From positions 1 through 59,513 of the IMG/VR virus record IMGVR_UViG_3300048014_000052: a DNA stretch of 59,513 nucleotides. One strand, given 5' to 3'. The number at the start of each line of letters is the position of its first letter. Positions within the stretch are counted from its first letter, which is position 1. The stretch is from a virus. Of this stretch, positions 1 through 59,513 are shown in pieces. The position numbers and the translations under genes were made by a program. The notes beneath the pieces are model-generated. The model saw nothing but the letters and a program-made list of their open reading frames with translations. It did no database searches and was not told the origin of the DNA.

Positions 1-147
1 TTGCCGATCATGCACAGGTGCCCATCCTGGACACGCCAAGGAAACCGGGCGCCCGCGAACAGACCCAGAAATGCGGTCTGCTCAACGCGATCCAGCGCGT
101 CCACGAAGGCCAAACCGGCTTTGATTTCGGGTGTCAATGTGTGTGTC
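1..147. repeat. terminal direct repeat, left copy
   Basis: Bases 1-147 recur at 59368-59513. The copies differ only near position 17-22, where this one reads GCACAGGTGCCCATCC and the right one GCACAGTGGCCATCC. A near-identical terminal repeat is what an assembler leaves on a circular or terminally redundant genome. This copy keeps the antisense gene crossing the junction open, so it is probably the correct reading. Confidence 0.9.
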
Positions 148-152
148 CCCAC
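1..152 (-). CDS. N-terminal part of junction-spanning hypothetical gene
   Basis: Read leftward from GTG at 152, or from TTG at 137, the frame runs to position 1 and continues at 59367-59115. From 137 the joined frame is exactly 390 nt (129 aa). It begins TPEIKAGLAFVDALDRVEQT and passes FPWRVQDGHLCMIGKFE, where the remaining portion joins. A purine run (GTGGGG) lies before the TTG. The function is not recognised. It is the first gene of the leftward early operon and lies behind the TATAAT element at 198-203. Confidence 0.6.
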   Translation of the reverse strand, partial: MGTHTLTPEIKAGLAFVDALDRVEQTAFLGLFAGARFPWRVQDGHLCMIG

Positions 153-155
153 GGC

Positions 156-248
156 GCCCCATCGGGGCCCACGGCTTCAAGATAACGAAACGAAACCATT
201 ATACAAGAGCAAAAGAAGTTGAAACTCACGGCAAATAGCCGCTATCCA
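156..248. promoter_or_regulatory. divergent promoter region between leftward early operon and rightward genes
   Basis: On the minus strand a perfect TATAAT lies at 203-198, followed by a GCCCC-GAT-GGGGC hairpin (156-168) and GGGCGCCG before the start of the junction-spanning gene. On the plus strand TTGAAA (219-224) sits 18 bases from TATCCA (243-248), only 7 bases before the ATG at 256, so that transcript would be nearly leaderless. The leftward -10 is strong. The rightward one is weak and inferred. Confidence 0.5.
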
Positions 249-255
249 TTGATCC

Positions 256-852
256 ATGCCGCCCTTCCCGACGTCCAATGATTTCGTCGAAGAGATGTGG
301 GACATCTCCGAGGTCACGCCCAATGCGCGGAACGCCAGGCGGCATTCCGAAGATCAGATTCTCCGAATCGCGCGGTCGATTGAGGAATTCGGATTCACCG
401 TCCCGGTGCTCGTCGATGAAAACGGCGAGCTGATCGCCGGCCACGGCCGAGTGCTGGGCGCCGAGCGGCTGGGCATGACGCATATTCCGGTCCGGATCGC
501 CCGCGGGTGGACCGAGGACCAAAAGCGCGCCTATCTCCTGGCGGACAATAAGATCGCGGAAGGCGCGCGCTGGGATGACGCGATCCTGGCGGAGGAGCTG
601 ACGGCGCTCATTGAGTCCGATTATGACGCCACGCTGTCGGGCTTCACCGAGAAGGAAATCGACCGCATCCTGGATCCTGGCGATTTGCCCGTGATCCGCG
701 AGATTGAGACGGGCCCGGTGCCGGATCGGTTCTGGATCAGCATCCGGGGTCCGCTGGCTCATCAGGCCAAGGTGCTGGATATCGTAAAGGCCCAGATCGA
801 CAGCCTGGATGACATAGAGCTCGACGTCGGCGCCGTCGCCCTGGGGGCGTGA
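256..852 (+). CDS. ParB/Srx-fold N-terminal domain protein
   Basis: A 198-aa protein with the ParB N-terminal signature: a conserved N-P/S-R-N-A-R stretch near residue 22, then ENGELIAGHGRVLGAERLG around residues 55-73 (the GxxRxxA-type nucleotide-binding loop). The fold binds CTP in true ParB proteins and is used as a nuclease or adaptor in many phage proteins coded just upstream of terminase. There is no HTH centre-binding domain, so a DNA-partition role is unlikely. It overlaps the next gene at TGATG. No clear Shine-Dalgarno precedes the ATG, which fits the near-leaderless promoter proposed upstream. Confidence 0.8.
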   Translation: MPPFPTSNDFVEEMWDISEVTPNARNARRHSEDQILRIARSIEEFGFTVPVLVDENGELIAGHGRVLGAERLGMTHIPVRIARGWTEDQKRAYLLADNKIAEGARWDDAILAEELTALIESDYDATLSGFTEKEIDRILDPGDLPVIREIETGPVPDRFWISIRGPLAHQAKVLDIVKAQIDSLDDIELDVGAVALGA

Positions 853-1595
853 TGGCCAGAATGCCGATGAGCCGACGCGTTGCCTTGGCCCCCAAGGTCA
901 ACAACGCGTCGGCCATGCACAGCATAAAAGCTGAGTTGCGCCGCCGGGTGCTGAACAACCTGGGCGCGCCCGCACGGGTGTTCGACGCCTTCGCTGGCGA
1001 CGGCGAGATGTATCGCGCGGTATGGCGCGAGGCCGAAGCCTATGAGGGGTGCGACTTCAAACTCATCCGCGATCGCCGCGTGGCCTTCGTGGGAGACAAC
1101 CGCCGCGTCTTGCGAGCCATTGATCTGCAGGCGTTCAACGTGTTCGACCTCGACGCCTACGGAAGCCCGTGGGAACAGGCGCTCATCATCGCGGCGAACC
1201 GCACCGTGGCCGCGGGACAGCGCATCGGATTCACGATTAGCGAGGGCTCGGCGCTCAAGTTGAAGCTGGGCGGAATGCCGAACGCGCTGCGCATCATCGC
1301 GGGCGTGACCGGCGATCCGGCTGGCCTCGCACGCGAGAGCGAGCGCTTTCTGGATGCGGCTCTCGAAGGCCTAGCGCGGCGCCTCAAGTGCGAGACGGTC
1401 CAGCAATGGCGCGCCACCGGCAAGACCGGCGCCCGAATGCGCTATGTCGGTCTGATCCTTGAGTCAAAGGTGACTCCTCGGGAAATTCCGATGGAGCCGC
1501 CCATCCAGGAGCCCGCCCCCCTTCCCGTTGCAAATCGGGTCAAGCGTCGCCGCGTCCCGAAGGCTACACCCATGCTCGACGACCCAGGGGTTTGA
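852..1595 (+). CDS. TRM1-like SAM-dependent methyltransferase
   Basis: The protein has a class I methyltransferase motif I (VFDAFAGDGEM, about residues 43-53) and a later VFDLDAYGSPWEQA segment (about 97-110). The D-x-D-x-[FY]-G-S-P signature is characteristic of TRM1, the tRNA N2,N2-dimethylguanosine-26 methyltransferase. The protein is 247 aa, shorter than cellular TRM1 (about 370 or more), and lacks an obvious tRNA-binding C-terminal domain, so its substrate is open: tRNA, DNA or other. The start at ATG 852 overlaps the ParB stop (TGATG). The last 132 nt overlap the convergent DUF5131 gene. Confidence 0.65.
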   Translation: MARMPMSRRVALAPKVNNASAMHSIKAELRRRVLNNLGAPARVFDAFAGDGEMYRAVWREAEAYEGCDFKLIRDRRVAFVGDNRRVLRAIDLQAFNVFDLDAYGSPWEQALIIAANRTVAAGQRIGFTISEGSALKLKLGGMPNALRIIAGVTGDPAGLARESERFLDAALEGLARRLKCETVQQWRATGKTGARMRYVGLILESKVTPREIPMEPPIQEPAPLPVANRVKRRRVPKATPMLDDPGV

Positions 1596-2288
1596 TCCAT
1601 AGTGGCCCCATTGCTTGAGAAAGAACGCCACGCCGGCATCCATGCACGCGTCACGCATAAGCCTCGCCCATGCGGAATCGCAGTCACGCGCGTGGCGACC
1701 GGACTCGCCTCCAAAGATCACCCAATCGGGTTTGCAGCCGATTTCCCACCGAGAGTGGATCGGGCCGAGAGCGGGTTCGTAAGACAGAAACCGAACGCGC
1801 GCCGGAATCCGCCACAGCACAGACCAGCGCCGATCATAGGTTTCCTGGTTTTCCGTGGTGGTCCCAAGCCAGACGTTCGGATAGCCGTCACCCCAATCGG
1901 CCGGCAGAAACCGGGCGATGTTTTCCGGGCGCTTGGTGAGGAGCTGCCAATCCAGATCGGGCGTCGCGCGAATGAGCGCCCAAAGGCGGTCGCGGACGCC
2001 GAGCGGCCATTTGTTGTCGAACACGTCGGAGAGCGATGCGCAGAAGACGCGCTGCCGATGGCCATGCGCAGCCTGAAATTTGGAAGCGTTCGCCTGCCAT
2101 TTCAGCGGATTGGCCCATGTGGCGTCCGAGGTGACGCGACGTGTGCCGTGCGGTCCCCATGTGGTCCATTTCCGATGGGCATTCATCGACTCGGCGTAGC
2201 AATTTATGCACCCTTCCGAGATTGCGGTGCATCCAATGACGGGATTCATTGTGCTGTCTGTCCAAGAGATTTCGGTCGTATCTGCCAT
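1464..2288 (-). CDS. DUF5131 (phage Gp37/Gp68 family) protein
   Basis: A 274-aa protein beginning MADTTEISWTDSTMNPVIGC, the hallmark start of the DUF5131 / Gp37-Gp68 family. It has cysteines in the C-T-A-I-S-E-G-C-INC-YAE segment and a C-terminal FFLKQWG and GGGLLDGR. Family members have a radical-SAM-like cysteine arrangement, but the biochemical role is not established. ATG 2288 is chosen over the upstream ATG at 2342 because ACGGAGG sits 5-6 bases before it and family homology begins there. It is a lone leftward gene in a rightward cluster, a typical accessory insertion. Its 3' end overlaps the methyltransferase gene antisense by 132 nt. Confidence 0.85.
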   Translation of the reverse strand: MADTTEISWTDSTMNPVIGCTAISEGCINCYAESMNAHRKWTTWGPHGTRRVTSDATWANPLKWQANASKFQAAHGHRQRVFCASLSDVFDNKWPLGVRDRLWALIRATPDLDWQLLTKRPENIARFLPADWGDGYPNVWLGTTTENQETYDRRWSVLWRIPARVRFLSYEPALGPIHSRWEIGCKPDWVIFGGESGRHARDCDSAWARLMRDACMDAGVAFFLKQWGHYGSNPWVVEHGCSLRDAATLDPICNGKGGGLLDGRLHRNFPRSHL

Positions 2289-2373
2289 GCTGGCCTCCGT
2301 GGTGAAGACTGGAACATAGTCCGCGCGAATCGGCAGCGCCACAAAAATCCAACTCTTTCAAGGGTCTAGAGAA

Positions 2374-2778
2374 ATGGGCGAGGCAACAATTTTCGCCGAT
2401 GCGCAGACGCTAAAGCAGATTGAGGCCCTGGCGTCGCTGTTCTGCACGCAGGAAGAGGCGGCTCTGGTTCTGGGCTGTTCGCCAAGCGCGTTTGCCCGGC
2501 TGCTTGAGCGCGAGCCGGACGCGCGGGGCGCCTGGGACAAGGGATTTGCCAACGGGCGGCTGTCGCTCCGTCGAAAGCAGATGAAGCTCGCGGACGTGAA
2601 CGCCGGCATGGCGATCTTTCTGGGCAAGAATTACCTAGGCCAAAAGGACGAGCCGAAGGAAAAGCCCCGCAGGGTCAACGTGCCTCAGGGGCCGGCGCTT
2701 ACCGCCCTATCGCATGAGGAGCTGAAAATTCTTGAGCGCGCAGCCGAACTCGTCGACCGAGCTTCCCTCCCTAGCTGA
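2374..2778 (+). CDS. terS: terminase small subunit-like protein
   Basis: A 134-aa protein with an N-terminal helix-turn-helix-like region (CTQEEAALVLGCSPSAFARLL, about 24-44) and the block QMKLADVNAGMAIFLGKNYL (about 69-88), common in small terminase subunits. It would recognise the packaging site and stimulate the large subunit. It lies directly before the large subunit and overlaps it by 47 nt if that gene starts at TTG 2732. No pac or cos site could be defined from the sequence. Confidence 0.75.
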   Translation: MGEATIFADAQTLKQIEALASLFCTQEEAALVLGCSPSAFARLLEREPDARGAWDKGFANGRLSLRRKQMKLADVNAGMAIFLGKNYLGQKDEPKEKPRRVNVPQGPALTALSHEELKILERAAELVDRASLPS

Positions 2779-4360
2779 GGTCCGGCGGGCCATGGCGGAA
2801 AAGTCCCTGTCGGAATTTATCCGCCAGGGATGGCGGTACATCGACCGCAAAGACTTCATCACGAACTGGCATATCGACGCGATCTGCGAGCGCCTGGAGG
2901 ACGTTGCCCACGGTCGCCTCCGCAATGTCATCATCAACATTCCACCTCGCCACATGAAGAGCACCGGCGCCTGCGTGGCGTTTCCGGCCTGGGTCTGGGC
3001 GCAGGACGATAGCGACAAGCCGCCCGAGTCTCACCTCGGGCCCTCCACCCAATTCCTCTATGCGAGTTACGCGCAAAGCCTTTCGGTCCGTGACTCCATC
3101 AAGTGTCGACGCCTTATCAAGTCGCCCTGGTATCAGGAAAATTGGGGCGACCGGTTCAACTTCGTCAGCGACCAGAACGCCAAGACGCGGTTCGACACCG
3201 ATCAGCTGGGATATCGCATCAGCACCTCGGTGGATGGCACGGCGACCGGCGAAGGCGGCGATATCATCATGATCGACGACCCGCACAACACGCGGGAGGC
3301 CGAGTCCGAAACCGTGCGGAATTCCGTGCTGGCGTGGTGGGACGAGACCATGAGCTCGCGTCTCAATGACCCTCAGACGGGCGCTTACGTCATCATCATG
3401 CAGCGCGTCCATGAACGGGATCTGTGCGGTCACATCCTGGCGTCTGAAACCGGGTGGGAGCACCTGTGTCTGCCGGCGCGGTTTGAAATTGATCATCCGC
3501 ATCGATGGCCCCGAGATCCCCGCAAGACCGATGGGGAAATCCTCTGGCCGGCGCGTATGCCGCTCAAGGAACTCGACAAGATCGAAAGCCGCATGGGCCC
3601 CTATGCGGTCGCCGGCCAGATGCAACAGCGACCCGCCCCGCGCGAAGGCGGGATGTTTCAGCGCGCGTGGTTTGAAGGCGGTAAAGACGCCCGCGGGCAG
3701 GAGCACCCGCGTCGGATCATCAAGGAAGCCGACGTCCCGGCGGACGTCGTGGAATGGCGACATTGGGACTTAGCCGCGACCGAATACAAGGTCACGGACA
3801 CGCGCGGCGCCCGCACGGCCGGTGTCCGGATCGGTCGGACCAAGGATGGCCGCTATATCGTGCGGCACTGCATGGCCTTTGCCAAGGAGGGCGCTGCGGT
3901 TATGCAGGCCATCTACGCCCGGGCGCTCGCCGACGGCCCCACGGTGTCGATCTCCATGCCGCAGGACCCGGCCCAGGCCGGCAAGCAACAGAAGCTGGTT
4001 TATGTGCAGAAATTCGCCGGTTTCAATATCCGCTTTGAGGCCGAGCGCGGCGGCGACAAGGTTCAGCGCGCCGAGCCGTTCGCCTCGCAATGCGAGAATG
4101 GCAACGTCTGGCTCGTCGAGGGCGACTGGAACAAGGAATTTCTTGACGAGATCTGCCTGTTCCCTGGCGGCGCGCGCAAGGATATCGCCGATGCCTGCTC
4201 TGGCGCGTTTGGGCGCCTTGTGCCTAAACTGCTCGACGAGGGGATACCCGTGGGGCCCACTGTCTATGGGCTTTCGGGCGAACCCAGCCGACCAGGCCTT
4301 TCGTCCATGAACCCGGCCTATACTGGAGGCATTTATGGCGAACTACCGTTTCACCAATAA
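2732..4360 (+). CDS. terL: terminase large subunit
   Basis: A 542-aa packaging motor. The ATPase half has a Walker A variant PPRHMKST (about 71-78) and Walker B GGDIIMIDDPHN (about 175-186). The RNase H-like nuclease half has WRHWDLAATE (Asp about 346) and a distal acidic KDIADAC. The TTG at 2732 has GAGGAG about 11 bases upstream and overlaps terS. ATG 2792 is an alternative start that loses 20 residues. The gene makes ATP-driven headful or site-specific packaging possible. The overlapping terminal repeat does not tell which. Confidence 0.93.
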   Translation: MSAQPNSSTELPSLAEVRRAMAEKSLSEFIRQGWRYIDRKDFITNWHIDAICERLEDVAHGRLRNVIINIPPRHMKSTGACVAFPAWVWAQDDSDKPPESHLGPSTQFLYASYAQSLSVRDSIKCRRLIKSPWYQENWGDRFNFVSDQNAKTRFDTDQLGYRISTSVDGTATGEGGDIIMIDDPHNTREAESETVRNSVLAWWDETMSSRLNDPQTGAYVIIMQRVHERDLCGHILASETGWEHLCLPARFEIDHPHRWPRDPRKTDGEILWPARMPLKELDKIESRMGPYAVAGQMQQRPAPREGGMFQRAWFEGGKDARGQEHPRRIIKEADVPADVVEWRHWDLAATEYKVTDTRGARTAGVRIGRTKDGRYIVRHCMAFAKEGAAVMQAIYARALADGPTVSISMPQDPAQAGKQQKLVYVQKFAGFNIRFEAERGGDKVQRAEPFASQCENGNVWLVEGDWNKEFLDEICLFPGGARKDIADACSGAFGRLVPKLLDEGIPVGPTVYGLSGEPSRPGLSSMNPAYTGGIYGELPFHQ

Positions 4361-4484
4361 CACCAGCCGGATTCGGCTCTTCGTGAACGGTGTGCTCTAC
4401 CTCAAAGGCAAGCCGGTGATCACGCAAGGGCGCCGTCTGATCGACGCATGTAAGGCCCTGAACCTGCCCCACGTCATCGGGTGA
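4335..4484 (+). CDS. FTNNT microprotein 1 (49 aa)
   Basis: A 49-aa gene beginning MANYRFTNNTSRIRLFVNGV, with GGAGG 6 bases before the ATG. It overlaps the last 26 nt of the terminase gene. It is clearly related to the gene at 7317: both share MA-x-Y-x-FTNNT, V-x-G-x-L, G-[KR]-PVI and a C-terminal V-I. No known function. The position before portal and the duplication suggest a small virion or head-assembly component; that is inference. Confidence 0.75.
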   Translation: MANYRFTNNTSRIRLFVNGVLYLKGKPVITQGRRLIDACKALNLPHVIG

Positions 4485-4537
4485 TCTTTTCACCACGGCG
4501 ATTTGCCCCTAAGCCTTGACCGCGCGAGGGGGATCGG

Positions 4538-6247
4538 TTGGCCAGCACGAATTCAACCCAGACCCGTAGCGTCGGAATCGGCGGCGGCTCTGTCGCTCAG
4601 CCGGGCGGCGGCATGCGCTTTGCCCCACCGGACGGATCAAACCTCGGTCCAAGCAACCTCTTTGGCGCCCTGCTGGGCTTGTACCGCCCTCCCCCGTTCA
4701 GCCCCTACAAGGAATCGGGCCGGATGGGGACGGCCGTCTGGGGCGGCTATGTCCAGAACATTGAGCGGGATCACCGCCTCTGGGGGCAGAACCGCTATCG
4801 GACCGCGAGCGATATCGTCGCCAATGTCTCAATCGTTGCCGCCGGCCTGCGGTTCTTCCTCAATCTCGTGGCCGTCCCGACATGGACGGTCCGGCCGACC
4901 GAGGATTTGGGCCCCGGCAAATCATCCGACCAAGCCAAGAAGGCGGCCGAATTCGTTCAGGACGTGATCGACAATCTCGACACCTCCTGGGCGCGGATCG
5001 TGCGGCGCTCGGGGATGTTTCGCTACCACGGTTTCGGCATTCAGGAATGGACCGCCCGGCGCCGCGAAGATGGGCTCATCGGTCTCCAGGACATCGAACA
5101 GCGACCGCAGCACACGATTGAGCGGTGGGAACTGGCGGACGACGGGACGATCATCGGGATGTGGCAGCGCTGGCCACAGAACGGTCAGTTGCTCTTCCTG
5201 CCCCGCAAGAAGGTCGTCTATCTCGTCGATGACACTCTGACCGATAGCCCCGAGGGCATGGGGCTCTTTCGTCACTTGGTCGACCCAGCCGAGCGCCTAC
5301 GTCGCTACCTCAAAATGGAAGGCATGGGCTACGAGCGCGACATGCGCGGTCTTCCCGTGGGCCGCGCGCCGCTCCAGGAAATCGCCAAGGCGGTCCAGGA
5401 CGGCAAGATGACGCCGCAGCAGGCCAACACGGCGCTGTCGGGTATCCAGCAGTTCCTCCAGATGCAGGTCAAGGAGGAGGAGTCGAGTATCCTCCTGGAT
5501 AGCGCGTCTTACCCGTCGCCGAACGCCGATGGGTACACCGTGTCCAACATTGAGAAGTGGGATCTCAAGCTTCTGAACTCTGGGACCCAGGGCTTTGAGA
5601 CCCTGGGCAAAGCCATTGACCGGCTGACGCACGACATGGCGCGGATCATCGGGGTGGAGTCGCTACTTCTGGGGGGCCAGTCGGGGTCGGGTACAGGCGG
5701 CAAAGCGCTCTCCGAGGACAAATCCCGCAACCTCTATCTCGCGGTCGATACCACGGTGCGGGATATTGCCGAGGGCCTGCGCCGGGATGCGGTCGGCGCT
5801 GTTTGGGATTTGAACGGCCTGCCGCGGTCGATCATGCCCAAACTGCACACCTCCGACATTGCCTTCAAGGATGTGGCCGTGGTCGCCAAGGCTTTGGCCG
5901 ATATGGCGGCGGCCGGCGCGATCATGGCGCCCGACGATCCGGCCATCAACGACGTGAGGGATTTGCTGGAAGTCTCCCGCCAACCCGATCACGCCGGCAC
6001 GATCGCCGCGGTGGCGGCCATGTTGCCCCGGGCTACCCCGCCGAAAAGCGGGGCCGTGCAACCGGGCGCGACCATTCCGGGCGCTGGGCCCTTACACGCC
6101 GCGCAGGTCGATCCCACGGCCGGCGGTCGCGAGATCAAAGGTCCGGGGCCAGAACCGACCGCATCCGGCGATCCGCTCCAGCGCGGGACCGAGACCGAAG
6201 TCCCGCCTGGCAAAGCCCCAACCGGATCTTCCACGCCAGGACGCTGA
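4538..6247 (+). CDS. portal protein (DUF935-like)
   Basis: A 569-aa protein with the features of DUF935-type portals: an N-terminal Gly/Pro-rich segment, RYRTASDIVANVSIVAAGLR (about 86-105), MFRYHGFGIQEWTARRRE (about 161-178), and the GAL-type helix DPAERLRRYLKMEGMGYERD. The last about 100 residues are Pro/Gly-rich and low complexity. As the dodecameric vertex ring it would receive DNA from terminase. TTG 4538 has AGGGGG 6 bases upstream. It follows terminase directly, as in most tailed phages. Confidence 0.88.
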   Translation: MASTNSTQTRSVGIGGGSVAQPGGGMRFAPPDGSNLGPSNLFGALLGLYRPPPFSPYKESGRMGTAVWGGYVQNIERDHRLWGQNRYRTASDIVANVSIVAAGLRFFLNLVAVPTWTVRPTEDLGPGKSSDQAKKAAEFVQDVIDNLDTSWARIVRRSGMFRYHGFGIQEWTARRREDGLIGLQDIEQRPQHTIERWELADDGTIIGMWQRWPQNGQLLFLPRKKVVYLVDDTLTDSPEGMGLFRHLVDPAERLRRYLKMEGMGYERDMRGLPVGRAPLQEIAKAVQDGKMTPQQANTALSGIQQFLQMQVKEEESSILLDSASYPSPNADGYTVSNIEKWDLKLLNSGTQGFETLGKAIDRLTHDMARIIGVESLLLGGQSGSGTGGKALSEDKSRNLYLAVDTTVRDIAEGLRRDAVGAVWDLNGLPRSIMPKLHTSDIAFKDVAVVAKALADMAAAGAIMAPDDPAINDVRDLLEVSRQPDHAGTIAAVAAMLPRATPPKSGAVQPGATIPGAGPLHAAQVDPTAGGREIKGPGPEPTASGDPLQRGTETEVPPGKAPTGSSTPGR

Positions 6248-6249
6248 CC

Positions 6250-6762
6250 ATGCTGACGGACGACGAACTCGCCATTACCTGCATCGTCGATGAAGCGGCC
6301 AATCAGCCCCATGAGGGCCGGGTCGCGGTCGGAATTGTGATCCTTAACCGCTTGGCGCTTCGCTATGCGAGCGACGGCACGATGGTCGGCACCGTTCTGC
6401 ACAAGTGGGCATTCTCGGGCTTCTGGGCTCAGATGGAGCATGGGGTATATACCCAGACATCCTTTGACCTCGACGACGCCGAGGCCGAGGCGCTCATGCT
6501 CTATCAGACCTTCACCAAGGAACGCGCCTGGGATGACTGCGAGCTCGCGTGGGCGGACGCCAAGGCGTGGCGCACTGATGGCACGCTCAGCTTCACACCT
6601 GGCCCGCAGTTCCAAAAGCTGACCAAGCAGACGGTGCTTTATTACGATGCCGCCATCGTGCATCCTGCCCCCGCTTGGGCGACACCTCAGAACCAGGTCG
6701 CGGTCATTTACGACGAGACCTTCTTCCAGGACAGTCGCTTCCCAGCCGCGAGGGTGGCCTAA
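6250..6762 (+). CDS. SleB-like cell-wall hydrolase
   Basis: A 170-aa protein resembling Hydrolase_2/SleB lytic transglycosylases: an N-terminal catalytic-type segment CIVDEAANQPHEGRVAVGIV then ILNRLA (about 9-34), a central FSGFW, and a C-terminal HPAPAWA. This would cut glycan strands. No signal peptide is visible. It lies between portal and adaptor, so it may be a virion-associated hydrolase. It is also the best candidate for the missing endolysin. The start at ATG 6250 comes 2 bases after the portal stop with only a weak AGGA before it. Confidence 0.7.
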   Translation: MLTDDELAITCIVDEAANQPHEGRVAVGIVILNRLALRYASDGTMVGTVLHKWAFSGFWAQMEHGVYTQTSFDLDDAEAEALMLYQTFTKERAWDDCELAWADAKAWRTDGTLSFTPGPQFQKLTKQTVLYYDAAIVHPAPAWATPQNQVAVIYDETFFQDSRFPAARVA

Positions 6763-7317
6763 GTGGCGGAAGTTGAAATCAATGGCGAGAGCTATCGCTC
6801 CTATGTGAGCCTCGCGGACGCGCAGACCTATTTGGCCGCGCAGATAGAAGCGACCGGATGGGCGGCCGCGACGCCCGAACAGCAATCCGTGGCCCTTGTG
6901 ACCATGACGCGCATCCTGGATCGCCAGCGCTGGCAGGGAATACCGGTGGATTACTACGACGATGGCGCTTGGCCGCGGTCGGGCGTCACCTATCCGAACA
7001 CCGCGATCGCGGTTCCGGACGATGTGATTCCGCTCCAGATCATCGACGCATGCTGCGAAGGCGCGAGCCAATTGCTCAATGGCGCGACATTTCAGGATGC
7101 GCCGAACACCTTCAATGCTCAAAAAAGCCTCAAAGCGGGCTCGGTCGAGATCGTGAACTTCCGCACCGTGGGCGATAACCCGCGCTTTCCGCAGGTCATC
7201 CAGGAACTCATCGGGTGGTGGCTGGGCGGTCAGTCCACGCCGCTCGGATCTGTGTCCGCCGGCACCGAGGGCCGGTCGATCATGGATCGGACCTACGACG
7301 TGTTCGTGGGGTTCTGA
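6763..7317 (+). CDS. head-tail adaptor, DnaT-like ssDNA-binding family
   Basis: A 184-aa protein beginning (GTG) AEVEINGESYRSYVSLADAQ with TPEQQSVALVTMTRILDRQRW, a pattern seen in phage proteins annotated as DnaT-like and in gp6-type head-tail connectors: an N-terminal beta hook, a helical bundle of residues 20-60, and LQIIDACCEGASQLL. It starts directly after the SleB-like stop and overlaps the next gene at TGATG. A head-completion adaptor docking on the portal is more likely here than a replication role because of its neighbours. Confidence 0.6.
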   Translation: MAEVEINGESYRSYVSLADAQTYLAAQIEATGWAAATPEQQSVALVTMTRILDRQRWQGIPVDYYDDGAWPRSGVTYPNTAIAVPDDVIPLQIIDACCEGASQLLNGATFQDAPNTFNAQKSLKAGSVEIVNFRTVGDNPRFPQVIQELIGWWLGGQSTPLGSVSAGTEGRSIMDRTYDVFVGF

Positions 7318-7571
7318 TGGCCTACTACATCTTTACGAACAACACGCCGAAGCTGAACGTCTATGTACTCGGCAAGCTGTTCACGCGTGGGCGCCCGGTG
7401 ATCGTGATGGATATCCTGACGCGTCTGGGCTGCATCGCGAAAGGCTTGGATTACGTCATCGCGCCGCCGCCACCTGGGCCGCCGCCGCCTACCGGGCATA
7501 TCACGCTGGAATCCGGCCTTGGGGCCATCTTGTTGGAAAACGGCGTCGATTACGTCGCCTTGGAGCGCTGA
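7317..7571 (+). CDS. FTNNT microprotein 2 (84 aa)
   Basis: Begins MAYYIFTNNTPKLNVYVLGK and shares FTNNT, V-x-G-x-L and G-R-PVI with the 49-aa gene at 4335. Here the module is followed by a PPPPGPPPPTG linker and a second short segment ending ILLENGVDYVALER. It overlaps the adaptor stop at TGATG, and the following fibre-like gene starts 3 bases after its stop. The function is unknown. The Pro hinge joining two short beta-rich pieces looks structural. Confidence 0.75.
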   Translation: MAYYIFTNNTPKLNVYVLGKLFTRGRPVIVMDILTRLGCIAKGLDYVIAPPPPGPPPPTGHITLESGLGAILLENGVDYVALER

Positions 7572-7574
7572 CCT

Positions 7575-8498
7575 ATGAGCGATGAGAAAATCTCGGCGAT
7601 GCCGGACGCTGGTGTGCTTCAAAGCGGCGACCAGATTCCGCTTGTGCGTAGTGGCGGCAACTTCTCGACGACGCCATCGCGCGTAGCCGCCTATACCGGC
7701 GTTTCGGCTGTAGCGTCGGGCGTCGCAAGCCTTTCGACGGGCCTTTTCACGGCAAATTCCAGCCTTGGGTCGCTATCGACCGGCTTGTCGACAACAAAAA
7801 GCGGCGTCACGTCGAACTCCAGCCAAGTCACGTCTCTTTCGACGGGCCTATCGACTGCACTGAGTTCCGTCACAAGCCTTTCGACATCGACTTCCACGGC
7901 CATCGCATCAATCAGCGGCGGGGGCGCCAGTTACACACCGCCCATTTTGTCGGCCTTCACATATGCGAATCAGCCGCCCGGTGCGACGGCAACGGCAATC
8001 ACCGGTGGCATTCAGCTCTATTCACCATCGCTGTCGAGCACTTTTAATCTGAACTTGCTGTTGGAAAGCGCCCCGTCCGCGCCCTACACTAAATGGCTGC
8101 GCCTGACTTCTAATCTTAATCCAGCGGTTGAGTACTCGGATTTTGGGATGGCGTTTGCGGATGGTTCTGGAAGAATCCTAGCGTTTGAGTTTTTTGCGGG
8201 CGCAGGCACTCCCGATGGCGGTCTTACGGTCACCAATTATGACATAGACGGGTCGCGAAGTAGCTTCACCCCCTACGCGGACGCGCTACCTCCTTTGATT
8301 GGCGTTCACGACGATGGGACCAATTTGAACTTTCTGTTTAGCTTTGATGGCGTCACGTCCTTCCTTTACGAATCCGTTTCGCGGACCGCGTGGCTGACGG
8401 GCGGCCCCACTGAAATCGGATTTTTTACCAACGGATACGCGCAACCCATTATTGCGAATTTCTCGCATTGGGGCCCAAATCTGCCAGGTCCTATATGA
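7575..8498 (+). CDS. fibre-like virion protein with SLSTGL repeats
   Basis: A 307-aa protein. Residues 1-35 match the usual fibre/appendage lead-in (EKISAMPDAGVLQSGDQIPL). Residues about 40-115 are Ser/Thr-rich with repeated SLSTGL and SLSTST units spaced about 14 residues apart, likely a trimeric stalk. Residues about 125-307 form a beta-rich C-terminal domain (FTYANQPPG to FSHWGPNLPG) resembling lectin-like binding heads. It lies among head genes, so head fibre is as likely as tail fibre. It is followed at ATGA overlap by the sugar-modification cassette. Confidence 0.65.
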   Translation: MSDEKISAMPDAGVLQSGDQIPLVRSGGNFSTTPSRVAAYTGVSAVASGVASLSTGLFTANSSLGSLSTGLSTTKSGVTSNSSQVTSLSTGLSTALSSVTSLSTSTSTAIASISGGGASYTPPILSAFTYANQPPGATATAITGGIQLYSPSLSSTFNLNLLLESAPSAPYTKWLRLTSNLNPAVEYSDFGMAFADGSGRILAFEFFAGAGTPDGGLTVTNYDIDGSRSSFTPYADALPPLIGVHDDGTNLNFLFSFDGVTSFLYESVSRTAWLTGGPTEIGFFTNGYAQPIIANFSHWGPNLPGPI

Positions 8499-9475
8499 TT
8501 ACCAACATGCCGATCTACCGTCGAATGCAGTCATCGCGGGGCCAAGTCGTTCACATTGGCTCGCCGATCATTCGCCACTACGCGGGAATGCACGGTCTGG
8601 GGGACAACATCTACCAACGCGCCTATCTCGCGCAGGCTGGCGCGACCGCGGCGGAAAGCAGTCGCTTCATCGCGCTCTCAACCCCCTGGCCGGAACTCTA
8701 TGCCGATCTGGACGGCATCAAGGTCGTGCGCCCCAAGTCCCGGCTCCGGACCCAAGCGCGCAACGAAGAAGGTAGCGCCGCCGAATGGCACACGGGCGAC
8801 CTTCGCCAAATCCCCTCGCAGCGCATTGAGTACGGCCCGCAGGATCTTGTGCGCGGCATTTCGATCATTCGGTCCATGGGCCGGTTCTTTCCGGGAATCA
8901 CAGTCGAGCGCTTGTCGCTGCCAGCGCAGCTGACCGATCAGCCTTGGCACATCGACACCAAGCTGCCGATCGCGTTCATCCGCCCCGCGACCGTGCGGGC
9001 TGAATGGCGCAACGAAGCGCGCAACTGCCGCCCCGAATATGTAGCCGAGATCGCCGAGGCGCTCATGAGGCGCTATTTCGTGGTCTCAATCGCGGACCTC
9101 CAGGAAGGCGTCGAATGGCCGGTCAATGGTCTCCTTCCGCCCGCGCACATGCGCCTTCACGCTGGCGAGTTGTCGAGCATGCAAATGCTCGACTTGGCGC
9201 GCCGCGCGGCCGTAGCCGTGGGCCCCGTCGGCTGGCTCGCGCCGTTTGGGATCGCGGCGCCCGAAACCCCGACCTTTATCGTTCTGGGCGGTCAGCTCGC
9301 GCACAATGGTCCCGAGGTCATCGCGCCCGAGGCCCTTGGTCCAGGCCGGCTCGGCTTCGCCTACCCGGACAACCTTTGCAATTGTGCGAATATGCGGCAT
9401 CAATGCGACAAGCGGATCAGCGATCCCATGGGGCAGTTTCGCGCGTGGGCTGATCAAACGGGCATTGCACTATGA
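8495..9475 (+). CDS. GT9-like (GT-B fold) putative glycosyltransferase
   Basis: A 326-aa protein. The N-terminal GMHGLGDNIYQRAYLAQAGA resembles the G-x-GD start of heptosyltransferase-type GT-B enzymes. The C-terminal LDLARRAAVAVGPVGWLAPF with IVLGG resembles the donor-binding half, where a site is found at a Gly-Pro turn. A C-terminal CNCANMRHQC cluster is unusual and could bind metal. It opens a three-gene cassette with ATGA overlaps on both sides. The acceptor could be the fibre, capsid or DNA. The enzyme class is inferred from pattern only. Confidence 0.5.
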   Translation: MITNMPIYRRMQSSRGQVVHIGSPIIRHYAGMHGLGDNIYQRAYLAQAGATAAESSRFIALSTPWPELYADLDGIKVVRPKSRLRTQARNEEGSAAEWHTGDLRQIPSQRIEYGPQDLVRGISIIRSMGRFFPGITVERLSLPAQLTDQPWHIDTKLPIAFIRPATVRAEWRNEARNCRPEYVAEIAEALMRRYFVVSIADLQEGVEWPVNGLLPPAHMRLHAGELSSMQMLDLARRAAVAVGPVGWLAPFGIAAPETPTFIVLGGQLAHNGPEVIAPEALGPGRLGFAYPDNLCNCANMRHQCDKRISDPMGQFRAWADQTGIAL

Positions 9476-10110
9476 ACGCTGTCGCGCTCGCGCCGGTCGA
9501 TACCTTGGTGTGGGATGCTAATCAGGGGCTTGGCTTCTATCCCGTGCGAGAAGCTGATCTGCCTTATGATCAGGCCTATTTCGACAAATACGCCAAGATG
9601 GCCGACACGCCCATGGGCCGGCGCCTCAATGATTTTCGGGTCGAGTTGCTGGAAGAATGGCTTCCGATGGAAAGCGCCTTCCTGGATATCGGGATCGGCG
9701 ATGGCGCGTTTCTTCGGGCCATCGCGGCCCGAGGCCGGATTGGCGCGTGGGGCTATGATGTCAATCCCGCGGGCGTCGCGTGGCTTAAGTCCCGAGGCCA
9801 GTTTTCCCGCTGGGATATTGAGGATTGGGAAGCCATGACGTTCTGGGACAGCCTGGAGCACATTCGCGACCCCGCAGCGGTGCTGGAGCGAATTTCCGGT
9901 ATGGCCTTTGTGTCGATCCCGATTTTTCTGGACTCCGAGCACGTCATGCACTCGCGGCATTTCCGGACCGATGAGCACTTCTGGTACTTCACCCATTGGG
10001 GATTTGAGCGCTGGGCGATGCGGCTTGGATTCACCGTCATCGACCACACGCGCCAGGAAACGCACCTAGGTCGCGAGGACATTGAGACCTTCGTCCTGCG
10101 GCGCGTCTGA
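9472..10110 (+). CDS. class I SAM-dependent methyltransferase
   Basis: A 212-aa protein with motif I FLDIGIGDGAFLRAIAARG (about 64-82), an acidic GYDVNP (about 90) and TFWDSLEHIRDPAAVLER, the motif II/post-II pattern of Methyltransf_23/UbiE-type enzymes. Such small methyltransferases commonly act on small molecules or sugars. It overlaps both neighbours (ATGA upstream, one base downstream) inside the sugar cassette, so it may methylate a glycan made there. Confidence 0.75.
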   Translation: MNAVALAPVDTLVWDANQGLGFYPVREADLPYDQAYFDKYAKMADTPMGRRLNDFRVELLEEWLPMESAFLDIGIGDGAFLRAIAARGRIGAWGYDVNPAGVAWLKSRGQFSRWDIEDWEAMTFWDSLEHIRDPAAVLERISGMAFVSIPIFLDSEHVMHSRHFRTDEHFWYFTHWGFERWAMRLGFTVIDHTRQETHLGREDIETFVLRRV

Positions 10111-10718
10111 TGCGCGCGCTTTGTCTGGGCTCGGCAGCGTGCGTCTATGATGATCTAGCGATGGTCCGGGCCCTTGGGGTGAGCCAGGACCGAGGTTGGG
10201 TTCTGGTCGCGGTCAATCAGATCGCCGCCAAGTGGAACGGCCCCGTCGATCATTGGGCGACCTTTCACCCCGAGAAGCTCCAGCAATGGAAAAACCAGCG
10301 CCATGCGGCCGGCCTTCCCCCAGCCGGCGAATACTGGACGGCGACGCGCCGCGTGATTCCAAATCGCATGGAAATCAACCGCGTGCCCAATTGGGGAGGC
10401 TCCAGCGGACTCTTGGCCGCGCGCGTGGCGCTGGAACTGGGAGCCACCCATGTCGTGCTGTGCGGAATTCCGCTGGACTACGCCCAGGGCCACTTCAACA
10501 CGCCCGCGATTCCGTGGCGGGAAGGTGGCAGCTATCGCCGCGGCTGGGTCGAGCATGCGCTCGAATTGACCCGCGTGAAATCTTCTAGCGGATGGACGCG
10601 GGAATTGCTCGGCGCGCCGACTGCGGAATGGCTTGCCGAGGAACCGCCGCCTTGCGATACCGGGGCCATGGCGGGGGTGTTGGATGAGACCGAGCGTCGC
10701 GGCGCCTGTGCTGTTTGA
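10110..10718 (+). CDS. MptE/DUF115-like hypothetical protein of the sugar cassette
   Basis: A 202-aa protein starting MRALCLGSAACVYDDLAMVRAL, a Rossmann-like turn, with VLVAVNQIAA, VDHWATFHPEKLQQW and a second Rossmann-like stretch ALELGATHVVLCGIPLDY. This layout resembles phage proteins grouped with MptE-like or motility-accessory (Maf) glycosyltransferases that handle nucleotide-linked sugars. I cannot assign a reaction. It overlaps the methyltransferase by one base and the next gene by 35 nt. Confidence 0.5.
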   Translation: MRALCLGSAACVYDDLAMVRALGVSQDRGWVLVAVNQIAAKWNGPVDHWATFHPEKLQQWKNQRHAAGLPPAGEYWTATRRVIPNRMEINRVPNWGGSSGLLAARVALELGATHVVLCGIPLDYAQGHFNTPAIPWREGGSYRRGWVEHALELTRVKSSSGWTRELLGAPTAEWLAEEPPPCDTGAMAGVLDETERRGACAV

Positions 10719-11073
10719 GGATGGGTTCGCCGGCACCCACGCGGCCATGGTCACCCACGTTCACCCCGATGGCCAAACCGTCGATTTGATCGCTTTCCCG
10801 CCAGGCCGTAATCCTAAGGCCCACAAGGGGGTTCTGGCCCAAAACCCCGACCGCGACCCGCAGCCCCGGACATGGCGACCCCGGGAAATCATGTGGCCCA
10901 AGAGGTTCAGGACCGTGACCGAGCAAGAAAAACAAGCATTACTTGAAAACGCCGCTCAAGAAGCGGTCAAATTCGTTCTCGACTTTCTGGCTGGCAAGCG
11001 CGCGATCGTGATCAGCGATGCCACGGGCACGACGGGATTCACCATCAAGCTTGAGCCCCCTGCCCCGAGCTGA
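10684..11073 (+). CDS. hypothetical protein with SH3-like N-terminal half
   Basis: A 129-aa protein not recognised as a named family. The N-terminal half (AAMVTHVHPDGQTVDLIAFP) looks like the short all-beta domain often found in phage small proteins. The C-terminal half, TEQEKQALLENAAQEAVKF, is helical and ends in a short beta region. ATG 10684 overlaps the preceding stop by 35 nt. An upstream in-frame ATG at 10633 would add 17 residues of poor quality. It ends 5 nt before the gpF-like gene. Confidence 0.55.
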   Translation: MRPSVAAPVLFEDGFAGTHAAMVTHVHPDGQTVDLIAFPPGRNPKAHKGVLAQNPDRDPQPRTWRPREIMWPKRFRTVTEQEKQALLENAAQEAVKFVLDFLAGKRAIVISDATGTTGFTIKLEPPAPS

Positions 11074-11078
11074 CGCCC

Positions 11079-12107
11079 ATGGACTTCCGCATGGCAGACT
11101 TCCACGGCGCGCCTTTCCAAAAGGCCGATCCGACCGTTGATCCAGAGGCCGCGCGGCTTAAAGCGCTGTCCCAAGGGTTGGAAACGCGGCTGCGCGAGGC
11201 GTTCCTGAAATTCGTCCGCGACTGCCAGGACACCGAGGTCTTAAGCGTCGTGGCGGATCGCCTCGCCCGCGGCGATGTGGAAGGCGCCCTGGCGCTCATC
11301 GACATTCACATCCGCGCGCTCGCGACCACCGTCCCCCTGCTTTTTCAGGACGCCGCTATTGCCGAGGCCTCGGCGCTGGCCAGCCAAATCCGGATCGGGA
11401 CCGCGATCTCGTTTGATCCCGGCAATCCCATCGCAGCGACGCTCATGCGGCGCTCGCAGTTGGAATTCCTCCAGGCCATGACAGACAGCCAGCGGGACGC
11501 CACGCGGGCGGCGTTGGCCGAGGGCCTGGAGCGCGGTCTCGGCTACCAGGAGGCGGCTCGGCTCTTTCGCGACTCCATTGGGCTCTCTGCCGTCGATGTC
11601 GCGGCGGTGTCGAATTACGAGCGGCTTCTGCGGACCGGAAGCGCCGCGGCCCTGGATCGGCAAATGCGCGACATGCGCTTCGACCCCACGGTCGAGCGGT
11701 CGATTGAGGAGCGCGAGCCGCTTTCTGAGGATCAGATCGGCCGCATGGTCGATGCGTACCGGCGCCGCGCGCTCGCCTTTCGGGCCGTGGTGATCTCGCG
11801 GACCGAGTCCGGGCGCATCATGAGCGAGGCCCAAGAGGTCGCCATGGACCAAGTGATCCAGCAGGGCGGCATGACGGATGAGGATGTTGAGCAGACTTGG
11901 CTTTCCGTCGATGATGATCGGACCCGCGACACACACGCGGCGATGCAGGGCCAAGTGCGGCCGAAGGGTGTACCTTTCGACTCGCCCTCGGGCGCGCGGC
12001 TTCGTTATCCGTGCGATCCCCAGGCACCGGCGGCCGAGGTCTGCAATTGTCGCTGTAAGCGCCTATTCCGGATAAAGCTTAGGGGCGCTGGCCGCTTGGC
12101 GGCGTGA
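11079..12107 (+). CDS. Mu gpF-like head morphogenesis protein
   Basis: A 342-aa minor head protein. The C-terminal block (about 240-335) has VISRTESGRIMSEAQ, DDRTRDTHAAMQGQ, VPFDSPSGARLRYPCDP and EVCNCRC, the diagnostic His/Cys pattern of the Phage_Mu_F / SPP1 gp7 family. The N-terminal 200 residues are helical. In Mu and SPP1 this protein associates with the portal during early head assembly. Its place after portal and before protease and scaffold is the usual order. Confidence 0.88.
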   Translation: MDFRMADFHGAPFQKADPTVDPEAARLKALSQGLETRLREAFLKFVRDCQDTEVLSVVADRLARGDVEGALALIDIHIRALATTVPLLFQDAAIAEASALASQIRIGTAISFDPGNPIAATLMRRSQLEFLQAMTDSQRDATRAALAEGLERGLGYQEAARLFRDSIGLSAVDVAAVSNYERLLRTGSAAALDRQMRDMRFDPTVERSIEEREPLSEDQIGRMVDAYRRRALAFRAVVISRTESGRIMSEAQEVAMDQVIQQGGMTDEDVEQTWLSVDDDRTRDTHAAMQGQVRPKGVPFDSPSGARLRYPCDPQAPAAEVCNCRCKRLFRIKLRGAGRLAA

Positions 12108-12156
12108 TCCCGTGAGGATCTACATTCGTGACTTTCTAGCATGGCAGGAGGCCAAA

Positions 12157-12522
12157 TTGACAGACGCTCATCCTCATCACCGAAACCACGACCTCGGCAT
12201 TGGCGACCGCGCGGCGAAACTCCGCGAGGACTCGCAACGGCTTTATGAATGCGAAGACGCCATCAAGCTGATGGAGACACTTCAACGCCGAGCGCCCTTC
12301 ACCATCAGCGTGCGGTTCGGCGAGATCGACGGCAAGCCCGTGACCAACCCGGCGCTCGACATGGCCGTGACCAATTGGGTGCGGGATATCCTCGGCCAGC
12401 GCGACGCCGTTGAGCATTTGTCCCAGACGGTGCAGGCCACGCGCGCCGAACTCGCGCAGTCCATTCTGGACCGCGTGACGGAAATTCAAGCCGGGATCGC
12501 CGGGCCCCTGGCCATCGAATAG
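12157..12522 (+). CDS. hypothetical coiled-coil protein
   Basis: A 121-aa unrecognised protein starting (TTG) TDAHPHHRNHDLGIGDRAAK. TTG 12157 is preferred because AGGAGG lies 5 bases before it. GTG 12112 in the same frame would add 15 residues without a Shine-Dalgarno. Residues about 14-45 and 78-115 are predicted helices with heptad-like spacing (QRDAVEHLSQTVQATRAELA). A 183-nt gap with a long inverted repeat follows. Confidence 0.5.
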   Translation: MTDAHPHHRNHDLGIGDRAAKLREDSQRLYECEDAIKLMETLQRRAPFTISVRFGEIDGKPVTNPALDMAVTNWVRDILGQRDAVEHLSQTVQATRAELAQSILDRVTEIQAGIAGPLAIE

Positions 12523-12565
12523 GCTGGCGGATATACGTCATTCAGCGACGCGACAGCGACGTTGA

Positions 12566-12620
12566 GCGCGAGATGGCCTGGGTCCTTGGCGTCGAAAACT
12601 TAGGTCGGACCATCTCGCGC
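12566..12620 (+). promoter_or_regulatory. perfect 11-bp inverted repeat in intergenic gap
   Basis: GCGCGAGATGG at 12566-12576 is repeated in reverse complement at 12610-12620 (CCATCTCGCGC) around a 33-base loop. GGTCGCGCTTTT follows. The gap 12523-12705 holds no gene. The structure could be a weak terminator or a leader hairpin controlling the protease-to-capsid gene block. Confidence 0.5.
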
Positions 12621-12705
12621 GGTCGCGCTTTTCGTATCAAAACCCCATAGCTTGTGTCATTTCGGCAAATGCGCCACCATTAGTCGCATCGGCACAGGTG
12701 GGCGG

Positions 12706-13623
12706 ATGCTTCTACTCCTCAAGGAAGGCGCACCCGAATCCGGCGACGTTCATGTGAACGGTCCGCTTCCGGGTAAGCGCACTCCTGAGGACATAGAAGC
12801 CGAGCGCATTGCCAATCTGCGCACGACCGCAGGCGCGGTGAGAAAGCGCGATCTCCAGCCCCACGACGTTGACACCTCCAAGGCGCCGTTCATGTATGAT
12901 CCGCACTTTCTCGGAAGCCTACGACCCGACCAAGTGCCACGGTTCTACGGCGCCCTGACGGACAGCGAGAAGCTGCCGCGCAAGACCGTGAACCTGCATG
13001 AGCTTCACGCCACCCAGGACCGGGTGCTGACCGCCAAGGTCGAGGCTATACGCCGCGCGGGCGCGCCAGCCGGCAAGCTGCCGGTCGTCGTGCGCCACCA
13101 GGGCAAGCAGTATATCGCCGATGGCCACCACAGGCTGGCGGCCGATTGGCTATCGGGCGAGCGCCAAGCCGATGTCCGCTACAAGGATCTTGAGCCTGTC
13201 AGCAGCGCGCTGAAATCCGCCGAAAACAGCTTCGGCACGTTTTTTAAGGTATCGGGCGTCGACGATGGCCTGGGTTTGGTGTTTGGCTGGGGGATCGTCT
13301 GCACGGAAGACGGAAAGCCCTACTTTGACGTCCACAAGAACCACATCCCAGAAGACGCGATGGTGGAAGCCGTGACGGACTTCATGAAGAACAGCCGCGG
13401 CGCTGGCGAACAGCACGAGCGCATGGACGCCGGAACGGTCGTTCACTCATTCCCTCTGACGGCCGAAATCGCCAGCGCAATGGGCATCGGGACCGACAAA
13501 ACCGGGTGGATGATCGCCATGGCGCCGGATCCCGCGATGCTGGCGAAATTCAAGTCCGGCGAGCTGACGGGTTTCTCGATCGGGGGCACTCACCTTGAAG
13601 TTGACGGGAAACCTGTCCAATGA
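12706..13623 (+). CDS. ParB-like domain fused to XkdF-type prohead protease
   Basis: A 305-aa fusion. DVHVNGPL sits at residues 14-21, a peptide repeated at the N-terminus of the major capsid protein. Residues about 100-165 carry a ParB-like domain (QYIADGHHRLAADWLSGE). Residues about 185-305 match the XkdF / Peptidase_S78_2 family: FGWGIVCTEDGKPYFDVHKN, FMKNSRGAGEQHERMDAG and TGWMIAMAP ending in LTGFSIGGTHLEVDG. It would cleave scaffold and capsid precursors during maturation. ATG 12706 lies after GGTGGGCGG. The stop overlaps the scaffold gene by ATGA. Confidence 0.8.
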   Translation: MLLLLKEGAPESGDVHVNGPLPGKRTPEDIEAERIANLRTTAGAVRKRDLQPHDVDTSKAPFMYDPHFLGSLRPDQVPRFYGALTDSEKLPRKTVNLHELHATQDRVLTAKVEAIRRAGAPAGKLPVVVRHQGKQYIADGHHRLAADWLSGERQADVRYKDLEPVSSALKSAENSFGTFFKVSGVDDGLGLVFGWGIVCTEDGKPYFDVHKNHIPEDAMVEAVTDFMKNSRGAGEQHERMDAGTVVHSFPLTAEIASAMGIGTDKTGWMIAMAPDPAMLAKFKSGELTGFSIGGTHLEVDGKPVQ

Positions 13624-14768
13624 CACTTCCGGGAACGATGACCCGGTTTCGGGTCCACGAACTCAGCGGGGTCGATAAGCCCGCGCAACAGGGGGCGACG
13701 GTCGCGATCATGAAGCGCGCCTTCTCGGATAAGGAGCGTCAGGAAATGGCCGATAAGGGCCAAGCCCTGCCGGACGGATCCTTTCCGATCGCGACCGAAG
13801 AAGATCTCCACAACGCCATTCGAGCCATTGGTCGCGCCAAAGATGAGGCGAAGGCCAAGGCTCACATCATCGCCCGGGCGCACGCCATGGGACTGTCCAA
13901 CTCCCTGCCGGAAGGCTGGGTCAGCAAAGCGCAAGGAGCCGCGATGTCCACTGCAGCCGAAATCCGCAAGTCCCTGGGTCTGCCCGACAGCGCCAGCGAG
14001 ACCGAGGTCTATAACGCCATGGCGGCTCGGGTAAACAAAGCCGATGCCGAGAAGGAAGAGGCCGAAATGGCGGCCAAGAAAGCCAAGGATGAGGCGGAGA
14101 AGACCAAGAAGGACGCCGACATGATGATGCGCAAGGCGTCCATGACGGACATGGAGAAGGACTACTGCGAGGGCATGTCGGACGACGACATGGACAAGTT
14201 CATGTCCAAGACCAAGGAAGAGCGCGCGAAGATGATGGCGGAAGCCAAAAAGGCCGACGACACCCTCACGGTCGCCGGAACCACGATCCGCAAGTCCGTT
14301 GTCGGCGCCGGCCCGTTCGCGATTCTCAAGGCCCAGCAGGATCAGATCACGTCCCTGACCGCCGGCCTGGAAATCCAGAAGGCGGCGGCCGAGACCGCGA
14401 CGTTCATGAAGCGCGCGCAGGACGAAATGCCCTACCTACCCGGCACCCTTGAGGAGCGCGCCGCGGTGCTCAAGAGCATCGAAGCCATGCCCGAGGCGGT
14501 GAAAGCCACCCAAATGTCCATCCTCAAGGCCGCCAACGCCACAGCGAAATATGCCTTTGAGAAGCTCGGCAAGGGCTCGGGCCCGAAGGATGGCGACGAG
14601 GGCGATGTCGAGGGCAAGATCAAGAAGAAGGCCGAGGACTACCAAAAGGCCAACCCCGGCGTGTCCTTCGCCAAGGCGAGCGAGGCGGTCATGATGGCCG
14701 ATCCGGCGCTCTATGACGCCTACAACAAGCAACAGCGCGAAAGGGCCGCTGCGGTCGCTGCGAACTAA
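13620..14768 (+). CDS. scaffold-like capsid assembly protein
   Basis: A 382-aa highly charged protein. The first 30 residues (RFRVHELSGVDKPAQQGATV) are the segment that normally ends XkdF-type proteases, so protease and scaffold look like a split single protein. Residues about 35-100 hold a DUF6582-like block (ALPDGSFPIATEEDLHNAIR). Residues about 140-185 are a Lys/Glu coiled coil. The end, FAKASEAVMMADPALYDAY, is typical of scaffolds. It is expected to be transient and cut by the protease. Confidence 0.7.
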   Translation: MTLPGTMTRFRVHELSGVDKPAQQGATVAIMKRAFSDKERQEMADKGQALPDGSFPIATEEDLHNAIRAIGRAKDEAKAKAHIIARAHAMGLSNSLPEGWVSKAQGAAMSTAAEIRKSLGLPDSASETEVYNAMAARVNKADAEKEEAEMAAKKAKDEAEKTKKDADMMMRKASMTDMEKDYCEGMSDDDMDKFMSKTKEERAKMMAEAKKADDTLTVAGTTIRKSVVGAGPFAILKAQQDQITSLTAGLEIQKAAAETATFMKRAQDEMPYLPGTLEERAAVLKSIEAMPEAVKATQMSILKAANATAKYAFEKLGKGSGPKDGDEGDVEGKIKKKAEDYQKANPGVSFAKASEAVMMADPALYDAYNKQQRERAAAVAAN

Positions 14769-14837
14769 ACCCCCTGGCCTTCGGGCCTAACCGCAGCGTC
14801 GTGATGACGCCGCATCCCAAAGATGGAGGCAGGGCCC
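14769..14837 (+). promoter_or_regulatory. leader with GCGTC-GTGAT-GACGC hairpin, copy 1
   Basis: A GGCC-TTCG-GGCC tetraloop hairpin (about 14777-14788) is followed by the conserved CAGCGTCGTGATGACGCCGC. The stem GCGTC/GACGC is at 14796-14800 and 14806-14810. The cement gene follows. The same hairpin precedes the capsid (15330-15344) and tail-tube (18095-18109) genes. Confidence 0.7.
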
Positions 14838-15305
14838 ATGCCCGCGAATTTTGAACGCACCAAGACTATCAGCCGGATCGCGGGCGCCGACTTCACCGGC
14901 TATCCGAGCGCGGGCGAGTACAAGTTCGGGATCACCAATCCCAATGCCATCGCGGCCGGGTCATACACGCCGGCCGACGTGCCGGGCCTCTGGTATGGGT
15001 CTTCCCAGGCGGCTCCCGCCATTCCCGCCGGCAACGTGATCGTCAACCCTACGGCGGGCGCCGACTGCGATTATGTCATCGTAGGCAAGGCGCTTCCGGG
15101 CCAACCCGTGGAATGCTCGGTCGATGGCCGAACCCTGATCACGGTAGGCACGGGCGGTCTCACGGCCGGCCAGGACGTGATGAGCGACGCGAACGGCAAC
15201 GCCGTGGCGTGGACCTCGGGCAACTGGATCCTTGGCACGTGCCTGACCACGGCCAGCGCCGGGTCGATCACCGATATTCTGTTCAACCGCCGGGGCTACC
15301 ATTAA
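14838..15305 (+). CDS. capsid cement/decoration-like protein
   Basis: A 155-aa beta-rich protein starting MPANFERTKTISRIAGADFT. It has the small-cement pattern of repeated short strands with VIVGKALPGQPVECSVDG and AGQDVMSDANGNAVAW, resembling DUF2190-type decoration proteins that sit immediately before the major capsid gene. ATG 14838 is chosen with GGAGG about 9 bases upstream. The in-frame ATG at 14823 overlaps that Shine-Dalgarno. Confidence 0.7.
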   Translation: MPANFERTKTISRIAGADFTGYPSAGEYKFGITNPNAIAAGSYTPADVPGLWYGSSQAAPAIPAGNVIVNPTAGADCDYVIVGKALPGQPVECSVDGRTLITVGTGGLTAGQDVMSDANGNAVAWTSGNWILGTCLTTASAGSITDILFNRRGYH

Positions 15306-15375
15306 GGGCCGCCCTCCAACCCATTAGGAGCGTCGTGATGACGCCCCGTCCTCTTAACGGAAAGGAGTTCCCGGC
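15306..15375 (+). promoter_or_regulatory. leader with GCGTC-GTGAT-GACGC hairpin, copy 2
   Basis: GAGCGTCGTGATGACGCCCC has stem arms at 15330-15334 and 15340-15344 around GTGAT. It is followed by GAAAGGAG before the capsid ATG. It lies in the 70-nt gap between the cement and capsid genes. There is no T-run, so it is not a simple terminator. Confidence 0.7.
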
Positions 15376-16383
15376 ATGCCCGGCAATCCACAACTAAGCG
15401 ACGTCCACGTTAATGGGCCGCTGATCACGATGTCAGTGGCCTACATTCAGGACGAAGCGGGCTTTGTCGCCGACCGGGTATTCGCCAACCTGCCGGTCAT
15501 GAAGCAGTCCGACAGGTATTACACCTATTCGCGGGCTGACTTTAACCGCGACGAGATGGACGAGCGGGCGCCTGGCGCCGAGTCCTCGGGCAATGGCTAC
15601 GATCTCGACAACACGCCGACGTACTTCGCCACGGTCTATGCGTTCCACAAGGATGTGAACGATCAGATCCGGGCCAACAGCGACTCCGTTCTTGCTCCAG
15701 ATCGCGACGCGACGATTTTCTGCACCCAAAAGGCGCTGATCAAGCGCGAGATCACTTGGGCCAATAGGTTCTTTACCACCGGGGTGTGGAACTACGGCGC
15801 GGTCGGGGTGGCGGCGTCGCCTGTGGGCGAGGAATTCCTCCAGTGGGACAACGCCGACTCGACGCCGATCGAAGAAATCCGCTACGCCAAGCGGGTCGTT
15901 CAGCAGGCCACGGGCTTCAAGCCCAATATCGCCGTCATGGGCAAGATCGTCTTTGACACCCTGATCGACCACCCGGAATTCATCGACCGGATCAAGTACA
16001 ACTTCGCTCAGGGCGTGGCCGCCGTGGCCAATGAGCGCATCATGGCGCAGCTCTTCGGTCTCGAAGAGGTGCTCGTCATGGAGGCGGTCTATAACACCGC
16101 GCCCCGCGGGCAACCGGAAAACAGCCAGTTCATCGGGGGCAACAACCTCCTCCTGGCCTATCGGACCAAGACGCCTGGCATGATGGTCCCCTCCTGCGGC
16201 TACACGTTCAGCTGGAACGGCTGGCTGGGCGCCACGGGCATGGGCCACCGGATCAGCAGCTTCCGGATGGAGTGGCTCAAGTCCGACCGGATCGAAATCG
16301 AAATGGCTTATGACCAAAAGGTCGTCGGCGCCGATCTGGGCTTCTTCTTCTCAAACTGCGTCGGCACGATTGAGTCGATCTGA
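15376..16383 (+). CDS. major capsid protein (HK97 fold)
   Basis: A 335-aa capsid subunit. It begins with a short lead containing SDVHVNGPL (residues 8-16), then MSVAYIQDEAGFVADRVFAN and NLPVMKQSDRYYTYSRADF. The middle has IAVMGKIVFDTLIDHPEFIDRIKY and the end RISSFRMEWLKSDRIEIEMAYDQ. These are typical of HK97-fold capsid proteins in phages with Mu F and XkdF genes. A strong AAAGGAG lies before ATG 15376. It is expected to be the most abundant virion protein. Confidence 0.9.
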   Translation: MPGNPQLSDVHVNGPLITMSVAYIQDEAGFVADRVFANLPVMKQSDRYYTYSRADFNRDEMDERAPGAESSGNGYDLDNTPTYFATVYAFHKDVNDQIRANSDSVLAPDRDATIFCTQKALIKREITWANRFFTTGVWNYGAVGVAASPVGEEFLQWDNADSTPIEEIRYAKRVVQQATGFKPNIAVMGKIVFDTLIDHPEFIDRIKYNFAQGVAAVANERIMAQLFGLEEVLVMEAVYNTAPRGQPENSQFIGGNNLLLAYRTKTPGMMVPSCGYTFSWNGWLGATGMGHRISSFRMEWLKSDRIEIEMAYDQKVVGADLGFFFSNCVGTIESI

Positions 16384-16796
16384 TGCGTGAGGTTTTCCGC
16401 GAGCCGTTCGACCCCGGTAAGACCTTCGTGGTCTGCCGGCCCGTGCGGCTTGGCGGAAGGCCTCTAGCGGTCGGCGCTGTATTCCCGCGTGACCGCGTGG
16501 AGCTTCGACGCCTTCGTCAGCTCTACGACTCCCGAATGCTCGGTTACCCGGGCGAGACAGGTCGCCAGCGTGTCAGGCCCACAAGCCCGGTGCGCGTGCG
16601 ACTCGGGGCCGGGAGCGCGGCCGCCATGCCCGTGCCTCCGGTCCCGATCCCGGACGGCTGGCGGGATCTTGAATGGATCCCAATGCAGGTTCTGGCGCGT
16701 AAATTCACCAAGGCTACTGCCCCGACGCGCGAAGAGTGCATTGAGGCCATTGAGACCGAGATCATGAGGCGGGAGCGCCGCCGTGAGCCTGCTTGA
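16383..16796 (+). CDS. hypothetical protein between capsid and connectors
   Basis: A 137-aa protein starting at a TGATG overlap with the capsid stop. The segment VELRRLRQLYDSRMLGYPGE (about 39-58) is a recurring motif in small proteins coded after capsid genes, and DGWRDLEWIPMQVLARKFT is helical. It is possibly a connector accessory. The middle is Pro- and Arg-rich. It overlaps the next gene by 14 nt. Confidence 0.6.
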   Translation: MREVFREPFDPGKTFVVCRPVRLGGRPLAVGAVFPRDRVELRRLRQLYDSRMLGYPGETGRQRVRPTSPVRVRLGAGSAAAMPVPPVPIPDGWRDLEWIPMQVLARKFTKATAPTREECIEAIETEIMRRERRREPA

Positions 16797-17172
16797 TCAG
16801 ATCCCGGCCCAAATCTATGCGGGCTTCCGGGGCAAGCTGAGGCTTGCGACGCTTTGGCGATCAGTCCCATCCATCTCGGCCGGTCTTGATGAGAACGGCG
16901 ACCCCTTGGCGGCCATGATTGAGACCTGGGCCTGCCAGGGTTTCACGGACAAGTACTCGGACTATTTTCGCCTTAAGGGAGATGTCCCTGAGACGGACGC
17001 CAAGGTCTGCATCTTCGGGGCCAGCCTGCCGGTCGGCATCCGACCCCAGAAGGATGACAAAGTGCTGATCGCTGGCCAGTGGTGGCAGATCAGAAACCCT
17101 CAGACCGATCCCGCCGATGCTCTGTGGACCTGCCAGTCCTTCGTCTGCGCCGCCCCAACCCTGCTATCCTGA
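16783..17172 (+). CDS. head-tail joining / head-closure-like protein
   Basis: A 129-aa protein with a conserved neck-protein layout: MSLLDQIPAQIYAGFRGKL, then an all-beta core with FTDKYSDYFRLKGDVPETDAK, VLIAGQWWQIRNPQTDPADA and a terminal beta strand. Head-closure proteins of this size seal the portal after packaging. The GTG start overlaps the previous gene. The stop overlaps the next gene (TGATG). Confidence 0.65.
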   Translation: MSLLDQIPAQIYAGFRGKLRLATLWRSVPSISAGLDENGDPLAAMIETWACQGFTDKYSDYFRLKGDVPETDAKVCIFGASLPVGIRPQKDDKVLIAGQWWQIRNPQTDPADALWTCQSFVCAAPTLLS

Positions 17173-17594
17173 TGGCCGTGACCTGGGATAGCGGCGCTCT
17201 GGAAACCAAGGTGCGTCAGGCCTGTGTGCGGGTGGTCGCCAAGACGGGCGGCGTCATCCTGGAAGAGGGCTCGCGTCTGATCGCTTCGCCGCCCAAGACC
17301 GGTCGCATTTACGAGCGCGACAATCCCCGTCGCATCCACCAAGCCTCCGCTCCCGGTGAGGCGCCGGCAACCGACCTTGGTAAACTGCTGGCGTCTGGCG
17401 AGGTCATCCTGGAGCCACAGACTCCAGACCGCATTTCGGCGCGCGTGAATTGGGGCGCTGAGTACGCGCTGGATCTTGAACTCGGGACCAAGAAAATCGA
17501 ACCACGGCCGTTCGCCAGGCCAGCGCTTGCCCATGCCGAACCGGGTTTCGTCGCCGAGGCCAAGGCCGAGATTGAAGGCGCGGTGCGGGCATGA
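17172..17594 (+). CDS. HK97 gp10-like neck/tail-completion protein
   Basis: A 140-aa protein with an amphipathic N-terminal helix (ALETKVRQACVRVVAKTGGV), a central SPPKTGRIY, and the family mark RPFARPALAHAEPGFVAEA near the C-terminus (the gp10 RPF-x-RPA pattern). It lies in the canonical order head closure, gp10-like, DUF3168-like, tail tube. The start at ATG 17172 overlaps the stop upstream. Confidence 0.8.
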   Translation: MAVTWDSGALETKVRQACVRVVAKTGGVILEEGSRLIASPPKTGRIYERDNPRRIHQASAPGEAPATDLGKLLASGEVILEPQTPDRISARVNWGAEYALDLELGTKKIEPRPFARPALAHAEPGFVAEAKAEIEGAVRA

Positions 17595-18028
17595 ATGACG
17601 TTGATGTCGGGCCCGCGATCCTGGCGGCGCTCCAGAGCAATCCCGCGATCACGGGTCTGTTGTCGATCTGGACGGGCGAGCCCGCGATTTTCAACCGTCG
17701 GCCACCCCCCGACGACGCCGAATATCCGCTGGCGATGATCAGTCCGGATATCAGCATAGGGGATCAGGATTTCCTCAAGACGCGCATCCCGGTCGTGCGG
17801 CGCGATATCACCATCTTTGGCGAACAGCCGGACCAGTATCGAGCGGTCGACACAGCGGCGCGCAAAATCCGCACGCAGTTTCACCGCGTCCGGAGTAGCC
17901 TCGTCGTGGACGGCTTTTCCATCGTCGATATCGTGGTATCGGGACCCCGCGCGGCGCCGGCGGACGATCAGAAACTCGTCGCGCGCGCGTGTCTGCTGAC
18001 GATCAAGCTTCGGGACTTGAGCACATGA
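17591..18028 (+). CDS. DUF3168 / gp17-like tail-completion protein
   Basis: A 145-aa protein with ILAALQSNPAITGLLSIWTG, YPLAMISPDISIGDQDFL, an oligomer-interface strand RRDITIFGEQPDQYRAVDTA and a terminal VARACLLTIKLRD. This is the pattern of the gp17/DUF3168 tail terminator family that caps the tail tube at the neck. ATG 17591 overlaps the previous stop by 4 nt. A 106-nt leader region follows before the tail-tube gene. Confidence 0.75.
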   Translation: MNDVDVGPAILAALQSNPAITGLLSIWTGEPAIFNRRPPPDDAEYPLAMISPDISIGDQDFLKTRIPVVRRDITIFGEQPDQYRAVDTAARKIRTQFHRVRSSLVVDGFSIVDIVVSGPRAAPADDQKLVARACLLTIKLRDLST

Positions 18029-18134
18029 GGCCAATGCCTCACCATGCTGGAAGTTCCATTAGCCCATTCGGGCCTTGGGCAAGCCCGTGTCGCAGCGTCG
18101 TGAGGACGCCGCCATCCCTTGAAGGAGCCTCCCT
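18029..18134 (+). promoter_or_regulatory. leader with GCGTC-GTGAG-GACGC hairpin, copy 3
   Basis: A CGGGC/GCCCG stem-loop (about 18069-18087) is followed by GCAGCGTCGTGAGGACGCCG. The stem arms are at 18095-18099 and 18105-18109. The stem is identical to copies 1 and 2 while the last loop base differs (GTGAG, not GTGAT). GAAGGAG then leads to the tail-tube ATG. Confidence 0.7.
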
Positions 18135-18614
18135 ATGACGGAGCCGGTCGGCAATGTGAACACAGCTGGCGGCGTTGATATCGCCATCGGCACCACGGTC
18201 GTCTGCACGACTTTGGCCCAATATGAGGCCGACACCTACGTCTCCATCGGCGAGGTGGAGGACGGTGGACAGGTCGGCGATGAGGCCGCGTCCGTGCCAT
18301 TTACGTCTCTGGCGAATAGCCGCACCCAGAAATACAAGGGGCCCTATGACGCCGGAACCATGGCCGTTGTGTGCGGCTCCGTCACAAACGACCCGGGCCA
18401 GATCGCCCTTACCGAGGCCGTGGCGACCAAGTTCAATTACAATTTTTGTGTCACCTTGGCGGACCCCGTGACACTCACGGGCGAGCCAACGACGCTTTAC
18501 TTCTCGGCTCAGGTGATGAGCGAACGGCGGAACATCGGCACGGCGTCCAATATCATCAAGCGGACTTTCAACCTCGGGATCAACACGGCGATCACCGAGG
18601 TGGCGCCCACCTAA
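18135..18614 (+). CDS. major tail tube protein
   Basis: A 159-aa protein with the tail-tube layout: GGVDIAIGTTVVCTTLAQYE, SIGEVEDGGQVGDEAASVPF, RTQKYKGPYDAGTMAVVCG, and late beta strands ending FSAQVMSERRNIGTASN. This is the usual gpV/TP901-type two-sheet barrel that stacks as hexamers. It sits before the tail chaperone and tape measure, and behind its own leader hairpin, consistent with high expression. Confidence 0.82.
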   Translation: MTEPVGNVNTAGGVDIAIGTTVVCTTLAQYEADTYVSIGEVEDGGQVGDEAASVPFTSLANSRTQKYKGPYDAGTMAVVCGSVTNDPGQIALTEAVATKFNYNFCVTLADPVTLTGEPTTLYFSAQVMSERRNIGTASNIIKRTFNLGINTAITEVAPT

Positions 18615-18633
18615 GGGCTAACTGGAGGGGATC

Positions 18634-19038
18634 ATGGCTGACCCTAAGATTGGCGAGAACACACTGGAAATCACACTGGCGGATGAGCCTCATCCCGTCG
18701 TGCTGACCTGCGACGTCGGAGCGTGCATCCGGCTTTGTAATCAGCGCGGTGGCTTGGACACACCCATGGGATTTCAAGGCCCCCACGACAATGTGACCAC
18801 TCGGCTCCTGAGCATGGATATTTCCACCATGGCGGAAATCATCCGCGCGGGGCGCAATATCCGGCCCGGGGCCGTCCCTGATCTCGAAGCCAAAATCTTC
18901 AAGACTGGGCTTTTCAATGTGGTCACTCAGCTCGCGCCGTTTATCGGCATGGTGAAGAACGGCGGCGTGAGAGAGCCTGAAGCGACCGAGGATAGCGGGG
19001 GCGCAGCGGGTAAGGACGAGCGCCCTCCGAAAGCCTGA
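18634..19038 (+). CDS. tail assembly chaperone, short form
   Basis: A 134-aa protein with LEITLADEPHPVVLTCDVGA and CIRLCNQRGGL, plus DISTMAEIIRAG, matching the GTA gp10-like tail-chaperone family. It ends in a flexible acidic tail. The reading frame ends at codons CCT-CCG-AAA-GCC-TGA. A second, -1-frame ORF overlaps this end and carries the expected chaperone extension, so a frameshifted long form is likely, as in lambda G/GT. Confidence 0.75.
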   Translation: MADPKIGENTLEITLADEPHPVVLTCDVGACIRLCNQRGGLDTPMGFQGPHDNVTTRLLSMDISTMAEIIRAGRNIRPGAVPDLEAKIFKTGLFNVVTQLAPFIGMVKNGGVREPEATEDSGGAAGKDERPPKA

Positions 19039-19334
19039 CGCCCAGCGAGTTCTACGTCTGGATCGTCAAGATCGGGTGCGGTCGTCTCGGGTGGAGTCAG
19101 CGGGAGGTTTATGAATCGGATCCGCAGGTGATCCTCTTGGCCTACCAAGGCTATTGCGAGGAGCGCGAGGAGACGGAGCGGATGATGTACGGCGCGCAGG
19201 GCATTCGCCTTCCGGAGCGCATTTCCAAGCCCCGCTCGGCTCAAAACCATGCGGATGAATGGCGCATCTTCACCGTGGGGCATAATGCTCGGATGAGACA
19301 TCATCAGCGCCGAAAGCCCAACCCCAATGGCTGA
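19014..19334 (+). CDS. tail assembly chaperone extension (-1 frame)
   Basis: Open from 19014 in the -1 frame relative to the upstream gene. After the overlap it reads SLTPSEFYVWIVKIGCGRLG, then WSQREVYESDPQVILLAYQG and a Glu-rich helix. The conserved part begins at the upstream stop, before any ATG or GTG start in this frame (the first is GTG 19128), so it must be made by frameshifting. A non-canonical slip at CCGAAAG (19028-19034 region) is the best candidate. It ends 8 nt inside the tape-measure gene. Confidence 0.65.
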   Translation, partial: GRAPSESLTPSEFYVWIVKIGCGRLGWSQREVYESDPQVILLAYQGYCEEREETERMMYGAQGIRLPERISKPRSAQNHADEWRIFTVGHNARMRHHQRRKPNPNG

Positions 19335-22300
19335 CAATGATGAGAATGTGGTCGGCTCAGCCAGCGTCCGCGTCACTGCGGATCTAACGGATTTCAACGC
19401 GGGCCTCGCCAAAGCAAAAGCGGCCACCCAGGCGTTCGACACCCAGGCCAGCACCGGCTTCAAGAACGTCGCGCAAGCCCTTGAGGGCCTGAACCAGCGC
19501 CAGCGCCAGCTTATGGAAGGGCTTCTGGCCGCCAACGCGACTGAGCGCGAGGCTCAAGCCCTTTTGGGTCGCACGGCGGAAGGCCAGAAGCTTGCGGCCA
19601 CCTATGCTCAACTCCGCGCCCAGGCCGCTAAGGAGGCCGCTCAGGCGGATGTGGCCGGCGCTCAGTCAGCGGCCCAAGCCGCGCAGACGCGCCTCGCCAT
19701 GGATCGCGCCGCGGTCGAACAGCTTCGCACCCGCATGGGCCTTACGCGGCAGATGTTCGGCGATGAGACAGCGTCCGCGACCGCGGCGGCCAAAGCTCAG
19801 GAGGCGATCGCGGCGTCGACGCTCGCTTTCCGGATGCGGACCGCGAAACAATGGTCGGCGGCCGAGAAGGCGGCGGCGGCCGAGGTCGCGGCTGCGGCTG
19901 CGGCGGGTGAGCGCGCGGCGGTCAAGGAAGCGGAGTCGACTCTCGCGCTACGGCGTCGGATTACCGCTCAGCGCATTCAGGAAGAGACCCAGACCGCTCG
20001 CCAGCGCGAGACGCTCCTTCGGCAGACGACCCCGATGTACCGGGCCGAAAGCCAGCGCGACACCACCATTGGGACCGCGAACCGCCTTCGGGATTCGGGC
20101 GCGATATCGGACGCCGAACACGCCGCGGCCATCGCGGGCGCGACAGCGCAATATGAGAAAATGGTCGGCGCCGCCGAAAAGGCCGCCGAGGCCACCGGCC
20201 ATGTCCGGACCGGCACGGCTGGCGTTGTGAGCGAAATCTTAGTGCTGGGGCGAGAATTCGTCCGCGGCAATTTCTCTAGAGCGGCCGGGTCGTTGTCTAT
20301 TTTGGGGGATCGGCTCGGCATACTGCCTGCGCTTCTGAACCCCGTGGCGCTGGGCTTCATCGCCGTGGGGACTGCGATCGCGGGAGCGACGGCCACAGGC
20401 GTGCTCTACGAAGAGCAACAGCGCCGCATCCAGAACATCGCCGGCGGCGCTGGCCTGCGGTCGGGCGCGAGCTTTTCCGACATCACGACCGAGGCCCAAA
20501 GGTCCGCCACCGGATCTGGCCAAGCCTACAGCCAGACCCTTGATGTCATTGAGGCCATGGCCAAGGCCGGGGTGCAGGGCGAGCAGACCCGCGAAAGCAT
20601 CGGGGCGCTCCTCGCCACCTACGCGCGCCTCAACGACGAGAAGCCGGCCAAAGCCCAGGAAGACATCGCCCGCGCGATGCTTCTCACCCGCGATGGCGTC
20701 AAGGGCGCGAACGAGGCGCTCGAAATTCTGGTTAAGACCGGCGCCAACTACACCGGCGCCCAGATGGACCAAATCCGCGCGGCCGCCGCGGCGAACGACA
20801 TCCTGCAAGTCCAGAATCTTCTCTGGCAGGGCGTTACTAGGCACATTGATGACGCGACCAAGGCAGGGATCGGACAGGCCAACTGGCTCGACAAGGCGAT
20901 ATCCTGGTGGAAGGGCCTGGGCGATCAAATCGGCTATGCGTCCGCGAATTTCGCCTATTACACCGAACTCGCGAACGCCGATCCGGCAACACGCGCCAAG
21001 CTGATCAGCGAGCGCGCCGGCCAACAGCGGGCGAAGGATCAAGCGACGAACCGCTTGGCCCAACAGGGCGGCGCGACGAATGATCAGCTTTACGCGACGC
21101 AGCTGTATCTCCAGTCTCCCGCCGGCGAAGACGAGCAGTCCTATCAGGACGCCAAGCAGAAGCGCGCCGCAGTGGCCAAGGCGGTCGCGGATGACCAAGC
21201 TGCGGCCAGGGCGTCCCCGAGTGCGGCCGCGAGCCAGAGGCTTGCGCGAGATCTTCAATTGCAGGCCGCCTATAACGACACGGTGGCGCGCTACGTGCCC
21301 CTGGCGCAGCGCAAGGCCGAAATCGACGAAAAGCAGGGTCAACTCGCGATCGCGCGGCGCGGACATGATGCGGCCCGCGTTCGTCAGCTTGAGCAGGAAA
21401 TCGTCGGGCTACAGGCCGGAACGCGAGTCGTGTCCAATGCGGACCTCGCGCAGGAAGCCCGCGGCGCCGGCGACCGAGCTGCTGATCGGGTGCGACCTGA
21501 CCGTTCAGCCATCAGCGAGACCAACAGCGTCGCGGCCAAGAATGCTGATGCGACGGCCGAACTCGCGTTGGCGGCGGCCTATGAGCAGGGCCGGGGCCCC
21601 GCGCTGATCGCCGAAGCGCAGCGCAAGGCCGTTACCGAGGCGACGCGTAAGGGAAAGGCCGAGACGGATGCTTTGCGCCAAGCCGAACTCAACCTCGCGA
21701 CCGCGACCGCCGCCAAGGATGCGGCCAAGGAAATCGCTGATCTGGAGGCCAAGACCAAGGCGCAGGCCGCCTACAATGATCAGGTCGCAAAAGGCGAAAT
21801 CACGCGCGCTCAGGCGTCACGTCGCGCCGAGCAGGATGTGCAGTCGGGCAATCTTCAAAGCATCGCCAATTCGGCCACGGGGCCAGCGCGCACAGCCCTG
21901 CAGGCACTGATCGCTCGCCAAGCCTCGGCGGCTGACGCGGCCAATGACCAAGCCGACACCGCTGAACTCGTGGACAAGGTGCGCAAACAGCAGGACGAGC
22001 TGGATGCGATCCGGGCGAAAATCGCCAATGTCGGAAAGCCAAAAGGTGAGCAGGACATCGCCGCCGCGCGCCTTGCAGCGACCCAGGATATCGGAACGCA
22101 CACTGCGGCTACGGCGCTCGGCAAGACCTTCGTGGACAATGCTGGCCAGAAGGCCGCGTTGGACAACGCCCTGGCGGCGGCCAATGCTAATAAGGAGCTC
22201 ACAAAGACGGTCACGGATGAGATCGAAAAACTGAACACGCTGAGGGCCACGATGGGCCAGACTTACCAAGAAGTCGCGCGCTACACCGAGTATCAGAAGC

Positions 22301-23337
22301 TCCTCGACGAGGCCAAGCAGAAGGGAATCCCGCTCGACGACGCGGAGAGGCAAAAGCTCCAGCAGCTTGCGCAGGGCTATGCGCAGGCGTCGGAGCAAAT
22401 CCGGCTGCTGACGGAGAAGCAAAATGCGGCCAAAACCGCAGCCCAATCGCTCGCCGAGACTTTCGCTGGCGGCATTGAGTCAATGCTCTACAGCGGTGAG
22501 AAGTTCAACCAAGTGGCGGCGCAGATCAGCCGGTCGCTCGGTAAGGAGGCCCTGGAGGGCGTCCTGACGGGCGGTGGGCCTTTTGCGGGCCTCCTGGGCA
22601 CCGCGCAGGGCTCGGGCCCGAACAGCGCCAATGGCGGCCTGTTATCGGGCCTTTTCGGCGCCGCTCTCGGGGTCGGGGGCGCGGGAGGCCAGCGCAAGGG
22701 CCAAAGCGCGTCCGACGCCCTTTATGTCACGGTCGCCGCGGGAGCGTCGTATGGCAACGACGGATCCTATGCGGCGGGCTTTGGCGCGCTCAGCAGCATG
22801 GTTGATCCGGCGCTCGGCGGTTTGGCGGCTGGCGGAGGCACGGGCCCGGGCACGGGCGGCGCCGAGTCCGCGCCACAGGCAACCGGCTACCAAGGGCAGA
22901 GCCCCCTGGCGCTCGGAGTCCAGAACGCCATGCGGAGCGGCGCGACCATGCTGGGAAACACGATCGCGGGCGGCGTGCAGTCCATCGGGCAGTTCTTTCA
23001 CCTGTTTCCCACACAGCCAGCCATGCCGCCCATTGGCGCCGACATGGCGGGACTGTTCCATGAGGGCACATCCTACGTGGGCACTCCAGCGCGCATGATC
23101 CCGGTCAATCCCCAACTCTTCGCCACGGCGCCCAGGCTACACTCGGGGCTTGCTCCCGATGAGTTCCCTGCCATTCTTCAGAAGGGCGAGCGGGTAACAT
23201 CCAAATCCGGGCAATCGGGGGCTGGCGGTAATTTGACTGTCAACATGCACATCACGACGCCCGACACGACATCGTTCGGTCGCTCGTCGAATCAGATGGT
23301 GCGAGAGACCAAGCGGCAGTTTGGCAGGGTGAAGTGA
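19327..23337 (+). CDS. tail tape measure protein
   Basis: A 1336-aa protein, the longest in the genome. It starts with VVGSASVRVTADLTDFNAGL typical of tape measures. Long Ala/Gln/Arg/Glu coiled-coil stretches cover about 30-290 and 540-1050, broken by a hydrophobic segment about 335-360 (ILPALLNPVALGFIAVGTAI). The C-terminus (FHEGTSYVG, then LHSGLAPDEFPAILQKGERV) is the usual tail end. By the rule of about 0.15 nm per residue the tail would be near 200 nm. Confidence 0.93.
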   Translation: MADNDENVVGSASVRVTADLTDFNAGLAKAKAATQAFDTQASTGFKNVAQALEGLNQRQRQLMEGLLAANATEREAQALLGRTAEGQKLAATYAQLRAQAAKEAAQADVAGAQSAAQAAQTRLAMDRAAVEQLRTRMGLTRQMFGDETASATAAAKAQEAIAASTLAFRMRTAKQWSAAEKAAAAEVAAAAAAGERAAVKEAESTLALRRRITAQRIQEETQTARQRETLLRQTTPMYRAESQRDTTIGTANRLRDSGAISDAEHAAAIAGATAQYEKMVGAAEKAAEATGHVRTGTAGVVSEILVLGREFVRGNFSRAAGSLSILGDRLGILPALLNPVALGFIAVGTAIAGATATGVLYEEQQRRIQNIAGGAGLRSGASFSDITTEAQRSATGSGQAYSQTLDVIEAMAKAGVQGEQTRESIGALLATYARLNDEKPAKAQEDIARAMLLTRDGVKGANEALEILVKTGANYTGAQMDQIRAAAAANDILQVQNLLWQGVTRHIDDATKAGIGQANWLDKAISWWKGLGDQIGYASANFAYYTELANADPATRAKLISERAGQQRAKDQATNRLAQQGGATNDQLYATQLYLQSPAGEDEQSYQDAKQKRAAVAKAVADDQAAARASPSAAASQRLARDLQLQAAYNDTVARYVPLAQRKAEIDEKQGQLAIARRGHDAARVRQLEQEIVGLQAGTRVVSNADLAQEARGAGDRAADRVRPDRSAISETNSVAAKNADATAELALAAAYEQGRGPALIAEAQRKAVTEATRKGKAETDALRQAELNLATATAAKDAAKEIADLEAKTKAQAAYNDQVAKGEITRAQASRRAEQDVQSGNLQSIANSATGPARTALQALIARQASAADAANDQADTAELVDKVRKQQDELDAIRAKIANVGKPKGEQDIAAARLAATQDIGTHTAATALGKTFVDNAGQKAALDNALAAANANKELTKTVTDEIEKLNTLRATMGQTYQEVARYTEYQKLLDEAKQKGIPLDDAERQKLQQLAQGYAQASEQIRLLTEKQNAAKTAAQSLAETFAGGIESMLYSGEKFNQVAAQISRSLGKEALEGVLTGGGPFAGLLGTAQGSGPNSANGGLLSGLFGAALGVGGAGGQRKGQSASDALYVTVAAGASYGNDGSYAAGFGALSSMVDPALGGLAAGGGTGPGTGGAESAPQATGYQGQSPLALGVQNAMRSGATMLGNTIAGGVQSIGQFFHLFPTQPAMPPIGADMAGLFHEGTSYVGTPARMIPVNPQLFATAPRLHSGLAPDEFPAILQKGERVTSKSGQSGAGGNLTVNMHITTPDTTSFGRSSNQMVRETKRQFGRVK

Positions 23338-24032
23338 CCAACACCTTCATCGACGAATATCTGCCGGCAGAGGCTCAAGGCTTGCCGTGTATGTCGGCGC
23401 CCAGGTTTTCCACCCGGATCACGCTGGCGAAGTCAGGCGATGAGGCGCGCAACCAAAACTGGTACTCACCGCTGCGACGGTTTTCTCTGCCCGAGGCCGT
23501 GGGAGACCAGGACACGTTTGAGCAGGTGCTGACCTTCTGGCTGAACACCGGCGGCCCGTTCGCCACGTGGCCGTTCCGAGATCCGTTTGAGTTCGCCTCG
23601 TGCGCGCTCAGCGAGGCGAATGTCGAACCCGACTACACCGCTGGCGATCAGCTTCTCGGCGTCGGAAATGGGACCACGACGCAATGGCAGTTGACCAAGG
23701 TCAGACCGCTTGGCGGCGCGAGCTCAGGCTACAGCTACACGCGCACGATAAGCCTGCCGATCCTTTCGACGATTGAGATCGAAATCGACGGCTACGCGCC
23801 GGCCGATTGCCCCGAAGAGCAAGGTGGCCCCTACACCGTGGTGAGCATTACGCGACCGGGGGGCTTGGTAACGATCACGCCTCCCATCAAAGCCGGCGTC
23901 GCGGCCACATGGGGCGGCCTGTTCGACACCGAGGTGAGGTTTGAGGGCGATGATAGCTTTGATCAGGTGATGCACAGCTTTTCGACGACCGGATCCGCGC
24001 CGCTCAATTTCGTTGAAGTCCGGAGGTGTTAG
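23334..24032 (+). CDS. DUF2460 distal tail protein
   Basis: A 232-aa protein of the DUF2460/TIGR02217 family, first gene of the GTA-like tail tip. It contains FSTRITLAKSGDEARNQNW, YSPLRRFSLPEAVG, FWLNTGGPFATWPFRDPFE, then TTTQWQLTK, PYTVVSITRPGGLVTI and the terminal FEGDDSFDQVMHSF. It probably forms the distal ring joining tube to tip. GTG 23334 overlaps the tape-measure stop by 4 nt. Confidence 0.85.
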   Translation: MTNTFIDEYLPAEAQGLPCMSAPRFSTRITLAKSGDEARNQNWYSPLRRFSLPEAVGDQDTFEQVLTFWLNTGGPFATWPFRDPFEFASCALSEANVEPDYTAGDQLLGVGNGTTTQWQLTKVRPLGGASSGYSYTRTISLPILSTIEIEIDGYAPADCPEEQGGPYTVVSITRPGGLVTITPPIKAGVAATWGGLFDTEVRFEGDDSFDQVMHSFSTTGSAPLNFVEVRRC

Positions 24033-25100
24033 GTGGGCGCTCAATGGTGTGAATCCTTCCAGGTCTATCCGAGCACGGCGAACATGCTGCAGGGCGTGTG
24101 GGCTCAGCTCGACGCCGGCATTGCGCTCTCAACCGCCAATCCATCGTCGGGGACGCAGGGGCTTCGGTTTACGCCAGGCTCGGTCCCCTACCCGGCCGCG
24201 CGACGCGTATTCAACCAAGCGGTGTCGACGGCCGGATGCGCCTTCCGGTTCTATGTGCCCAGTCTTCCCAACACGGAGACGGTGCTGGCGACCGTGCTGC
24301 TGTCGTTTTTGGATGTATCAGGCAACCCGCAGGTTTCCCTTGTGCTCGGTTCCAACGGCGCAATCGTGGCCTTGGGCGGGGGTCTTTTTCAGGGCGGATC
24401 GTCCAACGTCGAAGGCATGACGCTTTTGGCGCGGTCGCAGCCGTGCGTCGTCCCGCTGGCCTATAACCACATTGAGGCCCTGGTGACACCGGGCGCGACC
24501 GGGACCGTGGAGGTCCGGGTCAATGGCGTAACCGTTGTGAACTTCACCGGCGACACCTTGGGCCACAATGAAGTCGGGCAGGTGGCCATTAGTTGCGGCG
24601 ACTCGGGCACCGGCGACATGGATATTGGAGATTTGCACGCCTACGACAGCCTCGGGACCCCAGGTCCGCAGACATTCGTCGGCAACGCGATCGTCCTCAC
24701 GCGGACGCTCACGGCGGATGAGAGCGGCAACGAGTGGACATTATCTGCGGGCGCGTCCGCTTATCCCCTCTTGGAGGACAATGAGGACACGACCTACATT
24801 GAGGCCGACACCGTGGGCCTGACGTCCAGCTTTGCCGCCACGGCGCTTCCGGGCGAAGTCACGGGCGTCGTATATCAGCAGGTCAATTTCCGGGGCGTCA
24901 AAACCAACGCAGGCGACTGCGATGTCCAGGCCGGGATTATTTCCGGATCATCGGTCGGCCAAGCCGCGAGCGCATCGGTCATGTCGACGGGTGAATCGTG
25001 GTTCTGGGGGATCGTGGCCGAGGATCCCGCGACCTCCAACGCGCCCTTCACGCCCGCGTCGGCGAGCGCCAGTCAGGCCCTTTTGACCCGGACTGTCTGA
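24033..25100 (+). CDS. lectin-like tail-tip protein 1
   Basis: A 355-aa protein. Residues about 1-205 form a beta-sandwich of the ConA/laminin-G type (CAFRFYVPSLPNTET, VEVRVNGVTVVNFTGD). Residues about 220-355 hold a second beta domain with SSFAATALPGEVTGVVYQQV, a concatenated receptor-type repeat. The layout matches the protein at 30005 (lectin-like first half, then a domain with a VTG- or LYGIAALSE-type segment), so the two look paralogous. It lies between DUF2460 and DUF2163 proteins, an unusual insertion into the tip module. Confidence 0.6.
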   Translation: MGAQWCESFQVYPSTANMLQGVWAQLDAGIALSTANPSSGTQGLRFTPGSVPYPAARRVFNQAVSTAGCAFRFYVPSLPNTETVLATVLLSFLDVSGNPQVSLVLGSNGAIVALGGGLFQGGSSNVEGMTLLARSQPCVVPLAYNHIEALVTPGATGTVEVRVNGVTVVNFTGDTLGHNEVGQVAISCGDSGTGDMDIGDLHAYDSLGTPGPQTFVGNAIVLTRTLTADESGNEWTLSAGASAYPLLEDNEDTTYIEADTVGLTSSFAATALPGEVTGVVYQQVNFRGVKTNAGDCDVQAGIISGSSVGQAASASVMSTGESWFWGIVAEDPATSNAPFTPASASASQALLTRTV

Positions 25101-26098
25101 TGAGCGCGGCTCAGGTCAGCGAGGCGAATGTCAGCGTCCTCGCGAAAGTCGCCAGCATCGCGCGGGTCAGCGAGGCTAATGTCTCCGCGCTGGTCAAGAT
25201 CGCTTCTGGAGCTCAAGTCCAGGAAGTCAATATCTCGACGCTTTGCTACGCCAGCCCGGAGGCCACGCAGCGTTGTGATCTCTGGAAGATCACTCGGCGG
25301 GATGGAGAAGTGTTCGCTTTCACGTCCCTGGATAGCGATTTTCTATGGGGCGGCGTCGTTTATCAGCATTGCGCAAGCCTGCAGGACAGCGCGAGCACCA
25401 ATTCCTCGGCTTTGGGCGATACGGGTTCGGTCACGCTGACGGGCCTGATTTCCTCCACCGAAATTACTGACGAAGCCCTGTACGGCGGCCTCTTCGACGA
25501 CGCTTATGTTGAATGCTGGGTTGTTAACTGGAGCCCCAATGGGGACGTTGGCGCGCCGTTCCGAACTGCCGCTGGATGGACCGGCAAGGTGACGCGGAAC
25601 GAGAATTCTTATGAGGCCGAAGTGCTGGGACCCGGCACGCGGCTGGCTCAAACGGCCCTGGTGAAGTTCTACACGCCCGGCTGTCGTTGGCAGTTCGGGG
25701 ACTCGCATTGCAATAAGAACGCGCCCGCGCTGGCGATTAGCGGTCTCGTCATCACGAGTTCGCTCCAGCGGTTTGCGATTTTCTTTGAGGGTCAGGCAAT
25801 CCCGTCCGAACCTGCGATCTGGAACAACGGCTTCGTGACTTTCACATCCGGCCAGAACGAGAACGTCAACTGCCAGACTGAGACGGTCGATTGGGCGGCC
25901 GGCGCGATTTCGCTTTGGGACTTGATCCCTTATGCTCCACAACCGGGCGATACCTTCACGATCACGCCAGGGTGCAGCAAAGATGTCGCAGGGTGCAACA
26001 CCTACAGCAACTTCAACAATTACGGCGGATTCCCCGACGTCCCTGGACCGGACAGCCTCCAGCAAAACGCCGACGCGCTTTTCGGCACAGGTGACTAA
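25100..26098 (+). CDS. DUF2163 tail-tip protein
   Basis: A 332-aa protein of the DUF2163/TIGR02218 family (CDLWKITRRDGEVFAFTSLD, GWTGKVTRNENSYEAEVLGP, YTPGCRWQFGDSHCNKNAP, PGCSKDVAGCNTYSNFNNYG). The invariant cysteines are kept. It has an extra N-terminal 45 residues made of three 17-residue repeats. In gene transfer agents this protein forms the tip with DUF2460 and the peptidase. It starts at TGATG overlap and ends in an 8-nt overlap with the peptidase gene. Confidence 0.85.
   Translation: MSAAQVSEANVSVLAKVASIARVSEANVSALVKIASGAQVQEVNISTLCYASPEATQRCDLWKITRRDGEVFAFTSLDSDFLWGGVVYQHCASLQDSASTNSSALGDTGSVTLTGLISSTEITDEALYGGLFDDAYVECWVVNWSPNGDVGAPFRTAAGWTGKVTRNENSYEAEVLGPGTRLAQTALVKFYTPGCRWQFGDSHCNKNAPALAISGLVITSSLQRFAIFFEGQAIPSEPAIWNNGFVTFTSGQNENVNCQTETVDWAAGAISLWDLIPYAPQPGDTFTITPGCSKDVAGCNTYSNFNNYGGFPDVPGPDSLQQNADALFGTGD
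25112..25252 (+). repeat. three tandem 51-nt (17-residue) repeats
   Basis: Units at 25112-25162 and 25163-25213, with a diverged third to about 25252, encode QVSEANVSVLAKVASIA, RVSEANVSALVKIASGA and QVQEVNISTLCY. The pattern V-S-x-A-x-V-x-V-L at 17-residue spacing returns in the gene at 31032. Confidence 0.85.
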
Positions 26099-26540
26099 CA
26101 CCATCGTGGCCGAGGCTCGGAAATGGATCGGAACGCCCGTCCAGCATAAAGGCCGAGCCATGGGCATTGGAATTGATTGCGTGGGACTGATTCTGGAGGC
26201 CGGCGCCGCAGCTGGCGTTCTGAAATTGCCCCCTATCTTGAACCCAGCCTTTACGTCCTACGGCCTTCTGCCCAACCCCATGTCGATGAAGCGCGCCATG
26301 GCGGAATACATGGTCCCGATCACCGAAGACGACATGGATGACGGCGATGTGGGCTTTTTCTCAATTGGCGAGTCTGGGCGCCCGATGCACCTCGCGATCA
26401 TGGCGAGGCAGAACGGGCGCCGGACGATGATCCACGCGGACGCACAGACCACACTGCGTAGGGTTGTCGAAGTCGGATATGCGGCGCAGTGGCCCAGGTG
26501 GCTGGACGGCTTCTGGCGCTATCCGGGAATCCCCGCCTAG
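26091..26540 (+). CDS. NlpC/P60 family tail-tip peptidase
   Basis: A 149-aa protein with the NlpC/P60 core: EARKWIGTPVQHKGRAMGIG and IDCVGLI (catalytic Cys about 33), and GESGRPMHLAIMAR (catalytic His about 106). It would cut peptidoglycan peptide cross-links from the tail tip at entry, as in gene transfer agents and lambda-like tails. GTG 26091 overlaps the DUF2163 stop. Its own stop overlaps the hub gene (TAGTG). Confidence 0.85.
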   Translation: MTNTIVAEARKWIGTPVQHKGRAMGIGIDCVGLILEAGAAAGVLKLPPILNPAFTSYGLLPNPMSMKRAMAEYMVPITEDDMDDGDVGFFSIGESGRPMHLAIMARQNGRRTMIHADAQTTLRRVVEVGYAAQWPRWLDGFWRYPGIPA

Positions 26541-29188
26541 TGGCGGCTCTTGCCCTCTCTGTCGCGGGCGCGGCGCTCCTTGGTCCGTTTGGGCCCTTGG
26601 CCGCAGCAGCCGGCGGCGCGCTTGGCGCAACTTTGGGCGGCGTGGTAGACAACATCCTGTTTCCGGGCAACCAGCCCGTGGGGCCCACCGCCACGGCGTC
26701 GACCTATGGCAACGCGATCCCGATTTGCTACGGGCCCCAAAATCGCGTCGGCGGCAATATCATCTGGAGCTCGGGCTTTCGTAAGGTCCAGAACAAAAGC
26801 CTGAAATTTCTCGCCGGTAAGGGCGGCCAGCCCTACACCTATGTGGCCGATATCGCGATCGCGGTGGGGGAGGGCCCGTGGCAGCCAAGCTGGCTGCAGA
26901 CGATTTGGGCCAACGGCACGAAGATTTTCGACGCCAGCGCCGGCACAATCCAGCCTGATCCGGACGAATACGGCGTCGTGACCTGGGATGTGTCGTTTGA
27001 AACCTTCCAGGATTTCTCTACGGTCGTGGTCTATCCCGGCAACCTGATCCAGCCGCCAGATCCGACCATGGAAGCGGCGCTCGGCGTGGGCAATGTGCCG
27101 GCGTACATCGGCACCGCCTATGTGGTGATCACCAGCCTGAAACTCACGACCTTCGGGAACGCGATCCCAAGCCTGAATTTCCTGGTTCAGGCGAGCGAGA
27201 CCGAGACTTTGGGCGAAATCCTGAACGATATCTGCGCCCGCTCAGGTATCGACGTGAACACGATCTCGACGAGCCTGATGACCGCGGACGTGCAGGGGTA
27301 TCAGATCCTCAGCCAATCGGACGCCAATTCAGCCATCCAACCTCTCGCGCTCTGCTACTACTTCGACGCCGCCGAGGTTGCGGGCACGCTTCGCTTTGTC
27401 CCGCGAGGCTATGGGCCGGCGTGCGCGATTCCCAATGACGATCTGGGCGCCTACCCGTATGGCGGCCAAGCGCCCGAGCCCTATAGCTGGCCACGTGGCG
27501 CCGAAACCGAGACGCCCAATCTGGCCGCTCTGACGTTCATCGACCCTTCGCGAGACTGCAACCAGAACACACAAAGCGCCCAGCGGGTCACGGGATCGGC
27601 CGAGTCGAATGTCGCCAATACGGTGTCGATCACCCTGACCAGCGACGCGGCGCGCCGGATTTGCGACCGTTTGCTTTGGGAAGCCCAGATCGGTCGCCAG
27701 GACTTCAAAACCACGATGAGTGATCGCTACATCTTCCTGGAGCCCGCGCGGGTCTTCGCCTTTGAGTCGCCGGCTGGGTACGAAAATGTGCGGATCACGA
27801 AGCAGGCGCGCGGTATCAATGGGGTCATCGAACTTGAGGGCAAGCGGGACTATTCGGGCCTCTATGCTTCGACGGCGCCCGGCGCGACCTCAAATCCGCA
27901 GCTCAATCCCGTGGCCATCGGGGGCCCCGTCAACCCTCCCCTCTTCATTGAGCCGCCGTCGGATTTCCCGGGTATCACTGGCCCGACCATTCTGATTGCG
28001 GTCAGCGGGGGCGAAAACGGCACTGTGAATGACGCGTGGCAAGGCTGCGCGGTGTGGACCTCGACGGACAACGAGACCTACACCTTCGTGGGCAACGTGA
28101 GCGCGCCAGCCTGCATGGGCGTACTCATCGGTGATCTTGAGCCCTATAGCGGGTCCAATCCCGACACGACGTCCATCCTGGATGTCAGCACCGCCGAAAG
28201 CGGCCAGGAGCCGCCCAGCATCAGCGCCTATGAGGCCGGCGTCGCCACGGCGCCCTACTACGTGGGGGGCGAGTTCCTAAGCGCCGAAACGGTCACGGGC
28301 CTGGGAGGCTCCGACTATCGGCTCACAAATCTCTGGCGCGGCCTCTATGGCACTCATGGCGACACTCATGACACCGGCCAGCCGTTCGCTCGGCTCGACG
28401 CCTCTGTGTTCCGCTTCCCCCTGCCCAAGGCGTACATTGGCGTCACGAACTATTTCAAATTCGTCAGCGCCGGCGAAACGCTCGCTAGCGCCACGGCCTA
28501 TTCGTACAATGGCACGGGGGCTGGTTACGGCACCGTGGTTGGAGGTCTGCCGGCGGCGCCTGCTCAGCCGACGTCTGGAGCCACGGGCCCGGGCACTGGC
28601 GCGGTCATCATCTCGCCGATCCCGAACGCAGTGATCGACAATGTGACGGGATATGACGTGTATCGCGCGCCCACGGGCGCGGGTTTCTCCAGTGCGACCA
28701 TTGTGGCCACGGACGTGACTGGCACGTTTACCGACAGCTCGGCCACGCCTGGCGAGACCTATGACTATTACACCGTGGCCAACAACGAAATCGGCGCATC
28801 CGAGCCCAGCCCGCCCGAGACCGTCACGGTCCCAATGACCAATTCGACGACACCGTTTGGGGTCACATTCAGCTGCGCTGATATCTCGACCAAGACGCCA
28901 TCCACCATCCTGGCGCGCTTTCCCGCGGGCGTGGCGTGGGAGATTCCCGCCAACATGCCAAACAGCCAAGGTGATGTCGCCACGGCGCCCACGGCGACGA
29001 CGACGTTCACCCTGGAAATGGACGGATCGCCCATTGCAACGATCACCTGGGCTAGCGGATCGACGACGGCGACGTTCGCGAATGTCGCGACGGCTATTCC
29101 GGAAGGCGATTATCTTGACCTTGTGTCGCCATCGGCTTTCAATGGCATGGCGGGCGCGTTCGGGCTCACGATCATGGGAACCCGGTGA
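26540..29188 (+). CDS. tail hub / host-specificity protein with FNIII domain
   Basis: An 882-aa protein. A Gly/Ala-rich N-terminal hydrophobic segment (about 1-40, family-typical) is followed by the phage-tail_3-type hub (ATASTYGNAIPICYGPQNRV, YTYVADIAIAVGEGPWQPSW). A fibronectin type III domain lies near residues 670-790 (VTGYDVYRAPTGAG, YDYYTVANNEIGASEPSPPE). It is the final member of the GTA-like tip module and the best candidate for early receptor contact. GTG 26540 is preferred over upstream GTG 26489 because the family starts here. Confidence 0.8.
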   Translation: MAALALSVAGAALLGPFGPLAAAAGGALGATLGGVVDNILFPGNQPVGPTATASTYGNAIPICYGPQNRVGGNIIWSSGFRKVQNKSLKFLAGKGGQPYTYVADIAIAVGEGPWQPSWLQTIWANGTKIFDASAGTIQPDPDEYGVVTWDVSFETFQDFSTVVVYPGNLIQPPDPTMEAALGVGNVPAYIGTAYVVITSLKLTTFGNAIPSLNFLVQASETETLGEILNDICARSGIDVNTISTSLMTADVQGYQILSQSDANSAIQPLALCYYFDAAEVAGTLRFVPRGYGPACAIPNDDLGAYPYGGQAPEPYSWPRGAETETPNLAALTFIDPSRDCNQNTQSAQRVTGSAESNVANTVSITLTSDAARRICDRLLWEAQIGRQDFKTTMSDRYIFLEPARVFAFESPAGYENVRITKQARGINGVIELEGKRDYSGLYASTAPGATSNPQLNPVAIGGPVNPPLFIEPPSDFPGITGPTILIAVSGGENGTVNDAWQGCAVWTSTDNETYTFVGNVSAPACMGVLIGDLEPYSGSNPDTTSILDVSTAESGQEPPSISAYEAGVATAPYYVGGEFLSAETVTGLGGSDYRLTNLWRGLYGTHGDTHDTGQPFARLDASVFRFPLPKAYIGVTNYFKFVSAGETLASATAYSYNGTGAGYGTVVGGLPAAPAQPTSGATGPGTGAVIISPIPNAVIDNVTGYDVYRAPTGAGFSSATIVATDVTGTFTDSSATPGETYDYYTVANNEIGASEPSPPETVTVPMTNSTTPFGVTFSCADISTKTPSTILARFPAGVAWEIPANMPNSQGDVATAPTATTTFTLEMDGSPIATITWASGSTTATFANVATAIPEGDYLDLVSPSAFNGMAGAFGLTIMGTR

Positions 29189-29505
29189 TGCGGACCGAGC
29201 GCAGTCGCGAAGGATATCTGCTCATTGACGCTCGCGGCAGTCCGGATGTTCCCGGGCGTGGCGTTTTGCCCGACGTTCCTGAGGGCGCGGTCCTTGAATG
29301 CCCCACTTTTACGTGCTCGCATTGCAATGGCGTAGTCGTCATCAATCCGGCACGCACACGGGCTCGGGCGCGCTGTCACGCATGTGATCATCAAATCTGC
29401 GATGTGTGCGGCGCGGCCCTGACCGCCACGGGCGAATGTCGATCCTGGAATGCCCGAATGGATCGCGTGCAGGAACGGGCGCTGAAAGGGGCGGCTCATG
29501 GCTAA
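29188..29505 (+). CDS. small zinc-ribbon-like protein
   Basis: A 105-aa protein with FTCSHCNGVVVINPARTRAR followed by CHACDHQICDVCG: four CxxC-type cysteine pairs that could bind two zinc ions. Similar proteins occur in the structural operons of many phages of Alphaproteobacteria without known role. The TGATG overlap with the hub and the 8-nt overlap with the next gene show tight translational coupling. Confidence 0.7.
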   Translation: MRTERSREGYLLIDARGSPDVPGRGVLPDVPEGAVLECPTFTCSHCNGVVVINPARTRARARCHACDHQICDVCGAALTATGECRSWNARMDRVQERALKGAAHG

Positions 29506-30001
29506 ACGAAGCTTCGCAAATTCGAGCTGGACTCCGGTCGTTGTCGCGGACGCGGCGAATATGACCGCTCAGGGCTATATGGCCCTTCAGGGCGGCTCAA
29601 GTACGCAGCGAACCAAAATCCAGGAAGTGTTTATGGGCGGCCAAGCGTCGTCTTCCGCGCCGACGCTCATGACTCTCGCCCGGGACAGCACCGTGGGGGC
29701 GACGCTTACCGCCCTGACCACGGGCCAATCCGACGGACCCCTGGACCCGGCCACGGCAGCGTTGGCTTCGCCCGTTCAGCCGTTTACGGCCGCCACGACC
29801 GAGCCGCAAAGATCTTCATCGGCCGGACGCCTAAACCTCAGTTTCAACGCGTTTGGGTCAATCGTGCGATGGGTCGCGGCCCCGGATGAAGAGTTCTGGA
29901 TGCTCGGCAACAGCGCGAGCTATGGCGAGGTTAGTCTGTCGGCTTTCACGGGCGGCACACCTGGCCTCATGGGGTCGCATCTTATTTACGAAACCCTCTA
30001 G
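29498..30001 (+). CDS. hypothetical virion-associated protein
   Basis: A 167-aa protein of a widespread unnamed phage type. It contains KIQEVFMGGQASSSAPTLMT, LARDSTVGATL and WVAAPDEEFWMLGNSASYGE, with many small residues and predicted beta strands. It lies between tail-tip and lectin-like genes, so probably a tip or head-surface component. Confidence 0.6.
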   Translation: MAKRSFANSSWTPVVVADAANMTAQGYMALQGGSSTQRTKIQEVFMGGQASSSAPTLMTLARDSTVGATLTALTTGQSDGPLDPATAALASPVQPFTAATTEPQRSSSAGRLNLSFNAFGSIVRWVAAPDEEFWMLGNSASYGEVSLSAFTGGTPGLMGSHLIYETL

Positions 30002-30004
30002 GCC

Positions 30005-31030
30005 ATGTCGGTCATCGCGACCGAGGGTTTTGATATGTATAACGGCGTTCAGGCCAATATCGGCCTCAACGCCCGATGGACATCGGTCAATTCATTTTCG
30101 CCCCCCACCATGGTGACGGGCCGGTTTGGCGGCCAAGCGCTGTCTCTGCAGTCTCAATTCGCTTTTGGGAACTCGACCGCAGTCGCGCTGATGTTTCCCG
30201 GCAATCCCACGTCGATATCGTTTGGCTTCGCCTTTAAGCCGGTTCAGACGTCCAACCTCTCCCAGGTCGTCAATATCCTGAACAGCAGCCTCTCGGCTCT
30301 TTGCGGGATCGGTTTCAATGCGAGTGGCCAGCTCGTCGCCTATCAGGGCGCCGGTGGCACGACTTTGGGAACCAGCGTCGCGGCCGGCCTCGCGCCAGCG
30401 TCTACGTGGATTTACGTCGAGCTCGAAATCGTCCTGAGCGGATCCGCGGGCACGCTGAATGCCTATGTAAATGGACAGCAGGTCTTGGCGCTGACGGGCG
30501 TCAACACGGGATCGGGCGCCGCGGTCGCGATGCAGCTCGTTCTGCTCGCCCCCACGGCCACGACCTACACATGTGTGTGGGATGACATCTATACGACCAA
30601 CGCGGCGACGAAGCTGGGCGAACAGCGGATTGAAACCCTGCGACCGGCGAGCAATTCGTCCGTTCAGTGGACGCCATCCAGCGGATCCAACTATGCGGAC
30701 GTGAACGGAACCACGGTTTCGGGCACGACGTACGTCTCGACCGCGACCGTGGGCAATCTGGATTTGTATGGGATCGCCGCCCTGTCCGAGACGCCCAGCA
30801 CGATATCGGCCGTCAATGTCGTGAGCTTCGCCGAAAAGACTGACGCCGGCCTGCGGGCTATCAACAATGCGATCAAATCGGGCTCCGTCGAGCAGGACGG
30901 AAGCGCGATCTATCTGGCCGGCTCGTTCGGACGCTTCGACAACATTCAGCTCACCGATCCTGCGACGTCCGCCGCGTGGACGGCCAGCGGGGTGAATGGG
31001 CTTCTGATCGGGCCGAAGCTGGCGGCCTGA
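30005..31030 (+). CDS. lectin-like virion protein 2
   Basis: A 341-aa protein. Residues about 1-195 form a ConA/laminin-G type sandwich (FDMYNGVQANIGLNARWTS, ISFGFAFKPVQ, GTLNAYVNGQQVLALTG, TYTCVWDDIYTTN). Residues 200-341 carry a second domain (SGSNYADVNGTTVSGTTYVS, AVNVVSFAEKTDAGLRAINN). The architecture parallels the 24033 protein. Such domains usually bind host or environmental glycans. Confidence 0.6.
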   Translation: MSVIATEGFDMYNGVQANIGLNARWTSVNSFSPPTMVTGRFGGQALSLQSQFAFGNSTAVALMFPGNPTSISFGFAFKPVQTSNLSQVVNILNSSLSALCGIGFNASGQLVAYQGAGGTTLGTSVAAGLAPASTWIYVELEIVLSGSAGTLNAYVNGQQVLALTGVNTGSGAAVAMQLVLLAPTATTYTCVWDDIYTTNAATKLGEQRIETLRPASNSSVQWTPSSGSNYADVNGTTVSGTTYVSTATVGNLDLYGIAALSETPSTISAVNVVSFAEKTDAGLRAINNAIKSGSVEQDGSAIYLAGSFGRFDNIQLTDPATSAAWTASGVNGLLIGPKLAA

Positions 31031-31031
31031 C

Positions 31032-31520
31032 GTGGCGCCCTTCACGGCCCAGAATTGGCCCAATCCGCACCGAGCGCCTCGCGTTCAGTCCGCGTTGCAG
31101 ATCACCCAGGCGGCCATTCCGTTTGGAGTGCTGGCCGCTCGGGTAACATGGATCGGCGCCGAGGTTCTTCATCCCGGAATCCCGTCCGCAGAGGTAACGT
31201 GGATCGGGGCCGAAGTCCTGCACCCAGGTCTGCCGGCCGCCGAAGTTGCATGGATCGGCGTCGAGGTGCTGCACAGCATCGACGCCATCCCTTATGGCAC
31301 TTTCCGGGGAGTCCAGCCGAATCCTATCGGCAAGCCCTACCCGCTCGCATTGCGAACGTGGTTGCAGGATTACGTCCGGTTTGAGCCGCCGGCGCCGTTC
31401 TTCTCGTCCGCTTTGGATATGCCGGCGCGCAGCCGATCTGCGCCTACGCCGCTGGTCGGATCGCTATTTTTGGGCCGGCTACCGAGTGGCGACGATATGC
31501 TCGTCTCAATCGCGTGGTAG
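31032..31520 (+). CDS. hypothetical protein with 17-residue beta repeats
   Basis: A 162-aa protein whose residues 38-82 are three tandem repeats (VTWIGAEVLHPGIPSAE, VTWIGAEVLHPGLPAAE, VAWIGVEVLHS). A Pro-rich lead-in and a C-terminal VGSLFLGRLPSGDDMLVSIAW flank them. V-x-x-[AI]-x-x-x-V-L repeats of this spacing suggest a beta-solenoid or fibre stalk. It follows the lectin-like gene immediately and overlaps the next one. Confidence 0.6.
   Translation: MAPFTAQNWPNPHRAPRVQSALQITQAAIPFGVLAARVTWIGAEVLHPGIPSAEVTWIGAEVLHPGLPAAEVAWIGVEVLHSIDAIPYGTFRGVQPNPIGKPYPLALRTWLQDYVRFEPPAPFFSSALDMPARSRSAPTPLVGSLFLGRLPSGDDMLVSIAW
31143..31277 (+). repeat. three tandem 51-nt repeats
   Basis: Units begin at 31143, 31194 and 31245, each coding VTWIGAEVLHP or a close variant. 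DNA identity is lower than protein identity, so the repeats are old and selected at protein level. Confidence 0.85.
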
Positions 31521-31756
31521 AGTTCGCGCGGGATCAGTGGGGCGTCGCGGCGATGGTGGACATTTCGGAACCGCAGGAAGCGGCCGCAGAAGGGCGCCTG
31601 ACCGATGCCGCGTCTTTGCCGCTGTATCTGCGCACGCCCTATGAGGGCGGCCCTGAACATGTCGTCGCTGCGGATCAATTTCAGATTAGCGTCAATTGCG
31701 CGCCGCGCACCCGGGCGCTGATTGCGCGCCTGCGGGCCGAACGCAGGGGCTCATGA
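31514..31756 (+). CDS. hypothetical 80-aa protein
   Basis: Starts (GTG) VEFARDQWGVAAMVDISEPQ, overlapping the previous stop by 7 nt, and ends in an ATGA overlap with the membrane protein gene. It is not recognised: an acidic middle and a basic C-terminal helix (RALIARLRAERRGS). Coding status rests on the tight overlaps at both ends. Confidence 0.55.
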   Translation: MVEFARDQWGVAAMVDISEPQEAAAEGRLTDAASLPLYLRTPYEGGPEHVVAADQFQISVNCAPRTRALIARLRAERRGS

Positions 31757-32088
31757 TCGTGGAAGTGTGGACCCTGGCGTTCTGGGGCGTGCTTGGCGGA
31801 TTTGCTTATGCCGGCCCCCGGCTCCTTGTCGCGGTCACGTGGGAGCGCCTCGCAAAGCCCCTTGGCGAGTTTACACTGTCGCTGATCATCGCGCCGATCG
31901 GGGCCGCGGGGTTTACAATCCCCATCGCCCATGTGGTCCATCAGTCCAGCGTCGACGATCTTCGCGCGATCGCGGTCATCCTGGGGATGATTTCCAATCC
32001 GATCGCTCCCAGCTTGGTGTATCTTTTCGGCACCGCGATTGTGCGCCGCCTGGGCGGTGACAACATGAAAGAAGGACCCACACGATGA
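31753..32088 (+). CDS. small membrane protein, holin candidate
   Basis: A 111-aa protein with three likely membrane segments (about 5-25, 36-58 and 72-96) and a charged C-terminus (RRLGGDNMKEGPTR). Its size and topology fit a class I holin, but no family match is evident. It overlaps the next membrane protein gene by ATGA, and together they end the rightward late operon, a common place for lysis genes. Confidence 0.6.
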   Translation: MIVEVWTLAFWGVLGGFAYAGPRLLVAVTWERLAKPLGEFTLSLIIAPIGAAGFTIPIAHVVHQSSVDDLRAIAVILGMISNPIAPSLVYLFGTAIVRRLGGDNMKEGPTR

Positions 32089-32450
32089 CCCTGAATCATC
32101 TGACCGCTTGCGCTTTGGCCGTCGCTTCGATCACCATCGGCATTCGCCAAGTTCTGCTGTCCAATCAGAGTCCGCTGTGGCCGTGTGCGCCAAGATCCGT
32201 GCAGACCATGATGTTCTTTGTGTCCGTCACCTTGGCCGGCCTTGCGGCGCTCTTTGGGTGGCACCGCGGGGTCTATGCCGGTCAGGCCGCAGGACCCGTG
32301 GCGTTTACCGCGACGGTGATCGCCCTCTACAGCTGCGTTCTGCTGTTCAATGTCCTCGGCCAGCGCTTGCCGGCGCGGACCTGGACTCGGCTCAATCGCA
32401 TCACCGAGCAGGCCCACCATCCTCATGGCCAGTGGCGAGCTCACGGTTAG
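32085..32450 (+). CDS. small membrane protein, last gene of late operon
   Basis: A 121-aa protein with three hydrophobic segments (about 5-25, 41-58 and 68-92) and a basic C-terminal tail. It is coupled by ATGA to the preceding membrane protein, so the pair may be holin and antiholin or a two-component lysis pore. Identity unknown. The terminator at 32511 follows. Confidence 0.55.
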   Translation: MTLNHLTACALAVASITIGIRQVLLSNQSPLWPCAPRSVQTMMFFVSVTLAGLAALFGWHRGVYAGQAAGPVAFTATVIALYSCVLLFNVLGQRLPARTWTRLNRITEQAHHPHGQWRAHG

Positions 32451-32472
32451 GGCGACCTCTTGGTCTTCATCT

Positions 32473-32502
32473 GGTAACCGCATGGGTTACCACCTGGTAA
32501 CC
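32473..32502. repeat. three alternating GGTAACC arms
   Basis: GGTAACC at 32473-32479, GGTTACC at 32485-32491 and GGTAACC at 32496-32502. The middle arm can pair with either neighbour, giving two mutually exclusive 7-bp hairpins. The flanks CTGGTAACCGCA repeat as a 12-base direct repeat. It lies between the late-operon stop and the bidirectional terminator. Confidence 0.75.
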
Positions 32503-32510
32503 GCACACGA

Positions 32511-32541
32511 AAAAGGCCCCGGCGGTTAAACCGGGGCCTTT
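32511..32541. terminator. bidirectional intrinsic terminator
   Basis: AAAGGCCCCGG and CCGGGGCCTTT pair perfectly around CGGTTAAA, with A/T runs on both outer sides. It can stop the rightward late operon and the leftward gene at 32566, which converge here. Confidence 0.92.
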
Positions 32542-32565
32542 CCACGACTGGAATCTTCGGGGGGC

Positions 32566-33114
32566 CTAGAATGTCCAGTCGTAGGTCTGGGTCGCGCTTT
32601 CAGCGGTGGGCTCGCTGGAATCGTGTGCCGTGACGCTCACGACATAAGCCCCACCCGCTGTAGGGGTTCCCGTAATCATCAAAGTCGTGGCGTCGAAGGC
32701 TAGTCCATCGGGCAGCCCGTCCACCGTCACACTGACTGGCGCGACGCCCCCGGTCGCTTCCAGAGTAAGGCTATATGCGCTCCCCACGACCGGAGTGTCG
32801 GCGACGGCTGGACCTACGGTGAGGGGCGCGGCAGGCGGTGGCGATGCGGCTGTCACGGCCGCCTGGAGGCTGCTGGCGGCCTCTAGAAGTCCCGGCGCCA
32901 GCGCGCCCACGGCGGCATCAGAGTCGCCTTCCTGGTTGGCGAGGCTTTGGATCAGCGCGGCGGCGGCGTTCATGGCGTTGGTGGCGGCCGTTACCGCGGC
33001 CGTCAGGGCGGCCAGCCCTGGGGGTGTCGAGGCGGTCATGAAGGATCTCCCAAGGGCTATGATCTGGAGGACAACGACAGCGGCCAACAGGACGATAAGG
33101 TTATGGTGATCCAC
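32566..33114 (-). CDS. secreted or membrane-anchored Ig-like (He_PIG) protein
   Basis: From GTG 33114 the protein has 182 aa. It begins with a hydrophobic anchor (LIVLLAAVVVLQIIALG, about 6-22), then an Ala-rich helical part, then an immunoglobulin-like domain (SAYSLTLEATGGVAPVSVTV, LPDGLAFDATTLMITGTPTA) of the bacterial He_PIG type. ATG 33039 with GGGAG upstream is an alternative start that removes the anchor. In phages Ig-like domains usually decorate virions, but this gene is outside the virion operon, between two terminators. Confidence 0.6.
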   Translation of the reverse strand: MDHHNLIVLLAAVVVLQIIALGRSFMTASTPPGLAALTAAVTAATNAMNAAAALIQSLANQEGDSDAAVGALAPGLLEAASSLQAAVTAASPPPAAPLTVGPAVADTPVVGSAYSLTLEATGGVAPVSVTVDGLPDGLAFDATTLMITGTPTAGGAYVVSVTAHDSSEPTAESATQTYDWTF

Positions 33115-33185
33115 GCCCGGCCCCTTGGCTGCCAGATAAATGCTACCGGGAAATGGACAAATCTCCAATGGCTTGGGTTTAGACA

Positions 33186-33221
33186 GCAAAAAGGCCGCGC
33201 GACCCGCTCGCCGCGCGGCCT
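33186..33221 (-). terminator. intrinsic terminator of leftward operon
   Basis: On the minus strand AGGCCGCGCG pairs perfectly with CGCGCGGCCT across a 10-base loop and is followed by TTTTT. It ends the leftward operon after the gene at 33250. The next leftward gene (33114) therefore needs its own promoter. Confidence 0.9.
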
Positions 33222-33249
33222 AATGTGGCCGACTCTTCGTGGCCCGAGC

Positions 33250-33522
33250 CTAGGAGTCGGCGACCTGCTCAGCCAAGCCGTCGTTGATCTGCTGGATCGA
33301 CGCGGCGCTGGCCTGAATGCTGGCAAGCGTTTCAGCGGGCGGTGGCGTGCTGGTGTTTTCCAGCGCCGTGAGGACGCTCTGCGCAAGTTTGGTGGCGGAC
33401 ACCACCATACCGGCGATCGCGGCGCCCTCAGGGCCGGCCACGGCGGCCAGGGGGGCGATTTGCGTCACCACGTTGAGGACGCCCGAGAGCGACTGTTCAA
33501 TCTGAGTCCAGTTCGTCGCCAT
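33250..33522 (-). CDS. hypothetical helical protein
   Basis: A 90-aa protein starting MATNWTQIEQSLSGVLNVVT with TAGGAG 8 bases before ATG 33522. It holds a hydrophobic, small-residue helix (about 14-45) and an amphipathic C-terminal helix (AETLASIQASAASIQQINDG). The role is unknown. It lies directly after the holin-lipoprotein fusion gene, so a lysis-accessory role is possible. Confidence 0.6.
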   Translation of the reverse strand: MATNWTQIEQSLSGVLNVVTQIAPLAAVAGPEGAAIAGMVVSATKLAQSVLTALENTSTPPPAETLASIQASAASIQQINDGLAEQVADS

Positions 33523-33533
33523 GCAGGTTGCTC

Positions 33534-34310
33534 CTATTTGCTGGCTGCGTAGGTCGTCGGCGCCGCGGTTGTCGGCGCCGTGCATGTCGTGGGCGGCTTG
33601 CCCGCGCTGGCGGCCGATCCCACGCAGAGAAGATATTCGACCTCCGTAACCTCCTGCGCGAGCGTCGCGGAATCATTGGCCGCTACGGACGCCCGCGCGA
33701 CCGCGAGATAGCCCGAACATGAATAGTTCGGCGCCGTGCCCGTGCATGTAAGGACTTGGCCCAGCAGACCCTTGACCCTGGCCTTGGTCGCCGGAGTCAT
33801 CGTGGCCTCGTTGGCTAGGTACAGAGTCTGCAGCACGTCGTAGCCCTGTTCGATGACCTCTTCGGCCTTAGTGAGCGACGCCTGTGTGGACGATCCCGTG
33901 GTCACGGGCGTGTTCGTCGCGACTTTGCCAGCGAGCGTGGAAAGCTGAGCGCACCCGACGAGTGGCATAAAGGCGAAAAGGCCAAGCGCCGCGATCACGG
34001 CCGCGCTAGGTGGCCGGGGGCCCGTGATGAAGGCCTTAAGGTTGTTCTCAATGACCGTGACCGCGGGCGCGCCCATCCACGCCGCAAGGGTCTTCGCCGC
34101 GTTGGTGTTTTTGAAGAGGATCCACAGGACGGTGGCGAGGCCCAGCGCTGCGCCGATCCACGTGTCCGCGTCGCTTGGGTTCATCTTGCCGGCGTTGATC
34201 AGCAAAGTCGTCACGATCGCCATGATTAGCCGGATGAAGCTGGCGATGTTGAGCGGAAGGCTCGACGGAGCCTGAAAGACCGGAACGCCGGTCTCTTGGG
34301 TGTCAGACAT
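33534..34310 (-). CDS. holin-like protein fused to a lipoprotein domain
   Basis: A 258-aa protein. Residues about 20-66 hold two membrane segments (FIRLIMAIVTTLLINAG, WIGAALGLATVLWILF) like phage holins. At residues 104-120 a third hydrophobic stretch ends in the lipobox-like LVGC (Cys 120), followed by a soluble C-terminal domain. No internal ATG, GTG or TTG lies between the holin part and this lipobox, so they are one reading frame. A holin with an outer-membrane-directed spanin-like tail is one reading. A virion or channel role is not excluded. AGGGG precedes ATG 34310. Confidence 0.65.
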   Translation of the reverse strand: MSDTQETGVPVFQAPSSLPLNIASFIRLIMAIVTTLLINAGKMNPSDADTWIGAALGLATVLWILFKNTNAAKTLAAWMGAPAVTVIENNLKAFITGPRPPSAAVIAALGLFAFMPLVGCAQLSTLAGKVATNTPVTTGSSTQASLTKAEEVIEQGYDVLQTLYLANEATMTPATKARVKGLLGQVLTCTGTAPNYSCSGYLAVARASVAANDSATLAQEVTEVEYLLCVGSAASAGKPPTTCTAPTTAAPTTYAASK

Positions 34311-34737
34311 TGGAAGTCCCCTCTGTGTGGTGATCCGCCGAAGCTAGACCGAGGGGCAGGCGGAAGGAAGAGCCCCAGGTAATTTGCACGCCAGACCATG
34401 TGTCGCCGATGTCCGGGTGATGCTTGCGCCAGAAGGCTTTGAGCTCGGTCCAGTTTCCGAATCCGTCGCCTGCGGCGAACCGCTGGAGTTCTTCCCAGCG
34501 TGACAGCTCTCCCAGATTGGTCACGGCCCGATTCCGTGCAAAGTCGAAGGTGATAGCTTCGACGCGCTCGCACGTCGCAAGTCCGATGAGCCGGCAGTGT
34601 TTGGTCCGCATCCCGGTATAGAGCTGAAGCGTCTCGCCGGGGCGCGTGTGGCGCTTCCGATCATTCCGGAGCGTCTGGCGCTTTCGGCCGGCCAGGATCG
34701 GATCGGCGAATTGCTTCTGAAAGCTATATGCCACCAC
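34303..34737 (-). CDS. ASCH-domain-like protein
   Basis: A 144-aa protein with FQKQFADPILAGRKRQTLRN and a following GETLQLYTGMRTKHCRLIG: the alternating strand pattern and basic patch of ASCH/PUA-like RNA-binding domains, also found in EVE-type modified-base readers. It probably binds RNA or modified nucleotides. It overlaps the fusion gene's start by 8 nt. Confidence 0.6.
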   Translation of the reverse strand: MVAYSFQKQFADPILAGRKRQTLRNDRKRHTRPGETLQLYTGMRTKHCRLIGLATCERVEAITFDFARNRAVTNLGELSRWEELQRFAAGDGFGNWTELKAFWRKHHPDIGDTWSGVQITWGSSFRLPLGLASADHHTEGTSNV

Positions 34738-34746
34738 GGCAAACCC

Positions 34747-35019
34747 CTACAGCTCTATGATCACGCCGCCGCTGACGAGGCGCTGGGCGACGATCTGCCA
34801 GACTCCAGAGCATGCCGCCTTGGTCGGAAGCGGCGCGTCATAGACGGCGCGCCTATACCCTTCGGATATGACGACGCGGATAAGCTTTAGTCTGCGCACC
34901 TCGTCCACATTGCGCCCAGGCCACCAAGCGCGCAGGTTTGCGTTCCTGTGGTGGCGCGCGCCGTGAAATCCCGCGCTGCGCGCTTGGCTATGGCTCGCGA
35001 GAAGGAAAAGCTCGTCCAC
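34747..35019 (-). CDS. hypothetical basic protein
   Basis: A 90-aa protein beginning (GTG) DELFLLASHSQARSAGFHGA, with GAGG 7 bases upstream. It is rich in His and Arg in the first third (ARHHRNANLRAWWPGR) and beta-rich at the end (VAQRLVSGGVIIEL). It is not recognised. A nucleic-acid-binding role would fit its charge. It lies at the downstream end of the recombination operon. Confidence 0.5.
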   Translation of the reverse strand: MDELFLLASHSQARSAGFHGARHHRNANLRAWWPGRNVDEVRRLKLIRVVISEGYRRAVYDAPLPTKAACSGVWQIVAQRLVSGGVIIEL

Positions 35020-35028
35020 GCGGCGTCC

Positions 35029-35301
35029 TCAGTTCGGCTTCTCGTCCGGCGCCGCCATCAGCGTCTCGGCGATTTGCTGGATATTCGGAAGCATGATCGT
35101 CATGAGATGACGCGGCGTGACCGGCGCCGACATATTTTCCACGTGCCATCGCACGACCGCAAAGAGAGCGCCCGACGCGATGACGCCCACGTCCATGCCG
35201 CGATTACGTGCATCGGCCATCAGTGTGGTCAGGCCGATATCGACAGCCTTGGCCTGGGCGGCGATTTGGGGCGCCGTTTCCCTCCGCTCGCACTCATCCA
35301 C
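35029..35301 (-). CDS. hypothetical protein of recombination operon
   Basis: A 90-aa protein starting GTG 35301 with GAGG 6 bases before it, overlapping the upstream stop by 8 nt. It contains AVDIGLTTLMADARNRGMDV and ASGALFAVVRWHVENMSAP, a helical, moderately hydrophobic protein without charged repeats. No family recognised. Confidence 0.55.
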   Translation of the reverse strand: MDECERRETAPQIAAQAKAVDIGLTTLMADARNRGMDVGVIASGALFAVVRWHVENMSAPVTPRHLMTIMLPNIQQIAETLMAAPDEKPN

Positions 35302-36928
35302 CGTAGGCCTCGAATTCTGCGGCGATGACATCCTTCTCGTCATCGGTGAGGCGCACATATTGGGCCGCGCGAACGAGCGCTCGATAATGTTTCTGGGCCT
35401 CCTCGGGCGGCGGCTCGCACAGCAGATAGATTCGCGCATAGACCGGATCTTCGCTGGGTTTTACGGGGTCGCTGATTTCGCGCGTGCGGCGGAAGGCGGC
35501 CAGCAGGAGCGGCTTGATCGCGTCCGGATCGGCGTTGTTGTCGACCTGCCATTTCCGAACCTGAGTCACCATGGGTTTGATGTCGAGCCAGGAGCCGGCT
35601 TTTGACACGCGATCCAGGAAGGCGGCGGCGCTGTTTTTGAATGCCTCGGTTTCGTGGGGCTTGACGGGAACATCGCCATTGATCGGCATATGGTGATCCT
35701 CAAGCGCCTCATCGACGGTTTGGTAGTCGGCTGGTTGCTCCAACTCAGAGTCGATTGGCTCGGCTTCGTGATCCTGCACGATCACATATTGTTTTCCGAC
35801 AATCTCAACGCGGGCATCCGCCAGCGACGTTTCGGCATTTTTGGCCGCCTGAACGAGAGCTTCGCGCTCGGCCTCCTGGATTTCAAACCCCGCCTCGCCA
35901 TTTGGCGACGCTGCGGAGGGCGCTTTCTGGCCAGAGGTTTCCACCGCTGAAGGCGTGGACGCATCGGTGGCAGATTCCGGCGTAGGTTTGGCTTTGTCCG
36001 CAATCGGGGCAGCGCTGGCCCGCTGGCGCGTCGCCTGCGGCTTTGGGGGCGCCGGCTCCTTCGGCGCATCGCCAAACGCGGCGTCCAGACCCCGCCTGCC
36101 GATTGGCTCTCGGATCTGGGCCAGCAGTTCCTCCAGGGTCGCCTCGCCATCCCGGATGGAATTGAAGAGGCCAGCGCCCGTGTGCATCAGGTCAACGCTG
36201 ATATCTTCAAGGCCATTCACGCCCAGCAGGGTGAACACATCGGCTTGGCTGACGCCCGCCTCCTTGAACATCGCGATCATCTGCGAGCGCCGCGCGACCA
36301 GCGTCGTGGCGTCGCCGCGGCCAGCTCGATAGGCCTTGGCGTAACCATTTCCCCAGACCGCCTTTGGTACGCCCGCCAGGATGGCGTTCCGCAGCGCGAT
36401 TGACGCGGCCGCGTTGGCCGTCGTGGCGATAAGGTGCTGGGGAAACCGCACGCCCTTGGAGCTCACGATCGGCCGTCTAACCGACTTGGCCCACGCGACA
36501 TTCGTCTCAAGGTCGTGGAAAATGCCCGTGGCCTCCACGTCATCCTTGGTGACATCCGTCTGGCGCGAGGCCACGCGGGCGTTGCCCCATGACGCCAGAA
36601 CGATCTCGGCAAAGCGCGCGCTCGGGCCCTCAATGAACGAATCGACCTGCTTGCGCGCCACCTCGTCCCAGACCTTTTGGGGCCGGCGATAGACGCATGA
36701 GAGCGCCGTTTCGGCGTCCAGGGTCGCGAGGGTTTCGACAGCCCGCTGAACCTTGGTCATTGACCGCGGGTGACGCAGCGCGGTTTCAATCTGGATGTCA
36801 ATTTCGGCCCGCGTCAGGCCGCCGATCAAGGCGCCGTCGGTAACGAGAGACGGAAGCTTATCCTCGTCCATCACCTCGCCGCTGCGGACCGTCTGGCCCC
36901 TATAGACCTCTTCTTCACTCAACGGCAT
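35294..36928 (-). CDS. probable single-strand annealing / recombination protein
   Basis: A 544-aa protein. The N-terminal 235 residues (EIDIQIETALRHPRSMTKVQ, RFAEIVLASWGNARVASRQ, GIFHDLETNVAWAKSVRRPI, NAAASIALRNAILAGVPKAV) match a family widespread in phage recombination loci, paired with RecE-like exonucleases, and probably analogous to RecT. A Pro/Ala/Glu-rich linker (about 270-430) leads to a C-terminal helical domain (LDIKPMVTQVRKWQVDNNAD). The exonuclease lies upstream in the same operon. The biochemical role is inferred from context. Confidence 0.55.
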   Translation of the reverse strand: MPLSEEEVYRGQTVRSGEVMDEDKLPSLVTDGALIGGLTRAEIDIQIETALRHPRSMTKVQRAVETLATLDAETALSCVYRRPQKVWDEVARKQVDSFIEGPSARFAEIVLASWGNARVASRQTDVTKDDVEATGIFHDLETNVAWAKSVRRPIVSSKGVRFPQHLIATTANAAASIALRNAILAGVPKAVWGNGYAKAYRAGRGDATTLVARRSQMIAMFKEAGVSQADVFTLLGVNGLEDISVDLMHTGAGLFNSIRDGEATLEELLAQIREPIGRRGLDAAFGDAPKEPAPPKPQATRQRASAAPIADKAKPTPESATDASTPSAVETSGQKAPSAASPNGEAGFEIQEAEREALVQAAKNAETSLADARVEIVGKQYVIVQDHEAEPIDSELEQPADYQTVDEALEDHHMPINGDVPVKPHETEAFKNSAAAFLDRVSKAGSWLDIKPMVTQVRKWQVDNNADPDAIKPLLLAAFRRTREISDPVKPSEDPVYARIYLLCEPPPEEAQKHYRALVRAAQYVRLTDDEKDVIAAEFEAYGG

Positions 36929-37868
36929 TTGCTTGACCTTTACGGGCTCGGGACAGGGTGGTTTTGACGGACGACTCGGCGATCCATTGGACGCCGGGAA
37001 TGGCTGGGGGCGAATCCACGCGAGCCGCCCGAACCAGCATGACGTCCAGCTCGCGCTCGGTGAAATGGGGGCCAGACGGTCCGAGCGACTCGCGCAGCAC
37101 GATGAGACTTAGGACGCGAGGCGACCAGGATTCTTTGACTTTGATCGACCCGCCAGCCTGGGAGGCGCGAGGCAGCGGCGCCGGGGCGATCGCATGTTCT
37201 TCGGCTTGCTCGGCTTGATGCTGGGCCACGCGGGCGGCCTTGGCGGCCTCTTCCGCAGCGATCTGGGCGGCCTGCTCGCTTTCGTAGGTCTCGCGGAGCC
37301 GATTTTCCTCGCTGGCCGCCGGAAACGCTACCACGTTTTCGCCCGCAGGCTCCGGCGCCGGCGCGGGCTTACGCAGGGACTCTTCGGCGCCCTGCCGCGC
37401 CTTCCGGGCCGCTTCCTCGGCGTCGCGCGCGGCCTGAGCCGCCTGTTCGGCGGCGCGAGCTTCTTCTCGGGCTCGCGCGGCCGCTGCGGCGCGCGCGGCT
37501 TCCTCGGCGCGTCGACGGCCCTGCAGCCACGCGTTTGCCTTGGCGGTCGTCTGATCCATGCTGGCCTTTGCCAGAGCCTTGATGTCGTTGAACCAGCCGT
37601 CGATCCATTTCTCGCGCTCAAGATACGGCGCCTTGACCATGACGCGTGTCCGCTCGGCGTCTTGAGCGAGACGGCCGCATTTGACCGCAAACGCCGTGAT
37701 GGCATCGACGTGCGCCTGCGACGTCACCTCCTTGGGCAGCTTTCGGCGCTCGCGCTCAAGATCTGCATATGCGGTCGGCAGCTGGGCGTAGGTTTCTTCC
37801 AGCTTCGCGATGAAGATTTCTTGATCCGTGGGCGGCTGATTGTGGCCGATGCCGGCGGCGTCGCTCAT
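36915..37868 (-). CDS. coiled-coil protein of recombination module
   Basis: A 317-aa protein starting MSDAAGIGHNQPPTDQEIF, a start frequent in alphaproteobacterial phage proteins. It has KCGRLAQDAERTRVMVKAPY, then a long Ala/Glu/Arg coiled coil (about 120-200), and a C-terminal part (VLSLIVLRESLGPSG, ELDVMLVRAARVDSP). It is usually coded next to exonuclease and annealing genes. It may protect or bridge DNA ends like Gam; not proven. It overlaps the annealing-protein gene by 14 nt. Confidence 0.55.
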   Translation of the reverse strand: MSDAAGIGHNQPPTDQEIFIAKLEETYAQLPTAYADLERERRKLPKEVTSQAHVDAITAFAVKCGRLAQDAERTRVMVKAPYLEREKWIDGWFNDIKALAKASMDQTTAKANAWLQGRRRAEEAARAAAAARAREEARAAEQAAQAARDAEEAARKARQGAEESLRKPAPAPEPAGENVVAFPAASEENRLRETYESEQAAQIAAEEAAKAARVAQHQAEQAEEHAIAPAPLPRASQAGGSIKVKESWSPRVLSLIVLRESLGPSGPHFTERELDVMLVRAARVDSPPAIPGVQWIAESSVKTTLSRARKGQANAVE

Positions 37869-37888
37869 GGCTGCGTGTCCGTCTTGGC

Positions 37889-38083
37889 CTATGAGTCGGA
37901 AGGATATGGACAAAGCGCCTTGATGATTTGTTGGACGGCTCTGTCGATCTCCGACTCGTAAATGGTCATGGCTTGTGGATTGTCTTCTGGGCTTGTGCGA
38001 TCAGGCAGTTCCGCAATGAATTGACCTAGGGCGATAGCCGCCCGCTCCACCGCAGCCTCATCCGGCCAAGCATCCGCGCTCAT
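37889..38083 (-). CDS. hypothetical 64-aa protein
   Basis: Starts MSADAWPDEAAVERAAIALG and contains GQFIAELPDRTSPEDN and EIDRAVQQIIKALC. Acidic and helical. ATG 38083 overlaps the upstream stop (ATGA), which fixes the start against an in-frame GTG at 38128. Role unknown. Confidence 0.65.
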   Translation of the reverse strand: MSADAWPDEAAVERAAIALGQFIAELPDRTSPEDNPQAMTIYESEIDRAVQQIIKALCPYPSDS

Positions 38084-38322
38084 TGGTCGGGGTCCTTGGT
38101 GAGGGAGGCGAGGGCTGCTTTGACGCATTGGGGCGCATCTTCGTCTTCACTGTCTTCAAACCCACGCCAATAGGCGTCGATCATACCCTGGAGCTCTCTT
38201 TCCAACGCCTCAATCCTCGCGGCCTGGGTGCGGATGAGGGCGGCGGCAAACACATCCCTCTTTCGGGACACGCAAGCCTCCATTGCGCTTACCCATTGCT
38301 CTTGTTCTGGTGTCAGGCTCAT
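38080..38322 (-). CDS. hypothetical helical protein
   Basis: An 80-aa protein: MSLTPEQEQWVSAMEACVSR, a basic helix, then RIEALERELQGMIDAYWRGF and an acidic end. It is linked by ATGA overlaps on both sides in a chain of four genes. Not recognised. It has the look of a small regulatory partner of the exonuclease genes. Confidence 0.65.
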   Translation of the reverse strand: MSLTPEQEQWVSAMEACVSRKRDVFAAALIRTQAARIEALERELQGMIDAYWRGFEDSEDEDAPQCVKAALASLTKDPDQ

Positions 38323-38456
38323 CTTCCCGCCTCTTGCTCACGACGTGCGGCGGTGAGGAGGGCCATAAGGTCAGAGCCAGACAGGAGGCCGTAAAACCAA
38401 TTAGGGTTCACGCGCTTTTCCACCCTCGCCAGCAGGGCTTCGTGTTCGGGGGTCAT
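38319..38456 (-). CDS. 45-aa microprotein in exonuclease operon
   Basis: Reads MTPEHEALLARVEKRVNPNW then FYGLLSGSDLMALLTAARRE. ATG 38456 overlaps the exonuclease stop and its own stop overlaps the next ATG (ATGA at both ends). These overlaps are the main coding evidence. A short amphipathic helical protein of unknown role. Confidence 0.65.
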   Translation of the reverse strand: MTPEHEALLARVEKRVNPNWFYGLLSGSDLMALLTAARREQEAGR

Positions 38457-39670
38457 ATGCTCGCCACCTCCGCTTTGGCGCGCTCGTCATCCGCATATGC
38501 GCCAGCATCGACCGGCACTTCGTCGGCGATCCACGCCGGCATGACGACGCGATTGGTCTCGGTGTCGGCCGTGTAGTGGAGCGCCTCGACCGAGGCCCAG
38601 GGCGTATGAAGACCAAATCTCGCCACCGCGTCCCGATAGAACGTGATCGCCTTATGCAACTTGTTGCGGCCATAGAGATGGATCGGCGCGGGACGCAAAT
38701 CGCCCCCTTCCCCGATTTCCCACGTGTCATCCCAAAGCGGAAAGATCACCGGCGCCTGGCCCTTAGGGTCCGGCTTCTGATAGACCAGCCATAGCCAATC
38801 CCACGTCGGATTCTCGTCGGCGATCTTTTCCAGATAGCGCCGCTCCTCCAGCGAGCCGCCGAACAGCGCGCCCTCGCGAACGAGCCGATAAGCGTGTTCC
38901 CTGCCCTCGTGGTAGTCCGCGCGCTGGATATCCCAGCCATTGCGCGCCAGCACCTCGCCGACCTCATAAGTCAACGGTCGGCCACCCCAATTGCCCAGAG
39001 ATTTGAGATCCATGGTCAGGGCCGGAAACATCCGGTCAAACCGCCAACGGCGCCGAATGCCGCCCACGGTGGCAAAAACCGACACCTCGACCAAGGGAGT
39101 CGATTCCGTCTCGACCAGCAGGCGCCGGATATGGGCGTTGTCGGCGCGCTCCGGATCGACGGCGATTTCTTGCATGAGGCGCAGCATGCGGTCGTCGTGC
39201 GCCGTCACGATCGGGCGTTCGCCGGCCTCGGCCAGGAAGGCCGCCTCAATGTTCGGCCAGCAGGGAACCTCGGGAAGATTCTCGCGCATCTCGCGCGCCC
39301 ACTGTGATTTGTCGAAGCCCGATGTGCCCTTGAGATCAAAGCCTGCCTTTGCCATGGCGAGCTGCATGTCTTTCACGGTCTTGACCAAGCCCTCAAAATC
39401 ATCCGGATCGGGCTGCACCGCGAAGGCCCGGCGATAGGCGTCCAGGCCCTCCAGCATGATCGAATGCAGCGCCGACCCGTAGTTCAGGGCCTGGGACTTC
39501 TCGCGCTTACGGTGTGGATTGTAGGGCGACGACCACCACCACCCGAGTTTCCTCTTGTGGATTTTCATCCAATCGGACGACCCGCGGCATTCCTGGCGAA
39601 AGTACGTTTCGGCTGGCAGCCCCAGATAGACGCCATCGGCCAAAGGCGCGTCAAAAAGCGGCTCAGTCAT
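38453..39670 (-). CDS. RecE-like PD-(D/E)XK exonuclease
   Basis: A 405-aa protein with LPAETYFRQECRGSSDWMKI and ALNYGSALHSIMLEGLDAYR (the [GA]SALH-x-x-[ML]-x-[LE] motif), then a catalytic block FDRMFPALTMDLKSLGNWGG (the D-x(n)-D-L-K-[ST] nuclease triad) and REHAYRLVREGALFGGSLEE. This is the DUF3799/exonuclease VIII C-terminal family that resects double-strand ends for annealing. It is first in the operon with the annealing-like and coiled-coil genes. Confidence 0.8.
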   Translation of the reverse strand: MTEPLFDAPLADGVYLGLPAETYFRQECRGSSDWMKIHKRKLGWWWSSPYNPHRKREKSQALNYGSALHSIMLEGLDAYRRAFAVQPDPDDFEGLVKTVKDMQLAMAKAGFDLKGTSGFDKSQWAREMRENLPEVPCWPNIEAAFLAEAGERPIVTAHDDRMLRLMQEIAVDPERADNAHIRRLLVETESTPLVEVSVFATVGGIRRRWRFDRMFPALTMDLKSLGNWGGRPLTYEVGEVLARNGWDIQRADYHEGREHAYRLVREGALFGGSLEERRYLEKIADENPTWDWLWLVYQKPDPKGQAPVIFPLWDDTWEIGEGGDLRPAPIHLYGRNKLHKAITFYRDAVARFGLHTPWASVEALHYTADTETNRVVMPAWIADEVPVDAGAYADDERAKAEVASI

Positions 39671-40136
39671 CGGTCAGCTCGCGCGCCGCGATTTGCGCCT
39701 GAGCCCACAAGCGATTCGCCTCGGTCAAATGGCTTGGGTGAACGAACACGTTGCGCCCGCGACGCTCAAATTGAACCACGACATCCTTGTCGAGGATGCG
39801 GACCGTCGTCGTGATCGTCCTCCGGCCCGTCGCGTGATTGCGATAGCCGCCGAGCGCCTCCCAGCGCCGGACAGCCTCCTCCGATCCCCAGCAGGCGCTC
39901 GGCGCCTCGCTGTACAAGAACTTCATGATGTCGAGCGCGCATGGCAGCGTCGTGTCGTCGAGCTGCTTGAGCACATCAAACACTTGGCCATTCGCAATAA
40001 GACCGCGAAGGCCCGCGCCGGTCGGAACGCCATCGTCGACATATCGGACAAGTCCAGGACGCAGATGCGCCGGAACAGCCGACCATGCGGCTTGTCGCCA
40101 TTTGTATTTAGGCCCTAACAGCCCTGCGGTGTCCAT
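39663..40136 (-). CDS. hypothetical protein, first gene of recombination operon
   Basis: A 157-aa protein beginning MDTAGLLGPKYKWRQAAWSA, with GGAAGG 6 bases before ATG 40136. The end has GYRNHATGRRTITTTVRILD then VVVQFERRGRNVFVH, a beta-hairpin with basic residues that could bind DNA. The middle is helical. It overlaps the exonuclease start by 8 nt. No family recognised. Confidence 0.6.
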   Translation of the reverse strand: MDTAGLLGPKYKWRQAAWSAVPAHLRPGLVRYVDDGVPTGAGLRGLIANGQVFDVLKQLDDTTLPCALDIMKFLYSEAPSACWGSEEAVRRWEALGGYRNHATGRRTITTTVRILDKDVVVQFERRGRNVFVHPSHLTEANRLWAQAQIAARELTDD

Positions 40137-40149
40137 AATTGGCCTTCCC

Positions 40150-40227
40150 GATTGCGAGATCACATTAAGCCGAGCGATTTTTGCCGCGCAAGGGTTTTTT
40201 GCGTTCCGTTTTCGCTTTTATTATTAT
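40150..40227. promoter_or_regulatory. divergent promoters between recombination operon and Cro-like gene
   Basis: On the plus strand TTGCGT (40199-40204) is 17 bases from TATTAT (40222-40227), with a predicted start near 40234 and ATG at 40250. On the minus strand TTGCGC lies near 40185-40190, about 17 bases from TTAATG near 40164-40170, driving the genes at 40136 and below. An AT-rich stretch separates them. This is a typical repressor-controlled switch region. Confidence 0.65.
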
Positions 40228-40249
40228 CGCGCGCTGTTATTGATTCGGC

Positions 40250-40468
40250 ATGGCGTGTCGAACCCATGCAGATGTCATCGCGCTTTGGCCTTCAAAAGCC
40301 GAGTTCGCCCGGGCCATCGGCACGACAGGCCCGAACGTCACCATGATGGCGCGCCAGGGCATACCGCCCAAGCACTTCCAGGCCGTGGTCGATGCTGTCG
40401 CGAAAGCCGGATTTCCACCGATCACCTATGCGGAACTCACCCAAATGAAGAGGGAAAAAGATGACTGA
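40250..40468 (+). CDS. Cro-like HTH regulator
   Basis: A 72-aa protein with an HTH fold: ALWPSKAEFARAIGTTGPNV (helix 1-2), TMMARQGIPPKHFQAVVDAV (recognition and following helix). Size and context resemble Cro/YdaS-type regulators next to a divergent promoter. It probably represses the adjacent leftward promoter and itself. There is no Shine-Dalgarno and the predicted leader is about 16 nt. It overlaps the next gene by 8 nt. Confidence 0.7.
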   Translation: MACRTHADVIALWPSKAEFARAIGTTGPNVTMMARQGIPPKHFQAVVDAVAKAGFPPITYAELTQMKREKDD

Positions 40469-41012
40469 GACCGAGGCGACCGGCGTTGGCCACAACAGCG
40501 AGGCCATGCAAGCGTCGCTCCATCAGCACATGGCCGAATTCCGGATGCACAGATCCCGGCTCGCGCAGGCGAATGAGGGCCTCAAGGCGCTCAAAAAGGC
40601 GTTCAAGCAGGCCCGGAACGTCGCGAAAGCGGACGGGTGGCTCCTCAAGGTGTTGGACGCTGCGCTGGACGTTGAGGACAACAACGATAGGGACGCGGCC
40701 GCCGAGGCTGAGCAGCGCCGGTTTGTCTTTGAGGTTCTGGCTCTCCCCCTGGGTCTCAAGAACGGCGAACTGTTTGGCGACAACGCCGACCCTGGCGAGG
40801 CTGTCGCGTACTGGCACAAGCAGGGGTACAGCGCGGGCCTCCGCAACGATGAGGCTTCGCCGCCAAAGAAGGTGCCACCGGATCACCATCAGGATTGGCT
40901 GCGGGGACGTTCGGAAGGCGTTGAGCGCGCACTGTGGGCCGCCGCGGCGCGCGGCGTCAATGTCGAACGCAAGGAGCCGACCGAGGCGGCGGATGACCCG
41001 CTTCTGAATTGA
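40461..41012 (+). CDS. RMF-like domain protein
   Basis: A 183-aa protein starting MTETEATGVGHNSEAMQASL with a long coiled-coil region (about 18-70). The C-terminal part AVAYWHKQGYSAGLRNDEAS and DWLRGRSEG has the two spaced aromatic-x-x-G-x-x-x-G motifs of ribosome modulation factor (RMF) relatives. In bacteria RMF dimerises ribosomes in stationary phase. In phages such a domain might mark a shut-off function. The C-terminal match is short, so this is tentative. It overlaps the resolvase gene by TGATG. Confidence 0.55.
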   Translation: MTETEATGVGHNSEAMQASLHQHMAEFRMHRSRLAQANEGLKALKKAFKQARNVAKADGWLLKVLDAALDVEDNNDRDAAAEAEQRRFVFEVLALPLGLKNGELFGDNADPGEAVAYWHKQGYSAGLRNDEASPPKKVPPDHHQDWLRGRSEGVERALWAAAARGVNVERKEPTEAADDPLLN

Positions 41013-41530
41013 TGATGATCACGGGCTGGGATCTGTCGCCTGGCCTTTGCGGGTGGTGCGCCGGCACGGGGGAGACCGTGCCGCGCGCGTCCGCGTTTGA
41101 GCTTCTCGAAAAGCATGATCTGGGGGCGCTCGGCTGCGAATTTCAGCGCCATGTCCTCATGGTCCACGCGGCCTATCCATCCACCCATTGGTTCGTCGAG
41201 CAGCCGCTTTTGCTGCCGCGCGACAGGCGCCACGATCTGCAGCGAACCTATGGGATCACATTCCTCTTGCTCACGCTCGGCGCCAAGCTGGGCATCGCCT
41301 GCGACGCCGTGGAGGTCGGCACCGTCAAGCGCGAGTTTGCCGGCCGCGGCGCCTCAAAGGCGGACATGGTGCGGATCGCCGAGCGCCTTGGAATTGATCT
41401 CCCGACAAAGGGCCGCAAGGATGCGGCGGACGCATCTGGTGTGTGGAAGGTCGGACTTCGGCTTGTGCGGTCGCCTCATCTGGGGCGATGGGACAAGGCC
41501 GTTTATCAGGGTCAGGGACGGATTCTCTAG
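41012..41530 (+). CDS. RuvC-like Holliday junction resolvase
   Basis: A 172-aa protein with an RNase H-like core: MMITGWDLSPGLCGWCAGTG (first catalytic Asp, residue 7), THWFVEQPLLL (acid after strand 4), VEVGTVKREFAGRGASKADM and a final GRKDAADASGVW acidic pair. This is the spacing seen in phage RuvC-like resolvases that trim branched DNA before packaging. The start overlaps the RMF-like stop (TGATG). Ten nucleotides separate it from the GcrA homologue. Confidence 0.75.
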   Translation: MMITGWDLSPGLCGWCAGTGETVPRASAFELLEKHDLGALGCEFQRHVLMVHAAYPSTHWFVEQPLLLPRDRRHDLQRTYGITFLLLTLGAKLGIACDAVEVGTVKREFAGRGASKADMVRIAERLGIDLPTKGRKDAADASGVWKVGLRLVRSPHLGRWDKAVYQGQGRIL

Positions 41531-41539
41531 GGGGTGAGC

Positions 41540-42097
41540 ATGACGTCGATAGTCGAATGGACTGACGCTCTGGTGGCCCACGTCACCAAGGCGTGGAACG
41601 ACGGTTTGAGCGCGGGCGCTATCGCCAGACAGCTGGGCGCGCCGGTCACGCGCAACATGATCCTCGCCAAGGTGCATCGCCTGGGTCTAAGACGCGCCCA
41701 ACCCCGTGTTTTGCAAATCCCCGCGGCTGAAAAGATCGTCGCCAAGACGCCACCCAAACCCAAGTCCGCGCCTGAAACGCCCGCAGAGCGGCCGCCCGAA
41801 AGCATGAAGAGCGCTGGCGGAAAAACGATTCCCCTCGACCGAGCGCCGATCTGCGAGGTCGTCAAGATTGAGTTCGCTCCGACGCACGGCTGCAAGTGGC
41901 CGTCTGGCGACCCAGGCAAGCAAGGATTCTCGTTCTGCGGCGAGCGCGTCCATGTCGGGCCCTCAGCCGGCGGACCCGTGAAGTTTTGGCCCTATTGCCT
42001 GGGCCACTGCCAAATCGCCTATGCGAAGTTCGGCAAAGCGCCAGAGCCCAAGCGAGCCAACGCGCGCGAGAGGGACACCGCGCGGCGCTACGGCTGA
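41540..42097 (+). CDS. gcrA: GcrA-family cell-cycle regulator homologue
   Basis: A 185-aa protein. Residues 7-50 (WTDALVAHVTKAWNDGLSAG, then AIARQLGAPVTRNMILAKVH, ending RLGL) are the GcrA DNA-binding domain. The C-terminus has CKWPSGDPGKQGFSFCG and FWPYCLGHCQIAYAKFG, the sigma-70-interacting end with its cysteines. GcrA in Caulobacter activates transcription at m6A-marked GANTC promoters. Here it may redirect host transcription or read phage DNA methylation. AGGGGG lies 6 bases before ATG 41540. It is the last rightward gene of the block. Confidence 0.85.
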   Translation: MTSIVEWTDALVAHVTKAWNDGLSAGAIARQLGAPVTRNMILAKVHRLGLRRAQPRVLQIPAAEKIVAKTPPKPKSAPETPAERPPESMKSAGGKTIPLDRAPICEVVKIEFAPTHGCKWPSGDPGKQGFSFCGERVHVGPSAGGPVKFWPYCLGHCQIAYAKFGKAPEPKRANARERDTARRYG

Positions 42098-42849
42098 TCC
42101 ATCCGGACCGCAAAACTGGCGCGCCACTCGGCATTTGGGGCAGCGCTGACCCTGAGATACCACGGCGCCGTCTTGACCACATAAGCGATCACTGAGGGCC
42201 ATATGCGGGTATCGTGGCACTCGGGCTCAGGGCCCCACTTTTCATCCCAGCCAAAACGTCGGCGCTTTTCGATCCATTCGAGTTGCTGCGCGACTCCGGG
42301 CCGATGCCATGAGCCGCCCCATAGCAAGGGCGTCCCGCCCGGGGGCACGGCAAATGTCACGCCCCGGTATTCGACCTCGGTGATTGGCCACGTGAGCACT
42401 GAGGCCGCGATAGCGGATAGATTGCGCCTCGCATCCATCAGCGGTGCGGCCAGCGCGAGGATCTGGCCTGGCGTCGGGTAAAAACTCGACGTGCCCTCGC
42501 GCCATTGCCGGCAGGCGTCGCGGAAAATATCCGGCGGAATGTGCCCGCACGATTCAACCCATCCCGCGACCCATATCTTCGCTTCCCCCGGCGAAAAGGT
42601 CTTCGTGGGGTAATAGAGGGCTAGGCTTTCGAGGTGGGCCGCGATCACTTGGCTCGACGATCCCGCGTTGAGATCCAGGATGGTCTGACAGAGCGATAAC
42701 AGTTCCGCCCGCTCTGTCGGGTCGTCCGGAAGCAAATTCGTCGTCGCGTCCATCTTCGCGAATAAGATCCATCCAGGCGCTTCGACGCGCGTGGGTAGCG
42801 GCGTCTCGACGGTCGGCCGCGGAGTTACCGTGGCGGGAACCTGTGGCAT
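42088..42849 (-). CDS. putative helicase-loader-like replication protein
   Basis: A 253-aa protein. After a Pro/Thr-rich start it has a helical region with YYPTKTFSPGEAKIWVAGWV and CGHIPPDIFRDACRQWREGT then SSFYPTPGQILALAAPL, a block shared with phage proteins coded next to DnaB-type helicases, and a C-terminal SGVTFAVPPGG-like beta part. A helicase-loader role fits its position but is not shown by motifs. AGGAG stands 7 bases before ATG 42849. It overlaps the gcrA end antisense by 10 nt. Confidence 0.5.
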   Translation of the reverse strand: MPQVPATVTPRPTVETPLPTRVEAPGWILFAKMDATTNLLPDDPTERAELLSLCQTILDLNAGSSSQVIAAHLESLALYYPTKTFSPGEAKIWVAGWVESCGHIPPDIFRDACRQWREGTSSFYPTPGQILALAAPLMDARRNLSAIAASVLTWPITEVEYRGVTFAVPPGGTPLLWGGSWHRPGVAQQLEWIEKRRRFGWDEKWGPEPECHDTRIWPSVIAYVVKTAPWYLRVSAAPNAEWRASFAVRMDQP

Positions 42850-43378
42850 TCGTGGTCTCCTGTGGTGAGGCTCTGATCAGCCATGATTTCGCGACGCTGT
42901 TCCATTTGCTGCGCGGCGATCTAAATTCGTGCAGTCGGATTTGCTGGAGTTCGTCGGCGATCCGCTGATCGCTGAGCCCTCGTTTTCGTCCCTCGTCCCA
43001 GACCTCCGATGAGAAAACCCAATCCTCCGGACAGCATCGCGACCCGACTGATTTTTGCTTCGTCGCCCCGGGTGGGAGGGAGGGAAAGAGGGGAGTTTGG
43101 GGGATTATAGGGGGGTTATCGGAAGGGGGTTCGGGGGAAACCCTAAGGGGGGAAACCAGGGGGCCAGAGGGGAGAACGGGAGGGAGGGAGGGAGCGTTAA
43201 TTTCGGCGTTACGCGTAACGCTTCGTGATTGAATTTCGCGCTTCTTTTCCCGGTAGCGAGCTTGCCGAACAGCGTTCTTTGATTTGCGCGGCTCGTCAGC
43301 CAAAAGCTCCAGAATTTCAATCGCCTGTTGCAGAGTAAAACCCATTTCACTCATTCGTTTCAGAGCCGCCACGGTCAT
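42554..43378 (-). CDS. replication initiator-like protein with G-rich tract
   Basis: A 274-aa frame. The N-terminus (MTVAALKRMSEMGFTLQQAI and KSKNAVRQARYREKKREIQS) is helical with a basic segment. Residues about 60-105 are a Pro-rich linker coded by a G-run tract on the plus strand. Then CPEDWVFSSEVWDEGRKRGL and RSKWNSVAKSWLIRA form a typical helical end of phage replication proteins. The last about 98 residues overlap the loader-like gene in another frame and look non-homologous (Arg-, Gly- and Asp-rich), so the true protein may end earlier or be frameshifted. Confidence 0.5.
   Translation of the reverse strand: MTVAALKRMSEMGFTLQQAIEILELLADEPRKSKNAVRQARYREKKREIQSRSVTRNAEINAPSLPPVLPSGPLVSPLRVSPEPPSDNPPIIPQTPLFPSLPPGATKQKSVGSRCCPEDWVFSSEVWDEGRKRGLSDQRIADELQQIRLHEFRSPRSKWNSVAKSWLIRASPQETTNATGSRHGNSAADRRDAATHARRSAWMDLIREDGRDDEFASGRPDRAGGTVIALSDHPGSQRGIVEPSDRGPPRKPSPLLPHEDLFAGGSEDMGRGMG
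43071..43194 (+). other. G-run tract, candidate origin or G-quadruplex region
   Basis: Repeated runs of three to six G on the plus strand within about 125 nt (for example GGGTGGGAGG, GGGGGTTCGGGGG, GGGGGGAAACCAGGGGG). It lies inside the initiator-like gene, which is where lambdoid phages keep their origin. Whether it is an origin is inference. Confidence 0.45.
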
Positions 43379-44940
43379 ATGAAAACCCCCACAGGCAACG
43401 GTTCGGCGTTACGCAACGCGTTGTGCGACATCTCCACCCAAGCCTCGGTCGTCGCAGCTCGGGACCCTTCCCGCACCTTGCCGAAGATCATCTCCATGGC
43501 CTTTGAATTCAGGCGCGAACTCCAGTCCGCCCAGGCCAAATCTTCCTTGCTTCCCGGCGCGGCGTCTCTGGGTGGCGCCGTCTCTTGCGCGGCGTAGTGC
43601 GCTTTTTGGAACGGGAAGATCACCACATCGGCGTTTTCCTCCCAGCCACCGCTGTCCTTCAAATCCTCCAGGCGCGGGCGCTTGTCGTCTCGCTGCTCAA
43701 CGCCGCGGGAAAGCTGCAAGAGCACGATCACCGGGCAATCGGCCTTTTCCGCTAGGTCGTGGACCGCCACCGCGACCTCGGTCTGGGCCTCGTATCGAGA
43801 GCCGGATTTTCCCTCAGGCGCCACAAGGCCGGCGTGGTCGATGATGATCAGAAACCGCTTGAGACCCTGAGCGCGCCAGAGCGCAAACTGGCGCTTGGCC
43901 ATCTGGAGAATTTCCGAAACCTTGGTTCCGGAGCGCTTCTTGATGGCGATCGGCCAGCCGGTCATTTCGGCGCGCGCGTGGTCCATCATGGCGCGCTGTT
44001 CGACCGTCACGCGCCGGTTTCGGATATCCCGATAGCTCGGGAATTTCTCGCCATAGAGCGCGAATCCCACGTCGGCCATGAACCGGCGGCTCATCTGGCC
44101 GGGCGACATTTCACCATTGACCAGCAAGACCCCGGCGGGATCGGCCACGATTTGACCGGGGCGCCATTGGGTCGCGTCGGGATCAAAAGCGGCCGCAGTC
44201 TCACGCTCGGCCCACCAACTCGGCGCCGCGACCCGCAGGGCGATATTCTGCGCGAGGGCGGTTTTGCCCATGCTCGGGCGCGCGGCGATCATGTAGTTTT
44301 CGTGCGGAAGCATGTCGCCAACCACGGATTGGATGGCCTGCAGACCCCACGGAATGCCGCGGTGAATTGAGCGGTCGTCCACGTAGGAAATGACATCCGC
44401 CACCGCGTCGTCGAGTCCCGTGGGTTCAAGCACGCGGGATCTGGCCAATGTGGCAATTTCCGATTGCAGCGCTTCCAGGATTTTGCCGCTGGAAATGCTT
44501 GATCCCGTGCCGGCGTCGCCATCTCGCGCGTGCTGGGTGACGATAGCGGCCAGTTCTATGAGGCGTCGCCGGTTGGAAAGTTCGGCGATCTGGTCCGCAT
44601 ACTCGCCGACATGGTGGCCGCCAGGCGCTTTGTCGACCAAATCAGCCAGAAACTTGACGCCGCCCAGATCGCGCAAGCCCAGATCCGCCCGCATGAGCTC
44701 GGCGACCAGAACCGGCTCAACCGCATCGCCATCGCGCGCCAGGGATTCAATCTTGGCGAAGATTCGGCCGTGGACGGGTTCCCAGAAATGCCGAGCCTCA
44801 ACGCGGCCGGCGACATCAAAGAAGCGCTCGGGCTCGTAAAGCAGGACGCCGAGGAGAGCGTGTTCAAGTTCCAGATTCATCGGCCCGGGTGTCTGCGCAT
44901 CGCCTATAGGCGTGAGATCAAGCTGCGGCACTAACCCCAT
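43375..44940 (-). CDS. dnaB: DnaB-like replicative helicase
   Basis: A 521-aa helicase: an N-terminal DnaB domain (NLELEHALLGVLLYEPERFF), a linker, then the RecA-like motor with Walker A AARPSMGKTALAQNIAL (about 217), VLLVNGEMSPGQMSRRFMAD (H1a-like), FLIIIDHAGLVAPEG (Walker B) and VIVLLQLSRGVEQRDDKRP. The conserved GGWEENADVVIF block is intact. Host loading is presumably helped by the gene at 42849. The 5' leader is unusually long (over 250 nt) and structured. Confidence 0.85.
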   Translation of the reverse strand: MGLVPQLDLTPIGDAQTPGPMNLELEHALLGVLLYEPERFFDVAGRVEARHFWEPVHGRIFAKIESLARDGDAVEPVLVAELMRADLGLRDLGGVKFLADLVDKAPGGHHVGEYADQIAELSNRRRLIELAAIVTQHARDGDAGTGSSISSGKILEALQSEIATLARSRVLEPTGLDDAVADVISYVDDRSIHRGIPWGLQAIQSVVGDMLPHENYMIAARPSMGKTALAQNIALRVAAPSWWAERETAAAFDPDATQWRPGQIVADPAGVLLVNGEMSPGQMSRRFMADVGFALYGEKFPSYRDIRNRRVTVEQRAMMDHARAEMTGWPIAIKKRSGTKVSEILQMAKRQFALWRAQGLKRFLIIIDHAGLVAPEGKSGSRYEAQTEVAVAVHDLAEKADCPVIVLLQLSRGVEQRDDKRPRLEDLKDSGGWEENADVVIFPFQKAHYAAQETAPPRDAAPGSKEDLAWADWSSRLNSKAMEMIFGKVREGSRAATTEAWVEMSHNALRNAEPLPVGVFI

Positions 44941-45224
44941 GGGAGGTTGTCTTTCCGGCTCAGGTCTCTAAAATCATGCATGCGCAACAGGGCCCTTTCG
45001 TCCTTCGGGACGAGGTTGTCGGGCCTTCCCTTTGAGGGCCCTGGCCGGGTGTGGTGGTGTGGTGACCGCCCCCCGGCTGCGCTGTTACTCTAGATCAGCG
45101 CGAAACGATTTCGCAAGATGGTCGTTCGCGCGCGCGGTGGCGCTGAGCCGCAGAACGAATCTTGAACCCACTAGATGCGGTGTGTCTGTTCGCGATTCGG
45201 ACGCCAGGGATTGAATCTGGCGGC
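44941..45224 (-). promoter_or_regulatory. structured leader and operator region of dnaB operon
   Basis: This 284-nt stretch holds no gene. It has a perfect CGTCC-TTCG-GGACG tetraloop (about 44999-45012) nested in outer arms CAGGGCCCT (44988-44996) and AGGGCCCTG (45035-45043). A perfect palindrome GCGAAACGATTTCGC lies at 45100-45114, with TTGCGA on the minus strand overlapping it, so it could be an operator over a -35 element. Leader attenuation or protein binding could set dnaB expression. Confidence 0.5.
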
Positions 45225-45347
45225 TCAAGATTTTTTCGGGGATTTGTTGGGCTTGGGTTTCTTGAGCAGCGATCCAGGCGCGGGTCGCGTGGGCCCGATC
45301 TGGGGTTTCAGGCGCGGCCGTGACTCAGTGCGGGGCAGTTTTGCCAT
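45225..45347 (-). CDS. small basic protein after HNH gene
   Basis: A 40-aa protein starting MAKLPRTESRPRLKPQIGPT and ending KKPKPNKSPKKS: Lys/Pro-rich, likely nucleic-acid binding. GGTGA stands 5 bases before ATG 45347. ATG 45380, ten bases after the HNH stop, would add 11 residues. Coding evidence is the Shine-Dalgarno and operon position; there is no homology. Confidence 0.4.
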   Translation of the reverse strand: MAKLPRTESRPRLKPQIGPTRPAPGSLLKKPKPNKSPKKS

Positions 45348-45389
45348 TCGACTCACCGTGGCCACGGACATTCGCGCCATAATACCGCA

Positions 45390-45848
45390 CTAGCGAAGCC
45401 CCCGGCTTTGAAACTTTCGAGACGGACCGAAGGGCCGCGATCCAATGCGCGACGCGGGCCTGGGTGCGGCCATCTGGCGCTGTCGGTGCACCTTCGCGCG
45501 CTCAAATGCCTCTTGCTTGGTCTTGGCGAGGTGACAGGCCTTACACCACAGCGCCAAATTGCTCGGCCCAAAATAGGCGCGCCGCGCGTCGTCGGGCAGG
45601 TGCTCGACGAGCCAAAGCGGGATCTGATGCTCAATCTCAAGGGCGTTGCACCCGCCGCAATTGCGACAGGCTGGCCCATCGCGCTTCATGAGATATTCGC
45701 GCTGCCGGCGGGGCGACGTGTGAAGCAGGTATTCCGCGCGGCATTCCGGGTGCCATCGACTCAGGCCGTTCGTACCATCGCCACACCAGAGGCAGAATTC
45801 CGGCCCCTGGCTGGCGTGGCGCGGCATGGGGAACCGACGGACGTTCAT
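45390..45848 (-). CDS. HNH endonuclease
   Basis: A 152-aa protein with CLWCGDGTNGLSRWHPECR, then the HNH core ACRNCGGCNALEIEHQIPLW, GPSNLALWCKACHLAKTKQE (the His-Asn-His zinc frame with two CxxC pairs). A basic C-terminus (FERAKVHRQRQMAAPRPASR) follows. Typical of phage HNH nucleases for packaging or mobility. Packaging-related HNH genes usually lie by terminase, which is not the case here, so a homing or host-cutting role is as likely. ATG 45848 overlaps the upstream stop (ATGA). Confidence 0.8.
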   Translation of the reverse strand: MNVRRFPMPRHASQGPEFCLWCGDGTNGLSRWHPECRAEYLLHTSPRRQREYLMKRDGPACRNCGGCNALEIEHQIPLWLVEHLPDDARRAYFGPSNLALWCKACHLAKTKQEAFERAKVHRQRQMAAPRPASRIGSRPFGPSRKFQSRGLR

Positions 45849-46060
45849 TGCGGCCGGCCCGCTCCAGGGATGCGCTCTGCGGCCTGCGCGGCCAGTTCGG
45901 CGGACACATACACCCCGGCGCCCGGCACCGGCCGCGCGTCCATGTCCCACCCGTCCTCAGTGCGCTCCCACCTGGTCCAGGCCAAAGTGTAGCCGCCGAA
46001 CATGCAGTGCGGCTCTAACTTCCATTGCGTGACAAGGCGGCCTTGTTCCCAATGGCTCAC
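45845..46060 (-). CDS. hypothetical 71-aa protein
   Basis: Starts (GTG) SHWEQGRLVTQWKLEPHCMF, then GYTLAWTRWERTEDGWDMDA and a C-terminal helix AELAAQAAERI. The GTG overlaps the upstream stop (GTGA) and its stop overlaps the HNH start (ATGA), so the gene is translationally coupled on both sides. Trp-rich, with an alternating beta pattern. Not recognised. Confidence 0.65.
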   Translation of the reverse strand: MSHWEQGRLVTQWKLEPHCMFGGYTLAWTRWERTEDGWDMDARPVPGAGVYVSAELAAQAAERIPGAGRPQ

Positions 46061-46293
46061 GGCGGCGCATCCAAATAAGCGAGGCGCGCCGCATAGCCGA
46101 AATCGCGGCCGCCGTCGACGCGCCCAAACAGATCGGGCGCCCAGGCCAAGCATGATCGCGCGGCCTTAAGATACCGATGGCGCAACGGGCCGCCTGGGCT
46201 AAGGCAGCGGAACCGCGGCGGTTCGCTATCATCGCGCAAGAGGGCATAGAGCTTCTCGGACCAGAAGCGGCAATCTTCGCAGGTCCTGGCCAT
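46057..46293 (-). CDS. Cys-rich small protein
   Basis: A 78-aa protein beginning MARTCEDCRFWSEKLYALLR, with a later RCLSPGGPLRHRYLKAARSC and LAWAPDLFGRVDGG. The C-x-x-C-R-F-W-S and later Cys residues suggest a zinc site. A recognisable small type in phages of Alphaproteobacteria without known role. It is chained to the ribbon-helix-helix gene (TAATG) upstream and to the next gene (GTGA). Confidence 0.65.
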   Translation of the reverse strand: MARTCEDCRFWSEKLYALLRDDSEPPRFRCLSPGGPLRHRYLKAARSCLAWAPDLFGRVDGGRDFGYAARLAYLDAPP

Positions 46294-46460
46294 TAGTAGC
46301 CCTTCACCTTCAACGCTCGATCCAGCAGCATTTCCGCGACCGTGTTCAGCGATTGGTCCGCAAACAGCTCGGCGTGGCAAGCTTTGAGCCGCTCGCGCAG
46401 GGAAGTCTCCATGCGAAGAGGGAACTGGACGCGCGGAACCGCGCGCTTATGAGCCGGCAT
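46293..46460 (-). CDS. ribbon-helix-helix (Arc-like) regulator
   Basis: A 55-aa protein: MPAHKRAVPRVQFPLRMETS then LRERLKACHAELFADQSLNT and VAEMLLDRALKVKGY. A short beta ribbon (RVQFPLRM) followed by two helices is the RHH (Arc/MetJ) fold that binds DNA as a dimer, with a basic N-terminal arm. It may repress its own early operon. It overlaps the next start at TAATG and overlaps the upstream gene by 14 nt. Confidence 0.75.
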   Translation of the reverse strand: MPAHKRAVPRVQFPLRMETSLRERLKACHAELFADQSLNTVAEMLLDRALKVKGY

Positions 46461-46698
46461 TGGGTGACTCCCATACGTCCTCCGGATCGTCCGGGTTGAA
46501 TTCCTCCGACGGGATATCCTCGCCGCAGTCCGCGCAGTAGGACGTCACCAAGAGCATGGTCTCCGTGGCGACGTCGAATGCCGCCGAGGCGTCCCATTGC
46601 ACCTGTTCGAATCCACATTCCGGACACCGAAACGCGCAGCGCTTCGTGATCGTGGCCTCGTGATTGAGGCCCGAGCCGCTCACTTGATCCATGCTCAT
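46447..46698 (-). CDS. zinc-ribbon-like small protein
   Basis: An 83-aa protein with FRCPECGFEQVQWDASAAFD and VTSYCADCGEDIPSEEFN: two CxxC pairs spaced 30 residues apart, a zinc-ribbon pattern, followed by an acidic tail. ATG 46698 overlaps the upstream stop (ATGA). Role unknown. Confidence 0.65.
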   Translation of the reverse strand: MSMDQVSGSGLNHEATITKRCAFRCPECGFEQVQWDASAAFDVATETMLLVTSYCADCGEDIPSEEFNPDDPEDVWESPNAGS

Positions 46699-47006
46699 GC
46701 CGAAACCTTTAGGCCCACAAGCTTCTCAAATTCGGGCGTCAAATCGCCGTCATCCGTGAAAACCTGGATTTCATCTTCGGAAAGATCATCCATGCGGATC
46801 GCATAGAGTGGCCATGCGTCCCGCGAATTAAGCGGCCGCTCCAGAACGAAAGCCGCTTTCCCAACCATCAGCCAAAGCGAGTCCACGCTGATCGCGCCTG
46901 AATTCGCGTTTTGGACGATCTCAAACGGCGCGCCCTCTTCTTGCTGGACGAGTTCTGCTTTACCGCGTGCGCGGGCCTCAAGTTCTACCAGAGCCGGCCG
47001 AGGCAT
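46695..47006 (-). CDS. hypothetical protein, possibly 5'-frameshifted
   Basis: A 103-aa frame with VQQEEGAPFEIVQNANSGAI, VLERPLNSRDAWPLYAIRMD and DEIQVFTDDGDLTPEFEKL. There is no Shine-Dalgarno at ATG 47006. An adjacent frame at 46985-47074 reads MPRDLFNEASLLKCLGRLW and then stops. In similar phage proteins, as far as I recall, such a start precedes this kind of body, so the gene may be split by a frameshift or a sequencing error. Confidence 0.55.
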   Translation of the reverse strand: MPRPALVELEARARGKAELVQQEEGAPFEIVQNANSGAISVDSLWLMVGKAAFVLERPLNSRDAWPLYAIRMDDLSEDEIQVFTDDGDLTPEFEKLVGLKVSA

Positions 47007-47074
47007 TTCAAAAGACTCGCTTCATTGAACAAATCGCGCGGCATGACCCGCACATACGGAGGACAGCGGCTCAC
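46985..47074 (-). pseudogene. possible displaced N-terminus of the 46695 gene
   Basis: A 29-aa frame from GTG 47074 (overlapping the previous stop as GTGA): SRCPPYVRVMPRDLFNEASL then LKCLGRLW and stop. It runs in a different frame into the start of the 47006 gene. The join would give a longer protein with a conserved-looking N-terminus. Either a frameshift mutation, programmed shift or assembly error. Confidence 0.35.
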
Positions 47075-47268
47075 GACGCCAACTCGCGCGCCAGCTCGCC
47101 GGCTCGCGCCCACGCTTTTCCGGCGCGATCAAACCCTGCGCCCCAGGGTCGGAACGGCTCGCTTTCGCGTCCGACATACCAGCGCCCGAGGCGATTATCA
47201 GTCGTGCCGACAAATTCGCCTTGCCGGATATAGAAGCCTGCTGCCTGGGCGATCTCTTTGTCCGTCAC
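47071..47268 (-). CDS. hypothetical 65-aa protein
   Basis: MTDKEIAQAAGFYIRQGEFV then GRWYVGRESEPFRPWGAG and a helical end RAGELARELAS. Contains a small alpha-beta domain with a conserved-looking GRWYVG. ATG 47268 overlaps the upstream stop (ATGA). Unknown role. Confidence 0.65.
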   Translation of the reverse strand: MTDKEIAQAAGFYIRQGEFVGTTDNRLGRWYVGRESEPFRPWGAGFDRAGKAWARAGELARELAS

Positions 47269-47582
47269 GGCGTCACCTCGCCACCGTCGGCCAGCCGCAC
47301 ATGAGGCCAGAGGCCGCCGCCGGCGCCATAGGGATAGAACGTCGCGCCGTATAACGATGCGACGAGCTGGCCGCCAGCAACCAAGCGCCTGCGTCGAACG
47401 TCGCGCGCATCGCCGTTATCCGGATCGTTGCAATCCGCTTCGTTAAGCCGCTTGATCGCATTGGCGATACGAGACAGCTCCGCAGCGTCGCGCACGACCT
47501 TGATGGACTCGCGCATTGGGCAGTCTGGCTTGAGATTGGCCGCGACGCGAACAATGTCCAGAGTGATCTTAGGGTCTTTCAT
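47265..47582 (-). CDS. hypothetical protein, first gene of early operon A
   Basis: A 105-aa protein starting MKDPKITLDIVRVAANLKPD with CPMRESIKVVRDAAELSRI and a following RLNEADCNDPDNGDARDVRR, ending in a beta segment. AGGAG stands 8 bases before ATG 47582 in leader copy A. No family recognised. It heads the chain running to the Cys-rich and HNH genes. Confidence 0.65.
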   Translation of the reverse strand: MKDPKITLDIVRVAANLKPDCPMRESIKVVRDAAELSRIANAIKRLNEADCNDPDNGDARDVRRRRLVAGGQLVASLYGATFYPYGAGGGLWPHVRLADGGEVTP

Positions 47583-47650
47583 CGTGATTGCTCCTATCGG
47601 CGCCCGTCATCGGGCCATGAAACATGATAGCACTATTCAGCGTGTCGCCA
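47583..47650 (-). promoter_or_regulatory. early promoter-hairpin leader, copy A
   Basis: On the minus strand: TTGGCG, 16 bases, extended -10 TGC-TATCAT (47632-47624), 8 bases, hairpin GCCCG-ATGA-CGGGC (47615-47602), then GGGCGCCGATAGGAG (47605-47591) and ATG 47582. The hairpin lies where the mRNA 5' end is predicted. The segment TGAATAGTGCTATCA is shared exactly with copy B. Confidence 0.75.
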
Positions 47651-47657
47651 AGCGGGA

Positions 47658-48095
47658 TTAGTCGGTTTTTGAACTATTAGCGCCGCGCGTCCGCATCAAC
47701 GCAGGATGCAGCTTCCGAGCCGCCCAGATAACGCCTTGCTGCATGCGCCGCCCGTTGGCGAGACTGAACCCGCGATCAAGGGCGGCCGCGAGGTACGAGT
47801 CCGACAAGGCATAGATGGCCCTCGCGTCGTGGCATTCCTGCAGAAAGAGCGGAATCGCGCGGCCCATCTGGCGAGTCCATCGGCGATGCGCGCGGCGCTC
47901 AGCCGTTTCGGGCATGTGATGGATCTGGCAATATCCGCGCTCCAGAGCGAAGGCATGCGCGGCGTCGGAGCTCGGAAAGCGGCGCTTGTCGTGGTCGCCT
48001 GGCCCGCGGTCCCGCCAGACATTGAGAATGGCCCCGTCGATACCGTGGCCGCTATGGCTGGAAACGTGCCAGACATCACGCGTGCAGACGCTCAT
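47658..48095 (-). CDS. hypothetical protein downstream of RadC-like gene
   Basis: A 145-aa protein with GHGIDGAILNVWRDRGPGDH, KRRFPSSDAAHAFALERGYC and HMPETAERRAHRRWTRQMGR. His/Arg-rich with a beta start and helical end; a DNA- or RNA-binding role would fit the charge. Its ATG overlaps the RadC-like stop (ATGA), so both are made from leader B. Unknown family. Confidence 0.6.
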   Translation of the reverse strand: MSVCTRDVWHVSSHSGHGIDGAILNVWRDRGPGDHDKRRFPSSDAAHAFALERGYCQIHHMPETAERRAHRRWTRQMGRAIPLFLQECHDARAIYALSDSYLAAALDRGFSLANGRRMQQGVIWAARKLHPALMRTRGANSSKTD

Positions 48096-48730
48096 GACAT
48101 GAGCCCCAAGGCCCGCATGCTGGCGATTCCATCGCGGCCGACCACGATATGATCATGCGTGGAGATGCCCAGCGCGCGGCAAGCCAAGAGCACCTTGTCC
48201 GTGATTTGAACATCAGCCGCCGAGGGCGTCGGATCGCCAGAAGGGTGATTATGCGCCAGGATGATGGCGCTCGCGTCCAACTCCAGAGCGCGGCGCGCCA
48301 CCTCGCGCGGATAGACCGGGGCATGGTCAACGGTGCCCTCGCTCATGATCTCATCGGCGATCAGCTGATTGCGCTTATCCAGGAAGAAAACGCGGAATTG
48401 TTCGCGCGTCGCGCCGGCCATGGCCTCGCGCGCATAGGCGAGCAGCCCAGCCCATCCCGTGATTTGAGTCCTCTTGCGGACATAGGGAGCGCCGACCTCG
48501 CTCACGCCCGTGACCGGCTCCAGCATGCGCCGCACAACGGCTTCCCGCTGGGAAGACGACAACATGGCGAGGCCATCGGCGCCATGCTCACGCAAGATGT
48601 TGATCGCGGCGACTTCGACGCCCAGATTCTCGACGGAAAGGGCCGGGGCCGGGGCATGCGCCGCGTTATGCGTCGCGACCGCATTGGCTGCAGGCTGGCC
48701 TAGATCGTCGCTGAAAAGGTCACGGGTCAT
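48092..48730 (-). CDS. RadC-like JAB-domain protein
   Basis: A 212-aa protein with EQFRVFFLDKRNQLIADEIM, VDHAPVYPREVARRALELDA and the JAMM metal motif ILAHNHPSGDPTPSAADVQI (H-x-H-P-S-G-x-x-x-P-S-x-x-D). This is the RadC/DUF2466 family, metal-dependent and common in phages and plasmids, once linked to DNA repair and now often to anti-restriction or unknown roles. It starts from leader B and shares a transcript with the 47658 gene. Confidence 0.85.
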   Translation of the reverse strand: MTRDLFSDDLGQPAANAVATHNAAHAPAPALSVENLGVEVAAINILREHGADGLAMLSSSQREAVVRRMLEPVTGVSEVGAPYVRKRTQITGWAGLLAYAREAMAGATREQFRVFFLDKRNQLIADEIMSEGTVDHAPVYPREVARRALELDASAIILAHNHPSGDPTPSAADVQITDKVLLACRALGISTHDHIVVGRDGIASMRALGLMS

Positions 48731-48827
48731 AGTCTTGCTCTCCTATCGGCGCCCTGGCGGGGCTGATGAATGTTGATAGCACTATTCACGCGACACGCCA
48801 ACGATAAGCGGAATCAATCGTTTACAG
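48731..48827 (-). promoter_or_regulatory. early promoter-hairpin leader, copy B
   Basis: On the minus strand: CTGTAAACGATTG (48827-48815), TTGGCG, 17 bases, extended -10 TGC-TATCAA (48781-48773), 9 bases, hairpin GCCC-CGCCA-GGGC (48763-48751), GGGCGCCGATAGGAG (48754-48740) and ATG 48730. The upstream element overlaps the stop of the gene at 48814. Confidence 0.75.
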
Positions 48828-49065
48828 TTTTAAGCATTTCCGAACGGTCCGCGTTTTCAGCTGCGCGAACCAAGGCGCACAGATCCGCCATGGCTCTTTC
48901 AGCGGATTGCCGATCATTCCGCGCCATGGCGAGTCCCTCCTGGAAGCCCCGCCAATAGGTCGCATCCCAGCGATCCCAGCCATAGGACCGGCACCCAGAC
49001 GAGCCGCGCAACAATCCCTCTGCGTAGCGATCGGCTGCAGGCGAGATAGGATTTCGCTCCTTCAT
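48814..49065 (-). CDS. hypothetical 83-aa protein
   Basis: MKERNPISPAADRYAEGLLR then SYGWDRWDATYWRGFQEGLA and a helical tail (AERAMADLCALVRAAENADR). Aromatic-rich centre (W-D-x-x-Y-W-R-G-F) like small phage accessory proteins. The start overlaps the upstream stop. No family recognised. Confidence 0.6.
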   Translation of the reverse strand: MKERNPISPAADRYAEGLLRGSSGCRSYGWDRWDATYWRGFQEGLAMARNDRQSAERAMADLCALVRAAENADRSEMLKTVND

Positions 49066-49331
49066 ACCGAGGCCCCCAGCTCAGCGAGCAATTCAGCGTC
49101 TGACATGGTTTCGCCTCCACCATTCTCGCAATTCCACGCGGCGATCTGGGCGAAACACGCCTTGCGGTGCGCCCTCGCGCGGCGTTTCTGCGATGGCGTG
49201 CCCATCGCCGCGATTATGTCGCATCGCTCCAGATCGCGCGCTATAGCCTGCTCCGTTTCATGCCGCGGATTTGGAGTTGATAGCAGTTTCGCGGATTGGC
49301 CGACCGAGGCCACTTGATCGGCCCCATTCAT
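49062..49331 (-). CDS. hypothetical 89-aa protein
   Basis: Contains RHETEQAIARDLERCDIIAA and KRRARAHRKACFAQIAAWNC, a basic helical centre, ending with MSDAELLAELGASV. The start overlaps the upstream stop (ATGA) and its stop overlaps the 49065 gene. Could bind nucleic acid; unproven. Confidence 0.55.
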   Translation of the reverse strand: MNGADQVASVGQSAKLLSTPNPRHETEQAIARDLERCDIIAAMGTPSQKRRARAHRKACFAQIAAWNCENGGGETMSDAELLAELGASV

Positions 49332-49828
49332 GACGCACGCCCAGCCTGATAAGCGGCCTCTTCGGCGAATTCGCGCAAAAACCGTTCGCGCAAATCAAGC
49401 GCGGCGATCATGGCGATAGGCTTCAGATGCGCCGCAATCGCCGTCCAGGCCCGCGCCCCTTCCGTGCGCACAAGGCGCCGTTGATAGGCTTCAAGCAACC
49501 TCGCCCAATCGCCGATTGGCGCAGCGCGCGACGCTAACCCCATGAAACGGCGATATAAAAGCCCCTCATTTCGCGCGCACAGAATGAGCGTTTCGGCGGC
49601 CTCAATGCGCAGAGCGTCTATGTTCTCAGACGGCGCGACCGAGGCCAGACCAACAGCAACTCCCTGTGCGTCACGCCCTCCAACCCATTCAACCCCTATC
49701 CGCTCTATCGCCTCATGTGCTTCAGCCAACTCCATCAGTTCAGCGATAACGCCCGCCAAGTCCTCGCCCGTCTCGCAGACGCGCTTTTCGCGCGACCGCC
49801 CAAACCGCTCATATCTGATTGTGATCAT
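49328..49828 (-). CDS. hypothetical protein, first gene of early operon C
   Basis: A 166-aa protein: MITIRYERFGRSREKRVCET then GEDLAGVIAELMELAEAHEA and a helical remainder with many Ala/Arg/Leu (LYRRFMGLASRAAPIGDWAR). AAGGAG stands 10-11 bases before ATG 49828 in leader C. Predicted all-helical C-terminal half with a beta start. No family recognised. Confidence 0.6.
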   Translation of the reverse strand: MITIRYERFGRSREKRVCETGEDLAGVIAELMELAEAHEAIERIGVEWVGGRDAQGVAVGLASVAPSENIDALRIEAAETLILCARNEGLLYRRFMGLASRAAPIGDWARLLEAYQRRLVRTEGARAWTAIAAHLKPIAMIAALDLRERFLREFAEEAAYQAGRAS

Positions 49829-49917
49829 TGGCTTTTAGCTCCTTGTCGGCGCCCAGAATTGGGCCTGAAACGCAATATATCGCAGAGACAGAGGCGCGTC
49901 CGAAATATCGTTTAGAA
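49829..49917 (-). promoter_or_regulatory. early promoter-hairpin leader, copy C
   Basis: On the minus strand: TTCTAAACGATAT (49917-49905), extended -10 TGC-GATATA (49884-49876), 11 bases, hairpin GCCCA-ATTC-TGGGC (49864-49851), GGGCGCCGACAAGGAG (49854-49839) and ATG 49828. Same design as copies A, B and D, with the same hairpin sequence as copy D. Confidence 0.75.
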
Positions 49918-50224
49918 TTTTATCGTAAACTGCGTTCAACCCCGAAAACGCGTCGCCAAATCGAAGAAACGCGCGCGCGGCGCCATACAAACCGCAAGGG
50001 GAAGTGTCGCCAAAACCGGGGTTGAGACTTTTGGAGTCGCGCATTGTGTTAAAAATCGCGTGTTTTCGGCCCATTTGGGGGCGAGAGGCGGCGCCGAGGG
50101 CGAAAACCAGGCTTTTGACGCTCATGCGGCGAGATTACGCGCAGCACGGTCACGAAAACCGCAAATCCGGGCCACTGGCGGCGATTTAAGACCTAGAACC
50201 CCATGACAGGGGTGTTGAGAAACG
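49918..50224. other. gene-free region with 9-bp inverted repeat
   Basis: No credible gene. TCAACCCCG at 49936-49944 and CGGGGTTGA at 50017-50025 form a perfect inverted repeat about 72 bases apart, with GTCGCCAAA twice between them. CCCC-ATGACA-GGGG lies further right. It could be a centromere-like or origin site for the neighbouring ParB gene, but no standard parS palindrome is present. Confidence 0.4.
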
Positions 50225-50262
50225 AAAAAGCCGCCACGCGCGTTCTAGTGACGCGTAGCGGC
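50225..50262 (-). terminator. intrinsic terminator after parB
   Basis: On the minus strand GCCGCTACGCG pairs with CGCGTGGCGGC (one G-T pair) and is followed by TTTTT. It ends the leftward operon of the ParB gene, 36 nt after its stop. Confidence 0.85.
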
Positions 50263-50298
50263 GATGTTTCGAGATGGGCGAATATGTCAGATTAGGGC

Positions 50299-51147
50299 CT
50301 AATTTGCAGAGGCATTCCGAAGCGCGGTTTCAATCCGGAGGATATCGCCCCGCATGGCGGCGAAGAGATCGGCCAGAGATTGCGCCCGATCCGGATTGAT
50401 CCGCTTCACAGCGACGACCTGATTGTCGACGGCCGACGCGGTTAGCAGGGCTGTCACGCGTCGGACCGTGGCTTCAAACCCTTGCGCCAGACGTTTGGTT
50501 GACTCCGGAATTTCATCGGTAAAGCCGAAGGCGTCGAGCTGACTCGACTCGGCTTCCAGATCCGCGCGGCGGCTTTTGAGCTCCAGAGACGTTTTGACGC
50601 GTCCGGCCCGGATATCATCAAACAGACGGTCTTGGTCGCGCGAATCCAACTTGGACATTTCCAGGGCTTGTTCGGCCGAGATCTGGCCGGATCGCGCCAA
50701 GGCCTGATATTCATCGCGCAGCTGTAGCAGTGAGACGCGCCACTTGATCCGGAAGGGCGCGACGCCGAGCTGTTTGGCCAGCTCGTCGACGGTCAATCCC
50801 ATGGTCAAGCAACGCTGATAGGCGACCGCCTCTTCAATTAGGTTCACGTCGCGTCGCATGGCGTTTTCAATGATCGCCTGCAGCATGACGGTTCGGTCAT
50901 CCATATCTTGCACAAGGCAGGGAATGGATTCGCAGCCCAAGAGTCCGTGCGCCCGGAAGCGACGCTCGCCCGCTACGATCATATATCCATCGCCGCGCGG
51001 TGTGACGGTTATGGGCTGAATCAGGCCTTGTGCGGCAATGGAGTCCGCCAGATCACGCAAAGCGTCCGGATCAAACGTCTGGCGAGGTTGATCAGGATTT
51101 CCATAGATGAGGCGGAGGGAAATATGCTCGATCTGGGCGCTGCTCAT
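50299..51147 (-). CDS. ParB/RepB-type partition or transcription protein
   Basis: A 282-aa protein with SSAQIEHISLRLIYGNPDQP and a ParB nucleotide site (DGYMIVAGERRFRAHGLLGC), then the binding motif VMLQAIIENAMRRDVNLIEE, the HTH TVDELAKQLGVAPFRIKWRV and a helical C-terminus for dimerisation. Full ParB architecture. No ParA partner is seen in the window. It could act as a segregation factor, nucleoid-binding protein or transcription regulator. ATG 51147 overlaps the upstream stop (ATGA). Confidence 0.85.
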   Translation of the reverse strand: MSSAQIEHISLRLIYGNPDQPRQTFDPDALRDLADSIAAQGLIQPITVTPRGDGYMIVAGERRFRAHGLLGCESIPCLVQDMDDRTVMLQAIIENAMRRDVNLIEEAVAYQRCLTMGLTVDELAKQLGVAPFRIKWRVSLLQLRDEYQALARSGQISAEQALEMSKLDSRDQDRLFDDIRAGRVKTSLELKSRRADLEAESSQLDAFGFTDEIPESTKRLAQGFEATVRRVTALLTASAVDNQVVAVKRINPDRAQSLADLFAAMRGDILRIETALRNASAN

Positions 51148-51422
51148 GACGCGCCCCCGATCACGCCACGAACCGCCAGCATGCCGACGACTCGAGTCGT
51201 CCAGGTGTCCCAATCGCGGGCGCCGGGGCCATTGTGGGCCGCCGTCATCATCCCGCACTGGCCAGCTAATCCTAGCTTCTCGGTTAGCGCTTTGCGCTCA
51301 CGGCGGCTGAGCTCATGCAGCGCGGCGATCGCCAGCATGGGAACGGATGACGTGACGCGCGGCGGCTGATCACGCGGAAGCGCGACGGCGGATAGTCCTA
51401 TCGGCGTCAAATGTGTAGTCAT
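51144..51422 (-). CDS. hypothetical protein preceding parB
   Basis: A 92-aa protein: MTTHLTPIGLSAVALPRDQP, SVPMLAIAALHELSRRERKA and GQCGMMTAAHNGPGARDWDT. Helical, possibly a partner of ParB because the two genes are coupled by ATGA and share leader D. GGAG stands 9-10 bases before ATG 51422. Not a recognised ParA. Confidence 0.6.
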   Translation of the reverse strand: MTTHLTPIGLSAVALPRDQPPRVTSSVPMLAIAALHELSRRERKALTEKLGLAGQCGMMTAAHNGPGARDWDTWTTRVVGMLAVRGVIGGAS

Positions 51423-51510
51423 GTGATCGACTCCTATCGGCGCCCAGAATTGGGCTGAGGTCACAATAGCAGATAGCAACCCTTGCTCCACGCATATCGC
51501 TTACAATTTG
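51423..51510 (-). promoter_or_regulatory. early promoter-hairpin leader, copy D
   Basis: On the minus strand: TTGTAAGCGATAT (51506-51494), extended -10 TGC-TATTGT (51471-51463), 7 bases, hairpin GCCCA-ATTC-TGGGC (51455-51442), GGGCGCCGATAGGAG (51445-51431) and ATG 51422. Drives the ParB operon. Confidence 0.75.
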
Positions 51511-51604
51511 AAGCGTTTAGCGCGCGTGGCGCGGTCTGGGCGCACGGGGTCTCGACCGTCGGTCTGGGCGTGGGTTAGACGGCCCAGGAAGGCGACGCGC
51601 CGCG

Positions 51605-51799
51605 TTAGTCGCAGGCGCTCGCACGATGCGAGATATCAGGCCAGGCGGCCGCCAGGCAGACCGCATAAGCACTCCCAGCGATGGGAGCCGTTTCCCGAAG
51701 GGGCGCCATTTTTCGGGCCGCGTTTAGACGCCCACACATCCCCCAAAAACAAAACACTTTGATCTGCTGATCGTCCTCAAGGCGCTCAATATCGCTCAT
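51605..51799 (-). CDS. doubtful 64-aa hypothetical protein
   Basis: MSDIERLEDDQQIKVFCFWG then MAPLRETAPIAGSAYAVCLA. The composition looks protein-like, with acidic start and mixed hydrophobic body, but there is no Shine-Dalgarno (CCCCCC precedes the ATG) and no operon partner. Left as a possible gene only. Confidence 0.3.
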   Translation of the reverse strand: MSDIERLEDDQQIKVFCFWGMCGRLNAARKMAPLRETAPIAGSAYAVCLAAAWPDISHRASACD

Positions 51800-52190
51800 G
51801 CGGGGGGTTTTATGCGCGAGAAGGGGGTGAATATCTGGCCGTCGACAGTGCTTACCGGCTCAGAAAAGGCCCCTGGGGTCGAAAACGGGATGGGGGGTGG
51901 GGGTTTTGGGTACTTTAAGGGGTCTAAAAAGTACCGGAGATGAGTCGAATTCGAGTCGGAAATGACCCGTGGGGGTTGAAATGGGAGTGTGGGGGGGTCT
52001 GCGAAAAATAAAAGTCGAGGTGTGGGGGTCGATATGGGGATTCCCATGACGGGGGAGGCGGGGATGATCCGCGGGGCGGTGAGACGGGGCCAGGAGGCAC
52101 GGTCGCTGGCACAGAAAACGCGAAGGGTTGCGCGGGGTGTTTCGCAGGGGGCGGAAAGCGTGTGGGATTAAGGGCGCGGGGATGGACAAA
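51800..52190 (+). other. G-rich gene-free region with imperfect repeats
   Basis: About 390 nt with many runs of four to seven G on the plus strand. GTGGGGGTTGAAATGGGA (51969-51986) recurs as GTGGGGGTCGATATGGGGA (52022-52040) and in weaker form near 51873. GGTACTTT (51909-51916) pairs with AAAGTACC (51928-51935). TCGAATTCGA at 51945-51954 is a palindrome. Open frames across it are Pro-rich translations of the G-runs and not credible genes. Confidence 0.55.
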
Positions 52191-52237
52191 TTTGGGTGCG
52201 GGTTGAGCGAAATGGTGCAGGCGCGCGAAAGTGTCGC

Positions 52238-52861
52238 CTACGCGCGGATTTCCGCTCGCGACCTGTTCTTCGCGCCCGAACGAGCCGCCTTGGGCCTCGG
52301 GGCCACAAGCGAGAAATCCGGATCCTGCTCCAAATCATATTCCAGCGCCCAGAGGGTTTTGCGGATGACGCCGAATTCCATGGCGAGGCGGATGTAGCGC
52401 TTGGAGGTCCGGGCCCGCACGGCGTCGATGGTGGACTTGGATACCCCGAGCTGGAACGCCCAGGCGGCGGACGTCACCTGGCCCGCGGTGAGCATGATCT
52501 GGCGGACCTGATCGTCCGTGAGGAGCGAGTCCGGACGCGCGGCTTTGATCGGCTTGGGCGTCACGGCCTCAAACGCCGGGAAGGCCGGGGGCTTGGGTTT
52601 CGGCGGCGCGCGGGGGTGAAGCTTCTTTGTCCATGCGCCCTTCTTCCAGGGCTTGATGCCGTGCTCGGCCATAAGCTCCCGGGCGCGCTTGTGCAGACCG
52701 CGGCGCATGCGGCTGACGGACAAGATGGAGGTGTTGAACCGGGCGGCCGTTACAGTCACGTCGTCCGTTCCGCGCAGGATCGCAAGGATCTGCTCGTCGT
52801 CCAGGGCGCGAAGGGCCTTGTGACTGTCGGGGCGGCAGGAGTGGGTCTTGCGCTGGCGCAT
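52238..52861 (-). CDS. DNA-binding protein with two HTH-like modules
   Basis: A 207-aa protein with two parallel HTH-like modules: LDDEQILAILRGTDDVTVTA plus ARFNTSILSVSRMRRGL (about 21-56), and LTDDQVRQIMLTAGQVTSAA then WAFQLGVSKSTIDAVRART (about 113-151). A Lys/Pro-rich linker (KKLHPRAPPKPKPP) joins them. The shared D-D-x-Q-[IV] start of each module suggests internal duplication. It may regulate its own promoter, where three 11-bp spaced repeats lie (52903-52931). Confidence 0.65.
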   Translation of the reverse strand: MRQRKTHSCRPDSHKALRALDDEQILAILRGTDDVTVTAARFNTSILSVSRMRRGLHKRARELMAEHGIKPWKKGAWTKKLHPRAPPKPKPPAFPAFEAVTPKPIKAARPDSLLTDDQVRQIMLTAGQVTSAAWAFQLGVSKSTIDAVRARTSKRYIRLAMEFGVIRKTLWALEYDLEQDPDFSLVAPRPKAARSGAKNRSRAEIRA

Positions 52862-52867
52862 GGCGGT

Positions 52868-52931
52868 ATTATGCCAAAGGCGCGCAGGCCAGTAAACTTC
52901 CGCGGCTATAGGGCGGCTATGGGCCGGCTAT
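52868..52931 (-). promoter_or_regulatory. leaderless promoter with three 11-bp-spaced CGGCTAT sites
   Basis: On the minus strand TTTACT (52896-52891) is 17 bases from CATAAT (52873-52868), which ends 7 bases before the ATG at 52861, so the transcript should be leaderless. Upstream, CGGCTAT recurs on the plus strand at 52903-52909, 52914-52920 and 52925-52931, exactly 11 bp apart. They lie on one DNA face and could bind the adjacent HTH protein. Confidence 0.65.
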
Positions 52932-53042
52932 GATCTTCCAGCGGACGCACGCGACACCTTCCGAAGGCTTCGACTCAAGGCCTGGAAGCGTCGGCGCGGG
53001 CAGCTTTAAGCGACGGTTCGGCTTTGGGTCCAAAATGGACGC

Positions 53043-53231
53043 TCACACGAACCTCCCAAACATCACGGCGAGAAAAATCGCCACGGCGCCGAACAGCCGA
53101 AACACGACGACCATGCGCCTGTTGTCTCCCCGCTCAAGCTGCTGTCCGCCCAGCTCAAACAACGCCATGGCGAAGAGCGACGCCAGAATCGCGCCCACGA
53201 CCATAAGACCGTGGCCGATGATCGCGTTCAA
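53043..53231 (-). CDS. small two-TM membrane protein
   Basis: A 62-aa protein: MNAIIGHGLMVVGAILASLF and a second segment RMVVVFRLFGAVAIFLAVMF separated by a charged turn (LGGQQLERGDNRR). Two likely membrane helices in hairpin topology. Start overlaps the upstream stop (ATGA). Might be a small holin, superinfection factor or unrelated membrane protein. Confidence 0.65.
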   Translation of the reverse strand: MNAIIGHGLMVVGAILASLFAMALFELGGQQLERGDNRRMVVVFRLFGAVAIFLAVMFGRFV

Positions 53232-53524
53232 TGCCGTGTCTCCCGCTGCGGCGTCGGCGGATGCGCGGACAGATAGCAGAAGGCCGCGACCGCGGCCCGT
53301 ACGAACCCCTCGTCGGCCAGCAGTTGCAGCATTTCCTCTATCGTCGGAGACCGCATCACCATGTCGTGTGTGAGCATCGACGCCTGGGCGCAGTAAAGGC
53401 AGATCAAGACTGACCCAGGACCCGGGGCTTCAAAATCAGGGGCCGACTCAATAGCCTGATCATTTACCTTTCCGCAGGACGGACAGATCATGGGCTTTGT
53501 GGCGTGAGACTTGAGTTCGGTCAT
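53228..53524 (-). CDS. zinc-ribbon-like hypothetical protein
   Basis: A 98-aa protein: MTELKSHATKPMICPSCGKV, then LICLYCAQASMLTHDMVMRS and a helical part EEMLQLLADEGFVRAAVAAF. Two CxxC pairs suggest one zinc site. It is coupled with the membrane protein gene (ATGA). No family recognised. Confidence 0.65.
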   Translation of the reverse strand: MTELKSHATKPMICPSCGKVNDQAIESAPDFEAPGPGSVLICLYCAQASMLTHDMVMRSPTIEEMLQLLADEGFVRAAVAAFCYLSAHPPTPQRETRH

Positions 53525-53565
53525 GGCTAATCCCAATCCTGCTCTGACGCCTCTGGCGGATCCTC

Positions 53566-53811
53566 TCAAAATTCCCGCTCAATGCGCTCCTTCTCGGCGT
53601 CCGAAAGCTCCAGTAGCGGCGGATTCGTAAGGTTGTCGTCGGCCTTCAGCCACGCCTTGATCACCTCGCATTCAATGGGCTCGGCCGGATAGCAGCTCTC
53701 GGGCGGCCCATAGGTCTGCGCGTCGCATCCCCAGCTGTTCACCCTGATTTCGACCACAATCTCGGTCTCCCCATCGTCGCGAACCGCATCCTGGAAATAG
53801 GTCGAGCTCAT
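53566..53811 (-). CDS. hypothetical acidic protein
   Basis: An 81-aa protein: MSSTYFQDAVRDDGETEIVV, EIRVNSWGCDAQTYGPPESC and a C-terminal LSDAEKERIEREF. Acidic, with two cysteines. ATG 53811 overlaps the upstream stop (ATGA). Unrecognised. Confidence 0.6.
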   Translation of the reverse strand: MSSTYFQDAVRDDGETEIVVEIRVNSWGCDAQTYGPPESCYPAEPIECEVIKAWLKADDNLTNPPLLELSDAEKERIEREF

Positions 53812-54056
53812 GACCCATGCCTCGGTTGAGCGGCCCCGGTCTTGAATTGGATGAGCGGTATGATCCACTCTTCCGCGCAGGTGTCACACCACACGTAGGC
53901 GCGATTGCCCTCCCCGAACGCGATCAGTGGGACCGAGTCCTCAGGGATCGGCGCGTCGCAAATTGAGCAGGTGCATTCGCCCAGGTCGATGAGCGACACT
54001 CGCCGCACGGCGCCGAAGCGCGGATCGCGGTCAGGGATCTGATCGGATGTGTCCAT
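53808..54056 (-). CDS. zinc-finger-like hypothetical protein
   Basis: An 82-aa protein with LGECTCSICDAPIPEDSVPL and YVWCDTCAEEWIIPL: C-x-x-C pairs 25-30 residues apart. This resembles the small Cys-rich proteins at 46447 and 53228. Coupled to the 53811 gene. Role unknown. Confidence 0.6.
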   Translation of the reverse strand: MDTSDQIPDRDPRFGAVRRVSLIDLGECTCSICDAPIPEDSVPLIAFGEGNRAYVWCDTCAEEWIIPLIQFKTGAAQPRHGS

Positions 54057-54086
54057 GTAAGAAGGCCTTTTCGTGGTGTGGTGAAG

Positions 54087-54302
54087 TCAGAATTTGCGCA
54101 GCGCGGCGTCGGCCCGGGCGGGATTTCCCGCGAGCTGCGACCGTGTGACATGCGCCGGCCTCGCGATGTTGGCCTGACGCAGGATCCGGTGAACCTTCGT
54201 CTCGTTCAGTTTCAGCGTCTTGGCGATGGCCGCCCTGCCCTGCCCGGCATAGTGCAACGCGATTACCGATTGGCGCAGATCAGCATCGACCTTCTTGGTC
54301 AT
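54087..54302 (-). CDS. small HTH protein
   Basis: A 71-aa protein: MTKKVDADLRQSVIALHYAG, QGRAAIAKTLKLNETKVHRI and LRQANIARPAHVTRSQLAG. The middle part is a homeodomain-like HTH (recognition helix ETKVHRILRQA). It could be a repressor of early genes. ATG 54302 overlaps the upstream stop (ATGA). Confidence 0.7.
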   Translation of the reverse strand: MTKKVDADLRQSVIALHYAGQGRAAIAKTLKLNETKVHRILRQANIARPAHVTRSQLAGNPARADAALRKF

Positions 54303-54472
54303 CGCTTTTTGCTCTTCGCCGCCTCGCGCTCCAATTGCCGGCGCACTTGGCGCGAGCGCGTCGCGAGGTCGATTTCGGGCGGCACGGACGCACCGCCAAT
54401 GGCCGCGATCTCACGACGCCGCTCCGGAGTCATGGCCGCGAAACCGCGGGGTTTTTTGGGTGCGTCAGTCAT
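54299..54472 (-). CDS. KGG-like small protein
   Basis: A 57-aa protein: MTDAPKKPRGFAAMTPERRR then EIAAIGGASVPPE and a charged helical end (QLEREAAKSKKR). R-G-F-A-x-M-x-P-E-R-R-R-E-I-A-x-x-G-G resembles the KGG motif of bacterial stress proteins, often seen in phage small genes. GGGAGG stands 6 bases before ATG 54472. Confidence 0.7.
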   Translation of the reverse strand: MTDAPKKPRGFAAMTPERRREIAAIGGASVPPEIDLATRSRQVRRQLEREAAKSKKR

Positions 54473-54597
54473 GCTTGGCCTCCCGGTGGTGATCAGGGTT
54501 TAGGTTTCAGAAAAGCAGTCCTTGGACAGAATCTGGCGCTTTGAGGATTGCGGGCTTTGCTGGGGCGACAGGTCTGGACACCGTGACCGATCCGGAC

Positions 54598-54777
54598 TTA
54601 GTAGTCCATCACATCGGCATGGATCATTCGCGTCGCCGTGATCTTGTTGGCGTCGGATTCCCACGTCCATTCTGCCGGCAGACAATCGCGACAGAACCGA
54701 CCGGCTGTCGGGCGCGTCGGCGGCCCGATCACGAAATGACCAAAGCCACCGCAGACCTCGCAGCGCGTCGAGATCAT
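54598..54777 (-). CDS. 59-aa zinc-ribbon microprotein
   Basis: MISTRCEVCGGFGHFVIGPP then TAGRFCRDCLPAEW and a charged end. Two CxxC pairs at about 6-9 and 29-32 suggest one zinc ion. ATG 54777 overlaps the upstream stop (ATGA). Between 54473 and 54597 no gene is seen. Confidence 0.65.
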   Translation of the reverse strand: MISTRCEVCGGFGHFVIGPPTRPTAGRFCRDCLPAEWTWESDANKITATRMIHADVMDY

Positions 54778-54974
54778 GGGAAATACAGCCCGTCGCGATT
54801 GCAGTTCTGGCAGGGGCGCGGATTATCGCACCATTCCGCTTCAATTGATCCGTGACAAAGATCATCGCAGCACCCATGCAGCCACCCCGAAAAACAGTTG
54901 TAGCAGCCCTCTAAACCGGGGCCGCCAGTGTGGTCATAGCCTTCATCCGTTAGATCATCGCTTTCGATGCTCAC
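54774..54974 (-). CDS. Cys-rich 66-aa protein
   Basis: MSIESDDLTDEGYDHTGGPG then LEGCYNCFSGWLHGCCDDLC and PRPCQNCNRDGLYFP: nine cysteines in 45 residues arranged as CxxC pairs, enough for two zinc ions. Strongly acidic start. Coupled at both ends to neighbours by overlaps. Family unknown. Confidence 0.65.
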   Translation of the reverse strand: MSIESDDLTDEGYDHTGGPGLEGCYNCFSGWLHGCCDDLCHGSIEAEWCDNPRPCQNCNRDGLYFP

Positions 54975-55204
54975 GGCTTGACTCCCATGGCGTCGAGTTC
55001 GGCCCGAATGCGATCCCGCAGCCCTTCCAGGGCGCGGATGCTCTCCTCCCGCGGCACGGCAAGCGCGATTTCCAGCCGGCCCGAGTGAACCAGAAGCCCG
55101 ACCTCCTTGGCGACGCCTGGCGCGTTTAGCTTCGCGAGGCCGGCTTCCACTTCCTCAAGCGTCTCGACCAAGTAAGAAACCCGCCGAGCTTCATCGCGTG
55201 TCAC
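54971..55204 (-). CDS. hypothetical helical protein
   Basis: A 77-aa protein from (GTG) TRDEARRVSYLVETLEEVEA with VAKEVGLLVHSGRLEIALAV and SIRALEGLRDRIRAELDAMG. AGGGG stands 7-8 bases before GTG 55204. A longer frame from 55303 overlaps the upstream stop but its first 33 residues look non-coding. Helix-beta-helix outline, unrecognised. Confidence 0.6.
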   Translation of the reverse strand: MTRDEARRVSYLVETLEEVEAGLAKLNAPGVAKEVGLLVHSGRLEIALAVPREESIRALEGLRDRIRAELDAMGVKP

Positions 55205-55299
55205 TGAAAGTCCCCTGAGCAACCCGAAGGGAAATCTAGCACCACGGTGGCGCCGCGTTACAGTGTCGTTAATCTTTCTGACGTGGGATTTTTCGGGGA

Positions 55300-55491
55300 T
55301 CACGTCATCGCCTCCTCTTCCAAGAAGTGATCAATCGCGATTTTGCAGGCCTCCTCGGACGACTCGTATCCAAAGCGCCGATCGCCGGGACCATCATAGT
55401 CCTCATGCTCCCACGAATAGTCACAGGCCCGACTTGGGATCGGCGGCGGGTCGTAGCGGATGATGAAGCCTCGGTAGCGTTCGCCCGTCAT
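55300..55491 (-). CDS. hypothetical small protein
   Basis: A 63-aa protein: MTGERYRGFIIRYDPPPIPS and YSWEHEDYDGPGDRRFGYES then a helix AIDHFLEEEAMT. A perfect AGGAGGT lies 6 bases before ATG 55491, which fixes the start against TTG 55497. It follows the methyltransferase stop by 2 bases. Unrecognised acidic alpha-beta protein. Confidence 0.65.
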   Translation of the reverse strand: MTGERYRGFIIRYDPPPIPSRACDYSWEHEDYDGPGDRRFGYESSEEACKIAIDHFLEEEAMT

Positions 55492-55493
55492 GC

Positions 55494-56741
55494 TCAAACC
55501 TCCTGATCAAACAGGTCGAGAACCGCTGGCGATGTCGGCGCCCTATCGACCGTAACCTTCACCTCGGTTAGCAGGTGCGCATCTTCCGCGATTCGCTTCC
55601 GGGCGATTTCCGCATACGTCTGGCTCAGTTCAATGAGCGTGCAGTCCAGACCGACCCGATCCGCGACGAGCCCGACCGTGCCCGCGCCGCCGAACGGATC
55701 CAGCACCTTTCCCCCAGGCGGACACCCGGCTCGCAAGCATCGATGCGCAAGTTCGGGCGGAAACGTCGCGAAGTGCGCTTCGCTGAAAGCCTGCGTCCCC
55801 ATTTCCCAGACGGTAAGCGACGCCGGCTCGTAATTGCGCAGGAGTCGACCGTGGCCGGTCGGCGTATCGGCTAGGCCGGTGTGATTCACGTGGCCTTCGT
55901 GGCGCGGGGTGAGATGCGGGGGCGTGCGACCGCGCGCACGATTATTCGGGCCTCCAACCGCTTTCATCGTGCCGTTCGTCTTGGCGCCAGCATTCGCGCG
56001 GTGTGATCCCTCTTGCGCTGCGATGTTCTGCGCCCATCTGGCCTCGCTGGCCTCGCTGGCCTCGCTGGCCTCGCAGCGCACCGAGTTGGCGTCGTAATAG
56101 CTTCCGATCCTGATCCACCGAGCGCCATCCCGGGTGGGATCAGTCGCCAGCGGCGCGCGCTCGGTCAGATCCGGACAGAACGAAAGCTCGCCGGTGTCCC
56201 TGGCGCGCCAGACATCCGCGTCATTGGATTTGGTAAGTAGGAAGATTTTCTCATGGGCGATCGACGGCCGCTGCGTCCCCGAGCTGTCGGGCATGGGGTT
56301 CGTTTTCCCCCAGATAATTTCCGAGCGCACCCACCATCCGTCGTCGCAGAGCGCGATCGCGAGCCGATTGGGAATCATGAGAAGATCCTTCGGCTTAATC
56401 CCACCGCCGACCGTGGAGAACGGCTTATCTCGAAATGTACGGTCATCGTTGCCGAGCGCCTTGGTCGCCGCGGCCGACCGCCCATTCGGCGCCGTGGCGT
56501 AGCAATCGCCATAGTTTAGCCAGCAGCAGCCGGTCGGCTTAAGGACGCGGCGAAGTTCCCGAAAGACCGAGACCATGACGTCGAGATGTTCGCCCAGAGT
56601 CGGCTCAAGGCCGATCTGACCTGCCACGTCGTAGTCGCGAAGTCCCCAATATGGAGGACTCGTCACGATGCAGTCAAAATGATCGTCCGGAAGGCCGCCC
56701 AGCATGGCGCGCACGTCACCAACAAGGATATCAACGGTCAT
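55494..56741 (-). CDS. DNA methyltransferase, N4/N6 class with TSPPY motif
   Basis: A 415-aa amino-methyltransferase. Motif IV TSPPYWGLRDY comes near the start (about 31-41) and motif I DPFGGAGTVGLVADRVG near the end (about 347-363), the beta-class order. The middle has IAHEKIFLLTKSND and a target-recognition-like stretch that includes the SEA tandem repeat. No restriction nuclease is next to it, so it probably protects phage DNA or alters host marking. ATG 56741 overlaps the C5 methyltransferase stop (ATGA). Confidence 0.85.
   Translation of the reverse strand: MTVDILVGDVRAMLGGLPDDHFDCIVTSPPYWGLRDYDVAGQIGLEPTLGEHLDVMVSVFRELRRVLKPTGCCWLNYGDCYATAPNGRSAAATKALGNDDRTFRDKPFSTVGGGIKPKDLLMIPNRLAIALCDDGWWVRSEIIWGKTNPMPDSSGTQRPSIAHEKIFLLTKSNDADVWRARDTGELSFCPDLTERAPLATDPTRDGARWIRIGSYYDANSVRCEASEASEASEARWAQNIAAQEGSHRANAGAKTNGTMKAVGGPNNRARGRTPPHLTPRHEGHVNHTGLADTPTGHGRLLRNYEPASLTVWEMGTQAFSEAHFATFPPELAHRCLRAGCPPGGKVLDPFGGAGTVGLVADRVGLDCTLIELSQTYAEIARKRIAEDAHLLTEVKVTVDRAPTSPAVLDLFDQEV
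56041..56076 (-). repeat. 9-bp tandem repeat inside methyltransferase
   Basis: GCCTCGCTG occurs three times in a row plus one 8/9 copy, coding SEASEASEA on the minus strand. The unit is a multiple of three, so copy changes keep the frame. Confidence 0.9.
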
Positions 56742-58360
56742 GCGCGGCTTTCCTCGTCGGCTCGCATGATCTGTTCGCCGATCCAGCGAATCACGGGAAC
56801 GGCCATGGAATTGCCGAGCTGCTTGTACCGAGCCCCATCGGCCTGCATCAGCCACCACCCGCCGTCCGAATCGCGCTCCCATCGGTCTTCCGCGCGCAGC
56901 TTCGTGATCCGCTTTGATTTGAAATGCCGGATCGGAATGCGCGTAAAGTTGTCTGGGAATCCCTGCAGCCGCTCACACTCAACCAGCAAAAGGCGCCTCA
57001 CCTTGGTCGTCGCGATGAAATCCCGCGTGGATCCGCCACTGGCCGACCGTAGCGCCGAGACGGCGCCATGGGCCTCGGGCATCGCGCCCCCTTCCCTACC
57101 CCGCATGGCGAAGGCAACGGCGTGAGCCGCGCCAGCATCAAGGGTCGGGGCGCACTCCTCAAGCGGGTTAAATCCTGCATCCCGCAGACGCAAATGACCA
57201 TCGGCGTCCACGCTCGGCGTCTTTGCCTCGCCGCTACGCTGCAGGTCGCTTCGCAGCCCGTAGGCGATGGCGGGCGGCACGCCCGCATTGGCATGGCTGT
57301 CGGCGTGGCCGCCGGCCCGTAGCGTCGGCGAGATATCGCCCGCGTCGGCGCCGTCGTCCTTCGACGAAAAGGCGATCACATGGCTGTTCGGATCGGTTGC
57401 CGTGGTCAGCGCGTCCGTGGTGTCGCCGGTTTCCCAGGCGCCGCAGTTTCCGCTCGTCCGGTAGGCTACGGCTGGCGCATGGCCGGCGCTGCCTAAGGCG
57501 TGCGCATTGACGGCCGTGGCGACATCAATGGGCCCCGAGGTATTGTTGCCGCCATACGCGATCATTTCAACGGGCGTGCGCGCGCCCCGTGAGCGCGCGC
57601 TTGCGGCGTCCAGTGTAACCGAGATCAAGTTTTCGGCCGTGTCGGCGTCATTTCGGTATCCGCCGCTGCCTGGAGAGCCCGCTGCAATTAATCGGGCAAG
57701 GTTTTGCCCCGCTTCTCGGCGCGGCGGAGAATGCCAGAGCAGGCGGTGGGGCTGAGAAAATAGCGGTCCGCGACGGGTCCAGTCTCCAAAATCGACGACA
57801 AAGAACACACGCTTGCGTCGCTGTGCCAGTCCCCAGAATTGGGCATCCAGGACGCCCCATTCGACCATCCCTTCCGGGCCGACACAAAACCCGCTGTTTC
57901 GCCAGCCGTTTCGTGGAACGTCAAACTCGGCCCCAACCAGCGCTCCAACCACTGAAGCAAAGTCGCGTCCATGGTGGCTTGAGAAGAGTCCGGGGACATT
58001 TCCGATGACGGCCCACCGAGCTTCGCATCGCTCTCTAGCGACGAAAACAAGTCGCGCTGCGTTAAAGAAGAGACCGGAACGGGTGTTCTCGCCATTGTGC
58101 TTTAGCCCCTTGCGCTTGCCGGCCACGCTGAGATCCTGGCAGGGGAAGCCGCCGATCACGACATCCAGGTGGCCCAGGTCCGCGATTTGCTCGTCCGTGA
58201 TCTTCTCGACGTCGCCAAGGTTCGGGACGTCCGGAAAGTGATGTTTGAGGACCGCAGACGCCGCAGTGTCGATTTCCGCGACGGCCGCGCACTCCCAGCC
58301 GAGCGGCTCCCAAGCCACGCTCGCGGCCTCTATGCCGCTGAACAGCGACAGGAACCGCAT
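56738..58360 (-). CDS. dcm: C5-cytosine methyltransferase (Dcm-like) with altered ENV motif
   Basis: A 540-aa protein with motif I LFSGIEAASVAWEPLGW, motif IV GGFPCQDLSVAG (Cys about 74), motif VIII QRRKRVFFVVD and terminal motif X YKQLGNSMAVPVIRWI. The motif VI site reads WAVIGNVPGLFSS, so the catalytic Glu of ENV is Gly (codon GGA at 58003-58001). A long Gly/Ala/Asp-rich insertion sits in the target-recognition area (about 230-430). The enzyme may be impaired, altered in substrate or regulated. The start at 58360 overlaps the HTH gene stop (TGATG). Confidence 0.85.
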   Translation of the reverse strand: MRFLSLFSGIEAASVAWEPLGWECAAVAEIDTAASAVLKHHFPDVPNLGDVEKITDEQIADLGHLDVVIGGFPCQDLSVAGKRKGLKHNGENTRSGLFFNAARLVFVARERCEARWAVIGNVPGLFSSHHGRDFASVVGALVGAEFDVPRNGWRNSGFCVGPEGMVEWGVLDAQFWGLAQRRKRVFFVVDFGDWTRRGPLFSQPHRLLWHSPPRREAGQNLARLIAAGSPGSGGYRNDADTAENLISVTLDAASARSRGARTPVEMIAYGGNNTSGPIDVATAVNAHALGSAGHAPAVAYRTSGNCGAWETGDTTDALTTATDPNSHVIAFSSKDDGADAGDISPTLRAGGHADSHANAGVPPAIAYGLRSDLQRSGEAKTPSVDADGHLRLRDAGFNPLEECAPTLDAGAAHAVAFAMRGREGGAMPEAHGAVSALRSASGGSTRDFIATTKVRRLLLVECERLQGFPDNFTRIPIRHFKSKRITKLRAEDRWERDSDGGWWLMQADGARYKQLGNSMAVPVIRWIGEQIMRADEESRA

Positions 58361-58605
58361 CACTCGCGCTCCCGGTCGTCGGTGTGCGTCGGCTCACGGG
58401 GCAGCACCGGTCGAAAGCCGGCGACAAACGCCTCGACGGCTACGGCAATGGGCCCCGACATTTGACGCGCGCCGCGCTCCAGCTCGCGCACCCGTTGGCC
58501 GCCTTTTTCGACCGAGCCGCCGAGGCGCAAGGCTGTGCCCAGGCGATAGACCGTCCAGCCGAGTTCTTCCCGGGCGCGACGGAGATCTTCGCCGGTGACG
58601 ATCAT
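58360..58605 (-). CDS. XRE-like HTH regulator
   Basis: An 81-aa protein: MIVTGEDLRRAREELGWTVY then RLGTALRLGG and QRVRELERGARQMSGPIAVA. This is a small XRE/Cro-like HTH with a C-terminal helix, a type often coded beside phage methyltransferase genes where it can act as a controller. Overlaps both neighbours by 4 nt or less. Confidence 0.7.
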   Translation of the reverse strand: MIVTGEDLRRAREELGWTVYRLGTALRLGGSVEKGGQRVRELERGARQMSGPIAVAVEAFVAGFRPVLPREPTHTDDRERE

Positions 58606-59111
58606 GATGCGTCCGCCGGCCAGTCCAGATCAGGATATCGGTTCTTCAACCAGTTCGGCCACTTCCGCATCGCGCGCAGAAACCCGACGCATGTCCGTGC
58701 TTTGCGCTCCATGTGGGGCAGATCAAAACCGATGGTCTCGGCGCCGCTCGCTTCCGTCACGACGACAATCGGACAGCCTTTGTGGCAGCGGAATTCATTG
58801 CCGGCCTTGAGGCTTTTCAGGAGCGCCTTCCAGCCTTCGCGATCCTGGATTTCCGGAGAGTTGATCGCGAACGCGCAATTGTCGCACGGCTGACCGGCCA
58901 CCGCGTCGTGCTCCCAGCCGTCTGGAAAAGCTTCCCAAATCGCCAAGCATTTCGGACACCCGGCCATCATGGTCGGGATCGCGCTTAAGGGCGTCGTGTG
59001 CGGACCCTTAAGCACGGTGTCACGGAAGTCGCACCGCGGGCAGACATGCAGGTCTTCGGGCCAGGGTTGACCGAGCATCAGGGCTGTGCGGCGTTTCGCA
59101 GCGTTACCCAT
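58602..59111 (-). CDS. Cys-rich hypothetical protein
   Basis: A 169-aa protein with HVCPRCDFRDTVLKG and AGCPKCLAIWEAF (first zinc site), QPCDNCAFAINSPEIQDREG and a later RCHKGCPIVVVTE (second site). The pattern is of two treble-clef-like zinc modules. It could bind nucleic acid. It ends 4 nt inside the HTH gene and begins 3 nt after the junction-spanning gene's stop. Confidence 0.6.
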   Translation of the reverse strand: MGNAAKRRTALMLGQPWPEDLHVCPRCDFRDTVLKGPHTTPLSAIPTMMAGCPKCLAIWEAFPDGWEHDAVAGQPCDNCAFAINSPEIQDREGWKALLKSLKAGNEFRCHKGCPIVVVTEASGAETIGFDLPHMERKARTCVGFLRAMRKWPNWLKNRYPDLDWPADAS

Positions 59112-59114
59112 GGG

Positions 59115-59513
59115 CTATTCGATTCCCATTTCCTTGGCCCGCGCATCGGCGATTTCTCTATGCCGCGCCCAATAGGCTTCTCGGACATCATATCCGAGGT
59201 CCGTGGGCCCGCACGCAATCTCCGCACCCTGCGGATATGACCCGTCGTCCTTCTTCTGCATGCCGCGCAGCGGATACGGCTCGCTTTCTCGAAACCAGAA
59301 CAGACCCGCGAGCGTCAGTCGATCAAGGTAGAAGTCGCGCCAATCCGCAACCTGTTCGCACTCAAATTTGCCGATCATGCACAGTGGCCATCCTGGACAC
59401 GCCAAGGAAACCGGGCGCCCGCGAACAGACCCAGAAATGCGGTCTGCTCAACGCGATCCAGCGCGTCCACGAAGGCCAAACCGGCTTTGATTTCGGGTGT
59501 CAATGTGTGTGTC
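59115..59513 (-). CDS. C-terminal part of junction-spanning hypothetical gene
   Basis: Reads MIGKFECEQVADWRDFYLDR, LTLAGLFWFRESEPYPLRGM and YDVREAYWARHREIADARAK, ending GIE. Upstream, the right terminal repeat has an indel relative to the left copy and the frame stops inside it. With the left copy the frame runs on to the TTG/GTG start at 137/152, giving about 129-134 aa. Unrecognised alpha-beta protein. Confidence 0.6.
59368..59513. repeat. terminal direct repeat, right copy
   Basis: 146 bases matching 1-147 except for one substitution and one missing base in GCACAGTGGCC versus GCACAGGTGCCC. The unit genome is therefore about 59,367 bp if one copy is kept. Confidence 0.9.

Follow-up and report, generated by a model that had tools for sequence, protein, structure and literature searches.

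A covarying ~45-base RNA element ahead of capsid, scaffold and tail genes in unrelated tailed phages

How hundreds of capsid subunits, and few copies of the neighboring proteins, are made from one transcript has been explained in only a few model phages. The leader of T7 gene 10 and similar strong capsid leaders serve the major capsid gene and are confined to single lineages. Other short RNA structures are known from phage operons, including the C(UUCG)G hairpins located in intercistronic gaps of T4 and the boxB (nut) RNAs of lambda and P22, which have a 5-bp stem and a GNRA-like pentaloop. Among translational operators, that of gene 43 in T4 and RB69 carries a UAAC loop and subjects a single gene to autogenous repression (PMC3014915).

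The DNA analyzed here (the window) is a viral stretch of 59,513 nucleotides, IMG/VR record IMGVR_UViG_3300048014_000052. Three hairpins in this window, located in gaps ahead of the genes for a cement protein, the major capsid protein (MCP) and the major tail protein, are the visible core of a previously uncatalogued RNA element of ~45 bases.

Architecture of the element

Each of the three hairpins is an exact 15-mer in which GCGTC and GACGC enclose a GTGAT loop (first and second copies) or a GTGAG loop (third copy). No further exact copies exist on either strand of the whole window. The positions reported by the first-pass annotation of this DNA are exact for these 15-mers, and the 17-mers that it quoted, with the flanking A and C, comprise one base more per side. 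When up to two mismatches are permitted, the window holds 10 matches versus 1.42 expected, and none of 100 shuffles reaches 10. A covariance model of the element family recovers exactly three copies (E values of 3e-12 to 3e-8). The model was trained on 60 sequences, three of which are the window copies, and the family itself was found independently of the model by exact-pattern scanning. The next-best match is a weak hairpin that has no SD segment and is probably due to chance (Table 1).

The first-pass annotation also described these gaps as rare in an operon of overlapping genes, and the structural genes near the hairpins do mostly overlap or abut. Its view that the hairpins are not terminators is likewise borne out. 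No T-run follows any of the three, which rejects an intrinsic terminator, and the bases that do follow are C-rich and include TCC(C). The A.C mismatch, the lower helix, the TCCC and SD region, and the spread of the element in unrelated phages are additional to what was noted then.

In full, the element has two helices, a lower one of 2 bp and an upper one of 5 bp, separated by an A.C mismatch. A G(N)GA(Y) loop caps the upper helix, and TCCC, an SD sequence and the ATG follow the hairpin. Leaders of the family have in common an [A/C].C mismatch and short lower helix, followed by TCCC, ~4 nt, A-N-GGA(G), a spacer and the start codon. The TCC..GGA arrangement is kept in 42 of 52 leaders versus 17.8 in shuffles, and the distance from the element to the start codon is narrowly distributed (about 20–30 nt, mostly 24–28). 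A subset of leaders has an extra hairpin of variable sequence inserted between CCC and the SD, with both flanks kept. A second conserved hairpin, CTTNGGCAAG, whose loop is NGGC, lies 6–13 nt 5′ of the element in 35 of 155 leaders.

Some leaders have further features. The CTTNGGCAAG hairpin is carried by leaders that include L251 and L518. In Rhodobacter phage RcapNL (L510, 8590), which lacks the main element, the CTTNGGCAAG hairpin precedes the major tail gene. In L080 and L122, tandem hairpin copies 47 nt apart precede one P22-like coat gene. In the window, a GGCC-TTCG-GGCC hairpin just 5′ of the first copy is possibly an accessory element, as read from the sequence. The start of the cement gene is probably the ATG listed in Table 1 rather than position 14823, which is given in the mechanical list of open reading frames.

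Table 1. Positions of the element copies, the genes that they lead and other relevant features in the window
Feature	Position	Strand	Details
GGCC-TTCG-GGCC hairpin	14776–14787	+	UUCG tetraloop; just 5′ of copy 1; possible accessory element
Copy 1, model match	14791–14838	+	47.2 bits
Copy 1, hairpin	14793–14813	+	lower helix GC(14793–14794)/GC(14812–14813); A14795.C14811 mismatch
Copy 1, upper helix	14796–14810	+	exact 15-mer; GCGTC(14796–14800)/GACGC(14806–14810); loop GTGAT
Copy 1, 3′ part	14815–14837	+	TCCC 14815–14818; SD GGAGG 14825–14829; spacer to ATG 14838
Led gene 1, cement protein	14838–15305	+	Phage_cement_2 PF09956, 28.8 bits (cut-off 24); start probable
Copy 2, hairpin	15327–15347	+	lower helix GG/CC; A15329.C15345 mismatch; 37.7 bits
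Copy 2, upper helix	15330–15344	+	exact 15-mer; 15330–15334/15340–15344; loop GTGAT
Copy 2, 3′ part	15349–15375	+	TCC 15349–15351; GGA 15359–15361; SD AGGAG 15363–15367; ATG 15376
Led gene 2, MCP	15376–16383	+	phrog_1005, 4.5e-85; Phage_cap_E PF03864
CTTGGGCAAG accessory hairpin	18074–18083	+	5′ of copy 3
Copy 3, hairpin	18092–18112	+	lower helix GC/GC; A18094.C18110 mismatch; 53.3 bits, best match in the window
Copy 3, upper helix	18095–18109	+	exact 15-mer; 18095–18099/18105–18109; loop GTGAG
Copy 3, 3′ part	18115–18134	+	TCCC 18115–18118; SD AAGGAG 18122–18127; spacer to ATG 18135
Led gene 3, major tail protein	18135–18614	+	phrog_158, 6.4e-15
GcrA-like regulator	41534–42097	+	PF07750
DNA methylase-like gene	55497–56885	-	
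Next-best model match	57050–57068		15.7 bits; probably chance

Covariation and the conserved loop

The base pairs of the hairpin were examined in an alignment of 60 sequences. All seven pairs exhibit changes on both sides, including the two pairs of the lower helix, which were not used in selecting the sequences. Pairing is maintained in 97.6% of cells versus 74.4% after shuffling, double changes occupy 85 cells versus 18.8, and the covariation value is 0.62 versus 0.18.

To guard against the bias of searching with a fixed stem, parts of the element were left free in further scans. When the inner two pairs were freed, all 57 of the leader-context matches listed pair fully, using eight combinations that include a T.G wobble, whereas only 13 of the 33 non-leader matches listed do so. 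Freeing the outer pairs gave GC/GC, CC/GG and AC/GT among the matches listed, as well as a 4-bp version (CC/GC) with the mismatch one position further in. With both the sequence and the length of the loop free (3–8 nt), 89 of the 93 leader-context loops listed are GNGA, GNGAY or GGAY, and none is GNAA. The second loop position is variable, and the G, G and A are conserved. The structure, including the mismatch and lower helix of the hairpin, forms in the RNA, and the covarying stem pairs support the earlier proposal of an RNA element. The family has the covarying structure, at a fixed 5′-leader position of a defined gene set, that generally marks a cis-regulatory structured mRNA leader. The conserved loop suggests that some partner specifically recognizes it.

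Folding predictions close the hairpin with a mean probability of 0.93. For TCC and the SD, the predicted pairing is weak (mean probability 0.24), and an on/off switch in which TCC sequesters the SD was therefore not adopted. The fold energies of single leaders are not unusual (z-scores of −1.5 to +0.9), and so the case for the element rests on conservation and covariation rather than on stability.

Led genes, carrier phages and hosts

An exact-pattern scan of IMG/VR for GCGTCGTGANGACGCC places the hairpin shortly before an SD and ATG in 53 of the 114 distinct matches listed. For a control hairpin of matched composition, 8 of the 106 matches listed are leader-like, none with the TCCC-SD segment. 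Major head proteins (PHROGs 10/617, 283, 1005, 334, 1328 and 1357) make up about half of the 150 non-redundant products of led genes, and most others with a name are scaffold (3927, 9013, 673), major tail (1407, 158), portal or minor tail proteins, with tallies that overlap between related PHROGs. Among 125 next-gene controls, major head proteins are rare and scattered. This distribution agrees with the original suggestion that the hairpins mark genes for abundant virion proteins. Some led genes (portal, scaffold and small unknown genes) do not encode top-copy products.

The led MCPs fall into clusters that have no mutual similarity detectable by phmmer. In several genomes the element precedes both the MCP and a tail gene, and 16 carrier phages have one to four model matches each, typically at the MCP and major tail genes. 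Stems can differ inside one genome: in G004, GCGTC is used before the tail gene and ACGCT before the MCP. Since the element is widespread in unrelated phages and its stems vary yet covary, it matters little that the three window copies are identical. These observations suggest that a short leader moves between unrelated phages or is independently kept there.

The stop codon of the previous gene lies a median of 37 nt upstream (lower quartile 15 nt). Because this gene often ends 15–60 nt upstream, most copies are intercistronic, and with the stop so close many gaps are too small for a promoter.

The presence of the stem at the same gaps in close relatives had been set in advance as a test. In the relative whose MCP is 74% identical (L004), all three copies precede the same genes. 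A relative with 54% MCP identity (L007) has the MCP copy, and its sample-mate (L022) has another. The element is absent from more distant MCP relatives, including RDJL Phi 1, RSP and RHph_Y5A, which indicates that it is dispensable or replaceable.

Most isolated phages with MCP homologs lack the element in the stretches that were read: phiKM1, RcapNL, PAE2, DSL-LC05, P26218, Pam1, Pam5, CBW1004C-Prop1, KLEP18-1, RHph_Y1_10, RHph_TM3_3_14B, AP-16-3, RHph_Y3_1 and vB_LagS-V1. Matches found by short blastn in Stenotrophomonas DLP_6, Brevundimonas Strzyga, Variovorax V45v66 and an Asticcacaulis plasmid proved to be a bare hairpin or nothing, with no leader. The one isolated phage found to carry the element is Pseudanabaena phage Pan3, in which it precedes the MCP (46.1 bits). 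Pan3 is reported to be a cyanobacterial phage (PMC9837993).

Rhizobium phages RHph_TM3_3_14B and RHph_Y3_1 have an MCP ~50% identical to a led MCP. In these same phages a different leader, CACCACCA..CACA-TTTGGAGAC or a close variant, precedes the MCP and major tail genes (L561, 4989 and 8878; L563, 4989 and 8928). This shared leader is perhaps a functional analog of the element.

Pattern scanning across 399 Pseudomonadota genomes yielded three matches, whose letters lack the leader context. The covariance model also gave three in 289 Alphaproteobacteria, one of them clearly before a prophage tail gene. Given such low numbers, it is not a common host element. The window encodes a GcrA-like regulator, which four other carriers also have, and a gene resembling DNA methylases, whose family recurs in other carriers. 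GcrA is an alphaproteobacterial regulator, and the two genes point to an alphaproteobacterial host. GcrA and the clear prophage case indicate that the hosts are probably mainly Alphaproteobacteria, with Pan3 as the reported cyanobacterial case.

Possible functions and relation to known leaders

From the structure, placement and distribution of the element we infer an effect on expression, and specifically a boost to translation. We consider the chances about even that it is a cis-acting mRNA leader that makes the translation of high-copy virion proteins from a polycistronic mRNA strong and independent. Such a leader would give chosen cistrons of the late virion transcript their own strong and insulated ribosome entry site. 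By tying up the RNA on its upstream side, the hairpin would keep that RNA from pairing with the SD. Its G(N)GA(Y) loop and A.C mismatch would be contact points for a component of the host, in the simplest case the 30S ribosome during initiation. This contact would raise initiation at genes that are not translationally coupled to the one before, and protein copy number could be set gene by gene inside one transcript. The SD region is computed to be more open than that of control genes (0.47 versus 0.39), a modest difference.

The likely reader of the element can be narrowed by comparing the gene content of its carriers. The 16 carriers have no phage gene in common, and the most widespread family occurs in seven of them, as judged by phmmer, which may miss short or divergent proteins. 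Together with the non-homology of the led genes, this speaks against autogenous control and against a phage-encoded partner dedicated to the element. Most likely, then, the element is read by the machinery of the host or has no partner. We propose, tentatively and at somewhat less than even odds, a horizontally spread RNA device shared by many unrelated tailed phages, which would bring a host component (the ribosome or else a conserved RNA-binding protein of the host) to the cistrons for capsid, tail and scaffold proteins and would need no phage-encoded partner.

Several other functions could be served by a hairpin at this location. It might stabilize or process the mRNA, either by blocking exonucleases or by marking a cleavage boundary, and the RNA downstream would then persist longer than the remainder of the transcript. 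The intercistronic placement, with many copies soon after the previous stop, is consistent with this role, and the upstream CTTNGGCAAG hairpin found in some leaders could bracket a cleavage site. However, the fixed SD and ATG spacing and the coupling to the TCCC-SD segment suit initiation better, the short stem (5+2 bp) is not unusually stable, and a simple exonuclease block needs neither a conserved loop nor a mismatch. We regard this role as the main alternative, though a rather unlikely one.

A translational operator, on which a host protein or a small phage RNA-binding protein would time or repress synthesis, is improbable. Covarying stem, conserved loop and mismatch are typical of protein-binding hairpins, and the geometry resembles that of the T4 gene 43 operator, whose hairpin lies ~40 nt before the start (PMC3014915). 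On the other hand, non-homologous led genes exclude a common autogenous repressor, no gene family (within the reach of phmmer noted above) exceeds seven of the 16 carriers, and the SD is more open than average rather than sequestered.

An antitermination or anti-polarity element of the boxB/nut type, or an attenuator acting on elongating RNA polymerase, is suggested by the likeness of a 5-bp stem with a GNRA-like pentaloop to boxB, but we consider it very unlikely. The element is positioned immediately ahead of start codons within operons and not close to a promoter, has fixed SD spacing, is common in tetraloop versions and is followed by no T-run, and the carriers share no N-like gene, although short proteins may be missed in that comparison. 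A DNA-level palindrome bound by a transcription factor or nuclease would explain an inverted repeat that recurs in a genome, but is hardly credible given the compensatory stems (including T.G), the asymmetric conserved loop, the single orientation and the fixed RBS spacing.

If the proposed host-recruiting device is the correct interpretation, it would be a common virion-dosage signal that is recognized without a phage-encoded partner. A small RNA element at the virion genes of unrelated phages makes the dosage question directly testable. Its sequence signature also makes it possible to locate capsid, scaffold and tail genes in uncharacterized phages, and it could be put to use as an expression part in alphaproteobacteria.

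No Rfam 15 family reaches its gathering threshold in the window, and the best scores for the leader stretches are far below threshold. A search of openly licensed papers by exact sequence and by topic found none on the element. The element may work like known phage mRNA leaders, and the features tested do not support membership in any named family. A CsrA/RsmA site was rejected: A-N-GGA is common at the SD, but most loops are GTGA, GCGA or GAGA and lack GGA. Because the led products are unrelated, a single common autogenous ligand of the T4 gp43/gp32 or ssRNA phage coat type is implausible.

The gene 43 operator is alike in having a conserved-loop hairpin tens of nucleotides before the start that acts on translation, as the present element would, but the latter precedes many non-homologous virion genes. 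About half of the element copies have a GNGAY pentaloop reminiscent of boxB, and the rest have GNGA or GGAY tetraloops. The element further differs from boxB in being located at late-gene start codons, in its TCCC-SD segment and in the lack of any boxA or N that could be found. Like the C(UUCG)G hairpins of T4, it is short and resides in phage operon gaps, but it is distinguished by its GNGA-type loop, A.C mismatch and fixed RBS spacing. Finally, the element resembles leaders of the T7 gene 10 type in serving the major capsid gene, but it recurs in unrelated phages.
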